NCBI GenBank assembly: GCA_029961075.1
Contig: JASBVL010000128.1
Span: forward strand, 1-64,000
DNA length: 64,000 bases
Source of the DNA: Sphaerobacter sp.
Lineage (GTDB): Bacteria > Chloroflexota > Chloroflexia > Thermomicrobiales > Thermomicrobiaceae
Reading direction: 5' to 3'
The notes beneath the pieces were generated by a model, which saw only the letters and a list, made by a program, of their open reading frames with translations, searched no databases and had not been told where the DNA came from. Made by a program: the position numbers and the translations under genes. Of this stretch, positions 1 to 64,000 are shown one piece after another; position 1 is the first letter of the stretch; every line of letters starts with the position of its first letter.

Positions 1-3
1 ACG

Positions 4-31
4 CGCCCGTCCCCGGCGCCGGGGACGGGCG
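4..31. terminator. Perfect palindrome, probable terminator of an upstream gene
   Basis: Positions 4-17 and 18-31 are exact reverse complements (14-bp arms), followed by TCTTTC. It precedes the first gene and probably ends a plus-strand transcript that starts outside the window. Confidence 0.6.
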
Positions 32-102
32 TCTTTCGTGCTCCCTCCCCGGCGTGCGCGTCGTCGTTCGTGTCGCGGTCGCGTTGTGGGAAGGAGCGTT
101 CG

Positions 103-564
103 ATGGCGACGGGATCCAATCCTCCCGTGCTCGTGCTCGCGCCTGCGCTGGCCGAGGCGATCGCGCGGCATGGGGAGGGTGCCTACCCGGAGGAGTGCTG
201 CGGCGTCCTCCTGGGTCGGGTGCTGCCGCAGGCGCGGGTGGTGGAACGCCTCGTGCCGATCACCAACCGGTGGGATGCTGGCGAGCGGTCACGCCGCTTC
301 CTGATCGGGCCGGACGACGTCCTCCGCGCCGAGCGCGAGTCGCGGCAGCAGGGGTACGAGGTGCTCGGGTTCTATCACTCGCACCCGGACGATCTGGCGC
401 GGCCCTCGGCCTTCGATCGCGAGCACGCCTGGCCCTGGTACGTCTACGTGATCGCGTCGATCCGGCACGGCCGCTGGGAGACCAGCGCGGCCTGGCAGCT
501 TTGCGATGACCGCAGCGGCTACGACGCGATCGCCCTCGTGTCGAGCCTGGCACCGGCGGGGTGA
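103..564 (+). CDS. JAMM/MPN+ metalloprotease (Mec/M67 family)
   Basis: A 153-residue single-domain JAMM isopeptidase. The zinc motif is complete: an early glutamate in YPEECCG, then HSHP, six residues, S, two residues, D. In Actinobacteria, Mec cleaves cysteine from the CysO carrier protein, and other JAMM proteins trim ubiquitin-like C-termini. It lies 57 nt upstream of an ORF with a ThiS/MoaD-like domain fused to an E1 enzyme, so that domain is the natural candidate substrate (inference). The ATG at 103 was preferred over the GTG at 70 because GGAAGGAG lies just upstream. Family is certain; substrate is not. Confidence 0.88.
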   Translation: MATGSNPPVLVLAPALAEAIARHGEGAYPEECCGVLLGRVLPQARVVERLVPITNRWDAGERSRRFLIGPDDVLRAERESRQQGYEVLGFYHSHPDDLARPSAFDREHAWPWYVYVIASIRHGRWETSAAWQLCDDRSGYDAIALVSSLAPAG

Positions 565-621
565 GCCCCGCCCCTGAGACGCGGGCGACCCGTGACCTGT
601 CTGAGATGCGGAGAAGAACCC

Positions 622-2079
622 ATGAGCACGAGTACCGTTGACGTGACCATCTTCATCCCCACCGCCCTGCGCGGCTTCGCCGGTGGGCAGCCCAGCTTCG
701 CGACCACGGCCGGCACGGTCGCCGAGGCCCTGGCGCAGCTCGTCGCGGCCTTCCCCGACCTGGGGCGGCACCTCTACGACGACGCCGGCCGGCTGCGCTC
801 GTTCGTTAACGTCTACGTAGGCGAGGAGGACATCCGGCACCTCCAGGGCCTGGAGACGCCGCTGTCGGCGGGGGACGAGATCACCATCGTCCCCTCCATC
901 GCCGGCGGCGCGGCGCCGGCCTCGGCGGGGGCGACCCTGTCCAGCGAGGAGATCTTGCGCTACAGCCGGCACCTCATCATGCCGGAGGTGGCGCTCGCCG
1001 GGCAGGAGCGGCTCAAGGCGGCCAGGGTGCTGCTGATCGGCGCGGGCGGCCTCGGCTCGCCGCTCGCGCTCTACCTGGCCGCCGCCGGCGTCGGCACCAT
1101 CGGCCTGGTCGATGCCGACGTGGTGGACGTGACCAACCTCCAGCGCCAGGTGCTCTACGGGACGCGCGACGTCGGCACGCCGAAGCTCGCCGCCGCCGTG
1201 GCCCGCCTGCGCGACCTCAACCCGCACATTACCATCGTGCCGCATGAGACCCGCCTGACCTCGGTCAACGCCCTGGAGATCCTGCGCGACTACGACGTGA
1301 TCGTCGACGGCACCGACAACTTCCCCACCCGCTACCTGGTCAACGACGCCTGCGTACTCCTGGGCAAGCCGAACGTCTACGGCTCGATCTTCCGCTTCGA
1401 GGGCCAGGTCTCGGTCTTCTACGCCCAGGAGGGGCCGTGCTACCGCTGCCTGTTCCCCGAGCCGCCGCCCCCGGGGCTGGTGCCGAGCTGCGCCGAGGGG
1501 GGCGTGCTCGGCGTCCTGCCCGGCACGGTCGGCGCGCTCCAGGCGACCGAGGCCATCAAGCTGATCCTCGGCATCGGCGAGCCCCTCATCGGCCGCCTGC
1601 TTCGCTTCGACGCGCTGGACATGAGCTTCCAGGAGTTCCGGCTGCGCAAAGATCCGGCCTGCCCCGTCTGCGGTGAGCATCCCACCGTCACCGAGCTGAT
1701 CGACTACCTCGAGTTCTGCGGGGTGCGGCCGGAGCCGGCGCCGACCGAGGTCGTCGCCGCCGAGTGGCAGATCACCCCCCGCGAGCTGGCGGCCCGGCGC
1801 GCGGCCGGCGAGACGCCGCTGGTGATCGACGTGCGCGAGCCGCACGAGCGGGAGATCGCCAGCATCCCGGACTCGACGCTCATCCCGCTCGGTGACCTGC
1901 CCCGGCGGCTGCCCGCGCTGGACAGCAGCCGGGAGCTGGTCGTCTACTGCCGGACCGGCGTCCGCAGCGCCAAGGCGCTGGAGCTCCTGCGCGCCGCGGG
2001 GTTCACCCGCGTGAAGAACCTCACCGGGGGGATTCTGGCCTGGGCCGACGAGGTCGACCCGAGCCTGCCGAAGTACTGA
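622..2079 (+). CDS. ThiS/MoaD-like carrier + E1 (MoeB/ThiF) + rhodanese fusion
   Basis: A 485-residue three-domain protein of sulfur activation. Residues 1-96 are a ubiquitin-like sulfur-carrier domain ending in the diglycine SIAGG (G95-G96). Residues 105-365 are an adenylating E1 domain with GAGGLG (140-145), two zinc CxxC pairs (C273/C276, C347/C350) and the conserved cysteine C290 before AEGGVLG. Residues 383-485 are a rhodanese with active-site loop CRTGVR (C443). MoeZ/MOCS3 proteins have the last two domains; the fused carrier is the odd part, because its glycine tail is blocked unless cut. RBS GAGAAG precedes the ATG. Likely roles are thiocarboxylate formation for cysteine or cofactor synthesis. 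Confidence 0.9.
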   Translation: MSTSTVDVTIFIPTALRGFAGGQPSFATTAGTVAEALAQLVAAFPDLGRHLYDDAGRLRSFVNVYVGEEDIRHLQGLETPLSAGDEITIVPSIAGGAAPASAGATLSSEEILRYSRHLIMPEVALAGQERLKAARVLLIGAGGLGSPLALYLAAAGVGTIGLVDADVVDVTNLQRQVLYGTRDVGTPKLAAAVARLRDLNPHITIVPHETRLTSVNALEILRDYDVIVDGTDNFPTRYLVNDACVLLGKPNVYGSIFRFEGQVSVFYAQEGPCYRCLFPEPPPPGLVPSCAEGGVLGVLPGTVGALQATEAIKLILGIGEPLIGRLLRFDALDMSFQEFRLRKDPACPVCGEHPTVTELIDYLEFCGVRPEPAPTEVVAAEWQITPRELAARRAAGETPLVIDVREPHEREIASIPDSTLIPLGDLPRRLPALDSSRELVVYCRTGVRSAKALELLRAAGFTRVKNLTGGILAWADEVDPSLPKY

Positions 2080-2119
2080 CGAGCGCGGGAGCGGCCGCGG
2101 GGCGGCGTCCCCGATGCCG

Positions 2120-2162
2120 CTCCCGTCCTCCCCGGCCTGCGTCTGGGCGGGGAGGACGGGAG
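2120..2162. terminator. Bidirectional terminator hairpin
   Basis: Perfect 14-bp stem (2120-2133 with 2149-2162) and a 15-nt loop, between two convergent genes. There is no long T tract, as is usual for hairpins in this GC-rich window. Confidence 0.7.
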
Positions 2163-2183
2163 TGCGCGGGTGGAACCCCGCCG

Positions 2184-3413
2184 CTAGCGCCCGGCGGCGG
2201 CCGCCGCGTGCAGCGCCTGGTCGATGTCGGCCAGAATGTCCTCCACGGCCTCGATCCCGACCGAGATGCGCACCAGTCCCTCCCCGATGCCGACCGCGGC
2301 CCGCTCCTCGGGCGTGAGCGCGCGGTGCGACGACATCGCCGGGTAGAGCGCGAGCGAGTAGACGTCGCCGAGCGACGTGGCCGGCACGACGATCTTCAGC
2401 GCCGAGAGGAAGGCGAAGACCTGCTCCCGGCCGGCATCCTTGATCTCGAACGAGACCATGCCGCCGTAGCCGCGCTCCCCGAAGAGCCGCCGCGCCGTGG
2501 CGTGGCTCGGGTGGTCGGGGAGGCCGGGGTAGTTGACGCGCGCGACCAGCGGATGCGTCGTGAGCGCGCGGGCGATCGCCGCGGCGTTGGCGCACTGCCG
2601 CTCCATGCGCAGCGGCAGCGTCTTCAGCCCCCGCAGCGTCAGCCAGGCCTCGAAGGGGCCGAGCGTCCCGCCGGTCGTCCGCGCGAAGTTGGCCAGCCGC
2701 TCCCGCCGCAGCGCGCTCGTCGCGACGATGCCGCCGGTGACGTCGCCGTGCCCGCCGATGTACTTGGTGAGCGAGTGGACCACCAGGTGCGCGCCGTCGG
2801 CGGCCGGCGCGTAGAGCAGCGGGCAGAAGGTGGCGTCGACCAGCACCGCCGCGCGGACGCGCTTGGCCAGTTCGACCACGGCCGGCACGTCGGTCACGCG
2901 CAGCAGCGGGTTGGAGATCACCTCGCAGACGACGAGCGTGGGCCGCAGCCGCTCGATGGCCGCGGCGACGGCGTCCAGGTCGAGCATGTCCACGAACTCG
3001 ACCTGGCAGCCCCACTCGCGCATCTGCCCGTTCAGCATGGCGTAGGTCGCGCCGTAGAGGTCGCGCGAGGCGACGATCGCGTCGCCCGGCGCCACGCTGG
3101 TCATGATCGCTGCGTGGAGGGCGGCCATGCCCGAGGCGAAGGCGATCGCCGTGGTCGTCCCCTCCAGGTCGGCGACGGCGGTCTCCAGGGCCCAGGTGGT
3201 CGGGTTGCCGTACCGGGTGTAGACGAAGCGGCCCTCGGCGCCGTCAAGGGCCTGGTCCATCACCTCGAGGTCGTCGTAGACGAAGGTGGCGCTGGGGTAG
3301 ATCGGCGTGGTCACGGGGGTGAAGTCCGGGCGCTCCGGACGCTCGCCGCTGTGGACCGCGCGGGTGGCGATCCGCAGCCCGGACGTGCGCTGGCGCTCGG
3401 GTCGTGCCTGCAT
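2184..3413 (-). CDS. Cys/Met-metabolism PLP enzyme (trans-sulfuration family)
   Basis: A 409-residue fold-type I PLP enzyme of the cystathionine gamma-synthase/gamma-lyase group. Visible motifs are YTRYGNPT (65-72), the PLP-contact aspartate in LVDATF (D193), and the Schiff-base lysine K217 in SLTKYIGGHGD. Length is typical. Cystathionine gamma-synthase, gamma-lyase, methionine gamma-lyase and O-acetylhomoserine sulfhydrylase cannot be told apart by eye. The N-terminus has no signal peptide. GGAGGGAAGGA precedes the ATG. Its position beside the sulfur-carrier genes suggests a shared role in sulfur amino acid metabolism. Confidence 0.9.
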   Translation of the reverse strand: MQARPERQRTSGLRIATRAVHSGERPERPDFTPVTTPIYPSATFVYDDLEVMDQALDGAEGRFVYTRYGNPTTWALETAVADLEGTTTAIAFASGMAALHAAIMTSVAPGDAIVASRDLYGATYAMLNGQMREWGCQVEFVDMLDLDAVAAAIERLRPTLVVCEVISNPLLRVTDVPAVVELAKRVRAAVLVDATFCPLLYAPAADGAHLVVHSLTKYIGGHGDVTGGIVATSALRRERLANFARTTGGTLGPFEAWLTLRGLKTLPLRMERQCANAAAIARALTTHPLVARVNYPGLPDHPSHATARRLFGERGYGGMVSFEIKDAGREQVFAFLSALKIVVPATSLGDVYSLALYPAMSSHRALTPEERAAVGIGEGLVRISVGIEAVEDILADIDQALHAAAAAGR

Positions 3414-3564
3414 GGCGCTGTCCTTCCCTCCTTGGGCCGGCGTCGCCGGCCACGACGTGGAGTGAACCGCTCCACCGGCATCCTACCGCCGCCGCGTGGC
3501 GCCCGCCACCGCCATGCTCCCCGGTGGCGAGCGGGCCACCCGTCACCGCCGCGCGGCCGGCGGT

Positions 3565-3594
3565 TTGACACCGGCACCGTGCGCCCCGTACCAT
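3565..3594 (+). promoter_or_regulatory. Sigma-70-type promoter for the repeat-protein operon
   Basis: TTGACA at 3565-3570, an 18-nt spacer and TACCAT at 3589-3594. A start near 3601 would give a leader of about 75 nt to the gene at 3676. Confidence 0.55.
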
Positions 3595-3675
3595 GAGCGC
3601 CGCGGGCAGGGGCGCGGGCGTGGCCCCCTGCCGCCGCAGCGGGCAGCCTGACGAGCGACAGGTGGGGGCGGAGGC

Positions 3676-4188
3676 ATGGTGGACGAGCCGGAGAACGGGA
3701 TCCGCGAGACGGTCTACAAGCAACCGGCAGGCAAGACGCCGACTCCGGCCACGGAGGTCACCAAGACGCGCGTCGGCGCGGTCGAGGCGCAGACGGTGAT
3801 CATGAACCGCAGCGCGGCCGGCACGGTCAAGGCGGAGCGCCTGAGCATGGAGCAGGCCGCGGCGCAGACGATCGACGCGCGCAGCGCCCAGCTCGATCGC
3901 TCCGCGGCGCAAACGGTCACGAGCGAGCGGGCCGTGCTCCAGCGCAGCCAGGCGCTGCACGTGGGCGCCGCCGACGTGCGGATGGTGCGCAGCCAGGGCG
4001 TGTTGGTGCGCGCCGACCGGGCCCACCTGGAGGGCTCCCGGGTGCTGGTGCTCGCCGGCACGGCCGAGGGCGAGGTCCGGCCGGCGTTCGACCTGCCCGC
4101 CGCGCTGGGCTTCGGTGCGGCACTCGGCGTCGCCCTGGCGCTGGTGGGGGCGCTGCTGCGGCGGATCGGCGGGGGGAGGTCGCGATAA
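3676..4188 (+). CDS. Membrane-anchored protein of seven 15-residue repeats
   Basis: A 170-residue protein not recognised by name. Residues 31-135 divide exactly into seven 15-residue units without gaps; a typical unit is SAAQTVTSERAVLQR, approximately S-A-A-Q-T-V-x-A-x-x-A-x-L-x-R. The last two units diverge. Such periodicity suggests a short beta-solenoid, comparable in style to bactofilin-like repeats (inference). Residues about 139-160 form one hydrophobic helix followed by RR and a basic tail, so the solenoid is membrane-tethered. The start has GGGGGCGGAGG upstream. The stop overlaps the start of the YtxH-like gene (TAATG), indicating an operon. Confidence 0.8.
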   Translation: MVDEPENGIRETVYKQPAGKTPTPATEVTKTRVGAVEAQTVIMNRSAAGTVKAERLSMEQAAAQTIDARSAQLDRSAAQTVTSERAVLQRSQALHVGAADVRMVRSQGVLVRADRAHLEGSRVLVLAGTAEGEVRPAFDLPAALGFGAALGVALALVGALLRRIGGGRSR

Positions 4189-4430
4189 TGGGTGTGCTCC
4201 ACGGGTTCCTCAAGTTCACCGGTGGCACGCTGCTGGGCGCCGCGGTCGGCGCGGCGGTCGCCGCGCTCCTGGCGCCGGAGCGCGGCGAGGCGTTGCAGCA
4301 GCAGGTGCGGGAGCGGCTCGAGGCCGCCCGGCGCGCCCGGATCGAGGCCCAGGCCCAGACCGAGCAGGAACTGCGTGAGCGGTTCCGCCAGGCGGTGAAG
4401 GACCCCAACGCGCTCAAGCGCGAGCCGTAG
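4188..4430 (+). CDS. YtxH-like small membrane protein
   Basis: An 80-residue protein with one N-terminal hydrophobic helix (GGTLLGAAVGAAVAALLAP) followed by a highly charged, probably coiled-coil tail rich in E, R, Q and A. This is the YtxH arrangement (GxxxGaavaaLlAPxxGe, here LLAPERGE). YtxH proteins are linked with general stress in Firmicutes, but their biochemical role is unknown. It overlaps the preceding stop by one base and probably works with the repeat protein. The ATG is fixed by the overlap. Confidence 0.75.
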   Translation: MGVLHGFLKFTGGTLLGAAVGAAVAALLAPERGEALQQQVRERLEAARRARIEAQAQTEQELRERFRQAVKDPNALKREP

Positions 4431-4457
4431 CGGCAGTCCGGGCGCGCTGGCCGGCGC

Positions 4458-5000
4458 TCAGAATATCCTGCTGCGGTCCTTCTTCTGTTCTCCCTGTTGC
4501 TCTCGCGGGATCACGGTGATGATCCCGTTGCTCTCCATGTAGGCTTCCCTGACGTCTTCGATCCGTTCCACCCCCTGCGCCCGCAGTTGGCCCATGATCT
4601 CCTCGATGGTCAGCATCTCGCTGGCGACATTCTTCTCCAGCAGGCGCCCGTCTTTGATGAGCAGCAGCGGGCGCGGCCGGATGAGGCGGCGCAGAGCGGG
4701 CGAGCGGAAGGCCAGATAGGAGAGCAGCCAGTCCCAGCCGACGATCGTCCCGGCGAGCACCAGCGCGTCCGCCACGGCGGTCGACTCGCCCGCCATCCCG
4801 TTCTGGACCGCGTCGGCGATCAGCACGAGGACCAGGAGGTCGGAGAGCCCCACCCCCGCGGCCTCCCGCTTCATCAGGGTGCGGAGGCCGAAGAACAGCA
4901 CCAGGTAGATGATGCTGCCGCGGACGACGATCTCCAGGAGCGGTGTCGACGGGAGGAACACCGCGCTCCAGTTGTCGGGCACCCAGAACGAGAGCACCAT
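4458..5000 (-). CDS. DUF421 family membrane protein (YetF/YcaP-like)
   Basis: A 180-residue protein with about three N-terminal membrane helices (residues about 20-90), then a soluble domain containing the family hallmark RPRPLLLIKDGRLL and a following E-rich segment. DUF421 proteins are common in spore formers and stress loci; no enzyme activity is established. The C-terminal tail is short and charged. It lies downstream of the SCO1 gene on the same strand, but a hairpin separates them, so independent transcription is likely. Confidence 0.85.
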   Translation of the reverse strand: MVLSFWVPDNWSAVFLPSTPLLEIVVRGSIIYLVLFFGLRTLMKREAAGVGLSDLLVLVLIADAVQNGMAGESTAVADALVLAGTIVGWDWLLSYLAFRSPALRRLIRPRPLLLIKDGRLLEKNVASEMLTIEEIMGQLRAQGVERIEDVREAYMESNGIITVIPREQQGEQKKDRSRIF

Positions 5001-5019
5001 TCCGGCACGCTCCCCCTCC

Positions 5020-5062
5020 GCGCCCCCTCTCGGAGAGAGCCCACCCCGAGATGAGGGGGCGC
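5020..5062 (-). terminator. Hairpin terminator downstream of the SCO1 gene
   Basis: GCGCCCCCTC pairs with GAGGGGGCGC, and the stem continues inward with TCGG/CCGA after a small bulge. It lies between the SCO1 stop and the DUF421 start, both minus strand. Confidence 0.5.
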
Positions 5063-5154
5063 TGTTCGGTGTGCGGGGGCACGCATGATCCGCACCAACC
5101 GACGGCCGCGGCGGAACGCCGCAACCGTGGTGCCGGGCGCCGGGCGTGCCGGGG

Positions 5155-5853
5155 CTAGCCGGCCAGGATCTCCAGGTTCTTGGCGATGGTCTGGGGGTCC
5201 GTCTCCGAGCGGAGCAGCACCCGCCACCGACCCTCGCGGTCGATCAGGAAGATCGCGTCGGTGTGGATGAGGTCGCCGCTGCCGGCCGCGGGCATGCCCG
5301 GGTGGTCCGGTTGGTCGGCGTGGTCATTGCCGTCCGCGGGCGTGCCGTGGTCAGCGGCGTGCTCGCCGGCCATGATCGCCCCGGGGTCGATGTAGTAGCT
5401 GGCCCAGACCGGCGCCAGCGTCTCCGCGTCGCCAGTCAGCGCGAACCAGTGCGGGTTGTCGGCCAGGCCGTGCTGCGCCGAGTAGGCCTGGAGCACTTCG
5501 GGCGTGTCCCGCGCCGGGTCGACCGTGATCGCCACCAGCGCGACCCGCGCCTGGGCGTCCTTGGGGAGCTGCGCGTAGGCCTGGGCCAGGTGCTGGGTGA
5601 TGAGCGGGCAGATGTCCGGGCAGTGCGTGTAGATGAACGTCAGGGCGACCGCCTTGCCCCGCAGTTGGGAGAGGCTGACCGTTTGTCCCCGATGGTCCGT
5701 CAGGGTGAAGTCGGGTGCCGGCTCCTGCCCGAGGTCAGTGCCGGTCAGCTTCGCCGACCCCCCGCAGGCCGCCAGCAGGGCACTCAGTGCGACCGCCAGG
5801 GCCAGCGCCCAGGCTGGCCAGCGGCCGGGCCGACGAGCGGCGCGCGTGGACAT
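5155..5853 (-). CDS. SCO1/SenC-type copper chaperone lipoprotein
   Basis: A 232-residue thioredoxin-fold protein that delivers copper to the CuA centre of cytochrome c oxidase outside the membrane. It has a signal peptide with lipobox LLAAC (C30), the copper pair C78 and C82 in THCPDICP, and the third ligand H197 in IHTDAIFLID. A His/Asp-rich insert at about 164-186 (AGEHAADHG, DHADQPDHP) is absent from typical SCO proteins and may hold extra metal. GGGAGGAG precedes the ATG. No oxidase genes are in the window. Confidence 0.92.
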   Translation of the reverse strand: MSTRAARRPGRWPAWALALAVALSALLAACGGSAKLTGTDLGQEPAPDFTLTDHRGQTVSLSQLRGKAVALTFIYTHCPDICPLITQHLAQAYAQLPKDAQARVALVAITVDPARDTPEVLQAYSAQHGLADNPHWFALTGDAETLAPVWASYYIDPGAIMAGEHAADHGTPADGNDHADQPDHPGMPAAGSGDLIHTDAIFLIDREGRWRVLLRSETDPQTIAKNLEILAG

Positions 5854-6083
5854 GCGATCGAGCTCCTCCCGGTGACGTGGCTGGCCCGCCGGCCCGCGAT
5901 CGGCCGGCGCGCGCTTCGCCAGAGAATGCTACCACCCGCGGCGCCCCGGGGCTGGTGCCGCCGGCTGGCACCAGTCTTGCACCGCTCGGCGTGCCTCGGT
6001 CTCCCCGCGCGGATGGTGCGCGGTATCGTCGTCCGACCGGTCAATGCCTGGACACCGCCAGTCGACGGATCGGGACGCACGCC

Positions 6084-7277
6084 GTGGTGACCATCATCGG
6101 ACAGTTCCATCGGGTCGCGGAGGCGGTTGCCGCACGGACCGCGGAGCTGCTCGGGGCGGATGTCGCTGTGGTGGACGAGCGCGGCATCACCCTCGCGAGC
6201 ACCGAGCCCGGCCTGGTCGGCCTGCCGTTCGACGCCGTCCGCCCCGGCTTGGCGGGCGGTGGCCTCCGGGTGCCCCTCCGGCTCGATTCGCACGCGGGGC
6301 AGGTGATCGTCGGCGTGCCCGCGAGCGGCGAGGTGCTGTCGCCGCGGCTCGTGGAGGCCCTGATCGAGCTGGTGATCAACCAGGCCGCGGTGCTCGAGCA
6401 GCTCCCTGAGCGCCACGAGCTGAAGGACACGTTCATCCATGACCTGCTGCTGGGGCGGATCGGGGATGAGGCTGACGTCCAGCGCAAGGCTCACATCCTG
6501 GGGATGGACTTCACCCGGCCGCGGGCGGTGATCCTGATCGATGCCGCCGCGTTCATCTTGGGCCCGGTCGCGGACCAGCGGCCCGAGGTCGCCGATGTGC
6601 AGCGCCGGCGGCGCGCGCAGCTCGTGATCGCCAGCGTCGTCGGCTTCTTCGATCTGCCGAACGACACCATCTGCGCCTACATCGGCGACGGGGACGTCGT
6701 CGTGTTGAAGGCCAGCAGCACGCAGGATCTGGTGGCCTGGACCGATGATGCCGGCCGCGAGCAGCCGGGCGCCTCCTGGGCCAACCTCAGCGCGCTCAAG
6801 CGCGCGGCGGGGGCGCTCCTGGCCCGGCTGCGGCGGGATACCGGCGTGAACATCAGCGTCGGGATCGGCCGCTACCATCCGGGCGTTCGGGGGCTGGCCC
6901 GCTCCTACCAGGACGCGCGGGCGGCGCTCTCCCTCGGGCGCTGGTTCCACGGCCAGAACCGGGTGCACTGCCTGGACGGGCTGGGCATGGCCGCCTTCGT
7001 CGGGGTGGCAGACGAGCGGACCAAGGCCGACCTGGCCCAGCACCTGCTCAGCCCGCTCGACCATGCGCCGGAGCTGCTCGAGACGCTGGACGCCTTCTTC
7101 GCCGAGGACTGCTGCCCCTCGAGCGCGGCTGCCCGCCTCGCGATCCACCGCAACACACTCAGCTATCGCCTCGACAAGGTCGCCCTCCTGACCGGGCTCG
7201 ATCCCCGGCGCTTCGACGACGCCGTCCAGATCCGCCTGGCCCTGCTCGTCCGGGCCCTGCACGGCACGGCGGCGTGA
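6084..7277 (+). CDS. CdaR/PucR-family transcriptional regulator
   Basis: A 397-residue regulator of the sugar-diacid/purine type. The N-terminal part (about 1-130) resembles a diacid-recognition domain, the middle a degenerate GGDEF-like segment (ISVGIGRYHPGVRGLARSY), and the C-terminus carries the PucR helix-turn-helix (AARLAIHRNTLSYRLDKV). CdaR proteins activate glycerate, glucarate or galactarate use; the target here is unknown, as no such genes adjoin it. Two adjacent in-frame GTG codons (6084 and 6087) are possible starts, with only a weak upstream RBS, so the start is uncertain. Confidence 0.85.
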   Translation: MVTIIGQFHRVAEAVAARTAELLGADVAVVDERGITLASTEPGLVGLPFDAVRPGLAGGGLRVPLRLDSHAGQVIVGVPASGEVLSPRLVEALIELVINQAAVLEQLPERHELKDTFIHDLLLGRIGDEADVQRKAHILGMDFTRPRAVILIDAAAFILGPVADQRPEVADVQRRRRAQLVIASVVGFFDLPNDTICAYIGDGDVVVLKASSTQDLVAWTDDAGREQPGASWANLSALKRAAGALLARLRRDTGVNISVGIGRYHPGVRGLARSYQDARAALSLGRWFHGQNRVHCLDGLGMAAFVGVADERTKADLAQHLLSPLDHAPELLETLDAFFAEDCCPSSAAARLAIHRNTLSYRLDKVALLTGLDPRRFDDAVQIRLALLVRALHGTAA

Positions 7278-7284
7278 GGAACGA

Positions 7285-7325
7285 CCCTCACCCCCGGCCC
7301 CTCTCCCAACGTTGGGAGAGGGGAG
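7285..7325. repeat. CCCTCTCCC-type palindromic repeat, core-only copy
   Basis: A 26-bp perfect palindrome at 7298-7323 preceded by CCCTCACCCCCGG. The same core recurs at 7942, 15228, 15274, 18364, 32131 and 50395. Confidence 0.85.
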
Positions 7326-7389
7326 GCTTGGGCACTCCGTCATGGTTTCGTTCACGGCTTCGCGAGGGGGAGCGCAGGGAGACCAAGCG

Positions 7390-7788
7390 TTACGTGACCG
7401 GAGCAGCGGTTCCGTCGTCGCTGGCAGCTAGCTCGGCCAGGCGGCGCAGCACGCTGTCCAGGTCGTGGAGCACGTCCTCGTTGCGGAGGCGGACAACCCG
7501 GTAGCCGAATGCGGCGAGGTGCTCGGTGCGCGCCGCATCGTACGCGCGCTGTTGGTCGTGCACCTCACCATCGACCTCAATCACGAGCCGCAGGCTTGGG
7601 CAGTAGAAGTCGGCTACGTAGGGCCCGATCGGGTGCTGACGGCGGAACTTCAGACCCTGGAGCTTTCGGCCGCGCAGGGCATCCCAAAGAACCGCCTCGG
7701 CAGGCGTGAGATGGCGGCGCAGCAGGCGGGCTGCCGCCACGCCGTCCGGCGGCGTGCCGCGCACGCGGCCCGTCGTCTCTCGCCGCAT
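7390..7788 (-). CDS. DUF559 (Vsr-like PD-(D/E)XK nuclease fold) protein
   Basis: A 132-residue protein of the DUF559 family. The conserved block FRRQHPIGPYVADFYCP is followed by LVIEVDGEVHD, which supplies the D and ExDG of a PD-(D/E)XK-type active site, and then GYRVVRLRNEDVL. Relatives resemble very-short-patch repair endonucleases, but no function is proven. These genes often behave as orphan, mobile accessory genes. AGGAGG lies six bases before the ATG. Palindromic repeats flank it on both sides. Confidence 0.85.
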   Translation of the reverse strand: MRRETTGRVRGTPPDGVAAARLLRRHLTPAEAVLWDALRGRKLQGLKFRRQHPIGPYVADFYCPSLRLVIEVDGEVHDQQRAYDAARTEHLAAFGYRVVRLRNEDVLHDLDSVLRRLAELAASDDGTAAPVT

Positions 7789-7941
7789 GCTCCTCCTCCT
7801 GCTGGTTCCGCCACGCTGCCAGTCAAGAACCGATGACAGACAACAGACTCATTTTTCACCAATCTGTCGTCACCCTGTCAATCAGTGGCCATCGTCTGCT
7901 CGCGCGAGGCTGGGAACAGCGCCGGGGGAGGAACCCTTTCT

Positions 7942-7980
7942 CCCCTCTCCCAAAGTTGGGAGAGGGGCTGGGGGTGAGGG
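7942..7980. repeat. CCCTCTCCC-type palindromic repeat, core-only copy
   Basis: CCCCTCTCCCAA and TTGGGAGAGGGG around AG (7942-7967), followed by CTGGGGGTGAGGG. It lies in the 375-nt gap before the heptose cluster; nothing else clear was seen in that gap. Confidence 0.85.
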
Positions 7981-8163
7981 TCGCTCCCCCCCGCTTGTGC
8001 ATGTGCACAGTCCCGCATCGCCCAGAGGGCCGGGCGTTTGTGCAGACGCCCGATGAAACGCTCTTCACCAAATCGTTAGCGTAGGTATCGCGAAGGGTGC
8101 AGCACGGTGCGCCGCGGGATGCCTGCCGCTGTGCGCGGCTCGTTGCAGTGAGGAGCATGTCGC

Positions 8164-8817
8164 ATGACGCACGACGTCGCACCGATGATCGCACGGGTAC
8201 CGGCCGGCGCCGTCCGCGCCGAGCCGCACCCGCTCGCGCGCGCGCTGGCCGAGCGCCAGCGCGGGCTGTCCCGCGCGCTCGGCCGCCTGGCGGAGAGCCC
8301 GGCGCTGGCCGCGGCCACGGATCGCCTGCTCGCCACGCTGCAGGCCGGCCGTACCGTGCTGGTCGCGGGCAACGGCGGCAGCGCCGCCGCGGCCCAGCAC
8401 TTCGCCTCCGAGCTCGTCGGGCGCTTCAAGCGCGAGCGCGCGCCCTATCCGGTCCTCGCGCTGACCACCGACAGCGCCGTCCTGACCGCGGTGGCCAACG
8501 ACTACGGCTACGACCAGGTGTTTGCCCGGCAGGTGGCGGCCTTCGGCCGACCGGGCGATCTCCTGGTCGCCATCAGCACCAGCGGCGAGTCGGCCAGCGT
8601 GCTGCGCGCGGCCGCTGTCGCCCGCGAGCGCGGCCTCGGTGTCATCGCCGTCACCGGCGCGCGCGACAGCGGCCTCGCGCGCCTGGCCGATCTGGCGGTG
8701 CGCGTCCCGGTGGCCGACACCGCACTCGTGCAGGAGGTGCACATGATCCTCACCCACCTGCTCTGCGACCTCATCGAGGCCGAGCTGGCCGCCGGGAGCG
8801 GAGGCGGCCGCCCATGA
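8164..8817 (+). CDS. gmhA: Sedoheptulose-7-phosphate isomerase (first copy)
   Basis: A 217-residue SIS-domain protein, matching GmhA, which converts sedoheptulose 7-phosphate to D-glycero-D-manno-heptose 7-phosphate. Diagnostic segments are VAGNGGSAAAAQHFASEL and the phosphate-binding ISTSGESASVL, with a C-terminal EVHMILTHLLCDLIE typical of the family. The N-terminus is about 25 residues longer than minimal GmhA. AGGAG at 8151-8155 supports this ATG; an upstream ATG at 8157 is in another frame. First gene of the cluster; its stop overlaps gmhB (ATGA). Confidence 0.9.
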   Translation: MTHDVAPMIARVPAGAVRAEPHPLARALAERQRGLSRALGRLAESPALAAATDRLLATLQAGRTVLVAGNGGSAAAAQHFASELVGRFKRERAPYPVLALTTDSAVLTAVANDYGYDQVFARQVAAFGRPGDLLVAISTSGESASVLRAAAVARERGLGVIAVTGARDSGLARLADLAVRVPVADTALVQEVHMILTHLLCDLIEAELAAGSGGGRP

Positions 8818-9452
8818 CCGCGCGGGCCATCTTCCTCGATCGGGACGGCACCCTGGTGCATCGGCGGCACTATCCCTCCCGCCCGGAGCACCTGCGCCTG
8901 TATGCCGGCGTGACCCCGGCCCTGCGTCGCCTGCAGGCCGCCGGGTTCCGCTTGGTGGTGGTGACCAACCAGTCCGGCCTGGCCCGCGGCTACTTCACCG
9001 AGGACGACCTGCGCCGGATGCACGACCACCTGGCGGCCGAGCTCGCGCGCGGCGGCGTGCGGCTCGACGGCATCTACCACTGTCCCCACCACCCGGATGG
9101 CGTGGTCCCGGCGCTGGCCCGGCGCTGCGCCTGCCGCAAGCCCGCGCCCGGGATGCTGCACCGCGCCGCCCGGGAGCTGGGCCTCGACCTCGGCCGCTCC
9201 TGGCTCGTCGGCGACATCCTCGACGACGTCGAGGCGGGCCGGCGCGCCGGCTGTCGCACCGTCCTGGTCGATCTCGGCACCGAGGCACTCCCGGGCGCGG
9301 CCGAGCGGTGGCCGGACTTCGTCGCGCGGGACACGTCGCACGCGCTGCGCATCATCGGCGCGGTCGAGGGGCTGGGGCCGACGACTGAGCTGGCCTACCG
9401 GCCGGCGCGCTGGCGGGCCGCGCGCGAGGTCGCCGTGGGAGGAGGCGGGTGA
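8814..9452 (+). CDS. gmhB: D,D-heptose 1,7-bisphosphate phosphatase
   Basis: A 212-residue HAD phosphatase. Motif I is FLDRDGTLV, motif II VTNQSG, and the GmhB zinc loop is present (CPHHPDG, then RRCACRKP). It removes the C1 or C7 phosphate of heptose bisphosphate, the third step of activated heptose synthesis. Histidinol phosphatase is the near relative, but the zinc loop and the context favour GmhB. Its C-terminus runs some 25 residues beyond the family core. It overlaps both neighbours by a few bases, indicating translational coupling. Confidence 0.9.
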   Translation: MTARAIFLDRDGTLVHRRHYPSRPEHLRLYAGVTPALRRLQAAGFRLVVVTNQSGLARGYFTEDDLRRMHDHLAAELARGGVRLDGIYHCPHHPDGVVPALARRCACRKPAPGMLHRAARELGLDLGRSWLVGDILDDVEAGRRAGCRTVLVDLGTEALPGAAERWPDFVARDTSHALRIIGAVEGLGPTTELAYRPARWRAAREVAVGGGG

Positions 9453-10966
9453 TGGCGCGGGCGGTCGAGGTCGTGCGGCGCTTCCGGCGGCTGCGGGCGC
9501 TCGTCATCGGCGACGCCATGCTCGACAGCTACCTGGAGGGCACCGCCGCGCGGCTCTGCACCGAGGGACCGGTCCCGGTGGTCCGCAAGACGGCCGAGGC
9601 GCGTGCCCCGGGCGGCGCCGCGAACACGGCCGCGAACCTGCGTGCCCTCGGCGCCGAGGTCGTCTTCCTGGGGCTCATCGGGCCGGATGGCGCGGGGGCG
9701 CTGCTGCGGGAGGCCCTGGCCGCCCACGGCGTCGACGACGGCTGGCTGGTGACCGACCCGGCCGTCAGCACGCTCCATAAGCTGCGCATCCTGGCCGACG
9801 GCCAGTACGTCGTCCGCTTCGACGAGGGGGACACGCGCGGCGGCGCGCCCGCGGCCCGCGCCCGGCTGCTGGCCCACCTGGAGCGCGCCTTCCCCGCCTG
9901 CGACGTGGTGGTCGTCTCCGACTACGGCTACGGCACCGTCGCCGACGAGTTAATCAGCCGGCTGCGCGCGCGCCGCACCGCGCGCCCCTGCCCGCTGGTG
10001 GTCGACTCCAAGGCCCTGCACCGCTTCCGCGGGGCCGCCGCGACGGTCATCACGCCCAATCACCGGGAGGCGCGGCTGGCGGTGGAGCCGGGGGCCGAGG
10101 AGCCGGCCGCGCTCGACCTGGCGGCGGTCGAGCGGCTCGGCCGCCGCCTGCTCGACCAGATCGACGCGGCCCACGCGGCGATCACCCTCGCGGCCGACGG
10201 GGTGCTCCTGCTCGGGCGCGACGGCGCCACCCGGCACCTTCCGGCGCACCCGGCCGGGCAGGCCAGCGCCGTGGGGGCCGGCGACACCTTCGCCGCCGCC
10301 CTGGCGCTGGCGCTGGCGGCAGGCGCCGACGTGGTGGAGGCCGCGCGCATCGGCGTCGACGCCGCCGGCCTCGCCGTCGCCCGCCAGCGCACCGCGACCG
10401 TGCCCTATCAGGACCTCCTGCGGCGGGTCAGCCGGCGCGACGGCGCCGGCCGACCGGCTAGCCCGCTCGCCGCCCGCCGGGAGGTCGTCGCCCGGCTCGA
10501 CGCCGCGCGGCGGGCGGGCCGGACCATCGTCTTCACCAACGGCGTCTTCGACATCCTCCACGCCGGGCACGTCGAGTTCCTCCGCCGGGCCAAGGCGCTC
10601 GGCGACCTGCTCGTCGTCGGCGTCAACAGCGACCGCTCCGCGCGGCGGCTCAAGGGGCCCGGGCGCCCGTTCACCAGCGAGCGCGACCGGCTCGCGCTGG
10701 TCGCGGCGCTCGAACCGGTAGACGAGGTGCTCCTCTTCGACGAGGAGACGCCGGCGGCCCTGATCCGCGCGCTCCGGCCGCACCTCCACGTCAAGGGCGG
10801 CGACTACGCCGATGTGCCCCTGCCGGAGGCCGACGCGGTCCGGGCGGTCGGCGGGCGGGTCGTGATCCTGCCGCTGGTCGGCAGCGAGAGCACCAGCGGC
10901 GTCATCGACCGGATCGTGGCGCTGAGCGCCGGCGGCAACCCCGGCCAGAACGGAGCACGCCCATGA
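9452..10966 (+). CDS. hldE: Bifunctional heptose-7-P kinase / heptose-1-P adenylyltransferase
   Basis: A 504-residue fusion. The N-terminal PfkB-type kinase (about 1-315) ends with the anion-hole motif VGAGDTF near residue 275. The C-terminal nucleotidyltransferase starts at about residue 350 with TNGVFDILHAGH. HldE makes D-glycero-beta-D-manno-heptose 1,7-bisphosphate and, after GmhB acts, ADP-heptose. Length is about that of E. coli HldE with both halves intact. ATG 9452 overlaps the preceding stop (TGATG) and has GGGAGGAGG upstream; a GTG at 9449 is the alternative. No HldD epimerase is visible nearby. Confidence 0.93.
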   Translation: MARAVEVVRRFRRLRALVIGDAMLDSYLEGTAARLCTEGPVPVVRKTAEARAPGGAANTAANLRALGAEVVFLGLIGPDGAGALLREALAAHGVDDGWLVTDPAVSTLHKLRILADGQYVVRFDEGDTRGGAPAARARLLAHLERAFPACDVVVVSDYGYGTVADELISRLRARRTARPCPLVVDSKALHRFRGAAATVITPNHREARLAVEPGAEEPAALDLAAVERLGRRLLDQIDAAHAAITLAADGVLLLGRDGATRHLPAHPAGQASAVGAGDTFAAALALALAAGADVVEAARIGVDAAGLAVARQRTATVPYQDLLRRVSRRDGAGRPASPLAARREVVARLDAARRAGRTIVFTNGVFDILHAGHVEFLRRAKALGDLLVVGVNSDRSARRLKGPGRPFTSERDRLALVAALEPVDEVLLFDEETPAALIRALRPHLHVKGGDYADVPLPEADAVRAVGGRVVILPLVGSESTSGVIDRIVALSAGGNPGQNGARP

Positions 10967-12123
10967 CCGCGCCGGGGATTGCCCGACCGCTCGATCAGCG
11001 CTGGGCCGCGGCGCGCCAGGTGCTCGTCATCCGGCTGGACAACCTGGGCGACGTCCTGGTCACCACGCCGGCCATCCACGCCGTCCGCGCCTCGCTCCCG
11101 CAGGCCGCGATCACGCTGCTGGCCAGCCCGGTTGGGGCCCAGGCGGGCCGGCTCAACCCGGACCTGGACGACGTCATCGTCTACCAGGCGCCTTGGATGG
11201 ATCCCTGGCTGCGCCTGCCGCACGACAGCCAGCGCGAGCAGGCGATGATCGCGCGGCTCCGCGCCCGCGGCTTCGACGGCGCCATCATCTTCACCTCGTT
11301 CCGCCAGAGCCCCTTGCCCGCGGCCTACCTCTGCTACCTGGCCGATATCCCGCTACGCGTGGCCGCCTCGATCGACGGCCCCGGCTCGCTCCTCACCACG
11401 CGCCACAAGCACCCCGAGCGCCCGATGCACGAGGTCGAGCGCGGCCTCGACCTGGTCGGCGCCATCGGGATGACCACCGACGAGCGCGACCTGGTGCTGG
11501 CGGTGCCCGACCGCGCCCGCGCGGCCGTGGCCGACCGGCTCGCGGCCGCCGGTGTCCTGGGCGACCGGCCGCTGGTGGTGCTGCACCCCGGCTGCTCGAT
11601 GCCGGCCCGGACCTACCCCTGGGACCAGTACGCCGAGGTCGCCCGGCTGCTGATCGAGGACCTGGGTGCCACCGTGGCGCTGACCGGCCTCGCGGCGGAG
11701 CGGCCCCTGGTGGCGCGCATCCGGGCCCGGCTCCGCCACGCGCTCCGCGCGCGCGCGCTGCCCCTGGCCGGGGCGCTCGCGTTCCCCGAGCTCTGCGCCC
11801 TGATCGCCGCGGCCGACCTGACGATCACCAACAACACCGGCCCGATGCACGTCTCGGCCGCGGTCAAGACGCCGGTGGTCGCGCTCTTCGCGCTGACCAA
11901 CCCGCCGGAGCAGTGGGGGACGTGGCGGGTGCCCCACCGGCTGCTCTACCACGACGTTCCCTGCCGCCTCTGCTACAGCCGGGTGTGCCCCGTCGGCCAC
12001 GAGTGCCTGCGTCGCGTGACGCCCGCGATGGTGGTGGCGGCCGCGCGCGACCTGCTGGCCTCCTCGGCGCCGGCCGCGGCGACGGGGGCGGCCGCCGCCC
12101 CGCACGAGCGGAGGGGGCCATGA
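10963..12123 (+). CDS. Family 9 glycosyltransferase (heptosyltransferase-like), first of three
   Basis: A 386-residue GT9 enzyme. The N-terminal Rossmann domain has LDNLGDVLVTTPAIHAVR with the family aspartate, and the C-terminal donor domain has TNNTGPMHVSAAVKTPVVALF. Near the C-terminus is a four-cysteine motif, CRLCYSRVCPVGHECL. GT9 enzymes transfer heptose from ADP-heptose. The acceptor is unknown; a lipopolysaccharide core is unlikely unless this organism has an outer membrane. Overlaps hldE (ATGA). Confidence 0.88.
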   Translation: MTAPGIARPLDQRWAAARQVLVIRLDNLGDVLVTTPAIHAVRASLPQAAITLLASPVGAQAGRLNPDLDDVIVYQAPWMDPWLRLPHDSQREQAMIARLRARGFDGAIIFTSFRQSPLPAAYLCYLADIPLRVAASIDGPGSLLTTRHKHPERPMHEVERGLDLVGAIGMTTDERDLVLAVPDRARAAVADRLAAAGVLGDRPLVVLHPGCSMPARTYPWDQYAEVARLLIEDLGATVALTGLAAERPLVARIRARLRHALRARALPLAGALAFPELCALIAAADLTITNNTGPMHVSAAVKTPVVALFALTNPPEQWGTWRVPHRLLYHDVPCRLCYSRVCPVGHECLRRVTPAMVVAAARDLLASSAPAAATGAAAAPHERRGP

Positions 12124-13205
12124 GCGGCTGGCGGGAAGCGCGCAACATCGCCGCGCTGCGGCTCGACAACGCCGGCGACGTCATCATGCTCGGCCCCGCC
12201 CTGCGCGCGGTCAAGGAGACCTCGCCGGCCGCCCGCATCACCCTGATCGCCAGCCGGGCCGGGGCGAGCGCTGCCCCGCTGCTCCCCTGGGTGGACGACG
12301 TCATCGTGTGGCGGCCGGTCTGGCAGGATGTCGGCGGCCAGATCCCCTTCGACCCGGCGCGCGAGCAGCGGCTGATCGCCGCGCTGGCGGCGCGCCGCTT
12401 CGATGCCGCCCTCATCTTCACCTCCTTCAGCCAGACGCCGCACGTCCCCGGCTACGTCTGCTACCTGGCGGGCATCCCGCTGCGGGCGGGCGAGTCGAAG
12501 GAGTTCGGCGGCAGCACGCTCACCACCGAGCTGCGCGGCGCGCCGGACGAGCTGCACCAGGTGGAGCGCAACCTGCGCCTGGTCGAGCACCTCGGCTTCC
12601 CGGTGCGCGACCGGCGCCTGGCGGTGGCCCTGCCCGCCGCGGCCCGGGCGGCCGTGCCCCGCCTGCTGGCCGCGGCGGGCCTCGCGCCGGGCGCCCCCTT
12701 CGTCCTCCTCCACCCCGGCGCCAGCGCCCAGGCCCGGCGCGTGCCGGCCGAGCTGGCGGCCGGCGTGGCCCGGCTGCTGGCGGAGGCCGGCTGGCCGGTG
12801 CTCGTCACCGGCCAGCCGCGCGAGGCGGCGCTGGTCGCCGCGGTCGCGGCGGGTGCCGGGCCGCGGGTGCGCCCGCTGGTCGGGCGGACGACGCTGCCGG
12901 CGTTCGCCGCGCTGGTGGAGCGGGCCGCGCTCGTCGTCTGCGGCAACACGCTGCCGCTCCACCTGGCGGACGCGCTCCGGACGCCCGTGCTCGCGCTCTA
13001 CGCCGGCACGGACGCCGACGAGCAGTGGCGCCCGCGCGCCACCCGCTTCCGCCTGCTGCGGCGGCCGACGGCCTGCCACCCCTGCTACTGCTTCGACTGC
13101 CCGATCGGCCAGCCCTGCCTCGCCATCCCGCCGGCGGAGGCGGCCGCGGCGGCCCTGGACCTGCTCGTCGGGGCCGGGGCGGGCGTGCCGGGGGGTGGGC
13201 GATGA
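12120..13205 (+). CDS. Family 9 glycosyltransferase, second of three (divergent donor motif)
   Basis: A 361-residue paralogue of the preceding gene. It keeps LDNAGDVIMLGPALRAVK and the cysteine motif (CHPCYCFDCPIGQPCL). The usual donor-site segment (S/T)N(D/N)TGPxH is replaced by CGNTLPLHLADAL, losing the glycine. It may use another donor, depend on its neighbours, or be inactive; the sequence does not decide. Start and stop both overlap neighbouring genes by 4 nt (ATGA). Confidence 0.85.
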   Translation: MSGWREARNIAALRLDNAGDVIMLGPALRAVKETSPAARITLIASRAGASAAPLLPWVDDVIVWRPVWQDVGGQIPFDPAREQRLIAALAARRFDAALIFTSFSQTPHVPGYVCYLAGIPLRAGESKEFGGSTLTTELRGAPDELHQVERNLRLVEHLGFPVRDRRLAVALPAAARAAVPRLLAAAGLAPGAPFVLLHPGASAQARRVPAELAAGVARLLAEAGWPVLVTGQPREAALVAAVAAGAGPRVRPLVGRTTLPAFAALVERAALVVCGNTLPLHLADALRTPVLALYAGTDADEQWRPRATRFRLLRRPTACHPCYCFDCPIGQPCLAIPPAEAAAAALDLLVGAGAGVPGGGR

Positions 13206-14269
13206 GCGCGCCGCCGATCGGCCAGCCGCGCCGCGTGGCCGTGCTCCGGGCGCTGCACCTGGGAGACCTGCTGCTCGCCGTGCCGGCGCTGCGGGCGCTC
13301 CGGGCGGGCTTCCCCCAGGCCGAGATCACCCTGATCGGCCTGCCCTGGGCCGCGGCGTTCGTCGAGCGCTTCCGCCACTACCTCGACCGCTTCGTCCCCT
13401 TCGGCGGCTACCCCGGCATGGGCGAGGTCCCGCTGGACCCGGCGCGGGTGGAGCGCTTCGTCGCCGACCAGCGTGCCGCCGGCTACGACCTGGTGATCCA
13501 GATGCACGGCAACGGCCGCACCAGCAACGCCTGCGCCCTGGCGCTCGGCGGCCGGGTCACGGCCGGCTACTACGTCGGCGCGCGCCCCGCCGGGCTGACC
13601 GTCGCGGCCCCCTACCCGGACGACTGCCCCGAGGTGGAGCGCAACCTGCGCCTGGCCCGGCTGCTCGGCTGCCCCGACCCAGGGCCGGCGCTGGAGTTCC
13701 CCCTGCACGCCGCCGACCGGGCCGAGGCCGCGCGCCTGCTCGCGCGGCTGCCGTCCGGTGGGCCGCTGGTCGGCATCCACCCCGGCGCCCGCCCCCCGGC
13801 GCGGCGCTGGCCGCCGGAGCGCTTCGCCGCGGTCGCCGATCATCTGGTCGACCGCCTCGGCGCGCGGGTCCTCCTCACCGGCAGCCCGGAGGAGGTCGAG
13901 ACGGCACGCCGGGTCGCGGCGGCCATGCGGGCGAGCCCGCTGGTGCTGGCCGGGCAGACCTCGCTCGGCGGGCTGGCGGCGCTGATCGCCCGGCTCGACC
14001 TCTTCCTCAGCAACGACACCGGCCCGGCCCACCTCGCCGCCGCGCTCGGCACGCCCAGCGTCACCCTCTTCGGCCCGGCCGATCCGGTCCGCTGGGCGCC
14101 GCTCGACCGGGCGCGCCACCCCATCGTCCGGGTGCCGGTCGCGTGCAGCCCCTGCCCGCACTGGGAGTGCCCGATCGACCACCGGTGCCTGCGCCGCATC
14201 ACGCCGGAGATGGTCGCGGCCGCCGCGACGCGGCTGCTGGCGACGGGAGCGCTGGCATGCGACGCCTGA
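13202..14269 (+). CDS. Family 9 glycosyltransferase, third of three
   Basis: A 355-residue GT9 enzyme with RALHLGDLLLAVPALRALR at the N-terminus, the intact donor motif SNDTGPAHLAAALGTPSVTL, and the cysteine set CSPCPHWECPIDHRCL. It is more distant from the other two, notably through its QMHGNGRTSN segment after the first domain. It probably adds a different heptose residue. The ATG overlaps the previous stop, and the stop overlaps the next gene by 13 nt. Confidence 0.88.
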   Translation: MSAPPIGQPRRVAVLRALHLGDLLLAVPALRALRAGFPQAEITLIGLPWAAAFVERFRHYLDRFVPFGGYPGMGEVPLDPARVERFVADQRAAGYDLVIQMHGNGRTSNACALALGGRVTAGYYVGARPAGLTVAAPYPDDCPEVERNLRLARLLGCPDPGPALEFPLHAADRAEAARLLARLPSGGPLVGIHPGARPPARRWPPERFAAVADHLVDRLGARVLLTGSPEEVETARRVAAAMRASPLVLAGQTSLGGLAALIARLDLFLSNDTGPAHLAAALGTPSVTLFGPADPVRWAPLDRARHPIVRVPVACSPCPHWECPIDHRCLRRITPEMVAAAATRLLATGALACDA

Positions 14270-15348
14270 AGATCCTGATCTGGCACATCCACGGCAGCTA
14301 CCTCAACGCGCTCGCCCGCATCGAGCACGACTGGTACCTGCCGGTCAAGCCGGGGCGACCCGAGGGCTACGGCGGCCGCGGCGCGACCTTCGACCTGCCC
14401 GCCGCGGTCCGGGAGGTCCCGGCCGCGCGGGTGCGGGACCTGGATCTCGATCTGGTCATCTACCAGACGCCCAAGAACTGGTTCGAGGACCGCTTCGAGA
14501 TCCTGTCCGAGGCGCAGCGCCGGCTGCCGAGCGTCTACCTGGAGCACAACACGCCCCGGCCGGACGCCGTCCACACCCGCCACCCGGTCGACGACCCGAG
14601 CGTGCTGCTCGTCCACGTCACGCACTACAACCGCCTGATGTGGGACAGCGGGCGCACGCCGACGGCCGTCATCGAGCACAGCGTCGCCATCGACCCCGCG
14701 GTGCGCTACACCGGCCGCCTGCCGCGCGGCGTCGTCGTCGCCAACGGGCTCCAGCGGCGCCGGCGCATCGCCGGGTTCGACCTCTTCCTCCAGGCGCGCG
14801 AGCACGTCCCGCTCGACGCCATCGGCATGGAGACCGAGGCGTTCGGCGGCCTGGGCGATGTGCCCTATCGCGCCCTGCACCGCCGCGTCGCGGAGTACCG
14901 CTTCGTCTTCAGCCCGATGCGCTACACCAGCCTCCCCCTGGCGGTCATCGAGGCGATGACGATCGGTGCGCCGGTCGTGGCACTGGCGACCACCGCGTTG
15001 CCGACCGTGATCCAGGACGGCGTCAACGGATTCGTCTCGTGCGACCTCGACGAGCTGATCGACCGCATGCGCTTCCTGTTGGCGCACCCGGAGGAGGCGG
15101 CGCGCCTCGGCGCGGCCGCGCGCCGCACGGCCCAGGAGCGCTTCGGGCTCGACCGCTTCCGGCGCGACTGGAACGCCGCCTTCGCCCGGGTGCTCGGAGA
15201 CGCGGCCCTCACCCCGAGCGGAACCGACCCCTCGCCCAACCGTGGGAGAGGGGAGCGGTTCGGCGTTTCGTCCCCCCTCGCCCAACCGTGGGAGAGGGGG
15301 TTAGGGGGTGAGGGCGATCCCCACCTGCCGGAGAGGACGGATCCCTGA
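14257..15348 (+). CDS. Glycosyltransferase (GT-B, group 1-like) with repeat-derived C-terminus
   Basis: A 363-residue protein. The second half resembles GT-B enzymes: FSPMRYTSLPLAVIEAMTIG, then APVVALATTALP and GVNGFVSCD, the E-x7-E-like region. The first half (KILIWHIHGSYLNALARI) is less typical. The last 45 or so residues come from two tandem palindromic repeats (15207-15314) read in frame, so the ancestral stop was probably lost upstream. The stop overlaps the next start (TGATG). Acceptor unknown. Confidence 0.8.
   Translation: MRRLKILIWHIHGSYLNALARIEHDWYLPVKPGRPEGYGGRGATFDLPAAVREVPAARVRDLDLDLVIYQTPKNWFEDRFEILSEAQRRLPSVYLEHNTPRPDAVHTRHPVDDPSVLLVHVTHYNRLMWDSGRTPTAVIEHSVAIDPAVRYTGRLPRGVVVANGLQRRRRIAGFDLFLQAREHVPLDAIGMETEAFGGLGDVPYRALHRRVAEYRFVFSPMRYTSLPLAVIEAMTIGAPVVALATTALPTVIQDGVNGFVSCDLDELIDRMRFLLAHPEEAARLGAAARRTAQERFGLDRFRRDWNAAFARVLGDAALTPSGTDPSPNRGRGERFGVSSPLAQPWERGLGGEGDPHLPERTDP
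15207..15314. repeat. Two tandem CCCTCTCCC-type palindromes inside a coding region
   Basis: Core copies at 15228-15253 and 15274-15299, both the variant with CTCGCCC, each followed by a purine-rich tail. They are translated in frame as the C-terminal tail of the glycosyltransferase at 14257-15348. Confidence 0.85.
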
Positions 15349-16670
15349 TGGCGACCCATCGTCCGCGACCGCTGCGCATCGCCTTCCTGAGCGAGCACGC
15401 CAGCCCGACCGCGCTGCTCGGCGGGCAAGACGCGGGCGGGCAGAACGTCTACGTCGATGAGGTCAGCCGCGCGCTCGGCCGCCTGGGCCACGCCGTCGAC
15501 GTCTTCACCCGGCGCGATCGCGCCGACCTGCCCGAGACGATCGACTGGGCGCCCGGCGTCCGGGTCGTCAACCTCCCCGTCGGGCCGCCCGGCTTCCTGC
15601 CGAAGGACGCCCTCTGGCCGCTGATGCCCGTGTTTCGGGACGCCGTCCTCGGGTTCCTGGCGCGCGACGGCGCGCGCCCCGACCTGATCCACGGCAACTT
15701 CTGGATGTCCGGCTGGGTGGCGGTCGAGCTGCGCCGCCGTCTCGGCCTGCCCGTCGTCCAGATCTTCCACGCCATGGGCCTGACCAAGCGGCGCCACCAG
15801 GGCGCGGCCGACACCAGCCCCGCCGCGCGCGTCCGCGTCGAGCGGGACGTCACGCGCGCGGTGGACCGCCTCATCGCCCAGTGCCCGGCCGAGCGGGCCG
15901 AGCTGGTGGAGGACTACGGCGCGGACCCCGCGCGGGTGGCCATCATCCCGTCCGGCGTGGACCCGACGCTGTTCGCCCCGCTGGACCGCGCCGAGGCGCG
16001 CCGGCGGATCGGTCTCGACACCGCCGATCCGCTGGTCGTCTACGTCGGGCGACTCCTGCCACGCAAGGACGTGCGCAACCTGGTGCGCGCGCTCGCCCTG
16101 CTCGTCCGGCAGACCCATCTCCCGGTCCGCCTGCTCGTCGTCGGCGGGGAGACGGTCGAGCCGGACCCGCGCGCGACGCCCGAGATCGGCGCGCTCCAGT
16201 GCCTGGCCGCGGAGCTGGGGGTCGCCGACCGGGTGATCTTCACCGGCAAGCGCCAGCCGCGCGAGCTGGCCGCCTACTACAGCGCCGGCGACGTGGTGGC
16301 GACGACGCCCTGGTACGAGCCCTTCGGCCTCACGCCGCTGGAGGCCATGGCCTGCGGCCGCCCCGTCATCGGCTCGGCCGTCGGCGGCATCACCTTCACG
16401 GTGCGCCACGGCGAGACCGGCTTCCTCGTCCCGCCCCGCGCCCCGGAGGCGCTCGCCCGGCGCCTGGCGCAGGTGCTGACCGACCCCGCTCTCGCGGCGC
16501 GGCTGGGGCGCGCGGCGCGCAGCCGCGTCGCGCGGGACTTCACCTGGGAGCGGGTCGGGACACGCACCGCCGCGCTCTACGCCGCCCTGCTGGCGGAGCG
16601 GGCGCGCGGCGGCGAGCCGGCACCGCGCGCGACGCTGGCGCGGGTGGCTGAGAGGACGGGGAGGGCGTAG
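15348..16670 (+). CDS. Family 4 glycosyltransferase (sucrose-phosphate-synthase-like)
   Basis: A 440-residue GT-B enzyme. The N-terminus LLGGQDAGGQNVYV is the acceptor/donor loop seen in sucrose-phosphate synthase and MshA-type enzymes. The C-terminal domain has VVYVGRLLPRKDVRNLV and the E-x7-E motif in YEPFGLTPLEAMACGRPV. It probably adds a hexose to the glycan made by this cluster. The start overlaps the preceding stop by one base. Donor and acceptor cannot be read from sequence. Confidence 0.88.
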   Translation: MATHRPRPLRIAFLSEHASPTALLGGQDAGGQNVYVDEVSRALGRLGHAVDVFTRRDRADLPETIDWAPGVRVVNLPVGPPGFLPKDALWPLMPVFRDAVLGFLARDGARPDLIHGNFWMSGWVAVELRRRLGLPVVQIFHAMGLTKRRHQGAADTSPAARVRVERDVTRAVDRLIAQCPAERAELVEDYGADPARVAIIPSGVDPTLFAPLDRAEARRRIGLDTADPLVVYVGRLLPRKDVRNLVRALALLVRQTHLPVRLLVVGGETVEPDPRATPEIGALQCLAAELGVADRVIFTGKRQPRELAAYYSAGDVVATTPWYEPFGLTPLEAMACGRPVIGSAVGGITFTVRHGETGFLVPPRAPEALARRLAQVLTDPALAARLGRAARSRVARDFTWERVGTRTAALYAALLAERARGGEPAPRATLARVAERTGRA

Positions 16671-16672
16671 CC

Positions 16673-17578
16673 GTGGCGCTGGTCGATGTCCTGATCCCCA
16701 CCTACCGGCGCAAGACGGGGTTGGCGGTGGTGCTCGCCAGCCTGCTGGGGCAGACCTTCACCGACTTCGACGTGATCGTCTCGGACCAGACGCCGCCCGC
16801 GGAGAGCTATCTGGCGAGCCCCGAGATCCAGACGCTGGTCCGGGCGCTGCGCTGGCACGGCCACCGGGTCACGCTGCACCGGCACCTGCCGCCCCGCGGC
16901 ATGGCCGAGCAGCGGCAGTTCCTGCTGGAGCAGAGCCGGGCGCCCTACGTCCACTACCTGGACGACGACGTCCTGCTCGATCCGCCGGTGCTGGAGCGCA
17001 TGCTCGGCGTCCTGCGCGCGGAGGGCTGCGGCTTCGTGGGGTGTCCCGCGACCGGCCTCAGCTATCTGGACGACGTGCGGCCGGCGGAGCAGGCACCGTT
17101 CGCGATGTGGGAGGGGCCGGTGCGGCCGGAGCCGTTCGCTCCCGGCGCGATCCCCTGGGAGCGGCACACGGTCAACAACGCGGCCAACCCCCTGCACCTG
17201 GAGCAGCGGCACTGCCGGGGCGGGCGCGTCGTGCGCTACAAGGTGGCCTGGGTCGGCGGGGCCAACGTGCTCTACGACCGCGCCAAGCTCCTCAGCGTCG
17301 GCGGCTTCTCGTGGTGGGACCGCCTGCCGCCCGAGCATGCCGGCGAGGAGGTGGTCACCCAGTTCCTCCTGATCCGCTACTACGGCGGCTGCGGCATCCT
17401 GCCCAGCGGCACCTACCATCTGGGCCTCCCGACCACGGTCGCCGAGCGCCGCTGCAGCGCGGTCGAGCTCTTCGCCGAGCTGATCCGCGAGATCGAGTCG
17501 TCGCCGGGCGGGCCCCGCCGCGGCGACCTGACCCACCGGAACCGGGGAGCGACGGAGGAGGAGCGGCCATGGGCCTGA
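16673..17578 (+). CDS. Family 2 glycosyltransferase
   Basis: A 301-residue GT-A enzyme. The N-terminal VDVLIPTYRRKTGLAVVLAS is the nucleotide-sugar site, and YVHYLDDDVLLDP supplies the DxD metal motif. A later VAWVGGANVLYDR resembles the acceptor region of related enzymes. No membrane helix is seen, so it acts at the cytoplasmic face. It starts with GTG two bases after the previous stop, and its end overlaps the SDR gene by 10 nt. Confidence 0.87.
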   Translation: MALVDVLIPTYRRKTGLAVVLASLLGQTFTDFDVIVSDQTPPAESYLASPEIQTLVRALRWHGHRVTLHRHLPPRGMAEQRQFLLEQSRAPYVHYLDDDVLLDPPVLERMLGVLRAEGCGFVGCPATGLSYLDDVRPAEQAPFAMWEGPVRPEPFAPGAIPWERHTVNNAANPLHLEQRHCRGGRVVRYKVAWVGGANVLYDRAKLLSVGGFSWWDRLPPEHAGEEVVTQFLLIRYYGGCGILPSGTYHLGLPTTVAERRCSAVELFAELIREIESSPGGPRRGDLTHRNRGATEEERPWA

Positions 17579-18318
17579 ACGGAGTCGACCTGCGGGGCAA
17601 GGTGGCGCTGGTGACCGGCGCGGGCAGCGGGCTGGGCGCGGCGACCGCGCGCGCCTTCTCCCAGGCGGGCTGCGCTGTGGCCTGCCTGGACATCGACGCC
17701 GCGGCCGCGCGCAGCGTCGCGGGTGAGCTCGCCGCCGCCGACGCGGAGGCGCTGCCGATCGGCTGCGACGTGAGCGACGCGGACGCGACGGCCCGCGCGG
17801 TCGCCGCGGTGGTCGAGCGCTGGGGCCGGCTGGATGTGCTTGTCAACTGCGCCGCGATCGACCACACCCGGCCAGTCGCGGAGCTGTCGATCGCCCAGTG
17901 GGATGCGGTCATCGCCGTGAACCTGCGGGGGCCGTTCCTCCTCGCCCGGCTGGCCTTCCCGATCATGGCGCGGCAGGGGGGCGGGCACATCGTCAACGTC
18001 GCCTCGACCGCGGCGACCCGTGCCTGGGCCAACGCCGCGGCCTACCACGCCTCCAAATGGGGGCTGGTCGGCTTCAGCCGCGGCCTTGGCGTCGAGGGGC
18101 GGCCCCACGGCATCCGGGTCACGACCGTGATCCCCGGCGGCATGCGGACCCACTTCTTCGACCGCTTCGTCGAGCAGGGCATCCCGCTGCCGGACGAGCG
18201 GAACCTGCAGGACCCGGCCGTCGTCGCGGCGACGATCCTCTTCGCCGTGACGCTGCCGCCCGAGTCCGCCGTGCAGGAGGTCATCGTAACGCCGCTGACC
18301 GAGACGAGCTGGCCATGA
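17569..18318 (+). CDS. Short-chain dehydrogenase/reductase
   Basis: A 249-residue classical SDR. The cofactor motif is VTGAGSGLGAA, followed by a conserved NCAAI (NNAG equivalent), the catalytic serine region VNVASTAATR, and YHASK carrying the catalytic Tyr and Lys. Context suggests a sugar or nucleotide-sugar oxidoreductase, but the sequence is FabG-like rather than an extended SDR. It is therefore not an HldD-type epimerase. ATG 17569 is inside the previous gene's end. Confidence 0.88.
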   Translation: MGLNGVDLRGKVALVTGAGSGLGAATARAFSQAGCAVACLDIDAAAARSVAGELAAADAEALPIGCDVSDADATARAVAAVVERWGRLDVLVNCAAIDHTRPVAELSIAQWDAVIAVNLRGPFLLARLAFPIMARQGGGHIVNVASTAATRAWANAAAYHASKWGLVGFSRGLGVEGRPHGIRVTTVIPGGMRTHFFDRFVEQGIPLPDERNLQDPAVVAATILFAVTLPPESAVQEVIVTPLTETSWP

Positions 18319-18326
18319 AGTGCATT

Positions 18327-18457
18327 CCGTACTGCGTACTCCGTATTCCGTGCTCCGTGTGCTCCCCTCTCCCAAAGTTGGGAGAGGGGCCGGGGGTGAG
18401 GGGTGACTCACCACGAACGACGCAACACGCAATACGGAGTACGCAGTACGCCTGACG
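18327..18457. repeat. Heptamer-arm nested palindrome, copy 1
   Basis: Left arm 18327-18361 has five 7-nt units (CCGTACT, GCGTACT, CCGTATT, CCGTGCT, CCGTGTG). The core palindrome is at 18364-18389, and the right arm at 18409-18457 has seven inverted units. Positions 18328-18352 and 18426-18450 are reverse complements at 24 of 25 positions. Confidence 0.9.
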
Positions 18458-18477
18458 CACCCAGGATGGAGTCGCAC

Positions 18478-19626
18478 ATGGTGATCGTGCGCGCACCGGT
18501 CCGCATCAGCTTCGGCGGGGGCGGGACCGACCTCCCGGCCTACTACCGCCGCTACGGCGGCCTCGTCGTGAGCGCGGCGATTGACCGCTACGCCTACGTC
18601 GTGGCGCGCCGCCCGGTCGACGGCGGCGTCCACCTGGCCTCGGCCAACTATGGCCGCTGGGAGCACCACCCGCCCGGCAGGCGCCCGCCGCTCACCGGGC
18701 CGCTGGCCCTGCCGCGGGCCGCGGTCGCCTGGTTCGCCGAGGCGGGCCTCCTGGCGGAGGGCGTCGACCTCTTCGTCGCGTCGGAGGTGCCGCCCGGCAC
18801 CGGCCTCGGCTCCTCCAGCGCCGTGGCCGTCGCCCTGACGCAGGCGCTGAGCGCCTATGCCGGGCTGCCGCTCGCCCCGGGCGCTGCGGCCGAGATCGCG
18901 TGCGGTCTGGAGATCGACCGGCTCGGAATGCCGATCGGCAAGCAGGATCAGTACGCCAGCGCCTTCGGCAGGCTGAACGTGATCGAGTTCGCCGCCGACG
19001 GCGTGCGCGTCCAGCCGCTCGGGCTCCCCGGCGATGTGGCCGCCGCCCTCGCCGCGCGGCTCCTCCTGTTCTCCACCGGGCGCACCCGCCATGCGGCGCG
19101 ACTCCTCGCGCAGCAGCGGGCCGACACCGAGACCAGGCCGGCGACGATCGCCGCGCTCCACCGGCTCAAGGCCCTCGCCGCCGCCATGGCCGAGGCCTTG
19201 ACGGCCCACGACCTCGACCGCTTCGGGTGCCTGCTGGACCGGGCCTGGCAGGCGAAGCAGCGCGTCTCACGCCGGGTGAGCACCCCGGAGATCGACCGCT
19301 GGTACGCGGCGGCCCGGGAGGCTGGCGCGCTCGGCGGCAAGATCACCGGCGCCGGGGGCGGCGGCTTCCTCCTGCTCTACTGCCCGCCCCGGCGCCAGGG
19401 CGAGCTGCGCGCCGCCCTGGCCGCGCTCGGCCTCCGTGAGCTCCGGTTCGCCTTCGACCATGACGGCGCGCGGCTCATCGCCGACCCGGAGGCGACCGGC
19501 AGCCCCATCGCCGGCACCGCGCATTTCGCCGGTAGGGGCGGGGCGTGTCGAATGGAGCACCGCCCGGTGTGGCACAGCGGCTCGGCGGGCGGGGACAAGC
19601 CCCCCGACCGGAGCCACTCAGGATAA
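18478..19626 (+). CDS. hddA: GHMP kinase, D-glycero-alpha-D-manno-heptose 7-phosphate kinase-like
   Basis: A 382-residue GHMP kinase. Motifs are RAPVRISFGGGGTDLPAYY (typical of HddA/FKP-type sugar kinases), the ATP loop VPPGTGLGSSSAVAVAL, and KITGAGGGGFLLLY. HddA phosphorylates the alpha anomer of heptose 7-phosphate on the way to GDP-heptose. HldE, acting on the beta anomer, is in the same cluster; no HddC guanylyltransferase is visible. ATG 18478 is chosen for GGAG six bases upstream; ATG 18466 is possible. The final 35 or so residues read through a GTAGGGGCGGGG-type repeat. Confidence 0.82.
   Translation: MVIVRAPVRISFGGGGTDLPAYYRRYGGLVVSAAIDRYAYVVARRPVDGGVHLASANYGRWEHHPPGRRPPLTGPLALPRAAVAWFAEAGLLAEGVDLFVASEVPPGTGLGSSSAVAVALTQALSAYAGLPLAPGAAAEIACGLEIDRLGMPIGKQDQYASAFGRLNVIEFAADGVRVQPLGLPGDVAAALAARLLLFSTGRTRHAARLLAQQRADTETRPATIAALHRLKALAAAMAEALTAHDLDRFGCLLDRAWQAKQRVSRRVSTPEIDRWYAAAREAGALGGKITGAGGGGFLLLYCPPRRQGELRAALAALGLRELRFAFDHDGARLIADPEATGSPIAGTAHFAGRGGACRMEHRPVWHSGSAGGDKPPDRSHSG
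19540..19600. repeat. GTAGGGGCGGGG-type repeat inside the hddA 3' end
   Basis: GGTAGGGGCGGGGC followed by TCGAATGGAGCACCGCCC. Near matches lie at 41677-41752 (inverted) and about 48683-48720. It lies within the kinase reading frame. Confidence 0.55.
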
Positions 19627-19647
19627 CGAGCACGAAGGAGCCTGAGC

Positions 19648-20274
19648 ATGCGAGATGAGATCGAACGGTACTGGCGCGAGGTCGCGCTCCTCGCCGAGGC
19701 GATGCCCGTTGCCGATCTGGCGCGGGCCGCCGATCTGCTGCTCGACTGTCGCGCGCGCGACGGCACCGTGTTCGTCGTCGGCAACGGCGGCAGCGCCGCG
19801 ACCGCCTCGCACTTCGCCTGCGACCTGGCCAAGGGGACGCGCCAGCCCGGGCAGCGGCCCTTCCGCGTCGTCCCGCTCACCGACAACATGCCGCTCGTGA
19901 CCGCCTGGGCCAACGACGCCAGCTACGAGCGGATCTTCGCCGAGCAGTTGGCGCCGCTGGTGCGGCCGGGCGACGTGCTGGTCGCGATCAGCGCCAGCGG
20001 CAACTCCGCCAACGTGCTCGCGGCCGCGCGCGTGGCGCGCCGCGCCGGCGCCGTGACGATCGCGCTGACCGGCCGCGGGGGTGGCACCCTGCGCCGGCTG
20101 GCCGATCTCGCCGTCTGCGTCCCCTCCGAGACGATCGAGCAGGTCGAAGACGCGCACCTGATCGTCGCCCACAGCCTGTGCGTGGCCCTGCGCCACCACC
20201 GTCGCGCCGCGGCCCCGGTCCGCCCGCTGCTGCACGATCCGGTCGGCCTCCCGGCCGGGGCCGAGCTGGATTGA
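19648..20274 (+). CDS. gmhA: Sedoheptulose-7-phosphate isomerase (second copy)
   Basis: A 208-residue SIS protein of the same family as the gene at 8164, with VVGNGGSAATASHFACDL and ISASGNSANVL. The two differ throughout, so this is an old paralogue rather than a recent duplication. It sits next to the HddA-like kinase, while the first copy sits next to GmhB/HldE, as if each heptose branch had its own isomerase (inference). AAGGAG precedes the ATG. It is the last gene of the cluster; an imperfect hairpin at about 20331-20391 may end transcription. Confidence 0.87.
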   Translation: MRDEIERYWREVALLAEAMPVADLARAADLLLDCRARDGTVFVVGNGGSAATASHFACDLAKGTRQPGQRPFRVVPLTDNMPLVTAWANDASYERIFAEQLAPLVRPGDVLVAISASGNSANVLAAARVARRAGAVTIALTGRGGGTLRRLADLAVCVPSETIEQVEDAHLIVAHSLCVALRHHRRAAAPVRPLLHDPVGLPAGAELD

Positions 20275-20446
20275 GGCGCGCCGACCGCGCCGTCACCCCG
20301 CGCGGCCGGGCGTCGCCGACGCGGCACCCGGCGGAGCCACCACCGGCACAAAGTGTGCATGCCTGTCGGTGGGCTCGGCTCCGTCGCCGCGGGCACGGCG
20401 CGACCGGAGCCCACGTCAACGGCTCGAGTCACGGGGAGGATAGGTG

Positions 20447-20953
20447 ATGGACAAGACGACGTTCGTGAACCTGGTGCGCGAGCGGCTGGGCGACCGCTTC
20501 GCCGCCACCCCGGATGAATGCATCCGCGCGGTCTTCCAGACGCTGCACGAGCGGCTCCCCGAGGGGCAGGCCGGCCACATCGCCGCGCACCTGCCGCAGG
20601 CGTTGCAGGACGAGTGGGCGCTCGGTGCCGCGGAGATGCTCCGGCGCCGCGCGACCGGCGCCGTGGAGGCGTACGACCGCGAGGAGTTCCTGGACCGGGT
20701 CCGGCAGCGGGCCGGGCTGGGGTCGGTCGACGAGGCGGTCCACGCGACCCGCGCCGTCTTCGCGGCCCTGCAGGCAGCCATCCCGGAGAAGGACCGCCGC
20801 GACACGGCCGGGGCGCTGCCGGCGGCCCTGCGCGGGCTCTGGGAGACGGCGGCGGTGCAGGGAACGGAACCCCGGCCGGATCCCGCCGGGCAACAGTACG
20901 AGGATCAATGGCTCCCCAGCGAGACGCCGGAGCAGCCGGGCGAGCCGCACTGA
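20447..20953 (+). CDS. DUF2267 protein
   Basis: A 168-residue protein with two DUF2267-like alpha-helical repeats: FVNLVRERLG...LPEGQAGHIAAHLP and EFLDRVRQRAGL...IPEKDRRDTAGALP. The family is often found with stress proteins; function is unknown. The C-terminus is acidic and proline-rich. GGGGAGGA lies six bases before ATG 20447 (a GTG at 20444 is less likely). No signal or membrane segment. Confidence 0.85.
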   Translation: MDKTTFVNLVRERLGDRFAATPDECIRAVFQTLHERLPEGQAGHIAAHLPQALQDEWALGAAEMLRRRATGAVEAYDREEFLDRVRQRAGLGSVDEAVHATRAVFAALQAAIPEKDRRDTAGALPAALRGLWETAAVQGTEPRPDPAGQQYEDQWLPSETPEQPGEPH

Positions 20954-20977
20954 GGCGGCCACGCGCCGGAAACGCGA

Positions 20978-21003
20978 CTGGCCCCGGGAGACCCCGGGGC
21001 CAG
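20978..21003. terminator. Bidirectional terminator hairpin
   Basis: Perfect 11-bp stem (20978-20988 with 20993-21003) and a 4-nt loop, lying between convergent genes. Confidence 0.75.
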
Positions 21004-21029
21004 CCTCGTTGCAGGCGGGAGCACGTCGC

Positions 21030-22220
21030 CTAGACCGGGACGAGCTGATCCTCGAGCCGCTTGGAGCGCTTGGTGATGACCTCCGGCCGCTCCTTGCCGA
21101 CGATGACCGTGTCGTCGTGGCGGAAGCCGCCGAGGCCGTAGATATAGATGCCCGGCTCGCAGGAGTAGACCTCGTTCTCCCGGAACGGGCGATAGTTGAA
21201 CGGCATGTCCTCCGGGAACTCGTGCCCCTTGATCCCCATGCCGTGCCCGGTCCGGTGGCGGATGTACTCGCCGAAGCCGGCCTCCTCGTACACCCGCTGG
21301 GCCGCCGCGTCGGCGTTGGCGACCGTGTTGCCGGCCACCATCTGCGCCGCGGCCGCCTCGCAGGCCGCGGTCGCGGCCTCGAAGGCCCGCCGGGCCAGGT
21401 CGTTCTTCGGCTGCCCGATGAACAGGGTGCGCTCGTTCTCCACCACCAGCCCGGCGAGCCGGCCGATGATGATGTTGACGACCACGTCACCCTCCTGGAA
21501 CCGGGCGCCGCAGTCCGCGCCGGTGCCGTGCGGGGCGGCCGAGGCCGGGCCGCTCAGCGAGAAGACGCGCGGCTCAAAGCGCGCCTCGGGGTAGCGGCGT
21601 GCCCCCTCCTCGGCCATCAGCGCGGCGATCTTCAGGTCGAAGGCCGCGACCAGCTCGCCCGGCTTGACCAGCTCCATGTAGCGGTCCTGCGCCCAGTCGG
21701 TCAGCTCGGCGCACTTCCGCATGATCTCCAGCTCTTCCGGATACTTGTCCTCCCGCATCCGGATCAGGCGGCGCGTGACGTCGACGAACTCCAGCTCGGG
21801 CATGACCGCCTTGAGCGCGGCCGGGCCGCTCCCCTCGACGCCCACCTTGCCGCGCTTGATCCCCCGCGCGCGCAGCTTCTCCGCCAGGAGATGCGCCCAG
21901 TAGTCGCGCGTGTGGGTGCGCGGGAACGAGCGCGGGTGCTCCAGGTAGATGGCGTAGTCACGGATGAAGAGGCTGCCCCGCTCCTCGGCCATCATCAGGT
22001 GATGGGTCGAGAGCTCGTTCATGACCAGGAACGGCTCGGCCTCCCGCGGGATGACCAGCGCCACCGGGCGCTCCCACGGCTCGACGTCGAGGTGGAAGCC
22101 GGACAACATGTAGAAGTTGTTCGGCTCCGACACGATCAGCGCCGCGAGCCCCTCCTCCGCAAGGTATTCGCGGATCAGCCGGTGGCGGTCCGCGAAGACG
22201 TGCTGCGGTACGAACACCAT
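21030..22220 (-). CDS. M24 (Xaa-Pro peptidase/creatinase-fold) protein with altered metal site
   Basis: A 396-residue pita-bread-fold protein. HRTGHGMGIKGHE and SCEPGIYIYGLGGF identify the M24 family. The segment that normally carries two metal-binding aspartates (VDxG...SDxTRT) reads VVNIIIGRLAGLVVENERT, and the last ligand region is RHDDTVIV instead of RxEDT. It is therefore probably not a standard dimetal aminopeptidase and may be creatinase-like. Last gene of the peptide-transport operon, 27 nt after the permease gene. GGAAGGAG supports ATG 22220. Confidence 0.82.
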   Translation of the reverse strand: MVFVPQHVFADRHRLIREYLAEEGLAALIVSEPNNFYMLSGFHLDVEPWERPVALVIPREAEPFLVMNELSTHHLMMAEERGSLFIRDYAIYLEHPRSFPRTHTRDYWAHLLAEKLRARGIKRGKVGVEGSGPAALKAVMPELEFVDVTRRLIRMREDKYPEELEIMRKCAELTDWAQDRYMELVKPGELVAAFDLKIAALMAEEGARRYPEARFEPRVFSLSGPASAAPHGTGADCGARFQEGDVVVNIIIGRLAGLVVENERTLFIGQPKNDLARRAFEAATAACEAAAAQMVAGNTVANADAAAQRVYEEAGFGEYIRHRTGHGMGIKGHEFPEDMPFNYRPFRENEVYSCEPGIYIYGLGGFRHDDTVIVGKERPEVITKRSKRLEDQLVPV

Positions 22221-22247
22221 CGAGGGAGAACTCCTTCCTCTGCCCAC

Positions 22248-23123
22248 TCAGATCTTCAGTCGCGGGTCGAGCACGTCGCGCAGCCAGTCCCCTGCGGTGT
22301 TGACGGCGAGCGCGACGAGCGCGAGGGCGAGTCCTGGGAGCGTCACGAGCCACCAGGCGTTGAAGATGTACTTCATGCCCTCACTGATCATGCTGCCCCA
22401 GGCGGGTGTCGGCGGCTGGACGCCGAAGCCGAGGAAGCTGATGCTCGCCTCGGCCACGATGAAGCGCGCCACCTGGAGGGTGCTGATCACGATGAGCGGG
22501 GTGGCGATGTTCGGCAGCAGGTGGCGCAGCATGATCCGGAGGTTGCCGGCGCCGACCACCCGCGCCGCCTCGACGAACTCCCGCTCCCGGAGCACCAGGA
22601 TCTCACCGCGGGCGATCCGGGCGTATTCCACCCACCCGGCGATCACCAGCGTGATGATGATGTTCCGCAGCCCCAGACCGATGATCGCGTTGATCACCAA
22701 CGCGAGGAGGATGAAGGGGAAGGAGAGCTGGACGTCCGCCAGGCGCATCAGGATCGTGTCGATCCAGCGGCCGTAGTAGGCGGCCAGCACGCCGATCGCC
22801 GTCCCGATGGCCCCGCCGACGACGACCGAGACGAAGCCCACCACCAGCGAGATGCGCGAGCCGAGCAGGAGCCGGTCCAGCACGTCCCGCCCCATCTGGT
22901 CAGTCCCCAGCGGGTGGCCCGCGGTCAGGGGCGGCTTGAGGCGCACCCCGTAGTTCGGGCGGTTCACGTCGCCGTCGACCAGCAGCGGGGCCAGGATGGC
23001 CAGCAGCACGACGGCGGCGAGGAAGAGCACGGCGGCCAGCGCCCAGTAGTCCCGGGTCAGCGCGCTGCGGAAGCGGGTCAGCCTGCCGCGTGTGGCGGCG
23101 CGCGGAAGCGCTTTCGCTGTCAT
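22248..23123 (-). CDS. Peptide/nickel-type ABC transporter permease (DppC-like)
   Basis: A 291-residue permease with about six membrane helices. The N-terminal periplasmic portion carries HPLGTDQMGRDVLDRLL, a DppC/OppC hallmark, and the cytoplasmic EAA loop reads EFVEAARVVGAGNLRIMLRH. It forms the channel with the DppB-like protein. Its ATG overlaps the preceding stop by 4 nt. No ATPase gene is present in the window, so the ATPases must be encoded elsewhere or shared. Confidence 0.92.
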   Translation of the reverse strand: MTAKALPRAATRGRLTRFRSALTRDYWALAAVLFLAAVVLLAILAPLLVDGDVNRPNYGVRLKPPLTAGHPLGTDQMGRDVLDRLLLGSRISLVVGFVSVVVGGAIGTAIGVLAAYYGRWIDTILMRLADVQLSFPFILLALVINAIIGLGLRNIIITLVIAGWVEYARIARGEILVLREREFVEAARVVGAGNLRIMLRHLLPNIATPLIVISTLQVARFIVAEASISFLGFGVQPPTPAWGSMISEGMKYIFNAWWLVTLPGLALALVALAVNTAGDWLRDVLDPRLKI

Positions 23124-24037
23124 GAGACTCGCACCTGCGGATTCACCCATGCGTAGCAGATGTCGGCCAGCAGGTTCGCCACCGTGTAGACCACGGCGAA
23201 CAGGACGACCGACGCCTCCACCACCGCGAAGTCGCGGTTGAGCAGGGCCTGCACGGTCACCCGACCCACGCCCGGCCAGGCAAACATCTGCTCAATGACC
23301 ACGGCGCCGCCCAGCAGCCGGCCGATCTCGAGCGCAGTCGTCGTGATGAGCGAGATGCTGGCGTTCTTGAAGGCGTGCCCCCAAATGACGCGGGTCGGGC
23401 TCAGGCCTTTGGCGTGGGCGGTCCGGATGTAGTCCTGACGCAGGACGTCGAGCATCGCCGATCGCGTGAGCCGGGCGTAGCGGGCGACGCTGGCCGCCGC
23501 GAGCGCGACCGCCGGCATGATGAGCTGCTCCCAACTGCCCCGGCCGCTGGTCGGCAGCCACTTCAGCGCGACCGCGAACAGGAGGATCAGGAGGATGCCC
23601 AACCAGAAGTTGGGCACCGCCTGCCCGATCACCGCGAGCAGCCCCGCCAGCCGGTCCCACACCGAGCCATGGCGCACGGCGGCCAGCATCCCCAGCGGGA
23701 TGCCGACCGCCAGCGAGATCCCCAGCGCCGCGACCCCCAGCTCCAGCGTGGCCGGCAGCCGCTCCACGACCACGGCGGTAGCGGGACGGTGCAGGCGGGT
23801 CGACTCACCGAAGTCGCCCCGCAGCGCGTCCCGCATGTACCGCCCGTACTGGACCCAGAGCGGATCGTTGAACCCCATCCGCTCCCGGATCTCGTCGAGG
23901 TCCTTGGCCGAGGTGTCCATCGGCGCGAACAGCAGCACCGGGTCGCCCGTCAGGCGGAGCATGAAGAACACCGCCGTGACGGCCAGGAAGACCACGAACA
24001 CGCCGTAGATCAGCCGGGTGACGATGAAGCGCTGCAT
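23120..24037 (-). CDS. Peptide/nickel-type ABC transporter permease (DppB-like)
   Basis: A 305-residue permease. The N-terminus FIVTRLIYGVFVVF and GDPVLLFAP are typical of DppB, and the EAA loop is DYIRTAHAKGLSPTRVIWGHAF. It has six membrane segments and a final LLADICYAWVNPQVR characteristic of the family. The gene begins 14 nt downstream of the binding-protein gene and overlaps the next permease. Confidence 0.93.
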   Translation of the reverse strand: MQRFIVTRLIYGVFVVFLAVTAVFFMLRLTGDPVLLFAPMDTSAKDLDEIRERMGFNDPLWVQYGRYMRDALRGDFGESTRLHRPATAVVVERLPATLELGVAALGISLAVGIPLGMLAAVRHGSVWDRLAGLLAVIGQAVPNFWLGILLILLFAVALKWLPTSGRGSWEQLIMPAVALAAASVARYARLTRSAMLDVLRQDYIRTAHAKGLSPTRVIWGHAFKNASISLITTTALEIGRLLGGAVVIEQMFAWPGVGRVTVQALLNRDFAVVEASVVLFAVVYTVANLLADICYAWVNPQVRVS

Positions 24038-24051
24038 CCCGTCGCCTCGAC

Positions 24052-25782
24052 CTAGCCGTGCTTCGGACCGGTCTTCGGCCCGCTCGCCTGGCGCGGCTTG
24101 ACCGTGCCGAGGAAGAGCGACTCATCCACGCGCGGCGTCCACTCCACCTTGTTCGAGACGCCGTAGATGTCGTGCTGCTGCCACAGGAAGAGCCAGCCGG
24201 CGTCCTCCCAGACCGCCCGCTGCACCTGGTTCCACAGCTCCTGCCGCCGCTCCGGGTTGACCGTCTTCGACGCCTCGGCAATGAGCTTCTCCACCTCGGG
24301 GTTGGTATAGCCGCTGTAGGTCGAGTCGCCCACGAACAGGTAGCGCAGCGTCCCCTCGGCGTCGAGCGCCGGTCCCCAGCCGAGGTAGAACGCGTCGCCG
24401 GTCCGCCGGTTCACGATCTTGTCCAGGTGCGTGCCCCACTCGTTGTACTGCACCTGGACCCGGAAGCCGAGCTGCTCCAGCTCGGCCGCGATCGCCTGCG
24501 CGGCGTCGGTGTCCATCGGGTAGCGGCCCTGCGGCGAGTCGAGGACGATCTGCGTCCCCGGCTGGATCCCGGCCTCCTCCAGCAGTTGCTTGGCCTTCTC
24601 CGGGTCATAGGGGTAGGGCTCGATGCTCGGGTCGACTTCCGGGTTGATTTTCGAGAGCGCGCCGGCCATGCGGGTCGCGTGCCCCTGGAACACCCCCTCG
24701 ATGATCGCGTCGACGTTCACCCCGTAGTTGATCGCCTGGCGCACCCGCTTGTCGGCCATGATGCTGCCCTCGCGGTTGTTCACCAGGGCCACGTAGTTGA
24801 TGCGCGACGAGGGGATCTCGATGGCGCGGGCCACGCCGCTGCTGTTGACGCGCTCGATCGCGTCCACCGGGACGTCCTTGATGATGTCGACCTCCCCGGC
24901 CAGCAGCGCCGAGAGCCGCGAGGCGAACTCCGGGATGTAGCGGAACTCGAGCTCCTTGACCGCCACCGGCCCCCGCCAGTAGTCGGGGTTCTGCTCGAGC
25001 AGCAGGTGCTCGTCCCGCACCCACTCCTTGAACTTGAAGGGCCCCGTCCCGACCGGGTTCTGCGAGACGTACTCGATGCCCTTCTCCGCCAGGTACTTCG
25101 GCGGGATCGGGTAGAGCTCGGCCAGGCGCGTCGGCATGATCGGGTAGGGCTCCGACGTCTTCAGCCGGACCGTCATCGGGTCGACGACCGTGATCTCGGT
25201 GATCGGCTTCCACCGCTCGAGATAGTGGCTCTTGTTGGCCGGGTCCAGCGCGTACTCGAGCGACACCTTGATGGCCTCGGCGTCGAAGGGCTCGCCGTTA
25301 TGGAACTTGATGCCCTCCTTGACGATCTTGATCTCCCAGGTCAGATCGTCGATCGAGGTCAGCTCGCCGAGCCAGGGCCCGACCTTGAAGTTGTTGTCCG
25401 GGTCGCGCCGCAGCACCGGGTCAAAGATGTTCTCGAGCTGCCAGGTGGTGGTGGCGTCGACGATCGTGTTGGGCATCAGCGTCCGGGCGTCGGCGCCGAG
25501 CGCGACCACCACGCGGTCGAGCGTGCCGCCGCTGCCCGTCGCGCCGGAGCCGCCGGAGGCCGCGGGGCTCGCGGACGGCGTGGCACCCGTGCCGCGGGAG
25601 GAGCCGCCGGACGAGCCGGTGCTGGTCGCCTCCTCCTCGCCGCCGCCGCACGCCGCCAGGATCGCCGCGATGCTCGTGGCGCTCAGGCCGAGCGCCCCGG
25701 CTCGCTTGATGAACTCACGCCGGCTGACCCGGCCGGTCAGCAGGTCGTAGATGATCCCGTTGAACTCCCGCGGTGTGGCCAT
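24052..25782 (-). CDS. Family 5 substrate-binding lipoprotein of the peptide ABC transporter
   Basis: A 576-residue extracellular binding protein. It has a Tat-type signal (SRREFIK, residues 20-26) and a lipobox ILAAC (C45). A Ser/Gly/Thr-rich linker follows, then the family 5 fold (GVFQGHATRMAG, YPYDPEKAKQLLEEAGI). Tat export of a lipoprotein is common in this lineage. It feeds oligopeptides or a related substrate to the two permeases downstream. GAGGAGGA precedes the ATG. First gene after a long leader (25783-26213). Confidence 0.93.
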   Translation of the reverse strand: MATPREFNGIIYDLLTGRVSRREFIKRAGALGLSATSIAAILAACGGGEEEATSTGSSGGSSRGTGATPSASPAASGGSGATGSGGTLDRVVVALGADARTLMPNTIVDATTTWQLENIFDPVLRRDPDNNFKVGPWLGELTSIDDLTWEIKIVKEGIKFHNGEPFDAEAIKVSLEYALDPANKSHYLERWKPITEITVVDPMTVRLKTSEPYPIMPTRLAELYPIPPKYLAEKGIEYVSQNPVGTGPFKFKEWVRDEHLLLEQNPDYWRGPVAVKELEFRYIPEFASRLSALLAGEVDIIKDVPVDAIERVNSSGVARAIEIPSSRINYVALVNNREGSIMADKRVRQAINYGVNVDAIIEGVFQGHATRMAGALSKINPEVDPSIEPYPYDPEKAKQLLEEAGIQPGTQIVLDSPQGRYPMDTDAAQAIAAELEQLGFRVQVQYNEWGTHLDKIVNRRTGDAFYLGWGPALDAEGTLRYLFVGDSTYSGYTNPEVEKLIAEASKTVNPERRQELWNQVQRAVWEDAGWLFLWQQHDIYGVSNKVEWTPRVDESLFLGTVKPRQASGPKTGPKHG

Positions 25783-26213
25783 CGACCAGATCCTCCTCAG
25801 TCAACCAAACCGTGGACGTGCAGCACGTCCTGCCTTCCTGAGCCGCGCGTCGCTGCGCGGTCAGCCGTCACGCTCAGTCGAGCACGCCTGCCACGCCACC
25901 GACAGGCGTGTCCCAGCGGCTCCCCGGTGAGCACACGGTCATGCCCTCGGACACACCACCCGCCGGGTGGATGGATCCCGCATCGCTGGGTGGGTGATGA
26001 GCAGGTTGGACGGTGTGGGATACCAGCACACGTATGGTCAGATGCGCCGATCGACCGGCGCCTTGGCGAGACTGACCCGACACCCGCTCCGCTTCTCTTG
26101 GTGTGGCCGGATCCCGCTGCGCGCTCAGCGGTCCCACGCGGATCCGGCCGTCTCTACCTGCTGCAAGTTGACGAAGACACAGCCTGCGTGCGCGAGACGC
26201 CTGGTGACATGCC
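25783..26213 (-). promoter_or_regulatory. Long structured 5' leader of the peptide-transport operon
   Basis: About 430 nt of minus-strand leader without a gene. It contains an arm pair GGCCGGATCC/GGATCCGGCC (26105-26149 region) enclosing a second stem, CGCTG...CAGCG. Near the start codon are CCGCGC...GCGCGG at 25843-25860 and the 17-nt palindrome GGACGTGCAGCACGTCC at 25814-25830. No known riboswitch consensus was recognised. Confidence 0.5.
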
Positions 26214-26219
26214 GCCGCG

Positions 26220-26248
26220 ATATTAGCAACCGTCGGGGGGAGTGTCAA
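26220..26248 (-). promoter_or_regulatory. Strong sigma-70-type promoter of the peptide-transport operon
   Basis: Minus strand TTGACA (26243-26248), 17-nt spacer, TAATAT (26220-26225). It is among the best promoter matches in the window. Confidence 0.75.
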
Positions 26249-26309
26249 TGTCGCCCCGCGCTGCCTGCCGTTCCCGCCATGCCGAAGCGCGGATCCCGCT
26301 GCACGGGCA

Positions 26310-26315
26310 TATAAT
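26310..26315 (+). promoter_or_regulatory. Candidate -10 element TATAAT upstream of the CpXC gene
   Basis: A perfect TATAAT 84 nt before the GTG at 26399. No convincing -35 is visible, so the confidence is modest. Confidence 0.4.
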
Positions 26316-26398
26316 GGAGCGCGATAGCGCAGGCACAGCAGGCGCATAGCCAGCACCCGCCGCGGCTCCCGTGGGCGGACCTAGGTAGGGGAGGGACA

Positions 26399-26908
26399 GT
26401 GCTGAAGACGGAGTACACCGCGGTCGATCTCCGCTGCCCCGACTGCCGGGTGTCCTGGGAGGCGCCCGTGGCCCGGGTCGTCAACGTCGGGACCGACCCC
26501 GACGCGCGCCTCGGCATCCTCCTCGGCAAGATGCATCGCAGCCGCTGCCCGCTCTGCAAGCGTGAGCAGGCGATCGAGGTCATCTTCGACTACTACGACC
26601 CCGATCAGGCGCTGGTGATCCAGGTGCGGCCGGCGTGGGAGATCAAGGCCGGCGGTGGTGAGGACTGGTACTGGGCACGCTACGAGGACCTCGTCCAGAA
26701 GTACGCCTCGGTCGACGTGCGGGTCGATGTCGTCTTCGGCTTCGAGGAGATGATCGAGAAGTATCTCGGCGGCCAGGCGGCCGTCGCGGCCGCCTGGCGG
26801 GAGTGGGAGGCGCGCACCGGCCGCGCCCGCGCCGATGCCGAAGCCGCCGACGACGCCGCGGCGGAGTCGCCGACCAGCCCGGCGGGCGACGGGGAGCCGG
26901 GCACGTGA
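26399..26908 (+). CDS. CpXC-domain protein
   Basis: A 169-residue cytoplasmic protein. LRCPDCRVSWEAPV and RCPLCKREQ give the two CPxC knuckles of a CpXC domain (about residues 10-60), a probable zinc site. The rest is acidic and ends in an Ala/Asp/Glu-rich tail. No function is established for the family. The start is GTG with GGGGAGGG just upstream. Confidence 0.8.
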   Translation: MLKTEYTAVDLRCPDCRVSWEAPVARVVNVGTDPDARLGILLGKMHRSRCPLCKREQAIEVIFDYYDPDQALVIQVRPAWEIKAGGGEDWYWARYEDLVQKYASVDVRVDVVFGFEEMIEKYLGGQAAVAAAWREWEARTGRARADAEAADDAAAESPTSPAGDGEPGT

Positions 26909-26943
26909 TCGGCCGGGCCCGGGCGCACCCGTCGGGGGCCCGT

Positions 26944-26978
26944 TTGCCGCGGCGGCGCCGTGCGGGTAGCATGCTACC
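26944..26978 (+). promoter_or_regulatory. Promoter with palindromic -10 region
   Basis: TTGCCG (26944-26949), 17-nt spacer, TAGCAT (26967-26972). The -10 lies inside the 14-bp perfect palindrome GGTAGCATGCTACC (26965-26978), which could be an operator for the gene at 27029. Confidence 0.5.
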
Positions 26979-27028
26979 GGGCGGGTCAGCGCCTGGGCCG
27001 TGAGGACCCGCGGAGTAAGGAGGGGCGC

Positions 27029-27487
27029 ATGAGCCGAGATCTTCCGGCCGTGCCGTCGCGCGTCGAGATTGTACCCGCCGGCGGCGGGCGGCTGCGCCGG
27101 TGGCTACGATCGCCGCTGGGCCAGGCGGCCGCCGACGTTGCGCCCGATCTGCTGCGGCTGGCGGGGCGCGCCGTTGCATCGGAGCGGCAGCGCCAGGCCG
27201 CGCCGGACCACCCCCCGGCCGGTGCCACCGGCGTCAACGTCTCCGAAGTGGAGATCGACGTCTCGGCACCGTTCGTCCGCCGCGTGGTCGTGCGGAGCGC
27301 CAGTGCCTGGTCGGTGCCGCCCGAGCTGCTCCAGCCCGCGCCGCGCCGTCGCCGGACCGGTCGGCTGGGGCTGGGCGCGGCGAGCCTCGCCGGACTGGCG
27401 ATGCTCGGCCTCGTCGTCTCCCGCCGTCTCCCGCTCGGTTTGCCGAGCGGGCTGCCGGGGCTCTCCCCGCGGGACCACGAGCGCTGA
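27029..27487 (+). CDS. Hypothetical protein with one C-terminal membrane helix
   Basis: A 152-residue protein not recognised. The N-terminal part is basic and amphipathic, with RLRRWLRSPLGQAAADVAP. A central region (VNVSEVEIDVSAPFVRRVVVRSA) may be beta-rich, and residues about 117-134 form a hydrophobic helix followed by a short proline-rich tail. AAGGAGG precedes ATG 27029. It stands alone behind a recognisable promoter. Confidence 0.65.
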   Translation: MSRDLPAVPSRVEIVPAGGGRLRRWLRSPLGQAAADVAPDLLRLAGRAVASERQRQAAPDHPPAGATGVNVSEVEIDVSAPFVRRVVVRSASAWSVPPELLQPAPRRRRTGRLGLGAASLAGLAMLGLVVSRRLPLGLPSGLPGLSPRDHER

Positions 27488-27592
27488 CCGGCGGTCGCCG
27501 GCCGCGCAGCCCCACCCGTAACCGACCGTCACCGCGCAGCCGTCATGGCCCGGCGGCGCCCGGTCCGGCCGGGCCACTTGGTCGCGGTGCGC

Positions 27593-28504
27593 TCATCCGC
27601 CGTGCTCCGGCTCGGTCGGGCGATGCAGGAGGAGGGGGACGCGCACCTCGTGCAGTACGCGCTCGACGACCGAGCCGAACACGAGGCGTTGCACCCCGCG
27701 GCGGCCGTGGGTCGCCATCGCGAGCAGATCGATCCCATGCTCGCGCGCGGCGTGCTGGATCTCCTCCGCGGCCCGCCCGATCCGCACTTCGGTGCGGGCG
27801 CTGACCCCCTGCGGGCTGAGGCGCTGGGCGATCTCGCCGAGATACGTGGTGGCCCACTCCTGTCCCTGCTGTAGGTAGCTCTCGTGCGCGCGCTTCGGGA
27901 AGTCGATGGGCGGCTCGATCACGTGGAGCAGCCGCAGGTCGAGCCCCTGCGGCCCGAGGAGCGCCAGCACCGCGTCCAGCACCTCCTCACCCGTCCGCGA
28001 CCCGTCCAGCGGCACGAGGATGCGCTCGAGCCTGGCGACACCGTCGATGTCCACCTCGGTGTGCGCGGGCACGACGATGACCGGCCACGTCGCCTCATGG
28101 ACCACCCGGAACGCCACGCTACCGACCAAGATCCGCGTCAGCCCGGTCTCCGCGTGGCTCGCCATGACTACCACGGGATCGTCGAGCGCGCCCGCGAGCT
28201 CCAGCAGCTCGGTCGCCGGATCTCCAATGCGCACCTCCACCGTCACGTCGCTCTCCGGGAAGGTGGCGGCGACCTGCTCCAGATACTGGCGTCGCTCGTG
28301 GACCCAGTCGGCTCGGGCTGCCGGGTCGAGCCCCAGGGCGCTGGCCAACGCCACGTATTCGCGTGGCATCTGAATCACGGTGACGAGGACCACCCGCCTA
28401 TTGCCCCGCCGCGCCAGCGCGCGGGCGACGGGGAGTGCCCGCGCCGTCACCCGACTAGCATCCAGGCGGGGCGGGATGAGCGGCACGACAATCGTCTTGC
28501 TCAC
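27593..28504 (-). CDS. Universal stress protein with two tandem Usp domains
   Basis: A 303-residue protein of two UspA domains (about 1-150 and 155-303). Both keep the ATP-binding signature Gx2Gx9G(S/T): TGLTRILVGSVAFRV in the first and RGVQRLVFGSVVERV in the second. Tandem Usp proteins act in stress survival, energy limitation or dormancy, usually by binding ATP or AMP. There is no signal peptide. It is a monocistronic minus-strand gene. Confidence 0.92.
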   Translation of the reverse strand: MSKTIVVPLIPPRLDASRVTARALPVARALARRGNRRVVLVTVIQMPREYVALASALGLDPAARADWVHERRQYLEQVAATFPESDVTVEVRIGDPATELLELAGALDDPVVVMASHAETGLTRILVGSVAFRVVHEATWPVIVVPAHTEVDIDGVARLERILVPLDGSRTGEEVLDAVLALLGPQGLDLRLLHVIEPPIDFPKRAHESYLQQGQEWATTYLGEIAQRLSPQGVSARTEVRIGRAAEEIQHAAREHGIDLLAMATHGRRGVQRLVFGSVVERVLHEVRVPLLLHRPTEPEHGG

Positions 28505-28724
28505 GTCTCCAGCCCTCCAGCGAAGCGTCCCGCCGCGCGAGCCGCCATGCCGGCCACAGCACTGGCTCTACCCTACCCCGTGGCGCGCCGCTGCGTCACA
28601 ACAGGCTTCCCCAGCCGCGTGACAACGCCGTGCCAGACCCGATACCCCAGCCGGCGGCGCTCGGCGCGACGCGGTGCCCCGCCCACCGCCGTTGACGATT
28701 GATACCGGCAGCGCGATGGGCCGT

Positions 28725-28763
28725 GAATTGCGCAATTCCGAGTCACGACATCGATCGTATAAT
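28725..28763 (+). promoter_or_regulatory. TATAAT with an upstream 14-bp palindromic operator
   Basis: TATAAT at 28758-28763. The perfect palindrome GAATTGCGCAATTC (28725-28738) lies across the expected -35 position. Together they suggest a repressible promoter for the small gene at 28890. Confidence 0.5.
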
Positions 28764-28889
28764 GCATGCGTCTGGTTGCGTCGGTGAGATCGCCGGGTGG
28801 CGACGTTCCCCCGCCGGGATAGGTATCACTGCCAGTCGCGATCGTCAGGACAAGTGCCAATCTCCGCGACCTGGTGAGGAGCACGACCC

Positions 28890-28994
28890 ATGTTTGGCGG
28901 TATCGGTGAGGTGTTGCTGCTGCTCTGGTTCGGACTGATCGTCTGGAGCGTGGTCAAGTTCGTCGATGCCATCCGGCGGGCGCGCAGCAAGTAA
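28890..28994 (+). CDS. Small single-pass membrane protein (34 residues)
   Basis: A short reading frame coding for 34 residues: MFGGIGEVLLLLWFGLIVWS starts a helix of about 20 hydrophobic residues, and the end is basic (RRARSK). GAGGAG lies about nine bases before the ATG, and a promoter-like TATAAT with a palindrome lies 130 nt upstream. A perfect terminator hairpin follows. Similar lone small hydrophobic proteins occur in stress loci; function is unknown. Confidence 0.55.
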   Translation: MFGGIGEVLLLLWFGLIVWSVVKFVDAIRRARSK

Positions 28995-29076
28995 GTATCG
29001 ACGGCGCGGTCTGGGCATCGCTGACTGCGGCCAGGCGGCTCCCCCGGCGGGGGACGGCTGCCGACTGGGCACGGCG

Positions 29077-29105
29077 CGCCACGGTCGCTCGGTGCGACCG
29101 TGGCG
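29077..29105. terminator. Terminator hairpin between convergent small genes
   Basis: Perfect 12-bp stem (29077-29088 with 29094-29105) and a 5-nt loop. Confidence 0.7.
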
Positions 29106-29203
29106 GCTCACGACGGGGCCGCGCCGCGCGACCCCGCTTCGCCGCCGATCCGCGGCGGCAGCCCCGACAGCGGCCGGCGATGCCGCGGATGCGGCGGGGT
29201 GCG

Positions 29204-29461
29204 TCATGCGCGGCTGGTGAGCGCGCGATAGATGAAGAGCAGGACGATAGCTCCGATCACGGACACGATGACCGTGCCGATGTTGAAGCCCGCGGTGAAG
29301 TCCGAGCCGCTGATGAGACCCCACACCAGCCCGCCGACGAAGGCCCCGATGATGCCGACGACGATATTCGCCACCCAGCCCATCTGAGCGTTCGTACCGA
29401 CGACCATGCTCGCGATCCAGCCCGCCAGCGCGCCGATGACGATCCATGCGATGATGCTCAC
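29204..29461 (-). CDS. GlsB/YeaQ/YmgE family stress membrane protein
   Basis: An 85-residue protein with three hydrophobic helices, starting SIIAWIVIGALAGWIAS and containing the glycine-rich IVVGIIGAFVGG, as in GlsB/YeaQ (transglycosylase-associated) proteins. They are induced by general stress and sit in the membrane. The GTG start at 29461 is chosen because GAGAGAGGAG precedes it and the family begins at this point. Confidence 0.88.
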   Translation of the reverse strand: MSIIAWIVIGALAGWIASMVVGTNAQMGWVANIVVGIIGAFVGGLVWGLISGSDFTAGFNIGTVIVSVIGAIVLLFIYRALTSRA

Positions 29462-29696
29462 GCGCGACTCCTCTCTCCGCTGCACGGCTCCTCGCGCCGG
29501 GATGCCGATGCGCCGCTGGCGCCGCGCGGGGATACCCCGCAATCGCCTGGGATACCGGCCGATGCTGGCACCGGTCGGCTGCGCGATCCCGACGAAGCAA
29601 TGGGCGTGCCAGGGTTCCCGCGCGCGTGCTACAGTTTGTCTGGTCGTCCTGACATGGTCGACGGCACCGACGCCCGAGGAGGGGAGGGAGTCGCGC

Positions 29697-30110
29697 GTGA
29701 CCGCCACGGAACAGGACCAGGGCGGATGTGCCGCCGGGCGCACCCCAGTGGCCCGGCCGCCCGTTGACCCACAGCTCATGGTCCGCGTCGCGCGCGGGTT
29801 GCGGCTGCTCACCGGCGTCGGCGTGGCCCTCCTGATCGTGGGGACGCTGATCGGGCTCGCGCGCGACGGGCACCTGCCGGCGGAGACGGTGGCGCCGGCC
29901 GAATTGCCCGGGCACCTCCGCGAGCTCCGGGCTGACGCCATCGTGACCCTCGGGTTCCTCGCCCTCCTGGTCGCCCCGGCCTACGGGCTCATCACCCTCG
30001 GCCTCGCCTTCCTGCGGCGGGGTGACCGGCTCTATGCTGCCCTGGCGGGGCTGGTTCTGGTGATCCTGGGCCTGAGCGTGGCGATCGCGCTGCTGACACG
30101 GGGGGCGTAG
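29697..30110 (+). CDS. DUF1634 membrane protein
   Basis: A 137-residue protein with three membrane helices (about 35-55, 82-103, 110-130). The segment LGFLALLVAPAYGLITLGLAFLR is cut by a conserved proline. DUF1634 is typically encoded next to TauE/SafE permeases, as here, where the stop and the next start overlap (TAGTG). It is probably an accessory of that exporter. GTG start with GAGGAGGGGAGGGAG upstream. Confidence 0.8.
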   Translation: MTATEQDQGGCAAGRTPVARPPVDPQLMVRVARGLRLLTGVGVALLIVGTLIGLARDGHLPAETVAPAELPGHLRELRADAIVTLGFLALLVAPAYGLITLGLAFLRRGDRLYAALAGLVLVILGLSVAIALLTRGA

Positions 30111-30952
30111 TGGATCCTCTGACCGGGCTTGGCCTGCTGCTCACCGCCGCCGGTGCCGGCCTCCTCGGCTCGATGGTGGGGCTGGGGGGTGGCGTCTTCG
30201 TCGTCCCGATCTTCTCCGTCTTCTTCGGCATCCCGCTCAAGACCGCCATCGCGGCCAGCGCCGTGAGCGTCGTCGTCAACTCGTCCACCGGTGCGTCGGT
30301 CTACCTCCGCCACCGCATGTCCAACATCCGCCTGGCGCTGCTGATGCTGATCACGACGACCGTCGGCTCGATTGCCGGCGGGCTGGTGGCCGTGGGCAGC
30401 TCGGAGACGATCCTCCGCTTCATCTTCGCCCTGACGCTCTACGGCATGATCGTCGTCATGGCCCGCCGGGCCGCGCGGCCGGTGCCGCCCCCGTCACCCA
30501 ACGACGCGCTCGGGCTGACCGCGGACTACGACGATCCGGCCATCAACAGCCGCGTCTGCTACACGCCGCGCCGGCTCCGCCCCGGCATGGCCATCAGCGC
30601 CGGGGCCGGCGTGATCTCGGGCATGCTCGGCATCGGCGGTGGCGCGGTCCAGGTCCCGGCGATGAACGCGATCATGGAAGTGCCCGTCAAGGCGGCCGCG
30701 GCCACCAGCACCTTCATGGTCGGCCCGACGGTCGTCGCCAGCGCGCTGATCTTCTACCTCAATGACTTGATCGACCCGAGTGTGACCGCCGTGGCGGTGG
30801 TCGGGATGATGCTCGGCGCGCAGACCGGCGCGCGCCTGGCCCGGCACATCCGGAGCGGCGTGCTCACGCGCGTGCTGATGGTCATCCTGCTCTACCTGGC
30901 CACCATCACCGTCCTCCAGGCCCTCGGCATCCACGTCCCCGGCGCGCGGTGA
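30110..30952 (+). CDS. TauE/SafE family sulfite/anion permease
   Basis: A 280-residue protein with about eight membrane helices in two similar halves. Each half has the family glycine motif: GSMVGLGGGVFVVPIFS and SGMLGIGGGAVQVPAMN. Members export or import sulfite, sulfoacetate or related anions. A longer cytoplasmic loop (about 120-150) separates the halves. It starts with GTG overlapping the DUF1634 stop. Confidence 0.9.
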   Translation: MDPLTGLGLLLTAAGAGLLGSMVGLGGGVFVVPIFSVFFGIPLKTAIAASAVSVVVNSSTGASVYLRHRMSNIRLALLMLITTTVGSIAGGLVAVGSSETILRFIFALTLYGMIVVMARRAARPVPPPSPNDALGLTADYDDPAINSRVCYTPRRLRPGMAISAGAGVISGMLGIGGGAVQVPAMNAIMEVPVKAAAATSTFMVGPTVVASALIFYLNDLIDPSVTAVAVVGMMLGAQTGARLARHIRSGVLTRVLMVILLYLATITVLQALGIHVPGAR

Positions 30953-30960
30953 CCCGTCAA

Positions 30961-31352
30961 CCGTCATGCGTCATGGGTCAGACGCCATGCGTGATGCGTG
31001 GGGCGTGGTCCGTGCTCCGTGTTCCGTATTGCGTATGGCGTCTTCCGTGTTGCTCCCCTCTCCCCGGCGAGGGCGGGTACCCGCGTGCGGGGGCGGTGAG
31101 GGACCACCCGGGAGCGCCGGCCTTCCGGCCGGCTCCCGTCCCTGGTGTGGGGCGGCGCAGGCGGCGCAGGCGGCCCGGGGCTTTCAGCCCCGGGCTGACA
31201 GGCCAAAGCCGGCGAACACCGGCTGGAAGACTGCCCTTGTGGGCGAGAGTTCCGGGGTGCGATGCACCCATCACGCATCACGCTGTACGGAACACGGAAC
31301 ACGGATCACGCAATACGCCTCGCGCATGACGCGTGACGTATGGCGTATGACG
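30961..31352. repeat. Heptamer-arm nested palindrome, copy 2 (composite)
   Basis: Left arm 30961-31051 is exactly thirteen 7-nt units; right arm 31269-31352 is twelve inverted units. Between them is a C/T-rich core partner, a CCGGCC...GGCTCCCG hairpin (about 31110-31138) and the palindrome GCCCGGGGCTTTCAGCCCCG onward (31173-31195). It fills the gap after the TauE/SafE gene. Confidence 0.9.
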
Positions 31353-31363
31353 TCTGATCCCCC

Positions 31364-31954
31364 TCACCACCGCTCCCAGTGGACCACGGCCTCCAGCGGC
31401 TTGCGGCCGCGCTTCAGCGACGGCGACGGCACGTCCGGCGCGGGGTAGCCGATCGGGATGACCCCCACCGGCATCACCTCCGCCGGGATGCCGAGCAGAT
31501 CGCGCAGCGCGGCCGTCTCGTGCGTGCCGGCGTACCCCGCCGCCAGCCCCTCGTCGACGACCGCCAGCAGCAGGATCATCACCGACATGCCGATGTCCAT
31601 GAACCAGAAGGGCACCGGCCACTCGATCTCGGTGCCGTCGGGCCGCAGCTTGTCCGGCTCCTGGTAGCGGGCGTGGTAGGCGGCCTCGCTGACGCAGGGG
31701 ATCACCTGGACCGGCGCCTCGGAGATCCAGCGGTGGCCGAAGCGCGCGACGTACTCCTCCTCGCCGCAGAGCGCGCCGATGGCCCGGCGCATCTCCGCGT
31801 CGGTCACCACCACGAACGACTGCCCCTGGGTATAGCCCGCGCTCGGCGCCCGCCGCGCCAGGTCGAGCATCCGGTTTACCACGGCCGGATCGATCGGATC
31901 CGGTCGGAAGTGCCGGACCATCCGCCGCTTGCGAACCACCTCCGCGAACTCCAT
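31364..31954 (-). CDS. Nitroreductase family protein
   Basis: A 196-residue FMN-dependent nitroreductase-fold protein. The start EFAEVVRKRRMVRHFRPDPI is the family N-terminus (RRSxRxF), followed by RRAPSAGYTQGQ and a C-terminal GVIPIGYPAPD. Substrate is unknown; members reduce nitro compounds, quinones or flavins. GGGGGAGGG precedes ATG 31954. Large palindromic elements lie on both sides. Confidence 0.9.
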   Translation of the reverse strand: MEFAEVVRKRRMVRHFRPDPIDPAVVNRMLDLARRAPSAGYTQGQSFVVVTDAEMRRAIGALCGEEEYVARFGHRWISEAPVQVIPCVSEAAYHARYQEPDKLRPDGTEIEWPVPFWFMDIGMSVMILLLAVVDEGLAAGYAGTHETAALRDLLGIPAEVMPVGVIPIGYPAPDVPSPSLKRGRKPLEAVVHWERW

Positions 31955-31977
31955 CGCCCTCCCCCTTCCATCGGGAT

Positions 31978-32241
31978 GCGTACTGCGTCTTGCGTACCGC
32001 GTAGTGCGTAGTGCGTGAGGCGTCATGCGTGGGGTCTGGTCCGTGTTGCGCCTTGCGTGTTGCGTACTCCGTGCTCCGTATTGGGGATTAGGTGTTGCGT
32101 CGTCCGTGATCCGTCCCCCCTCACCCCCGACCCCTCTCCCACACGGGGAGAGGGGAGGCGAACGGAACACGGAACACCCAACACGCAGTACGCAAGACGC
32201 AGGACGCATCACCGGTCACGCATGACGCATCACGCATGACG
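31978..32241. repeat. Heptamer-arm nested palindrome, copy 3 (longest arm)
   Basis: Left arm 31978-32117 has twenty 7-nt units without a register shift; the core is at 32131-32155; right arm 32165-32241 has eleven inverted units. It fills the gap between the nitroreductase and fumarase genes. Confidence 0.92.
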
Positions 32242-32257
32242 CCCGGCGCCCGACCCC

Positions 32258-33106
32258 TCAGATCTCCACCTCGCGGTGGCGCGCCGCCGGGCCGCACTGC
32301 AGGTTGACCGCGACCGGCAGGCTGGCGATGTGGCAGGGCGCCGACTCGACGTGCACCGTCAGCGCCGTGATGCGCCCGCCGAACCCGTGCGGCCCGATCC
32401 CCAGCCGGTTGATCTCCGCCAGCAGCTCCGCCTCCAGCGCCGCCTCCTCCGGGTCCGGGTTCGGGCTGCCGATCTCGCGCAGCAGCGCGTGCTTGGCCAG
32501 CGTCGCCACCCGGTCGAAGGTCGCGCCGATGCCGACTCCGACCACCACCGGCGGGCAGGCGTTCGGCCCGGCCCGCTGCACCGTCTCCAGCACGAAGCGC
32601 TTGATCCCCTCGCGCCCGTCGGCGGGGGTCAGCATCGCTAGCCGGCTCATGTTCTCCGCCCCGCCCCCCTTGGCCAGGATCGCGAGCCGCACCCGGTCGC
32701 CCGGCACCAGGCGGGTATGGATGATGGCCGGGGTGTTGTCGCGGGTGTTGCGCCGCGCGGTAAAGGGGCGCTCGACCATCGACTTGCGCAGGTAGCCGAC
32801 GTCGTACGCCTCGCGGACGCCGCGGTTGATCGCCTCCTCGAACCCACCGCCGACCAGGTGCACGTCCTGCCCGACCTCGGCGAAGACGACCACCGTCCCG
32901 GTGTCCTGGCACATCGGCACCCGGTCGGCCTCGGCGATGGCCATGTTCTCCAGGATCTGCCCCAGCACCTGCTGGCCGAGCGGCGAGACCTCCCGCTGCT
33001 GCGCCACGGCCAGGGCCCGGCGCACGTCCGCCCCGGCGACGTAGTTCGCCTCCAGGCAGGCGTCGCGCACCGCCTCAGTGATTCGCTCTACCGCGATCGT
33101 ACGCAT
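32258..33106 (-). CDS. Class I fumarase/tartrate dehydratase alpha subunit
   Basis: A 282-residue iron-sulfur hydro-lyase subunit. Conserved stretches are VPMCQDTGTVVVF, carrying one cluster cysteine, GGGAENMSRLAML (family GGGSENxS), and PNACPPVVVGVGIGATFD with a second cysteine. It hydrates fumarate together with a beta subunit, which is not visible in this window. The fold and length fit a separate alpha subunit. A 62-bp internal part (32936-32997) recurs at 35041-35102. The upstream RBS is weak. Confidence 0.9.
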   Translation of the reverse strand: MRTIAVERITEAVRDACLEANYVAGADVRRALAVAQQREVSPLGQQVLGQILENMAIAEADRVPMCQDTGTVVVFAEVGQDVHLVGGGFEEAINRGVREAYDVGYLRKSMVERPFTARRNTRDNTPAIIHTRLVPGDRVRLAILAKGGGAENMSRLAMLTPADGREGIKRFVLETVQRAGPNACPPVVVGVGIGATFDRVATLAKHALLREIGSPNPDPEEAALEAELLAEINRLGIGPHGFGGRITALTVHVESAPCHIASLPVAVNLQCGPAARHREVEI

Positions 33107-33657
33107 ATCCCGGCACCCCCGATGGGTCGTGGCTCGCCCGTGTCGCACCTGTGAACTGTACCGGGTCTGTCCCGACCTGAACAGCGGGGTGGGGCCGGCG
33201 AGGGGGTGCCGAGGTTGGTGGGCGAGGGGTCGGTCGTGCCGCTCGCGGAGATCATCGCCGGGAGCGTCCTCGCCCGGAGGCACGACGACCGGCGTGCATC
33301 AGGTGCCCAGAGATGGGCTGACGAAAGAACAAGCGATGAGACCGAGAATGCCAAACCTGTCAGAATGGTGGTCGCATGGTGTGAACGGCTCTGAAGGTAT
33401 GTTAGCCTGGACATAAGCATTCGACTGGGCGACCACGGCGGAGTGGAGGTGGTGGAAGGCACCCGCGGCCTGGCAGACGAGGACCGGCTGGCAGCGGTCA
33501 GGGCGTTCCTGAGCGGACACGGAACCAGAGCGGAGGTGGCCAGCATCGGGCGTTTCAGATGGTCGTCCTCCCTACCGTTCCCGGTCATCGAACCGCGCTG
33601 CAAACCATGGCGGACATGCTCGACATCGTTACCTAGGCGATTGAGGGGAGCACGCCA
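33107..33657. other. 551-nt region without a recognised gene
   Basis: No supported coding region. It is less GC-rich than the surroundings around 33310-33430. It is at the edge of a zone containing broken genes. Confidence 0.5.
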
Positions 33658-34634
33658 ATGTCAGCGTTGGACAGGCCTGTCGGCCGACGGGAATTCCTCA
33701 CGACACTCGGCATCGTGGGCGCGACCGCCGCCGTCCCGCTCCTTGGCAGCGTCGGCAGCCGACCGCACACGGCCAGGGCGCAGGGAGTCACGCAGCCGTC
33801 GTCCGCACCCGCACTGGAATGGTCCGACTGGGAGGGCCTGGGCGGAACCTTGACCAGCAGCCCCTCGGCGGACTCCTGGGGACCGAACCGCATCGACGTG
33901 TTCGTCCGCGGGACGGATAACGCGGCCTATCATAAGTGGTGGGACAACGGCTGGTCGGGCTGGGAATACCAGGGCGGGGGCCTCGTCGAAGGACCGAGCG
34001 TCACGTCGTGGGGCCCCAATCGACTCGATGCCTTTTCCGGGGCACCGATGATCAACTGTGGCACAAGTGGTGGGATGGCTCCTGGCACGACTGGGAGCCG
34101 CTCGGCGGGCCGATCACCAGCGCGCCGGCTGCCGTGGCGCTGGGCGTGGATCGCATCGACGTGTTCGCCCGGGGAACCGACAGCGCGCTGTGGCACAAGG
34201 CGTGGCTCCCCGGCTGGTCGGGTTGGGACTCACTTGGCGGGGGGCTCAGCAGCGCCCCGGCCGCCGCGTCGTGGTACGTCAACCGAGTCGACGTCTTCGT
34301 CCGCGGCAACGACAACGCGCTGTGGCAGAAGTATTGGGATGGCTCGGTGTGGTCTGATTGGCAATCCCTGCGCGGCGCACTCACCAGCGGTCCGGCGGCC
34401 GCGTCGTGGGGAGACAACCGCCTCGACGTGTTCGTGCGTGGCACCGATAACGACGTGTGGCGCAGATGGTGGAACGCCGATGGGTGGCGCGACTGGGCGC
34501 CACTCCCTGGCAGACGCCAGTCGATCCTCGAAGAGCCGGGCGTCTCGTCGTGGGCCCCGGGTCGCCTCGACCTGTTCGTGCAGGAGCCTGCGCGGAGCCA
34601 ACTGCTCCACCGGTGGATCCAGGAGCCAGCGTAG
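33658..34634 (+). pseudogene. Tat-exported PLL-like beta-propeller lectin, frameshifted
   Basis: Codes for a Tat signal ([10 protein letters not shown]) then six tandem repeats of about 45 residues, each with W-S-G-W-E-x-L-G-G, S-W-G-x-N-R-x-D-V-F and RGTDNALWHKWW. This is the pattern of PLL-type, DUF346-like sugar-binding propellers. The reading frame shifts near 34036 in CCTTTTCC: the second repeat reads NRLDAF and resumes as [13 protein letters not shown] in another frame. One missing base explains it. The rest is intact to TAG at 34634, so decay is recent or a sequencing error is possible. An extracellular carbohydrate-binding role is inferred. Confidence 0.8.
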
Positions 34635-35197
34635 GCCGAGCACGAGCCTCCGTCCGAGAGTCTCGCGCCGCGACCGGGAAAGGAAACAGGCCGATCACGA
34701 GTCGCGGGATAACAAAGGCCGTTGACTCGCCAGCGGCATTCCTGTTCGGCATGGGTGGGCCGCCCGCTTCGTGCGCTGGAGCCTTTTCCCTGACGCGCTC
34801 CTTCGCCCGCGCTCGCTGCGCGTCATGCGGCATCAGCCTGGCTCAGCACCGGACCCGTTCGCGGGAGTTGGGCCGATAGTGGCGAATGGGCTACGAGCTC
34901 GGCTCAAGGGGGCCGGTTGCGCCGGGTGTTCGGCACGGCCCGTCCCGGTGCGTCCGCGACGGTGCGAGCACCCGTTGGACCGGGGAGGAGCCCGTATACC
35001 TGTTCCACGCCCGGGCACATCCGTCCCCGGTCCCCGCGCTGATGGCCATGTTCTCCAGGATCTGCCCGAGTACCTGCTGGCCGAGCGGCGAGCCCTTCCG
35101 CTCCACCGTCGCGCAGCGTCGGCGCGCGACTCCCCGGCCGCCGGGCCGCGGCGCGGAGCACCGCGCCCGCGCCGCGGTTGCGTCCCGAGGGCCGGCA
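34635..35197. other. Decayed intergenic region with a fumarase-gene fragment
   Basis: No intact gene recognised. It contains the fumarase fragment listed separately; the rest shows no confident coding signal. Confidence 0.5.
35041..35102 (-). pseudogene. Fragment of the fumarase alpha gene
   Basis: 62 nt matching 32936-32997 with four mismatches. Minus-strand translation includes SPLGQQVLGQILENMAI, as in the intact gene. Similarity fades on both sides; weaker resemblance extends to about 35010. Confidence 0.85.
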
Positions 35198-36007
35198 TCA
35201 CCGCTCGGTCCGCCGCCGCACCCCCGCGCCGCTGGCCAGGCTCCCCGGCTCCCAGCGGACCGCCCGATCGCAGTACCGCCGCAGGCGGGCTTCCAACTCG
35301 CCGGAGCACGCCCGCATGGCGGTCCCCGCACCGCTCCCGTGGCTCGTCCGCGGGCCACTCGCGCCCACCGGAGCGGCGCCCGCGGTCGGCTCCGTCGGCA
35401 GATCGCCGAGCCGCTGCCGCTCCCCCGCCGGGACCCCCCGGGGGGCGGCGTGCTCGTCGAGGAGCGACCAGCAGGCCGGATGGCGCGCGAGCCCCCGCCG
35501 GAGCGCCTCGCACAGCATCTCCCGCGTCACCAGGTCCTGCGCGCAGATCGTGACGACCTCGGCGATCAGCGGGAAGCTCGCCAGGTACCGCTCGTAGACC
35601 GCGCCGAAGCAGTCGGCCAGCACCGCGCGGCTGCCGTACGGTTCCCAGGCGGCGAGCAGGGGGTCGCCGGCGTCGTCGTCCGGATCGCCCTCCATCACCA
35701 GGTAGCCCCGCTCCCCGATCCGCAGGACGGTCAGATCCCAGCTACCGACGTCGTCGCCGTGGACGTTCTCGTAGACTAGCGCCGTCCGCACCTCCGCCCC
35801 GAGCGTCGTCGCCAAGAAGCGGTGGAAGTCGTAGCCGGGGACCGTCTCCAGGGCCTCCAGCGTGCCGGGAGGCAGTTGCGCCGCGAGGAAGTCGCTCACC
35901 CGGACCGGGTCCAGCGGCACGGAGATGACGCCACCTGGCGCCGCGTGCCGCTCGGCGTTGCTCAGTGCCCGCACGACCAGCCGCGCCCCGAGTGAGGTCG
36001 CCTCCAT
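35198..36007 (-). CDS. Hypothetical protein
   Basis: A 269-residue protein not recognised. Residues about 30-180 look like a compact alpha/beta domain (DFLAAQLPPGTLEALETVPGY; WDLTVLRIGERGYLVMEGD). The final 90 residues are Pro/Ala/Gly/Arg-rich and probably disordered. No signal or membrane segment. GGAGGGCAG lies before the ATG. It sits in a zone of fragments, and its C-terminal third has the compositional look of non-coding sequence, so the true end may differ after a frameshift. Confidence 0.55.
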   Translation of the reverse strand: MEATSLGARLVVRALSNAERHAAPGGVISVPLDPVRVSDFLAAQLPPGTLEALETVPGYDFHRFLATTLGAEVRTALVYENVHGDDVGSWDLTVLRIGERGYLVMEGDPDDDAGDPLLAAWEPYGSRAVLADCFGAVYERYLASFPLIAEVVTICAQDLVTREMLCEALRRGLARHPACWSLLDEHAAPRGVPAGERQRLGDLPTEPTAGAAPVGASGPRTSHGSGAGTAMRACSGELEARLRRYCDRAVRWEPGSLASGAGVRRRTER

Positions 36008-36142
36008 CGTTGCTGCCCTCCTGCCTCCTGGTCACCACCGGACCCCGGCTGCCGCCGACCGGCCGCGAAAGGGGGTCCGAGCTCCCTGGAACTCACCAAC
36101 CGCCTCGGTGACTCCGCGTCACGAGGCCAGCGTAGCAGGGGG

Positions 36143-36164
36143 ACGGGAACGCTTTCGTTCCCGT
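36143..36164. terminator. Short perfect hairpin
   Basis: ACGGGAACG and CGTTCCCGT around CTTT. It lies in a region without intact genes. Confidence 0.45.
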
Positions 36165-36205
36165 GGGGATTGACTCGCGCGCCATCTGCGCGAGCGGACG
36201 CCGGG

Positions 36206-36319
36206 GTGCGACCGGCGAGCGCCGCGCCCGCCGCCGACCACCTCGTCGTCGGCCTCTACGGCGGCGACTGGCGACGCCAGTGGGACCTCATCGCCGAGGC
36301 TCGGGCGCTGCTGGGCTGA
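36206..36319 (+). pseudogene. Possible C-terminal gene fragment
   Basis: A 37-codon frame ending ADHLVVGLYGGDWRRQW then DLIAEARALLG and a stop. It reads like the end of a soluble protein but has no RBS or family match I can name. The rest of 36008-36832 shows nothing supported. Confidence 0.3.
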
Positions 36320-36832
36320 GCGGCGGGGCGACGGTGCGCCCAGCAAACGTCTCGGCGCTGCCCCCGCTCCTGGACCGGCCCCAGACCCGATAGGCGAGCC
36401 CGATCAGCCAGAATCTCGGGCCTGATCGTGCCGCCCGCGGCGGACCCATCTGGGCGACGAGCTCCGCCCCGGAGGCCGGGAGCCGGGCGCAGCCGCTCCC
36501 ACTGTCCCCTCACGATCCAGGATGACCATGTGTCGGCAACACTGCACGTTCGCGTGTCAGCGATGCGCGAGCCGGAACGCAGGCCCGCCTTCCGTGGGAA
36601 CAAAGTGTGGACAGGATGCGTCAAGTGATAGTGAAGCGCACCGTAGCTCCGCTCGATGTCGGCGCTCGCCTGCGGGCCAATGGCCTGCCCGCCGGTGGCG
36701 ATCGCGGGCGGACCGCTGGCACAGGACGAGACGGGTGCATGGGGTCGTCTCCGTAGTCGGTCAGGGGTCACCCCTCGATCGCCCCGGGGTGCCTTCAGCG
36801 AGTGCGCGCCGGCCGGCACTGCGGCGACAGGC

Positions 36833-37582
36833 GTGCGATGGGAGGACGCGAGGGCGAACCGGAAACCCGTGTGCGGCGTCGTCCTGCTGGCGGCGGCGGT
36901 CCTCCTCGGCGGGTGCGGTGAGCTCACCACTCCCGCGCCGGACCAGGGGCCTGGGCCGACGGTCACCGCGCCCGCGACCCCGGTGGCCGTCCGTCCGACC
37001 CCGACCGTTGACCGGGCCGCGAGCTGCAACGTCGGGATGGCGGGGAGTATCGAAATGATCGCGACGATCGCCGAGCTTGCCTGGAGGTCGCACCAGATCG
37101 TCGTCGGCACGGTGGTCGAGCGCCTCCCCCCGGTCTGGGGTGACGTCCTCAACCCGGAGCAGAGCAACTACCGGCCCATCTACACCGACTACGTCGTCCA
37201 GGTCGAGCAGCGGCTGCGGGGCAAGCCCGGAGCGAGCGTCCGGGTGCGGCAGTTGGGCGGGACGATCGACGGCTGCACCCAGAAAAATGGGAACGAGGTC
37301 CCGATGACGGTGGGCGACCGCGTGTTGCTCTTCCTGACTGCCCCGGTGCCGGATGCCGACGCGCCGACCTACTTCATCACGGGCGTGGAGCAGGGCTTCT
37401 GGTCCGTCCGGGACGACGGCACGGTGGATCCCCTCCGTCGGCCACTATACGACCAGCACGCCGGGCGCACGGTCGCGGAGATCCGCCGCGCGGTCGCCGA
37501 AGCCCTCAGTAGCAAACCGCCGAAGGCCATGTCGGTACCGGCCGTGTCGCTCGCCGACGCGCCGCTGGCGCTAGCGCAGTAG
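36833..37582 (+). CDS. Lipoprotein of unknown function
   Basis: A 249-residue protein with a basic N-terminus, hydrophobic stretch and lipobox VLLGGC, followed by a Pro/Thr-rich linker. The mature domain starts about residue 60 (VDRAASCNVGMAG) and includes IVVGTVVERLPPVWG and TDYVVQVEQRLRGKPG, resembling small secreted beta-rich domains. Function unknown. The GTG at 36833 gives a normal signal peptide; RBS support is poor, and a GTG at 36869 would shorten it. Confidence 0.7.
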   Translation: MRWEDARANRKPVCGVVLLAAAVLLGGCGELTTPAPDQGPGPTVTAPATPVAVRPTPTVDRAASCNVGMAGSIEMIATIAELAWRSHQIVVGTVVERLPPVWGDVLNPEQSNYRPIYTDYVVQVEQRLRGKPGASVRVRQLGGTIDGCTQKNGNEVPMTVGDRVLLFLTAPVPDADAPTYFITGVEQGFWSVRDDGTVDPLRRPLYDQHAGRTVAEIRRAVAEALSSKPPKAMSVPAVSLADAPLALAQ

Positions 37583-37652
37583 GCCCGTCCGGGGCGTGCG
37601 CTCGCCCTTGGGCGCGATGTGCCGGGTGTGCAGGCCGTTGGGTGCGCGCCGC

Positions 37653-37991
37653 CTACTGCCCCCAGATCGCCATCAGCACGCGGTTGATGATATAGACCAC
37701 GCCGAGCGCGATCCCGAGGCTCGGGCGACCGGCGGTGAGCAGGCCGGCGACGGCCGCGCCGAAGACCAGCAGCTCCAGCGCGAGCCGGACCGGGCTGCCC
37801 ACGGCCACGGCCGCGTTGGGGGCCACAAAGGTGCCCCAGATCACCGCGGCCAGCAGCGCCGCGCCGATGCCGAGCGCGATCCTGGCGAGCGTCCCTTCGC
37901 CTGTGTGGAAGCCCCAGTAGGCCAGCGCGGCCAGCGCGCACAGCTCCAGCAGGAAGCGCAGCGCCAGGTTGGCCGCTTGCACGATCGCCAT
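37653..37991 (-). CDS. YrdB/DUF2568 membrane protein
   Basis: A 112-residue protein of four membrane helices. Hallmarks are LRFLLELCALAALAYWGF at the N-terminus and a tryptophan-containing AVIWGTFVAPNAAV. The family is widespread and uncharacterised. GGGAG precedes the ATG. It follows the membrane protein at 38042 on the same strand by about 50 nt, so the two may be cotranscribed. Confidence 0.85.
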   Translation of the reverse strand: MAIVQAANLALRFLLELCALAALAYWGFHTGEGTLARIALGIGAALLAAVIWGTFVAPNAAVAVGSPVRLALELLVFGAAVAGLLTAGRPSLGIALGVVYIINRVLMAIWGQ

Positions 37992-38041
37992 GCGACGGTC
38001 TCCCTTGCTTGCCCGCGAGGGATCTCCTCGCCGGGATCGGG

Positions 38042-38617
38042 CTAGATACCCACGACGTCGGTGACGAGCGTGGCCACCAGGAACACGGCCATGATCGCCG
38101 CCGCGATGACCGCGCGGGTGGTGCGCTCGTGCCGCGCGTCGGCGTGGCCGGGGTCGACCAGTGCCGAGCGGGCGTACAGCACGGCGCCGATGCTGATGAT
38201 GAGCGCCTCCAGGGTGATGCTGACTGCCGGGTACGACCAGAGGCCGAAGCCGAGGAGGGGCAGGCCGCCCAGGTTGCCGGGCAGGATCGGCAGGTCGGGG
38301 TGATGCACGATGAGGTCCAGCACCCAGTGGCTGAACACGACCGCGCCGATGACGACGGCCGCACGCCGTCCCCAGGCGCGCCCGGCGAGCAGCCCGGCGA
38401 CGAGGGCGATGACCAGCGCGCCGACCAGCGAGTGCGTGTACTCGGCATGGATCACCGCCTTGCCGTAGCCTCTGCCCGCGATCGATTCGACCCCGGCGAT
38501 CACCAGCACCACGAAGACTACATCGAGCAACTGCGTGCTCAGCAGGAGTGCCCAGAGGGGGACGCGCGGCTCGCGCCCCTTGACCGCGGCCGCCAACCCA
38601 AAGTGCCCGGCAAACAT
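38042..38617 (-). CDS. Polytopic membrane protein, possibly metal-dependent hydrolase-like
   Basis: A 191-residue protein with about five membrane helices. Conserved-looking polar residues within helices include MFAGHFGLA, EYTHSLVGAL and FSHWVLDLIVHHPDLP, a pattern seen in YdjM/DUF457-like membrane proteins with predicted metal-dependent hydrolase activity. This assignment is tentative. No clear RBS. Another membrane protein gene follows downstream. Confidence 0.7.
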   Translation of the reverse strand: MFAGHFGLAAAVKGREPRVPLWALLLSTQLLDVVFVVLVIAGVESIAGRGYGKAVIHAEYTHSLVGALVIALVAGLLAGRAWGRRAAVVIGAVVFSHWVLDLIVHHPDLPILPGNLGGLPLLGFGLWSYPAVSITLEALIISIGAVLYARSALVDPGHADARHERTTRAVIAAAIMAVFLVATLVTDVVGI

Positions 38618-38622
38618 GGCGG

Positions 38623-38694
38623 CTAACCCTGCGCCCTGGCGGTGCGGCCGGTGTCAAGCCAGCCGCGGAGCAGGACGAACACAGTCACGTTCAT
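38623..38694 (-). CDS. Possible 23-residue leader or small protein
   Basis: ATG at 38694 with GGAGGG upstream, reading MNVTVFVLLRGWLDTG and ending six bases before the next gene's start. It could be a coupling leader for the membrane protein at 38042-38617 or chance. Confidence 0.3.
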   Translation of the reverse strand: MNVTVFVLLRGWLDTGRTARAQG

Positions 38695-38782
38695 CGATCC
38701 CTCCGCTGTGATCCGGGCCGTGCCATGCGACGGTCACGGCGCTGACCCGCACTGAGTAACCGCGCTCTCGGGGTGGGTGTCC

Positions 38783-38814
38783 CCTCCCCCGGAGCTGCAC
38801 GCTGCCGGGGGAGG
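38783..38814. terminator. Terminator hairpin downstream of the DHA2 exporter
   Basis: CCTCCCCCGG and CCGGGGGAGG (10-bp stem), 14 nt beyond the stop of the minus-strand gene at 38828. Confidence 0.6.
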
Positions 38815-38827
38815 AGAGGATGGGCGG

Positions 38828-40408
38828 TTAGACGAGCGCGGGCTCTTCCTCCAGGACCGCGGCCTCGTCCGCGCGCGGCTCGGGCGCGCGCCCGTCGTCG
38901 TCGGCCCGCGCCGGGAGGAAGAGGAGGGCGATGGCGGCGCCGAGGAGCGTCACGGCCATGCCGACCAGCAGGGTTGTGTCCATCGCGTCGACGAAGGCGA
39001 GCTTGGCCGCGTTCGCCAGCGCCTGCGCGGCGGCTGCGTCCCCCAGTCGCGCCGTAATCTCCAGCGCGGCGCCGACCGAGTCCCTCGCCACCTTGGCCAC
39101 CTCCGGCGGTAGGGCGCTGGCCGGAGCGCGCATGCCGTCGCGGTAGTTGGTCGCCAGCAGGCTGCCGAGCACCGCCACGCCCAGCGCGCCGCCGACCTGC
39201 CGGGTGGTGTCGTTCACCGCCGAGCCGACCCCGGCATTGTCCTTCGGCACCGCACCCATCACCGCGTCGGTCGCCGGGGTCATGGCGAGGCCCATCCCCG
39301 CGCCGGCGACGATCATGAAGGTCGCCACCAGGCCGTAGCCGCTGGTCACGGTCGCGGTCGACATGAGGCCGAGCCCCAGCGCCACGATGGTGAGCCCGCT
39401 GGTGACCATCACCTTGGCGCCGAAGCGGGCGGTCAGGCGCGCGCTCAGCGGGGCCGCGACGGCGATGCCGAGCGCGACCGGGATCATGCGCACCCCGGTC
39501 TGGAGCGTGTCGTACCCGAGCACGAACTGCATGTGCTGGGTCAGGAAGAAGGTCGAGCCGAACAGCCCGAAGAACACCATCGTGACCGACAGGCTGGCCG
39601 CGCTGAAGCGCCGGTTCTTGAACAGGGCGGTGTCGAACATCGGGTAGGGCACCCGCCGCTCCCACAGCACGAACGCGCCCAGCGACACGGCCGCCCCGGC
39701 GAACCAGGCGATGGTCCGGCCGCTGGTCCAGCCGGCCGCCGGCGCCTCGATGATGGCGTAGAGCAGCGCGGCCAGCCCGGCGATCGACAGCACCGCGCCG
39801 ACCGGGTCGAGCGGCAGCGCCTTGGCGTCCCGCGACTCCGGCACCAGGATCGCGGCGGCGATCACGGCGATCACCACCACCGGGATGTTGATGAGGAAGA
39901 CGGACCCCCACCAGTAGTGCTCCAGCAGCCAGCCGCCGAGCACCGGCCCCATCGGGATCGACAGTCCGTTGACCGCGGCCCAGATGCCGATCGCCTTCGG
40001 GCGCTCGGCGGGTGGGAAGACGTTGGTCAGGATCGACAGCGTCGACGGCATGACCAGCGCGCCGCCGACTCCCATCAGCGCCCGCGTCGCGATCAGGTGC
40101 TCGGCGCTGCCGCTCATCGCGGCCAGCGCCGAGCCGACGCCGAGGATGCCGAGGCCGGCCATCAGCGCCAGCTTGCGCCCGAAGCGGTCGCCCAGCGCCC
40201 CCGCCGTCAGCAGCAGCCCGGCGAAGACCAGGACGTAGGAGTCGACGATCCACTGCAACTGGCTGGAGGTCGCGTGCAAGTCGCGCACCAGCGTCGGCAG
40301 CGCGACGTTCAGGATCGTGTTGTCGAGGCTGATGACGATCAGCGCCAGGGAGAGGACCGCCAGCGTCCACCACCGTCGCTCGTACGTTCGAAGAGCCTGC
40401 TCGCTCAT
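38828..40408 (-). CDS. MFS drug exporter, DHA2 (EmrB/QacA) family
   Basis: A 526-residue transporter with about 14 membrane helices. The first-helix motif LDNTILNVALPTLVRDL, the loop GDRFGRKLAL (motif A), and GGWLLEHYWWGSVFLINIP (motif C region) are typical of DHA2 drug:proton antiporters. The C-terminus is acidic. It is expected to export hydrophobic cations or drugs; substrate unknown. The upstream RBS is moderate (AAAGGGA). Monocistronic. Confidence 0.92.
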   Translation of the reverse strand: MSEQALRTYERRWWTLAVLSLALIVISLDNTILNVALPTLVRDLHATSSQLQWIVDSYVLVFAGLLLTAGALGDRFGRKLALMAGLGILGVGSALAAMSGSAEHLIATRALMGVGGALVMPSTLSILTNVFPPAERPKAIGIWAAVNGLSIPMGPVLGGWLLEHYWWGSVFLINIPVVVIAVIAAAILVPESRDAKALPLDPVGAVLSIAGLAALLYAIIEAPAAGWTSGRTIAWFAGAAVSLGAFVLWERRVPYPMFDTALFKNRRFSAASLSVTMVFFGLFGSTFFLTQHMQFVLGYDTLQTGVRMIPVALGIAVAAPLSARLTARFGAKVMVTSGLTIVALGLGLMSTATVTSGYGLVATFMIVAGAGMGLAMTPATDAVMGAVPKDNAGVGSAVNDTTRQVGGALGVAVLGSLLATNYRDGMRAPASALPPEVAKVARDSVGAALEITARLGDAAAAQALANAAKLAFVDAMDTTLLVGMAVTLLGAAIALLFLPARADDDGRAPEPRADEAAVLEEEPALV

Positions 40409-40608
40409 GTGCGTGTTCCCTTTCGGGTGACCCGAACCACGACACCGGGCGCAAACGATACGGCCGGCGCTCCCCTGGTCACACTGTCTGGCTCTCCCCG
40501 TCCGCCCTGTCTCACTGGACAGCCTCGCCCTGCCCGGTCGGCGGACGGCGCGAGCGGCGTGGTAGAGTCACAGGGAGTGTGATGCGTACGCGGGCGAAGG
40601 AGGTGCCG

Positions 40609-41418
40609 GTGTCCAGCGCCGTGATTCCGCAGGACTACCACGTCCATACGCGCTTCTCGTTCGACGGCCGGCTGCCGCTGGACGCTGTGTGCGAGGCCGC
40701 GCTGGCCCGGGGCATCCTCGAGGTCTGCACCACCGACCACGCGGACTTCGTCCCCGGCGACGCCGGCTGCGGCTACTTCCAACCCGCCGCCTTCTTCGCC
40801 GAGCTGGAGCAATGCCGCGCGCGCTACGACGGCCGGCTGACGCTCCGCGCCGGGGTCGAGATCGGCGAGGCGCACCGCTACCCGGCCGAGGTCGCCCGGC
40901 TCACGGCCGGCTTCCCCTTCGACTTCGTGATCGGCTCGCTCCACTACGTGGGCGACGACTTCGTCATGACCCCGCGCTACTTCGCCGAGCGGAGCGCGCG
41001 GGAGGCGTACACCGCCTACTTCACCGAGTTGCTGGCGCTGGCGCGGGCGGGCGACTTCGACGTGCTCGGCCACCTGGACGTGCCGAAGCGCTACGGGGTC
41101 GCCGTCCACGGCCCCTTCGACGAGCGGGACTACGAAGAGGAGATCCGCGCCGTGCTCCGCGCCTGCATCGAGCGGGGCATCGGCATCGAGATCAACACCG
41201 GCACGACGCGCCGGGCCGGGGTGCCGTCGCCGGGGCCGGAGGCGCTCCGCTGGTACCGCGAGATGGGGGGCGAGATCCTGACCATTGGCTCCGACGCCCA
41301 CCGGGCGGAGCACATCGGCTACGAGCTGGCGCAGGCGGTGGCGCTGGCGCGCGCCGCCGGCTTCACCCACCTCACCCGCTTCGAGGCGCGCCAGCCGCGC
41401 TTCATCCCCCTGCCGTAG
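40609..41418 (+). CDS. PHP-domain histidinol-phosphatase-like hydrolase
   Basis: A 269-residue PHP phosphoesterase resembling HisJ/HisK histidinol phosphatase. Metal ligands are seen in DYHVHTRFS, the aspartate-histidine TTDHADF, the glutamate in RAGVEIGE, FVIGSLHYV, and the final GSDAHRAEHIG. No other histidine biosynthesis genes are near, so another phosphoester is possible. GTG 40609 has AAGGAGG five bases upstream; ATG 40582 would also be in frame but lies close to the candidate TAGAGT -10. Confidence 0.85.
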   Translation: MSSAVIPQDYHVHTRFSFDGRLPLDAVCEAALARGILEVCTTDHADFVPGDAGCGYFQPAAFFAELEQCRARYDGRLTLRAGVEIGEAHRYPAEVARLTAGFPFDFVIGSLHYVGDDFVMTPRYFAERSAREAYTAYFTELLALARAGDFDVLGHLDVPKRYGVAVHGPFDERDYEEEIRAVLRACIERGIGIEINTGTTRRAGVPSPGPEALRWYREMGGEILTIGSDAHRAEHIGYELAQAVALARAAGFTHLTRFEARQPRFIPLP

Positions 41419-41955
41419 CCGCGCGTGGGGCGCACCCCGGCGCGCAGGATCGCCCGGCGTAGGGATGGTCCCCCGCACCACCCACGGCCCGGAGTGGGAC
41501 GGCCAGCGGTCGCGGCAGGGCCTGCCCCTGCCCGTGAGTGGACGGCCGTCGGCGAGGCGATGGCCGGTGGCCGGGCCGGGGACGCCCGCGCTGCCTGCCC
41601 CGCCGGTGTCGACGTCGCCCCCGCTCGGGGGGGTCTGGCGCCTCCCGGTGCCGCCCTCGGGACCGGGCGGGTGTGTCCGGTAGGGGAGGGCCTTGTGCCC
41701 TCCCGCGTTCGCATCGGGCGGCTCCGTTCGGGACAGGCCCTGCCCCTACCGGAGGACGGACGCGGGCCGAGCGGAGCGCCGGCCCCCGTCCGGCGCGTGG
41801 AAACACCCACTAGAGGCGATGCGTGCCGGGGCTCACGCCCCCGGGCACCCGCCCCGACGCGCGGCGCGGTCGGGCGAACGGGAGCCGGCCGGGCTCCGTT
41901 CGAGGCCGGCGCTCCACGCGCCCCGGGCCCCGGCGGGTGGAGCCCGCCGGAGCGC
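41419..41955. repeat. Repeat-rich intergenic region
   Basis: 537 nt without a gene, made of GC-rich palindromes. A GTAGGGG-type element lies at 41677-41752, with terminal inverted repeats CCGGTAGGGG/CCCCTACCGG. A GGGAGCCGGCC...GGCTCCGTTCG segment is at about 41879-41915, and a CCGGCGGGTGG...CCGCCGG hairpin lies next to the ZIP gene. Confidence 0.6.
41677..41752. repeat. GTAGGGG-type inverted-repeat element
   Basis: 76 nt bounded by CCGGTAGGGG and CCCCTACCGG. The interior GGCTCCGTTCGGGACAGGCC resembles the elements at 19540 and 48683. Confidence 0.65.
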
Positions 41956-42780
41956 CTACCCCAGCGCCACGTCCAGGATCATCATGACGATGAATCCGGT
42001 GATGGTGCCACTGGTGGCCAGGTCGGTGTGGCGTCCCCGCTGCGACTCGGGGATGAGTTCCTCCACCACGACGAAGATCATCGCGCCGGCCGCGAAGGCG
42101 AGGGCGTAGGGCAGGATCGGCTGGATGACCAGCACCGCCGTCGCCCCGATCACCGCCGCGATCGGCTCCACGGCGGCCGAGAGCTGCCCGTACCAGAAGG
42201 CGATGAGCGGTCGCACGCCCTCGCGGCGCAGCGGCATGGCAACGGCGATCCCCTCGGGGAGGTTCTGGAGCGCGATGCCGATCGTGAGGGCGATCGCGGA
42301 CGCCAGCGTCGCCCCGCCGGCGCCGGTGGCGATCCCCTCTGCCGCCGCGCCGAAGGCGACCCCGACCGCCAGCCCCTCGGGCACGTTGTGCAGCGTGATC
42401 GCGAGCACGAGGAGGGTCGTGCGGCGCCAGGCGGTCTGGACCCCTTCCGCCTCCTCTTTGGCGCCGCCCAGGTGGAGGTGGGGCAGGAGGAAGTCGGCCA
42501 GCCGGAGGAAGGCCGCGCCGAGGAGGATGCCGATCGCGGCCGGGATCCAGCCGGGCCGCCCCGCCGACTCGACCAGCTCGATCGCCGGGAGGATGAGCGA
42601 CCAGACGCTGGCCGCCAGCATCACCCCGGCGGCGAAGCCGAGCATCGCATCCAGCAGCGGCGCTGACATGCGCCCGGTCACGACGACCAGGCTGGCGCCG
42701 AGCGCGGTGATGAACCAGGTGAACCCGCCGCCCAGCAGCGCCTGCACCGCCGGGCTCAGTTCCTGGAACCACTCGACCAT
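41956..42780 (-). CDS. ZIP family metal transporter
   Basis: A 274-residue ZIP protein with about eight membrane helices. The two metal-site motifs are ITLHNVPEGLAVG and IALQNLPEGIAVA, and a short His-containing loop (HLHLGG) lies between helices 3 and 4. It moves divalent metals, typically zinc, into the cytoplasm. ATG 42780 has GGGAAGGGG seven bases upstream. A separate gene from the topoisomerase upstream. Confidence 0.9.
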   Translation of the reverse strand: MVEWFQELSPAVQALLGGGFTWFITALGASLVVVTGRMSAPLLDAMLGFAAGVMLAASVWSLILPAIELVESAGRPGWIPAAIGILLGAAFLRLADFLLPHLHLGGAKEEAEGVQTAWRRTTLLVLAITLHNVPEGLAVGVAFGAAAEGIATGAGGATLASAIALTIGIALQNLPEGIAVAMPLRREGVRPLIAFWYGQLSAAVEPIAAVIGATAVLVIQPILPYALAFAAGAMIFVVVEELIPESQRGRHTDLATSGTITGFIVMMILDVALG

Positions 42781-42849
42781 CCGCAGCCCCTTCCCGGGCC
42801 GCCAGATCTGCGCCTGGGGGGCCGGCATAGCGCCGACCCCCGGCAGAGG

Positions 42850-45291
42850 CTAGCCCACCCGGGCGACGGTCGCCACGCGGTCGTCCGGCCCGACCTCCAG
42901 CAGGCGCGCGCCCCTGGTCGTCCGGCCCTGGCGCCGCAGGTCCTTGACGGCAACCTGCCCCGCCTGGCCCCGCGCCGAGCCGAGCACCACCTCGTCGTCC
43001 GGGCCGACCAGCACCGCCCCGGCGACGCGGTCGCCCGTCGCCAGCGCGATCGCGGCCACCCCGGCCGTGGCCCGCCGCCGGACCGGGAACTCCGCCAGCG
43101 CGGTGCGCTTGCCCATCCCCTGCGCGGTCACGACCAGCAGGTCGCCGTCGCTCCCCGGCGGGATGGCGACGGCCGCCACCACCTCGGCACCCGCCTTGAG
43201 CGTGATGGCGTTCACCCCCTGGCCGTCGCGCCCGGTGGCGCGCACCTCCTCGTCCGGGAACCGCAGCGCCTGCCCGTCGCTCGTCACGACCAGGTACTCG
43301 CCGCCACCGCTGCTGAGCGCCGCCGCCACCACCCGGTCGTCGCCCAGCAGGCGCAGGTCGTTCAGCCCGGCGCTGGTGATGGTGCGGTACTCGGCCAGCG
43401 CCGTCTTCTTCACCTTGCCGTTGGCGGTGAACCAGACGACGTAGCGGTCCGCGTCCAGTTCGCTCGTCGGCAGGATGATCGCGAGCGCCTCGTCCGGCTT
43501 CAGGCCGAAGACCTTCTGGGCCAGATCGCCGGTGGCGGCGCGGGTGCCGGGCGGCACCTCGTGGCCGCGGCCGAGGTAGACCCGCCCGCCGCGCGTCAGC
43601 ACCAGCAGGTAGTCGAGCGTCGAGGCCGGCACGATCGCGGCGATGCCCTCGCCGCGCGGCGTCCGGGCAGCGCGCGCCCGCTTGAAGGCGTTCTCCGGCA
43701 GCGCCTTGACGCGCCCGCTCTCGCTGACCACGACCAGGATCGGCCGCTCCTCGATCAGGCTGGCGACCGGCGCGATCTCGGCGGGCGCCTCCCCATCGAT
43801 CCGGGTGCGGCGGTCGTCGCCGTGCTCCTGGGCGATCGCCGCCAGCTCCTCCTTGAGCAGCGCCACCTTCTTCGCCTCGCTGGCGAGCAGGGCAGTCAGC
43901 TCTTTGATCCGCTTGGTGAGCGCCTTCTTCTCCTCGGCGTACTTGGCGGCGTCGAGCTTCGTCACCTGCGCCAGCGTCATGTTGGCGATCACGTCCGCCT
44001 GGATGTCGCTCAGGTTGTACTTGGCCTTGATCTGCTCCTTCGCCACGTTCCGGTCGCGCGCCTGCTGGAAGATCTTCACGATCTCATCCGCGTGCGCGGC
44101 GCCGATGATCAGGCCCTCGACGACGTGCAGCCGCTCCTGCGCCTTGCGGAGCTGATACTCGGCGCGCTTGGTGATCACGTCGAGCTGGTGGCGATTCCAG
44201 TAGCGCAGCAGCTCGATCATGCCCGTCCGCCGCGGCTGCCGCGCCGGCTGGCCCGGGTCGCCGAAGAGGAAGACCATGTTGACGTTGATCGTCGTCTCCA
44301 GGTCGGTGAAGCGGTAGAGCTGATGCAGCACCACCTCCGGCGTGGCACCGCGCTCCAGCTCGATGACGATCCGCGTGCCCTTCTCGTCGTCCGACTCGTT
44401 GCGCACGTCGGTCACCCCGGTGACCTTGCCGTCGTTCACCGCGGTGATGATCGAGCGCACCAGCCGGGAGCGGGAGATCGGCGGGATCTCGGTGACCACC
44501 AGGTTGCGCTGGCGCAGCGCCTCCTCCAGCCGCACCTCGCCGCGGACGACCAGCCGCCCCTTGCCCGTCTCCAGGTAGGCGCGGATGCCGTCGGTGCCGA
44601 TGATGCGCCCGCCGGTGGGGAAATCCGGCCCCGGCAGCAGGCGCATTAGCTCATCGACGGTCAGCTCCGGGTTGTCGAGCAGCGCCACCGCCGCCCGGAT
44701 CGCCTCCCGCAGGTTGTGCGGCGGGATCTCGGTGGAGAGCCCCACGGCGATGCCCGAGGCCGGGTTGCAGATCGGCGGGATGCGCGCCGGCAGGTAGACC
44801 GGCTGGACCACGTTCGGCATCTGCAGGTAGGTCTGCTCGAACGGGACCGTCTCCTGCTCGATGTCGCGCAGCAGCAGCTCACCGATGGGGGAGAGCCGCA
44901 TCTCGGTGTAGCGGTAGGCCGCGGCGGCGTCACCGTCGATCGAGCCGAAGTTGCCCTGCCCCTCGATCAGCGGGTAGCGCATGGTGAAGTCCTGCGCCAT
45001 CCGCACGGCGGCGTCGTAGACCGCGCTGTCGCCGTGCGGGTGGTAGGACTTCAGCACGTCGCCGACGACCGACGCGCTCTTGACCGTCGGGCGGTTGGAG
45101 CGGTGGCCGTTCTCGTACATGCACCATAGGATGCGGCGCTGCACCGGCTTGAGGCCGTCGCGCGCGTCGGGCAGGGCGCGGCTGGTGACGACCGCCAGGG
45201 CGTACTGGACGAAGGCGTCCTCGAAGAGGGTCGAGAACTCCTCCGTCTCGATCGTCTCCTCATGCCCGTTGGTCAAGACTTTCGTTGCCAT
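42850..45291 (-). CDS. gyrA: Type IIA DNA topoisomerase subunit A (GyrA/ParC)
   Basis: An 813-residue breakage-reunion subunit. The active-site tyrosine is Y128 in YRYTEMR. The quinolone region [10 protein letters not shown] keeps S89 and D93 (equivalent to E. coli S83 and D87). The C-terminal third is a six-bladed propeller, but no canonical GyrA box QRRGG(R/K)G is visible; the nearest are RTPRGEG near residue 540 and RRQGRTTRG near 785. Gyrase versus topo IV is therefore open. Pairs with the subunit B gene upstream. RBS AAAGGA. Confidence 0.9.
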
Positions 45292-45360
45292 TCGGTCGTG
45301 TCCTTTGGTGGTGGTGTGCGTGTCGTTGCTCGCGTGTTTGGGTCCTTACTTGGTGGGCTC

Positions 45361-45420
45361 GTGCCCGGGGCTAAAGCCGCCGGGCTGACAAGGCGAAGCC
45401 GGCTAAAGCCGGCTGAGGCC
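45361..45420. repeat. GGGGCTAAAGCC-type palindromic repeat
   Basis: Contains GCCCGGGGCTAAAGCCGCCG and the perfect palindrome AGCCGGCTAAAGCCGGCT (45397-45414). A close relative sits inside the composite element at 31173-31235. It directly abuts the transposase remnant. Confidence 0.75.
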
Positions 45421-45421
45421 G

Positions 45422-45690
45422 TCAAGTCGCGCCGGGCTCGGTGCCGTCTGGGTCGACCCGCTCCAACAGATCCCACAGATCACGGGTGGCATGACGGCGT
45501 GGTTGATCATTGACGTACGCCACCACGTTGGGCAAATGGCGCTCGGCAAACGACACGACGCCATACTCGGCTTGCCAGCCGAACTCACCTCTGCTCACGA
45601 GGTCGTTCACCGCCCGCGCGCTTCCGCCCTTGATCCTTCCGACGGCGGTGGCGACTGCGATCGCGGGCGGGATCGATGCAAAACCCGGGC
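45422..45690 (-). pseudogene. IS200-like (Y1/REP-associated) transposase, C-terminal remnant
   Basis: Minus-strand frame reading AVGRIKGGSARAVNDLV, then GEFGWQAEYGVVSFAERHLP and a tail with YVNDQPRRHA. The KGxSxxxxN block followed by FxWQxGYGxxS and the HLPxV-YxxNQxxHH order is the C-terminal half of Y1 (HUH) transposases. The N-terminal part with the HUH motif is missing. It lies between the topoisomerase genes and next to a palindromic repeat, the usual setting for REP-associated transposases. Confidence 0.7.
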
Positions 45691-45793
45691 TCCCTCCTGG
45701 CCCCGTCCCATCTCACCGCCCCCGGCCGCCACCCGGAACAGGGAGCGCGCCGCGCCGCACGAGGGCGCTCGCGAGGCTAGCCCCGGCGGCTCC

Positions 45794-47782
45794 CTACACG
45801 TCGATCTCCTGGTACTTCCGCGCCCGCTGGGCGAGGAAGGTGCGGCGCCCCTCGGCGTTGGTGTCCTCCATCAGCTCGTACACCATCCGCTCGGCCAGCG
45901 CCGCGTCCTCGATCGTCACCCGGCGCAGGCGGCGCCGCTCCGGGTCCATGGTCGTCTCGCGCAGCTCCCGCGGGTTCATCTCGCCCAGCCCCTTGTAGCG
46001 CTTCAGCTCGAAGGGGCCCTTGTGGCTCTTCAGCCACTCGCGCAGCGCCTCGTCGTCGCGCAGCCAGGTCACCTTGCCGTTCTGCCGCACCGAGTAGAGC
46101 GGCGGCGCGGCCAGGTAGATGTGCCCGCGCTCGAGCAACTGCGGCAGCTCCTGCAGGAACAGCGTCAGCAGCAGCGCCTGGATGTGCATGCCGTCGACGT
46201 CGGCGTCGGTCATGATGATGATCTTGTTGAAGCGCAGCCGCGAGATATCGAACGCCTGGCGCGAGCCCGTGCCGATCACCTGCAGCAGCGTGCGGATCTC
46301 CTCGTTCTTCGCGATCCGCTCGATGTTGGCGCGGGCCACGTTCAGCGGCTTGCCGCCGAGCTTCAGCACCGCCTGGAACTCGGAGAAGCGCCCCTGGCTG
46401 GCCGAGCCGCCGGCGCTGTCCCCCTCGACCAGGTACAGCTCGGCGCGCGACGGGTCCTTGGTGTTGCACGGGATGAACTTGTCGGAGATGGCCGCGTCCA
46501 GCAGCGCGCCGTTGCGCCGGCTCTTGCCGGTCATCACCAGCCGGGCCGCGGCCTTGGCTGCGTCCCGCGCCTTGCGCCGCTGCTCCAGCGTGCGCACCCA
46601 CTCCCGCGCCGCCGACTCGTTCGCCTCCAGCCAGCGCGTCAGCGCGTCGCCCACCACCGAGCGGACGATCCCGTCCACGCCGCTGTTCGTCAGCCGGTTC
46701 TTCGTCTGTCCCTCGAACTGCGGGTTGGTCAGCTTGACCGAGACGACCGCCACCAGGCCCGCGCGGATCAGCTCGGCGTCGAACTCGCGCTTCTTGGTGA
46801 TCCCCAGGCGGATCGCCTGGTCGTTGAGCACCTTGGTCAGCGCCGCCTGAAAGCCGCTCTCGTGCGTGCCGCCCTCGACGGTGCGCACGCCGTTGGCGAA
46901 GGAGACGACGCGCGTCCGCTCGCCGCGGTTCGGCTGCAGCGCCACCTCGATGACCATGTCGTCGCGCGTCTCGACGACCGAGACGACTTCCTTGAACAGC
47001 GGTTCGCTCTCCCGGTCGCGCGGGCGGAGCTCCTCGACGTAGTCGACCAGGCCGCGCTCGGAGTAGAAGGTCTGCTCGACCATCGCCCCCGCGTCGTCGT
47101 CCCACACCCGCAGGTGGTAGGCGATGCCGCGGTTCAGGTACGCCGCCGCGCGCAGCCGGCTCTCGATCACGTCGCGCTGGTAGCCGACCGCCGGGTCGGC
47201 GAAGATCTCGCGGTCGAAGAGCCACCGAAGCTGCGTCCCGGTGCGCTGCGGGTCGCAGGGGGTGATGGTGTAGTCGCCGGGCACGCCCCGGGTGAAGGTC
47301 TGGAAGAACTGCTGCCCGTCGCGCCAGACGGTCAGCTCCAGCCGCTCCGACAGGGCGTTGATGACCGTCGCCCCGACGCCGTGCAGGCCGCCGGCGGTCT
47401 TGTAGGCCCCCTGCTCGAACTTGCCGCCGGAGTGCGGCACGGTCAGGATCACCGTCGCGGTCGGCAGCGTCTTCCCGTTGATCTCCTTCGGGTCGAACGG
47501 GATGCCGCGCGCCTCGTCCCGCACCGTGACCCAGCCGTCCCGGTCGATCTCCACCCAGATGTGCTTGCCGTACCCGGCGATGGCCTCATCGGTCGCGTTG
47601 TCGAGCGCTTCCCAGATGAGGTGGTGCAGGCCGGTCGTGCCGGTGGAGCCGATGTACATGCCGGGGCGGGTGCGGATCGCCTCGATCCCTTCCAGCACCC
47701 GGATGCTCGCGCCCGTGTACCCCTGCGCGGCCTGGGTGTCCCCCGCCGCCTGCGCGCGGCGCTTCGTCTTCGTCTCTGCCAT
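45794..47782 (-). CDS. gyrB: Type IIA DNA topoisomerase subunit B (GyrB/ParE)
   Basis: A 662-residue ATPase subunit. GHKL motifs are EALDNATDEAIAG and GGLHGVGATVINALS; the TOPRIM domain has LVEGDSAGGSAS and MTDADVDGMHI, with the closing KRYKGLGEMNP. There is a slight N-terminal extension with a basic KTKRR. It lacks the long insert of E. coli-type GyrB. GGGGAG precedes ATG 47782. It is transcribed before subunit A, from which the transposase remnant separates it by about 500 nt. Confidence 0.93.
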   Translation of the reverse strand: MAETKTKRRAQAAGDTQAAQGYTGASIRVLEGIEAIRTRPGMYIGSTGTTGLHHLIWEALDNATDEAIAGYGKHIWVEIDRDGWVTVRDEARGIPFDPKEINGKTLPTATVILTVPHSGGKFEQGAYKTAGGLHGVGATVINALSERLELTVWRDGQQFFQTFTRGVPGDYTITPCDPQRTGTQLRWLFDREIFADPAVGYQRDVIESRLRAAAYLNRGIAYHLRVWDDDAGAMVEQTFYSERGLVDYVEELRPRDRESEPLFKEVVSVVETRDDMVIEVALQPNRGERTRVVSFANGVRTVEGGTHESGFQAALTKVLNDQAIRLGITKKREFDAELIRAGLVAVVSVKLTNPQFEGQTKNRLTNSGVDGIVRSVVGDALTRWLEANESAAREWVRTLEQRRKARDAAKAAARLVMTGKSRRNGALLDAAISDKFIPCNTKDPSRAELYLVEGDSAGGSASQGRFSEFQAVLKLGGKPLNVARANIERIAKNEEIRTLLQVIGTGSRQAFDISRLRFNKIIIMTDADVDGMHIQALLLTLFLQELPQLLERGHIYLAAPPLYSVRQNGKVTWLRDDEALREWLKSHKGPFELKRYKGLGEMNPRELRETTMDPERRRLRRVTIEDAALAERMVYELMEDTNAEGRRTFLAQRARKYQEIDV

Positions 47783-47880
47783 ATTCGCTCCCCGGCCCGC
47801 GTCGGTGCGCCGATCTCCTGGCCCCGACGCGTCCCCCTCGTGCCTGACCATTCCAGAACTGATGTTCGATTCTCATGCCA

Positions 47881-47910
47881 AGTATAGCGCATCCTGGCCG
47901 GCGCTGCCAA
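47881..47910 (-). promoter_or_regulatory. Promoter of the topoisomerase subunit B gene
   Basis: Minus strand TTGGCA (47905-47910), 18-nt spacer, TATACT (47881-47886), predicting a leader of about 90 nt before ATG 47782. Confidence 0.65.
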
Positions 47911-47978
47911 CCCTCATGTGCGAACGTACGCGGTATTCACCGGTTGCGTGGCGCCGGGCGCCCGGTCGCCGCGCCGCC

Positions 47979-48028
47979 TTGGCCGGCCGACTGCGAGCTG
48001 GTAGCATGGCGCCAGCGTCGCGCTGGCG
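47979..48028 (+). promoter_or_regulatory. Promoter with a hairpin at the transcript start
   Basis: TTGGCC (47979-47984), 17-nt spacer, TAGCAT (48002-48007). Immediately downstream CGCCAGCG-TCG-CGCTGGCG (48010-48028) forms a perfect 8-bp hairpin at the 5' end of the predicted mRNA. Confidence 0.55.
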
Positions 48029-48049
48029 TGGTGAGGAGGAGGTACCCCG

Positions 48050-48505
48050 ATGACGGCTGCAGGCCCGGCCGATCCCGCGTTCGACCCGAGCCGCTACCAG
48101 GACCCCGAGACGATCGCCGAGATCCTGCGCACCGCGCAGACCATCGCGGTCGTCGGGCTGTCGGCGAAGCCGAACCGGCCGAGTCACGGCGTGGCCGCCT
48201 ACCTCCAGCGGCAGGGCTACCGGATCATCCCGGTGAACCCGACCGAGCAGGAGGTGCTGGGCGAGCGGAGTTACCCGTCGCTGCGCGACGTGCCGGTCCC
48301 GGTCGACATCGTGGACGTCTTCCGCCGGGCGGAGGCGGTGCCCGAGGTCGCCCGCGACGCCGTCGCCATCGGCGCCAAGGTGCTCTGGCTCCAACTGGGC
48401 ATCATCAGCCCGGAGGCCGCGGCCATCGCCGAGGCGGGCGGCCTGACCGTCATCATGGACCGCTGCCTGGCGGTCGACCACCAGCGCTGGCTGCGGCGGC
48501 GCTAG
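48050..48505 (+). CDS. CoA-binding domain protein (YccU-like)
   Basis: A 151-residue Rossmann-fold CoA-binding protein. TIAVVGLSAKPNRPSHGVA and YRIIPVNPTEQEVLGE are the conserved phosphate-binding and NPxxxEI-like segments, and VIMDRCLAVDHQR ends the domain. Members bind CoA or acyl-CoA; the physiological role is unclear. GAGGAGGAGG precedes the ATG, with a recognisable promoter and a hairpin leader. Confidence 0.88.
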   Translation: MTAAGPADPAFDPSRYQDPETIAEILRTAQTIAVVGLSAKPNRPSHGVAAYLQRQGYRIIPVNPTEQEVLGERSYPSLRDVPVPVDIVDVFRRAEAVPEVARDAVAIGAKVLWLQLGIISPEAAAIAEAGGLTVIMDRCLAVDHQRWLRRR

Positions 48506-48529
48506 CCCGGCCGCCCGGCGCGGCGGGGT

Positions 48530-48734
48530 GGAGCGCCCGTCCAGCCGGGCCATCCGGGAGCGCCGGCCTCTCGACCGGCTCCCGTCCGCCGCGCACCGGC
48601 CCCGTGGCGCGCCGCCGTCGAACGGAGCATCGGCGGCTCCCGTTCGTCTCCCCCGCTGGAGCGCTGCCGGCGCGCTCCAGCGGCAGGGGCGGGGCTTATC
48701 GAACGGAGTGCCGCCCGCCGTGCGACGGCGTCCT
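48530..48734. repeat. Repeat-rich intergenic region
   Basis: Contains GGGAGCGCCGGCCTCTCGAC with its partner CCGGCTCCCG (about 48558-48588), and a GGCAGGGGCGGGGC element at about 48680 resembling those at 19540 and 41677. No gene. Confidence 0.6.
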
Positions 48735-49262
48735 TCAGCCGGCGTCGCTCTGCTCGCTCGGGGGCAGCAAATACTCCGGCACCGGCTCCGGCGGGAGGGC
48801 GGCCACGGCCTCGGGGAAGGCGGCCACCAGCTCCCGCACGCGCTCGACCGGCTTGGGGCTCCGCGCCAGCCGGGCCGCCTCCCGCGGCGTGGCGGCGCGG
48901 TGCTCGATCTCCACCAGGAAGCCGCCGCCGAGCGCCGAGGTGTAGATCGCCTCGCCCTGGCCGGTGAGCTGGGCCGCGACGTCCCGCCAGCGCGGGTGGC
49001 CCTGCGGTGCCATCGCCGTCATCCACCAGGTGAGGACGATCGTGCCGTCCGGCGCCACGTGGCCGTTCAGGACGACGTCCTGCCCCGCCTCCAGCAGCAG
49101 CCGGTCGCCCTCGATCACCGCCGTCTCGCCGATCTCGCGCGCCAGCTCGGCGAGAAGCTCGCGGCGCATGGCGACCGTCAGCGTCTGCCGGCGCTCGGCG
49201 CCGCCCGGCGCCTCTCGGCTGTCGGGGCCGGTTGCCCCGCTCCCCTGCGCGTCCGCCATCAT
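48735..49262 (-). CDS. Hypothetical protein
   Basis: A 175-residue soluble protein not recognised. The N-terminal 30 residues are Gly/Ala-rich and acidic; the middle (AMRRELLAELAREIGETAV...VVLNGHVAPDGTIVLTWWM) is likely a small beta-rich domain. The end is proline-rich (PPEPVPEYLLPP). Two consecutive ATG codons (49262 and 49259) are possible starts; GGAGCAGGGG lies upstream. Divergent from the aldolase gene. Confidence 0.6.
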   Translation of the reverse strand: MMADAQGSGATGPDSREAPGGAERRQTLTVAMRRELLAELAREIGETAVIEGDRLLLEAGQDVVLNGHVAPDGTIVLTWWMTAMAPQGHPRWRDVAAQLTGQGEAIYTSALGGGFLVEIEHRAATPREAARLARSPKPVERVRELVAAFPEAVAALPPEPVPEYLLPPSEQSDAG

Positions 49263-49405
49263 CCCCTGCTCCGTCCGTGTCGTCGCACGACTCCCAAGGC
49301 GTCCGATTCTACACGGTCGGGCGCTGCGCTGCCCGACCCGCTGTGCTACGATGCCCCCACCGGAGTGGTGCCGGGTGACCGGACGAGACGAGGGAGCACG
49401 GACGG

Positions 49406-50311
49406 ATGACTGAGCGGACGGCGCGGTACCCGGGCGTCTACGCGGCGATGGCGACGCCGCTGACGCCGGAGCTCCAGGTGGACACCGCGGGCGTGCGGCG
49501 GCTGGTGACCTCCTTGCTCGACGCGGGCATCGACGGGCTGTCGATCCTGGGCTCGACCGGGGAGTGCAACGGGCTGCCCCGGCCCCAGCGCCAGGCGCTG
49601 CTGGCCGCGGTGATGGAGGCCGCGGAGGGGCGCGGGACGATCTTCACCGGCGCGGCCGGCACGGTCGTGGACGACATCGTGGCCGACCTGAAGGCAGCGG
49701 ACGGCAGCGGCGCGGCCGGTGCCCTGGTGCCGCCCCCGTTCTACTTCCCGCTCAACACGCCGGCGGTCATCGACTACTTCCTCCACGTGGCCGAGGCGAG
49801 CCCGATCCCCATCCTGCTCTACAACATCCCCAAGCTCACCAAGGTGCCGATCGCGGTCGAGGCCGTCGCGCGGCTGGCGGAGCACCCCAACATCATCGGC
49901 ATCAAGGACAGCAGCGGGGACTTCGGCTACTTCACCGCGGTGGTGCGGGCCGTGGCCGAGCATCCCGACTTCACCGTGCTGACCGGCTCCGACGCGCTGC
50001 TCGCCAGCAGCCTCTTCGCCGGTGGGGACGGCATCATCGGCGCGACCGTCAACGTCGTGCCGGAGGCCGAGGCGGGGATCTACAAGGCCATGCGCGCGGG
50101 AGACATCGCCACCGCCCACGCGCTCCAGCGCCTGGTGGCCGAGGTCACCGACGCGTGCCGCATCGGCGTCTTCCCGGCCGCCTACAAGGCGGCGCTGGCG
50201 CTGAAGGGGCTCTGCGGGCCGCACATGACCCGGCCCATCCCCATGCTCAGCGAGGGGGAGCTGGCGGAGCTGCGCCGTCGCCTGGCCGGGCTGGGCGTGA
50301 TCGCGGCGTGA
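49406..50311 (+). CDS. DHDPS/N-acetylneuraminate lyase family aldolase
   Basis: A 301-residue TIM-barrel aldolase. The GSTGE motif (49-53), Y139 in LLYNIPK and the Schiff-base lysine K167 in IIGIKDSSGD are all in place. The family includes dihydrodipicolinate synthase and several sugar-acid aldolases. No lysine genes are nearby, so the substrate is open; the downstream M20 peptidase gives no strong clue. No strong RBS is seen. A heptamer-arm repeat follows the stop by two bases. Confidence 0.88.
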   Translation: MTERTARYPGVYAAMATPLTPELQVDTAGVRRLVTSLLDAGIDGLSILGSTGECNGLPRPQRQALLAAVMEAAEGRGTIFTGAAGTVVDDIVADLKAADGSGAAGALVPPPFYFPLNTPAVIDYFLHVAEASPIPILLYNIPKLTKVPIAVEAVARLAEHPNIIGIKDSSGDFGYFTAVVRAVAEHPDFTVLTGSDALLASSLFAGGDGIIGATVNVVPEAEAGIYKAMRAGDIATAHALQRLVAEVTDACRIGVFPAAYKAALALKGLCGPHMTRPIPMLSEGELAELRRRLAGLGVIAA

Positions 50312-50312
50312 C

Positions 50313-50477
50313 GCGTATTCCGTGTTGCGTAGTGCGTACTGCGTATTCCGTGATGCGTGCTGCGGATTTGGTGTTCCGTACCCCTCACCCCCTGCCCCTC
50401 TCCCAACTTTGGGAGAGGGGAGCACACGCAATACGCAATACGCAATACGCAGTACGGCCCACGCATGACGCATGACG
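50313..50477. repeat. Heptamer-arm nested palindrome, copy 4
   Basis: Left arm 50313-50382 has ten 7-nt units; core 50395-50420; right arm 50422-50477 has eight inverted units, including CAATACG three times. It starts two bases after the aldolase stop and ends next to the RBS of the M20 gene. Confidence 0.92.
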
Positions 50478-50489
50478 AAAGGAGATCCG

Positions 50490-51866
50490 ATGTCGCTCGA
50501 CGCGTACGAGCGCTACCTGGTGGAGCATGAGGAGGAGCACCTCGAGGCGCTCAAGGAGTTCCTGCGCATCCCCAGCGTGAGCGCGCTGCCGGAGCACCAG
50601 GCCGACGTGCGCCGCGCCGCCGAGTGGCTGGCGGACTACCTGCGGCGGATCGGCGTGCCCGAGGTTGAGCTCCTGCCCACCGAGCGGAACCCGGTCGTCT
50701 TCGGGGCCTGGCACGTCGACGATGCCCAGCCGACGGCGCTGATCTACGGGCACTACGACGTCCAGCCGCCCGACCCGCTCGATCTCTGGACCTCGCCGCC
50801 CTTCGAGCCGGTGGTCCGCGACGGCAAGGTGTACGCCCGCGGCGCCGCGGACGACAAGGGCGGCGTGATGCTGGCGCTCCAGGGCGTCGAGGCGGTGGTG
50901 CGCACCCGGGGAAAGCCGCCGATCAACCTGAAGTTCTTCTTCGAGGGCGAGGAGGAGATCGGCAGCCCCAGCCTGCCCACCTTCATGCCGGCTCACCGGG
51001 AGCGACTGGCGTGCGACTTCATCATCAGCGCCGACGGCGGCCAGCCGGCGCTCGACCAGCCGGGCATCACGCTCTCGGCCAAGGGGCTGTGTGCCTGCCA
51101 GGTCAACGTGCGCACCGCCGACACCGACCTGCACTCCGGCATGTTCGGCGCCGTCGTCCCCAATGCCGCGCAGGTGGCCGCGCACCTGGCCGCCTCGTTC
51201 CACACCCCGGACGGCCGGGTGGCGGTCGAGGGCTTCTACGATCGAGTGCGCGAGTTGAGCCCGGCGGAGCGGGCGGAGCTGGAGGCCAGCCGTGCCGGCG
51301 AGCGCGCCTACTGGGAGCAGGTGGGCGCGCCCGCCCTCTGGGGTGAGCCCGGCTACAGCCCGGTGGTGCGCGTCGCGGCCCGCCCGACGCTCGACATCAA
51401 CGGCATCTGGGGCGGGTTCCAGGGCGATGGGGTCAAGACGGTGACGCCCTGCGCGGCGCACATCAAGATCACCTGTCGCCTGGTCCCCGATCAGGACCCG
51501 GAGGAGATCCTGGACCTGATCGAGCGCCACGTCGCGCGGCACTGCCCGCCCTGGGCCACGGTCACCGTCGAGCGCTTCCCCGGCTCCTCGCGCCCCTTCG
51601 CCATCTCGCGGGACCATCCGGCGCTGCAGACCGCGGCGCGGGTGCTCGAGCAGCTCTACGGCAAGCCGCCGGTCGTGGCGCGGCAGGGCGGGACCATCCC
51701 CGTCGCCGAGATCTTCCAGCGGGTGCTGGGGGCCGACATGATCTTCTTCGGGTTCGGCACCCCGGACGGCAACGTCCACGCGCCCAACGAGTCGATGCGC
51801 CTGGAGAGCCTGCGCCGCGGCCGCCGCGCCTACAGCGCCTACCTGACGGCGCTGGCGCGCGCCTGA
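50490..51866 (+). CDS. M20 family dipeptidase/metallopeptidase
   Basis: A 458-residue zinc peptidase. YGHYDVQPP carries the first metal histidine, RGAADDKGG the bridging aspartate, and FFFEGEEEIGSPS the catalytic glutamate pair. A dimerisation lid is inserted mid-protein, and PNESMRLESL closes the domain. Members cleave dipeptides or related amides in the cytoplasm. AAAGGAG lies just upstream of ATG 50490, next to the repeat element. Confidence 0.92.
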   Translation: MSLDAYERYLVEHEEEHLEALKEFLRIPSVSALPEHQADVRRAAEWLADYLRRIGVPEVELLPTERNPVVFGAWHVDDAQPTALIYGHYDVQPPDPLDLWTSPPFEPVVRDGKVYARGAADDKGGVMLALQGVEAVVRTRGKPPINLKFFFEGEEEIGSPSLPTFMPAHRERLACDFIISADGGQPALDQPGITLSAKGLCACQVNVRTADTDLHSGMFGAVVPNAAQVAAHLAASFHTPDGRVAVEGFYDRVRELSPAERAELEASRAGERAYWEQVGAPALWGEPGYSPVVRVAARPTLDINGIWGGFQGDGVKTVTPCAAHIKITCRLVPDQDPEEILDLIERHVARHCPPWATVTVERFPGSSRPFAISRDHPALQTAARVLEQLYGKPPVVARQGGTIPVAEIFQRVLGADMIFFGFGTPDGNVHAPNESMRLESLRRGRRAYSAYLTALARA

Positions 51867-52030
51867 AAACCCACACCCGCCGGTCGCGACGGCCCCGCGG
51901 CCGTCTCGACCGCGCCTCCCGCCGCGGTGTCACGACCTTGTTGCGCCCGCGCGCGATCTGTTGCGCGGGCGCGCACCGTGCAAGGGACAATGGGGCTCAA
52001 CGATGCGGTCCCGGAGGGAGGGCGGACAGC

Positions 52031-52423
52031 ATGCCAGAGCGACCGGCGGCCTACCGCGAGGTCATGGCCACCGCGCGCGAGCGGCTCCTGGGGCGGCGCG
52101 CGGAGCTCGAGCAGCACCGAGCCAGCGTCGAGCGCCTGCTGGCTGCGTTGACCGACAGCCAGGAGGCCGAAGGGACGATCGCGACGCACATTGCCGACGC
52201 GGCCTCCGACCTGATGGAGGCGCAAGCCACCGTTGGCACCCTGACGGAGATCGACCGGGAGGTGGCCGACATCGACGAGGCGCTGGCGCGCCTCGAGCGC
52301 GGGACGTACGGCGTCTGCATCGACTGCGGCGAGCTGATCGATCCGGCGCGGCTCAAGGCGCTCCCGACCGCGGTGCGCTGCCTGCGCTGCCAGACCCACT
52401 ACGAGCACCGCATCCAGGCGTAG
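52031..52423 (+). CDS. TraR/DksA-type zinc-finger protein
   Basis: A 130-residue protein. A coiled-coil N-terminal half (ARERLLGRRAELEQHRASVERL) is followed by a four-cysteine zinc finger, GVCIDCGELIDPARL and CLRCQ. DksA proteins bind the RNA polymerase secondary channel to modulate stringent control. The acidic coiled-coil tip Asp pair is not obvious by eye. The ATG follows GGAGGGAGGGCGG. A strong terminator follows. Confidence 0.85.
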   Translation: MPERPAAYREVMATARERLLGRRAELEQHRASVERLLAALTDSQEAEGTIATHIADAASDLMEAQATVGTLTEIDREVADIDEALARLERGTYGVCIDCGELIDPARLKALPTAVRCLRCQTHYEHRIQA

Positions 52424-52440
52424 CGTCGCCGCGGCCCGCG

Positions 52441-52490
52441 CACGGGCCGCCGGTCCCGCGTCGGTCCTGGCGCGCCGGGACCGGCCCGTG
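52441..52490. terminator. Terminator hairpin
   Basis: Outer arms CACGGGC/GCCCGTG and inner arms CGGTCCCG/CGGGACCG, 18 nt after the DksA-type gene's stop. Confidence 0.65.
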
Positions 52491-52597
52491 GCTGCTTCGG
52501 CCTGGCGCCTATCGCCTCGGGCGCGCCGATGCCGTACACTCGATCGCTGTGACTCGGCCGCCTCGGTGCCTGCGGCCGGACGGAAAGGCAGCGATCG

Positions 52598-53836
52598 ATG
52601 TCGGGTCAGAGCGCGTCGCCGCGCGCTGGGCTGGCACTGGCCCTGATTAGCGCCGGCCATTTCATGAGCCATTTCTGGTCGATCACGCTCCCCTCCCTCT
52701 TCCCGATCCTTACGGTCGTCTTCGGGGTCGACTACTTCCAGCTCGGCGTCCTCATGACCCTCTACAGCATCACCAGTGCGCTCTGTCAGATCCCCTTCGG
52801 CTACGTGGCCGATCGCCACGGTCCCAAGCTGATCCTCGTCGGCGGCCTGCTGGTGAACGGCGCGGCCATCGGCCTCGCGGCGCTGGCGCCCAACTTCGGC
52901 GTCCTGCTCGTGCTGGCGCTCTGCGCCGGTGTCGGTCAGGCCGTGTTCCACCCGGCCGACTACGCCATCCTCTCCTCCCTGTTCAGCAAGGAGCGGGCTG
53001 GCCGGCCGTATAGCCTGCACACCTTCACCGGCTTCGCTGGGAGCGCGGCGGCGCCGCTGGCGGTCGCCGGGCTGGCGCGGGCCTTCAACTGGCAGGTCGC
53101 GCTGGCGGTCCCCGGCCTGCTCGGCGTGGTCATCGCGGCCGCGGTCGCGCTCTGGCTGCACGTGCCCGCGCCCGCCCGGACCGCGCGCGCCGCGGCCGCG
53201 CCGGGAGGGGCGGGGAAGGGCGCGAGCCTCCGCTTCGTCCTGACGCGGCCGATGCTGCTGCTGTTCGGCTTCTTCGTCTTCACCTCGATGTTCATCTCTG
53301 GGCTCCAGTCGTTCCTGCCCTCCACCCTGACCGAGCGGTACACGGTGTCGGTCGAGACAGCCAACGGCATGCTCACCGCCTTCCTGGTGACGCTCTCGGT
53401 CGGCGTGCTGGCGGGCGGCTTCCTGGCCGACCGTCTCCACAGCTACGGTCGCGTCATCGCGGTCAGCTTCACCGCGAGCACCGCGTTGATGCTCCTGGTC
53501 GCGCTGCTCCACCTCCCGGTCTGGCTGCTGCTGCCGGTCTTCGCGCTGGCCGGCGGGCTGCAGGGGATCATCATGCCGAGCCGGGACAAGCTGGTGCGCG
53601 AGACCTCCCCGGAAGGGGCCGCGGGGCAGAGCTTCGCCTTCGTCTCGGTCGGGATGAGTGTGGGGGGCATCGCCGCGCCGCCGCTCCTCGGGGCGGTGCT
53701 GGAGCGGGGCGAGCCGGCCCTCGTCTTCTGGAGCCTGGCCATCTTCCTGGTGCTCGCCACCGTGACCGTGCTCGTCCCGGCCCGCGCCACCGCCGGCGCC
53801 GCGGCCGCGCCCGCGCGCGAGCGCGCCTCGTTCTGA
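52598..53836 (+). CDS. MFS transporter
   Basis: A 412-residue protein with 12 predicted membrane helices. GYVADRHGPKLILVGG is motif A of the first half, and GGFLADRLHSYGRVIAV the corresponding loop of the second half. The N-terminal SAGHFMSHFWSITLPSLFP recalls the fosmidomycin-resistance group. Substrate unknown. RBS GGAAAGG lies about 10 bases before the ATG; a long perfect terminator follows. Confidence 0.88.
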   Translation: MSGQSASPRAGLALALISAGHFMSHFWSITLPSLFPILTVVFGVDYFQLGVLMTLYSITSALCQIPFGYVADRHGPKLILVGGLLVNGAAIGLAALAPNFGVLLVLALCAGVGQAVFHPADYAILSSLFSKERAGRPYSLHTFTGFAGSAAAPLAVAGLARAFNWQVALAVPGLLGVVIAAAVALWLHVPAPARTARAAAAPGGAGKGASLRFVLTRPMLLLFGFFVFTSMFISGLQSFLPSTLTERYTVSVETANGMLTAFLVTLSVGVLAGGFLADRLHSYGRVIAVSFTASTALMLLVALLHLPVWLLLPVFALAGGLQGIIMPSRDKLVRETSPEGAAGQSFAFVSVGMSVGGIAAPPLLGAVLERGEPALVFWSLAIFLVLATVTVLVPARATAGAAAAPARERASF

Positions 53837-53871
53837 GCCGCGGGCGGCGCGGCGCCGGCCCACAAGAGGGG

Positions 53872-53905
53872 GCGCCCGGTCCCGCCCTTCGGCGGGACCG
53901 GGCGC
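53872..53905. terminator. Long perfect terminator hairpin
   Basis: GCGCCCGGTCCCGCC and GGCGGGACCGGGCGC (15-bp stem) with a CTTC loop, followed by GCTTGC. The 343-nt gap to 54180 holds nothing else supported. Confidence 0.8.
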
Positions 53906-54179
53906 GCTTGCGGGGAGGAAGCGCCCGACGTGCTGGTGGCCGCATAGTCGAGCGCCGGGAAAGGGAAGCGAGAAGGGATACTTCGATCCTATCCTCCTTG
54001 CCTGCCGATTTCCTGTCTTTCTGCCGCTGCGATCCTGTGAATCTCGTCATACCGGGCGCCGTCGCCCGTCCCCGGCCGTGCCGACGCGCCCCGCGGCGGC
54101 CTGGCACGCGACGTGGGGGGCTGGTGCCGCTGCCGGCACCGCGGCCGGCACGGCTGGAAGCATGGCAGGAGGCGCAGCG

Positions 54180-54491
54180 ATGACGACGGCATGGCTCTAC
54201 GACGGCGAGTGGCGCCCGATCGACAACCCCTTCCCCGACCTGACCCAGGAGACCCTGCGCGAGTTCGGCTACGCCTCCACGCCGTCCGCGATCTTCGGGA
54301 CGAGCGGGGAGACCCCTGGGTTCACCGTCGAGCTCTACCCGGCCGACGAGGAGGCCCGCCGCCTGCCCTACCGCTACCTGATCCTCGTGCCCGCGCTCAC
54401 CGCGGAGCCGATCTTCGCCCTCGATCTCCCGGGTGTCCTCGCCCTGCTCAGCGTGCTCGCCCCGCTCGTCCGCGCGGCCACCGGGGCGTAA
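54180..54491 (+). CDS. Hypothetical protein
   Basis: A 103-residue protein not recognised. It reads as one small alpha/beta domain: TTAWLYDGEWRPIDNPFPDL, GFTVELYPADEEARRLPYRY, then a hydrophobic LPGVLALLSVLAPLVRAA that could be a buried or membrane helix. AGGAGG lies seven bases before ATG 54180; an ATG at 54162 is less favoured. Confidence 0.6.
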   Translation: MTTAWLYDGEWRPIDNPFPDLTQETLREFGYASTPSAIFGTSGETPGFTVELYPADEEARRLPYRYLILVPALTAEPIFALDLPGVLALLSVLAPLVRAATGA

Positions 54492-54547
54492 GCGGGCGCC
54501 GGCGTCGCGCCGGGCCCGAGGCCCGCCCGCTTCCTACGCCGGCCCGC

Positions 54548-54577
54548 TTGCCTCCGCGGGCACGGGCGCGCTAACCT
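54548..54577 (+). promoter_or_regulatory. Promoter predicting a leaderless thioesterase mRNA
   Basis: TTGCCT (54548-54553), 18-nt spacer, TAACCT (54572-54577). The start point falls at about 54584, within a few bases of ATG 54588; no RBS is present. Confidence 0.45.
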
Positions 54578-54587
54578 GTGCGCTGCG

Positions 54588-55109
54588 ATGACGACGCCGG
54601 ACCGCGACCACGACCAGCCGGATCTCCGACCCCGCCCCGTCAGCGAGAGCGAGACGACGCTGGCGCAGCTCATGCTGCTGACCGACGCCAACCCGGCCGG
54701 GAACGTCCACGGCGGCACGATCATGAAGCTGGTCGACACCGCCGGGGGCATCGCCGCCTCCCGCCACGCCCAGCGGCGCGTCGTCACCGTGATGATGGAC
54801 TCGATGACCTTCCTCCACCCCGTCTACGTGGGTGACCTCCTCATGCTCCACGCCCGCCTGACCTGGACCGGGCGCACCAGCATGGAGGTCGAGGTGGTCG
54901 TCGAGGCCGAGCACGTGCCGACCGGACGGGTGACCCAGACCTCCATCGCCTATCTCGTCTACGTGGCGCTCGACGAGGCCGGCCGCCCGACGCCGGTGCC
55001 GCCGCTGCTGGTGCAGACCGACGAGGAGCGACGCCGCTGGGCCGCGGCCGAAGCGCGGCGCGCGCACCGGCTCACGCAGCGGGCCCGGGCGGACGAGCCG
55101 CCGGCCTGA
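54588..55109 (+). CDS. Acyl-CoA thioesterase, hotdog fold
   Basis: A 173-residue hotdog-fold hydrolase of the YciA/BFIT type. The catalytic segment is DANPAGNVHGGTIMKLVDTAGG, containing the N-x3-GG and Asp expected for this family, and MDSMTFLHPVYVGDLL follows. It hydrolyses acyl-CoA esters in the cytoplasm. There is no ribosome-binding site; the mRNA may be leaderless. A transporter gene follows after 34 nt. Confidence 0.9.
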   Translation: MTTPDRDHDQPDLRPRPVSESETTLAQLMLLTDANPAGNVHGGTIMKLVDTAGGIAASRHAQRRVVTVMMDSMTFLHPVYVGDLLMLHARLTWTGRTSMEVEVVVEAEHVPTGRVTQTSIAYLVYVALDEAGRPTPVPPLLVQTDEERRRWAAAEARRAHRLTQRARADEPPA

Positions 55110-55143
55110 GTCCGGTCCACGCCGGGGAAGGGACTCGTCCACG

Positions 55144-56382
55144 ATGAGCGCGGAGCACCGCCGGCTGCTGCTGCCGGTCTATCTCCCCACGCTGCTCCTG
55201 TCCTTCGGCCAGGGGGTCATGATCCCGGTGCTCCCGCTCTACGCCGCGCGCTTCGGCGACTCCTACGGACTGGCCGGGATGGTGGTCGCGGCCGCCTGGA
55301 TCGGCACCATGCTCGCCGACCTGCCCACCGGTCTGCTCCTGCCGCGCCTTGGCTCCCGGCGGGCGATGCTCGCGGGCGTCGCCCTGTTCGCGGCCGCCAC
55401 GACCGCGCTCGGCCTGGCGCACGTAGTTCCCGAGCTGATCATCTACCGCTTCATCGCCGGGGTCGGCACGGCTCTCTGGGGCCTCTCCCGCCACGCCTAC
55501 ATCACGCAAGCCGTGCCGCTGGCGGCGCGCGGGCGGACGATCGCCGTCTTCGGCGGGATCAACCGCCTCGGCACCTTCACCGGCCCGGCGGTCGGCGGGC
55601 TGATCGCCCAGTTCTACGGCCTGCCGGCCGCCCTGATCGCCGCCGGCCTGCTGGCCGGCGTGGCCCTCCTGGTGGCGCTCGTCTTCGTCCGCGATCTCCC
55701 CGGCACCGCCCCGGCGGCGGGCCGCCACCTGGACCTCGCCGTGCTGCGCGAGGCCGTCGCCGACAACCGGCGCGACGTCGTCGCCGCGGGGACGGCGCAG
55801 ATCTTCGGGCAGATGATCCGGGCGTCGCGCCAGATCATCATCCCGCTCTACGCCAGCTCCCTCGGCCTGGACGACTTCCAGGTTGGCCAGATCGTCAGCG
55901 CCTCCTCGCTGGTGGACGTGCTGCTGTTCGTGCCTGCCGGCGTGCTGATGGATCGCTTCGGGCGGAAGGCCGCGGCGGTCCCGTCCTTTGCCATCATGGG
56001 CGTCGGGTTGGCGCTCGTCCCGCTGACCCACACCTACGGGACCCTGCTGCTCGTCGTGCTCCTCATCGGCTTCGGCAACGGGCTCGGCTCCGGGACGATG
56101 ATGACCCTCGGCGCCGATCTGGCCCCGCCCGGCCGCGCCGGGGAGTTCCTCGGCATCTGGCGCTTCATCGGCGACACCGGCCAGGCCGTGGCGCCGCTCG
56201 CCATCGGGCAGCTCGCCGACGTGGTCGGGCTGGCGCTCACGGCGGGCGCCGCCGGGGGCCTGGGCGCGATCGCCGCCGGCACGCTGGCGCTCTTCGTCCG
56301 CGAGACCCGCTGGGCGCGCGACGGCGCCGTGCCGTCGCCGGCCACCAGCTACCGCGGCGCCGGTCGCTCGTTACGGGAGTAG
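55144..56382 (+). CDS. MFS transporter
   Basis: A 412-residue protein with 12 membrane helices. The first helix has LPTLLLSFGQGVMIPVLPLYA; motif A reads LPTGLLLPRLGSRRAMLAG; the second half has GVLMDRFGRKAAAVPS. It resembles multidrug or sugar efflux members. It lies close behind the thioesterase gene and may be cotranscribed. The start has GGGAAGGGA upstream. Confidence 0.87.
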   Translation: MSAEHRRLLLPVYLPTLLLSFGQGVMIPVLPLYAARFGDSYGLAGMVVAAAWIGTMLADLPTGLLLPRLGSRRAMLAGVALFAAATTALGLAHVVPELIIYRFIAGVGTALWGLSRHAYITQAVPLAARGRTIAVFGGINRLGTFTGPAVGGLIAQFYGLPAALIAAGLLAGVALLVALVFVRDLPGTAPAAGRHLDLAVLREAVADNRRDVVAAGTAQIFGQMIRASRQIIIPLYASSLGLDDFQVGQIVSASSLVDVLLFVPAGVLMDRFGRKAAAVPSFAIMGVGLALVPLTHTYGTLLLVVLLIGFGNGLGSGTMMTLGADLAPPGRAGEFLGIWRFIGDTGQAVAPLAIGQLADVVGLALTAGAAGGLGAIAAGTLALFVRETRWARDGAVPSPATSYRGAGRSLRE

Positions 56383-56719
56383 ATCCCGGCGGGGCCAGGT
56401 GCGGGGGACCACTGCCCTGGCCGGGACCCCCAGGATGCGGTGGCGCCCCTATGCGGGTTGCCTCCCAGTCACGTACACTGGGGGCGGAAGGGAAGGGCGG
56501 GGCCCCGCTTCGCTAGCCGCCGGGCGCAGGATATGACATAATGATCCCGCCTCGTCTCCTGCCGAGGGGGCCGTGGTAGCATGGTGGGCATGGCGGAACC
56601 GGCGCGGATCACGGTGACTCCTGGCCGGAATGGCAGGTCACCCGGGGCTGTGGCTTGCGCGCCGGTGCGCCCACGATCGACCGACACCGCAACGGACACG
56701 GTTGGAAGAGGATCTCGTC
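56383..56719. other. 337-nt regulatory region before lon
   Basis: No gene. It holds a CATAAT at 56537-56542 and a TAGCAT at 56577-56582 as possible -10 elements, neither with a convincing -35. CIRCE and HAIR heat-shock operators were looked for and not seen. Confidence 0.4.
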
Positions 56720-59167
<2,448 letters not shown>

Positions 59168-59362
59168 AGCGCCGCCCCGCCCCGGCACCGACCCCAGCCT
59201 GGCGGGCGCCCGCGGGGCGCGCGGATGGCCGAGCGGCCGACCACACAGGTCCTGGCCGATTGGGCCGGCCGTGCGCCCCGCGGCGGGGCGCCGCCGGCGC
59301 CGCGGCCCCGGATGTAACACTGGCCTGCCCTCAGGCATCTCACTGCCAGGAGGGGGCCGCGC

Positions 59363-59926
59363 GTGGAACGAGGGCTGGTGGACGGGCAGCGCAGACTCGA
59401 GCAGGTGACGGAGACGGACGCGCCCGCGTTCGAGGCGATCGTGGCTGCCTACGAGGCGCCGATCGCCCGGTACCTCTACGGCATGGTGGGCGACGTCGAG
59501 CTGGCTCGTGACCTGACGCAGGAGACCTTCCTCTCCGCCTACCGCGCGCTCCCCTCCACGCCGATCACCAACCTCGCCGGCTGGCTCTACCGCATTGCCA
59601 CCAACCACGCGCTCTCCCACTTTCGGCGCAAGCGCCTGTTCGGCTGGGTATCCCTGTCCCGCCTGCTGGCGGGGGGCTACGACCCGAGCGTGGATGGGCA
59701 CAGCGAGTGGGTGGTGACCAGCAGCGCGGTTGAGGAGGCCCTGCAGCAGTTGGATCCGAAGGACCGGGCGTGCCTGCTCCTGCGGGCCGCCGGCTTCTCC
59801 AGCCAGGAGATCGCCGAGCAGCTCGGCTGCTCCCCCGGCGCGGCCCGGACGCGCCTCTCCCGCGCCCGCGAGGCGTTCCGCCGGGCCTATCACCAGGGTG
59901 ATCCTGACGAGGAAGCGGAGGGCTGA
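59363..59926 (+). CDS. ECF-type RNA polymerase sigma factor
   Basis: A 187-residue sigma-70 family factor. Region 2 has [17 protein letters not shown] and [18 protein letters not shown]; region 4 has [18 protein letters not shown] followed by [15 protein letters not shown]. It directs a small regulon under control of the membrane anti-sigma factor encoded four bases downstream. GTG start with AGGAGGGGG upstream. Signal unknown. Confidence 0.93.
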
Positions 59927-59929
59927 GAG

Positions 59930-62206
59930 GTGGAGTGCCGCGACGTCCGACCCCGGCTCCCGGCGCTCATCGACGGGCACCTGCCCGCGCCCGAGGCGGC
60001 GGCGGTCCAGGCGCACCTGGCGGCGTGCCCCGCCTGTCAGCGCCTCGAGCGGCAGTACCGCCAGGACCTCTACGACCTGGCGCGCTACCTGCGCACCGCG
60101 CCGTGGCGCCCGATCGAGCAGCGCCCCTGGGCGGCGCCGCGTCCGGCGCGCGGCTTCTGGGGCGCGGTCGCCGTCGGTGGGCACCGCCTGGCGGCGGGCG
60201 CCGCCCTGGTCGCCCTGCTGGCCCTGGTGACGGCCGCCGCGCTGGCGCTGCGCGGCATGGCGACCACCCCCGGCGCCGGCCCGACGCCGACCGCCGAGAG
60301 CGGCGTGGTCGCCACCAGCGCCAGCCCGGTAGTCTCCGGCGCGACCTCACCGGAACCCCCCTTGCTGGGGCCACCGCGTGCGTCACAGCTCATGGATGAT
60401 CTGGCTCGCGCCGGCCTCGCGTTCGCCATCGACCGCACGGAGCCGGTGGGGAGCCAAACCGTCACAGTTCGCCGCCTCGCGGCCGACCGGTTCACCACCT
60501 ACCTCGAGTACAGCGCCACCGCGGGCGACCTGAACACCGGCCACGTCATGCTCATCGACGACCGTGGCCAGGAACTGCGCCCGACCATCTGGTGGAGCGA
60601 ACCGGCGTCGGCCGGGTCTGGCATCCCGGCGGCCGCATCCGTGACCTGGGTCGAGTTCCCCGGCCTCGATCCGGACGTCCGCGGCGTCACCGTCCGCTTC
60701 TCGCCGCCGCAGGGCGATCCGGTCGAGGTGCGCGTGCAGGTCGATCTCGCCCCGCTGCGCGCCCTGCCGGCGCCCTGGCACGTCCGGGCCGCCACGACGG
60801 TCAACGGGGTCAAGGCCGAGCTGCTGACCATCACCCGGGGCATGGTGGTGAGCGCGATCGACTGGCGGGCCGTGCCCGTCGATCCCAAGGCCGTCATCCC
60901 GATGGACGGGGGCGGGAGCCTCGACGAGCATGTTCTGATCGAAGCCAACGGCGAGCGGCTGCCGATCCTGCGCCACACGCGGATCGGCGAGGATGACTGG
61001 TACGTGCGAGTCTGGGTGTATCAGTTGCCCAAGACTGGCCAGCTCCACCTGCGGCTGGATCGGGTGGCGGTCTCCGGGCTCTCCGGCGGCTATACCACCG
61101 TGCGTGGCCCGTGGGAGTTCACGCTGGACCTCGCTGATCCAGGAGCCCAAGGGCCGGCCACGCCGCCGCCCAGCCCGCAGCCGGCCGGGACGCCGGTGCC
61201 GACCCCGGCGCCCTCGCCGACGCCATCCGCGCCCGCCGTTTCGCTGCCGGCCGACCTCTACTTCGTCGGGAAGCCTCCGAACGGCGTCCTCGCCCTCTGG
61301 CGCCAGCCGGCCGACGGCTCCGCGCCGCGCCTTGTGGTGCAGGGGAAGGCCGACCTGGACGCCTTCTGGCCGGTGCCCGACACCAACCAGATCGCCGTCC
61401 GGTTCGCCGACAACCCCGCCGTCTGGCTGGCGACGGCCGACGGCGCGCTGCTGGAGCCGGCGACCATGCCCGACGGCCAGCCGGTGGCCGAGTACGTCGC
61501 CTCGCCCGACGGCGCGCGCATCGCCTACGTCTCGCTCGATCGGCGGTCGCTCTGGGTCAGCAACGCCGACGGGAGCAACCTCGCGCTGGTCCACCAGGTG
61601 AGGATCCCCGAGGCGCAGACGATCCACCAGGTGAGCTGGGCGCCGCGCGGCTACACCCTCCGCTACGAGGTGGCGCAGTTCGCGGCCGGCAGCCGGGCGG
61701 TCGTGGCCGTGGTCGGCGGGCCGGACCAGACCGTCGACCCGGTCACACGCGAGCTGGCGCGCGACGCGCTCGCCTACGCCTGGTCGCCGGGTGGGACCGA
61801 GCTGGCCTACAGCACCTACAGCGGCATCTACCGCGTCCGGATCGCCGACGGCGTCGAGACGGCCATCACCCCGCCCGCGCTCCGCGACGGGACCCAGCGC
61901 GCGCTGGTCAACCTCCACTGGCTGCGCGACGGCCGGATCGCCGTCGTGGCCCACCAGGACGGGACGGTCTACAGCCCGGCCGACCTCTGGCTCATGAACT
62001 CCGACGGGAGCGACGCCTGGCGCGCGGTGCGCGATCTCGGCCCGGTGGAGGCGCTGCGCTGGGCGCCGACGGGTGACGGCTTCGTCCTGACGACGGTGGG
62101 TGGCCAGGGCCTGACCTGGTACGCCTCGATCCACGCCGAGCCGGTCCCGCTGGCGGAAGACGTGACACTCGGGGATTTCAGCAGACTGGCCTGGGCAGGG
62201 GGCTGA
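59930..62206 (+). CDS. Transmembrane anti-sigma factor with extracellular propeller-like domain
   Basis: A 758-residue protein. Residues 1-45 are a zf-HC2 anti-sigma domain (C3, then HLAACPAC with the H-x3-C-x2-C pattern). One membrane helix lies at about 86-107. The large extracytoplasmic part has a beta-rich first half, a Pro/Thr-rich linker near residue 410, and a C-terminal TolB/WD40-like propeller (VASPDGARIAYVSLD, AWSPGGTELAYS, LWLMNSDGSDAWR). The propeller probably senses an external signal and frees the sigma factor. GTG start, coupled to the sigma gene. Confidence 0.85.
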   Translation: MECRDVRPRLPALIDGHLPAPEAAAVQAHLAACPACQRLERQYRQDLYDLARYLRTAPWRPIEQRPWAAPRPARGFWGAVAVGGHRLAAGAALVALLALVTAAALALRGMATTPGAGPTPTAESGVVATSASPVVSGATSPEPPLLGPPRASQLMDDLARAGLAFAIDRTEPVGSQTVTVRRLAADRFTTYLEYSATAGDLNTGHVMLIDDRGQELRPTIWWSEPASAGSGIPAAASVTWVEFPGLDPDVRGVTVRFSPPQGDPVEVRVQVDLAPLRALPAPWHVRAATTVNGVKAELLTITRGMVVSAIDWRAVPVDPKAVIPMDGGGSLDEHVLIEANGERLPILRHTRIGEDDWYVRVWVYQLPKTGQLHLRLDRVAVSGLSGGYTTVRGPWEFTLDLADPGAQGPATPPPSPQPAGTPVPTPAPSPTPSAPAVSLPADLYFVGKPPNGVLALWRQPADGSAPRLVVQGKADLDAFWPVPDTNQIAVRFADNPAVWLATADGALLEPATMPDGQPVAEYVASPDGARIAYVSLDRRSLWVSNADGSNLALVHQVRIPEAQTIHQVSWAPRGYTLRYEVAQFAAGSRAVVAVVGGPDQTVDPVTRELARDALAYAWSPGGTELAYSTYSGIYRVRIADGVETAITPPALRDGTQRALVNLHWLRDGRIAVVAHQDGTVYSPADLWLMNSDGSDAWRAVRDLGPVEALRWAPTGDGFVLTTVGGQGLTWYASIHAEPVPLAEDVTLGDFSRLAWAGG

Positions 62207-62226
62207 GAGCACGTGCCGCTGCGTGC

Positions 62227-62254
62227 GCCCCTCGTCCCACCTGGGACGAGGGGC
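62227..62254. terminator. Terminator hairpin after the anti-sigma gene
   Basis: GCCCCTCGTCCCA and TGGGACGAGGGGC, a 13-bp stem with a 2-nt loop. Confidence 0.75.
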
Positions 62255-62630
62255 CGGGCGGCGAATCCGCGGCGTTCGTCTTCCGATGTGAGAGCGACGC
62301 ACTGGGCGGCGCGACGGCTCGTGTGTGCCGTGTACGGCGCAGTCCTCTGGGAGTCATCCGCCCGTGACTTCGGAGTGGCAGGCAGCCTGTGCGGGCGTGT
62401 GCCGCGCGGCTTGCGTATCAGGTCACAACGCAGGGTGAGGACGGGATGCGCGAGCGCTACGGCGACCGCCTCGCCCGGGCGATCACCGAGGAGGCCGGCA
62501 GCGGTTGAGGGATCCTCACCCCCACCCCCACCCCAGGCGGCCAGGGGCGCCGTCCTTGATGATGCTGTCGACGATCGTGATGACGGCGTCGTCGACGCTG
62601 ATGATCCTGTCGATCATGACGATGGCACTA
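62255..62630. other. Intergenic region with a GATGATG/GTCGAC-rich segment
   Basis: No intact gene. A 19-20 residue frame ending RLARAITEEAGSG (stop near 62508) may be a gene tail. Positions about 62553-62628 are dense in GAT and GTCGAC motifs and in one frame read as an Asp-rich tract (DDAVDDRDDGVVDADD). Confidence 0.45.
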
Positions 62631-62661
62631 TTGACAGGGGGTATAGCACTCCTGCTATACT
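62631..62661 (+). promoter_or_regulatory. Toxin-antitoxin promoter with palindromic operator
   Basis: TTGACA (62631-62636) and an extended -10, TGC-TATACT (62656-62661), with a 19-nt spacer. GTATAGCA-CTCC-TGCTATAC (62641-62660) is a perfect inverted repeat overlapping the -10, as expected for antitoxin autorepression. Confidence 0.75.
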
Positions 62662-62667
62662 GCGGCC

Positions 62668-63026
62668 GTGAGCGGTTGGGAGTTGGTCTACTACGAGACG
62701 GCGTCAGGGACCTGCCCGGTGCGGGACTACCTCGACGCGCTCCCGGCCGCGCAAGCCGAGCGGGTGGTCCGCAAGCTGGACCTCCTGGAGCGGTTCGGCA
62801 CGAAGCTTGGCCCGCCCATGTGGAGCACGTCCGGGGTGACATCTGGGAGCTACGGATCACCGGGCGCATCCACCACCGGGTGCTGTACGTGACGGTGACG
62901 GGGCGGCGGATCGTGGCCCTGCATGCGTTCACGAAGAAGCGGATGCGGGCGCCCGACCGGGAGATTGAGACGGCAGAGCGGCGACTGGCAGACTGGAGGG
63001 AACGCTATGGCCGTGCCACACCGTGA
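62668..63026 (+). pseudogene. HigB/Gp49-like toxin, frameshifted
   Basis: The first half, from GTG 62668, reads SGWELVYYETASGTCPVRDYL to LLERFGTKLGPP. The second half continues in another frame as HVEHVRGDIWELRITGRIHH, ending LHAFTKKRMRAPDREIETAE. Together they make a normal RelE/HigB-fold toxin of the phage Gp49 type. One missing base around 62812-62821 (GGCCCGCCC) breaks it. The end overlaps the antitoxin start by 20 nt, as in intact higBA loci. Confidence 0.8.
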
Positions 63027-63351
63027 CTATGTAGCCGAGCGGGAGCGGCGCGACCCGGCGTTCCGCGCGGCCCGCGAGCGAAACCGGCGGGCCGCTGAGC
63101 TGGCTGAGGCGATCATCGGCGTGCGGCTGGCGGCAGGCCTGACCCAGGCCGAGCTTGCGGAGCTACTGGGCACCACGCAATCCGCCGTGGCTCGTTGGGA
63201 GAACGGCACGGTGCTGCCCAGCATGGCGACAGTGTTGAAGCTGCTGGACGTGCTCGACGTCGGCTTCCAGGCGACCAGGCGGACCGTGGCGTTCGTCCCG
63301 CCGCAGGAGATCGAGGCACGCGCGCCGCAGGTGTGCCCGCTCCCCCGGTAA
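63007..63351 (+). CDS. XRE-family antitoxin (HigA-like)
   Basis: A 114-residue DNA-binding protein. The helix-turn-helix is GLTQAELAELLGTTQSAVA followed by RWENGTVLPS. It is preceded by a charged N-terminal helix (RDYVAERERRDPAFRAARE). It should bind and neutralise the HigB toxin and repress the promoter at 62631-62661. GGAGGGAA precedes the ATG. It appears intact while its toxin is broken, a common end state of such loci. Confidence 0.88.
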   Translation: MAVPHRDYVAERERRDPAFRAARERNRRAAELAEAIIGVRLAAGLTQAELAELLGTTQSAVARWENGTVLPSMATVLKLLDVLDVGFQATRRTVAFVPPQEIEARAPQVCPLPR

Positions 63352-63375
63352 GGCAACGGAAACCCACCGCCGGAG

Positions 63376-63398
63376 GCCCCCGGCATCGCGCCGGGGGC
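63376..63398. terminator. Terminator hairpin after the antitoxin gene
   Basis: GCCCCCGGC and GCCGGGGGC with a 5-nt loop, followed by TTCTGCGTT. Confidence 0.7.
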
Positions 63399-63434
63399 TT
63401 CTGCGTTGCGCGCGGGGAAGAAGAAGATGACGAA

Positions 63435-63545
63435 GAACGTCGCCGACCCCGGGTGATGGTGTCGACGTCGACGACGATGATGATGGTGTTGACGACAATA
63501 CCGAGATGGCGATGATGCTGTTCGCGCTGTCGACGTCGACACCCC
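63435..63545. repeat. GATGATG/GTCGAC-rich segment downstream of the TA locus
   Basis: GTCGACGTCGAC occurs twice within about 75 nt around GATGATGATG. Composition and word content resemble 62553-62628, on the other side of the toxin-antitoxin pair. No other feature in 63399-63624. Confidence 0.5.
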
Positions 63546-63624
63546 TGGGCCTGACGCGCCGTTGCGCGCAACGCACGATCCTGCGCTCCTCCAGGATCCC
63601 CCAATTGACCAGAAAGGACCACCG

Positions 63625-63930
63625 ATGCGACTACCTGACCCCCGCACGGGCTGGGCGGCCGAGGTTGCGAGCGATGCCGACATCTCCCTCTCCCGCGCCG
63701 AGGCGCTGCGCTTCATGATTCAGGTGGCGCTCGATGACGACCGGTGTGCCGGGGGCTGCCGTCCGATCCGGCCTGTGCGGCTGCCCATCACCGAGGAGGC
63801 CAAGGTGGCGGTCGAGTGCGGCGAGGCGGTGCCCCTTGCCCAGGTGGTCGACGAGGTGCTGGTTGTCGAGGCACCCGTCGAGGACGACGACGAGGAAGCC
63901 GATCACCCGCGGCAGCGATGGACATCCTGA
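63625..63930 (+). CDS. Hypothetical protein
   Basis: A 101-residue protein not recognised. It starts RLPDPRTGWAAEVASDADIS, then SLSRAEALRFMIQVALDD, has a Cys-containing RCAGGCRPIRP, and ends very acidic (EAPVEDDDEEADHP). The lack of membrane segments suggests a cytoplasmic adaptor. AGAAAGGA precedes ATG 63625. Its end overlaps the following partial gene, suggesting an operon running out of the window. Confidence 0.6.
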   Translation: MRLPDPRTGWAAEVASDADISLSRAEALRFMIQVALDDDRCAGGCRPIRPVRLPITEEAKVAVECGEAVPLAQVVDEVLVVEAPVEDDDEEADHPRQRWTS

Positions 63931-64000
63931 TCGGGCTGGCGGTGGTCGGGTTCGTCACGGGTGTCGCGATGGTGTTGACGGCCCGGTTCGTGCGGGCGGC
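63918..64000 (+). CDS. N-terminus of a membrane protein, cut by the window edge
   Basis: Begins MDILIGLAVVGFVTGVAMV, one hydrophobic helix, then TARFVRA at the window edge. It overlaps the preceding stop by 13 nt. Partial; family unknown. Confidence 0.45.
   Translation, partial: MDILIGLAVVGFVTGVAMVLTARFVRA

Follow-up and report, generated by a model that had tools for sequence, protein, structure and literature searches.

Heptamer repeats have so far been reported lineage by lineage, with explanations bound to the particular sequence (G-quadruplex formation for Xanthomonas, control of translation for Beggiatoaceae). The cyanobacterial STRR heptamers are direct repeats. They share tandem 7-nt units and a multicopy nature with the Sphaerobacter elements described here, and the original prediction had ranked them as the closest analogue; this ranking did not hold, as the convergent GGGAATC heptamers of Xanthomonas (Rehm et al. 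2015, PMC4692102) are closer. The Xanthomonas repeats have the consensus GGGANTN, with positions 1–4 and 6 fixed, and their convergent plus/minus pairs number 70 in one species and 75 in another (PMC4692102). They are intergenic, lie near the preceding ORF, are under-represented between divergent ORFs, and keep their gene context but not their length in sister species; a G-quadruplex explanation was proposed, and the authors assigned no function (PMC4692102). The Sphaerobacter elements likewise consist of 7-nt units with fixed and variable positions, form convergent intergenic pairs that are rare in divergent gaps, and keep their sites with changes in length. Unlike the Xanthomonas repeats, their arms contain no G-tracts (SCGTNNT lacks a GGG run) and show zoning; they enclose a REP-like core that is exchangeable, and they start at a stop codon. 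Since GCGTNNT contains no G-tracts, the proposed quadruplex explanation is inapplicable here. The Xanthomonas heptamers are the closest described case in a literature survey that covered few subscription papers, and an earlier description of a CGT version is possible.

Other systems resemble the Sphaerobacter elements in part. GTAG- and CGTC-tagged REP/BIME elements (Di Nocera et al. 2013, PMC3733652) are palindromic and intergenic and occur between unidirectional and convergent genes. The Sphaerobacter core alone resembles them; REP/BIME elements are 20–40 bp units without heptamer arms, and GTAG repeats flank RAYT genes in some genomes (PMC3733652), whereas the Sphaerobacter elements do not. 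The TAACTGA heptamers of Beggiatoaceae, cyanobacteria, and Bacteroidetes (MacGregor 2015, PMC4679880) are also intergenic 7-nt repeats with a patchy distribution across phyla, and their complement CAGTTAT fits N(C/A)GTNNT. They are direct repeats of an invariant unit (one inverted case in 170 sets), located mostly just upstream of start codons (PMC4679880), whereas the Sphaerobacter arms are inverted and begin at stop codons. The parS heptads of plasmid pSM19035 are bound by the ribbon-helix-helix (RHH) protein omega; these 7-bp repeats abut one another in either direct or inverted orientation, and full activity of that system takes four or more of them (PMC9499535). The heptads have a conserved middle and variable ends, and the Sphaerobacter arms similarly place four or more 7-bp units end to end; the omega sites differ in being six plasmid sites near partition genes (PMC9499535).

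Four palindromic heptamer elements

Sequence reading combined with a unit detector identified four elements with the structure (SCGTNNT)n–core–(ANNACGS)m in the window, that is, the whole 64,000-nt stretch of DNA analyzed. Their parts are as follows.

18320..18361, plus strand: element 1 left arm, 6 units, 1 nt after a stop codon
18362..18409, no strand: element 1 core, CTCCCCTCTCCCAAAGTTGGGAGAGGGGCCGGGGGTGAGGGG
18410..18458, minus strand: element 1 right arm, 7 units
30954..31051, plus strand: element 2 left arm, 14 units, starting 1 nt past the stop codon of the upstream gene
31052..31269, no strand: element 2 core, half of the CCCCTCTCCC core with nested repeats
31270..31353, minus strand: element 2 right arm, 12 units
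31978..32117, plus strand: element 3 left arm, 20 units, (SCGTNNT)n
32118..32158, no strand: element 3 core, CCCTCACCCCCGACCCCTCTCCCACACGGGGAGAGGGGAGG, REP-like hairpin
32159..32242, minus strand: element 3 right arm, 12 inverted units
50306..50382, plus strand: element 4 left arm, 11 units, the stop TGA of the upstream gene forming positions 4–6 of unit 1
50383..50422, no strand: element 4 core, CCTCACCCCCTGCCCCTCTCCCAACTTTGGGAGAGGGGAG
50423..50478, minus strand: element 4 right arm, 8 units, ending 11 nt before the next start codon

The strict 7-nt phase and inverted arms of the original prediction were borne out. The left arm of element 3 consists of 20 consecutive 7-nt units with zero indels, as had been counted, and the right arm contains 12 inverted units rather than 11. 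Exact SCGT is present in 16 of the 20 left-arm units (the exceptions being GTCTGGT, GCGCCTT, GGGGATT, and AGGTGTT), and the detector adds one weak outward unit, extending the arm to 31971. The three further copies are present at 18320–18458, 30954–31353, and 50306–50478, close to their predicted coordinates. The predicted difference from CRISPR and from ordinary short REP elements also stood: the units are 7 nt long and contiguous. CRISPR identity was rejected, as CRISPR repeats are 24–48 nt long with unique spacers. An Rfam scan of elements 2 and 3 gave sub-threshold matches only, none above the gathering score.

Abundance and distribution

A 4-unit pattern matched 373 times in the genome containing the window (G000). 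The reversed-pattern control for this count was discarded, because TGCGT is its own reverse. The first 100 of these matches collapse into about 30 elements; the genome therefore probably holds something over 100 elements, each in a gap between genes. For array statistics, 1.2 Mb of a complete sister genome (G002, replicons of 2.74 and 1.25 Mb) was used, in which a position-weight detector found 78 arrays, compared with 0 in an order-3 Markov control. In a motif-free lag test of the same 1.2 Mb, period 7 yielded 30 tandem runs, all of them intergenic and all CGT arrays, while the other periods from 4 to 13 yielded zero intergenic runs. Register breaks and unit frequencies like those of shuffled controls, which the original prediction had named as counter-evidence, were looked for and not found.

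The 4-unit pattern also matched 118 and 214 times in both other genomes of the genus. Arrays are present in 3/3 genomes of the genus and in 0/18 genomes from the other genera of the family. A few genomes more distant than the family also carry 4-unit arrays, and a looser pattern was positive in 21/301 sampled genomes of the phylum, giving a scattered distribution beyond the genus. The claimed Thermomicrobia-type host was confirmed, with Sphaerobacter sp. HOG56 (contig locus L167) as a named array-bearing relative. These data define a genus-wide family of chromosomal intergenic elements that are non-coding and palindromic, each consisting of a heptamer arm, an exchangeable core, and an inverted heptamer arm. 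The elements had no match in phages, and the plasmid search returned a single find, a 45-nt core-like match.

Similar inverted arrays occur in several phyla. A CAGT version of the unit was predicted beforehand from the shared GTNNT and was then found in one genome (G023), where inverted pairs of both CCGTAGT and CAGTCGT arms are present. An Anaerolineae contig carries a separate inverted array of another heptamer class, TCWGTNN, next to a GCGTNTT array (L156:2700–2825). Long, nearly homogeneous GCGTGAT or GCGTGGA arms were observed in Desulfococcaceae and Anaerolineae (L086:5815–5974, L118:1058–1197, and L127:7476–7999).

Unit composition, orientation, and gene context

Unit frequencies in G000 were derived from pattern matches and about 0.36 Mb of DNA chosen around arrays. 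CGT is conserved at 93/97/90%, position 7 is T in 75% of units, position 1 is G or C in 83%, and position 5 is almost never T. Positions 5–6 do vary, as had been predicted, but not freely: at least in G000, they are ordered along the arm. From the outer end to the core, CA accounts for 63% of units in the outermost fifth and 0–3% in the two inner fifths, and its mean relative position is 0.196, compared with 0.50±0.02 in unit-shuffled arms. Inward of the CA zone come GA/GG/GT, AC/AT/AG, and then CCGTGTT-like units near the core. This zoning is much weaker in G002. Adjacent units share positions 5–6 at a frequency of 0.34–0.36, compared with 0.19 for same-place units of other arms.

Neighboring opposite arrays followed the order plus then minus in 18/18 and 26/26 cases, so that all 44/44 are convergent. 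The same order was found in 15/15 pattern-fetched loci. Nearly all of these belong to other lineages, among them Acidimicrobiia, Gemmatimonadetes, Nitrospirae, Anaerolineae, and Desulfococcaceae. It is not universal, because ACGT-containing units in two genomes (G208 and G228) show the reverse order. At loci L314 and L315 of G208, an ANNACGT arm lies on the left and an ACGTNNT arm on the right, with a short palindromic core between them. The unit profile is identical in sense-5′ and sense-3′ arms, which fits the expectation for a DNA-level element.

Gene context was analyzed with a simple codon-usage gene caller in G000 DNA and G002; distant phyla were left out, the ORF picker being crude. Elements sit between a stop codon and the signals of the next gene. 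Only 2/83 lie between divergent genes (0/32 in G000 DNA and 2/51 in G002), although divergent gaps make up 31% and 28% of the intergenic bases, respectively (depletion P 9e-6 and 1.4e-5). The median distance from the element edge to the stop codon is 1 nt (n = 59), and element edges typically lie 11–22 nt ahead of start codons. The phase of the array is locked to the stop codon in 30/51 cases, with 7 expected, usually with TGA as positions 4–6 of the first unit; the stop may have seeded the array, or the array may have supplied the stop.

Turnover at orthologous sites

Alignment of copies at orthologous sites, proposed with the original prediction, revealed that arms gain and lose units, cores are replaced, and CGT is slow to change. 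At two orthologous sites compared in three species, the arms are shorter in G001 and G002, and those of G000 are long, with further inner unit types. At the element 2 site, G001 and G002 carry outer unit types only. Orthologous sites of G000 and G002 show replaced cores and differing inner units, with persistence of the outer units at element 2. Comparison of about 14 sites between G000 and G002 showed that most are occupied in both, often with an entirely different core, and that a few are occupied in one species only. Judged as MITEs, the elements have inverted arms, and no clean target-site duplication was observed among the few empty sites available. Several arm indels between G001 and G002 are exactly 14 or 42 nt, corresponding to whole units; others are not multiples of 7.

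Divergence between G001 and G002 (88% identity) was measured in six orthologous alignments containing 51 units. CGT differs at 2.6%, flanks and cores at 8.5%, positions 5–6 at 21.6%, and position 1 at 29%. Compared with positions 5–6, CGT changes about 8 times less (Fisher 2e-6), a contrast that is an upper bound because unit detection, which needs CGT in one of the two species, itself favors CGT.

Core palindromes and Y1 genes

The core is often a REP-like CCCCTCTCCC/GGGAGAGGGG hairpin. By itself it has the properties of a REP: a 20–40 bp palindrome that is multicopy, intergenic, and located between convergent or co-directional genes. As a repeat family, the CCCCTCTCCC palindrome is separate from the heptamer arms: 14/28 copies in G000 DNA and 45/74 in G002 occur without arms. 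In the window, CCCCTCTCCC-N-GGGAGAGGGG palindromes without heptamer arms, belonging to this separate REP-like family, lie at 7278–7325, 7936–7987, and 15222–15312. CGTCCCCCTCACC is often found immediately next to the core on one side, and no single tag of the GTAG/CGTC type is definable, because CGT recurs every 7 nt. A lineage-specific insert containing GGGCTCCGTC was observed in 18/74 cores of G002, 8/63 in G001 DNA, and 0/28 in G000 DNA (for example, G002:C1 near 66852–66899, locus L202).

The window also contains the remnant of a Y1/TnpA_REP transposase gene (PF01797; 45503–45679, minus strand), located beside a gyrase-like coding sequence. G001 and G002 have intact Y1 copies with long flanking inverted repeats of the GGGGCTAAAGCC..GGGCTGACA type. 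A nested copy of the repeat family flanking the Y1 transposase of the sister genomes lies within the core of element 2, at about 31160–31235.

Possible explanations

We tentatively favor a REP-like DNA element with a 7-bp register maintained by a putative sequence-specific recognizer. The element would act at the DNA level, with CGT/ACG read once per 7 bp by a putative DNA-binding protein, by analogy with the RHH type, or by a recombination enzyme. Such recognition would hold CGT and the register constant and let positions 1, 5, and 6 drift. Units would be added or removed by slippage, and exchange between copies would replace inner units and cores. More weakly, the element may act at its site as a boundary downstream of genes, either useful or simply tolerated. 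Heptad recognition is suggested by the occurrence of period 7 as the sole period, always with CGT, in the 1.2 Mb of G002, and by the second unit sharing GTNNT in the inverted pairs of G023. The slow change at CGT, the arm indels of whole units, the likeness of adjacent units, the replacement of cores and inner units, the convergent orientation, and the equal unit profile of both arms also speak for this reading, whereas the arm indels that are not multiples of 7 speak against it. A search for the omega family (PF07764) gave no match, its positive controls being equally silent. Alternatively, CGT could change slowly because units are copied from a pool that contains CGT units only.

An element driven purely by selfish spread or by slippage, somewhat doubtful taken by itself, is nearly as likely as heptad recognition. 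It would be a selfish or neutral palindromic miniature element without a cellular role, whose heptamer arms grow by replication slippage and spread via ectopic recombination or transposition, and which survives where it is harmless, downstream of genes. The observed location is that of any tolerated insertion, and the patchy distribution, the presence or absence at some orthologous sites, and the likeness of neighboring units all fit; long exact stretches common to arms of different sites exceed those in zone-matched random arms, a comparison confounded by runs of identical units. However, CGT changes less than the flanking DNA, random slippage should also yield 5-, 6-, 8-, and 9-mers, which are absent, most compared sites are common to both species despite their differing contents, and no transposase is linked. 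Mobilization by a REP-associated Y1 transposase (RAYT) is very improbable: REPs elsewhere show the same location pattern (PMC3733652), and a Y1 gene is present in 6/6 array-bearing relatives, compared with 13/35 without arrays (Fisher 0.006, ignoring kinship), but this co-occurrence is not independent of phylogeny. No heptamer array adjoins the Y1 genes examined in array-bearing genomes, the ones inspected in detail have different inverted repeats of their own on either side, and G000 has the longest arms seen although its orthologous Y1 gene is a remnant.

It is also unlikely that the elements serve at the RNA level as bidirectional 3′-end hairpins, in which transcripts from either side would fold back so that the two arms pair, either shielding the 3′ end or preventing read-through, with the constant 7-nt register allowing pairing at any offset. 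The downstream location fits, folding is strong relative to dinucleotide shuffles (z −7.6 for the whole of element 3 and −9.0 for element 4), and inverted arms outdo direct ones in folding and are somewhat stronger than arms with shuffled units (mean z −1.6 and −1.3 relative to the shuffled arms). In G000, an arm pairs slightly better with its own partner than with foreign arms (P 0.018), but this preference is not significant in G002 (P 0.29), and arm similarity within elements is not above that between elements (P 0.15 and 0.25). The arm-to-arm covariation at positions 5–6 suggested by the original prediction is, accordingly, absent or very weak. There is no G·U asymmetry between sense-5′ and sense-3′ arms; with the weak pairing preference, selection for an RNA hairpin is therefore not supported. 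The elements also lack a U-tract. An intrinsic-terminator T-run lies beside the element at 0/21 convergent and 1/20 co-directional gene ends, T-runs being rare in this genome anyway, and replacement of T-run terminators by elements was rejected as not significant.

Implications

Beyond the original prediction, the convergent order, the zoning of positions 5–6, the avoidance of divergent, promoter-only gaps, the start at the stop codon, the turnover of units and cores with slow change at CGT, the weak pairing, and the occurrence in several phyla are new. The Xanthomonas repeats share their anatomy with a unit incapable of forming a G-quadruplex, which suggests that what unites such repeats is not the sequence but the 7-nt period, convergent order, and location downstream of genes. 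A bolder and rather unlikely proposal is a cross-phylum class of intergenic elements made of convergent N(C/A)GTNNT arms with exchangeable cores, kept by a putative heptad-reading protein or enzyme that would mark the downstream ends of genes, with the Xanthomonas GGGAATC repeats as another sequence version. If so, the quadruplex explanation for the Xanthomonas repeats would be unnecessary. Sister species whose arms have different numbers of units at a given site make the origin and upkeep of the arrays testable.
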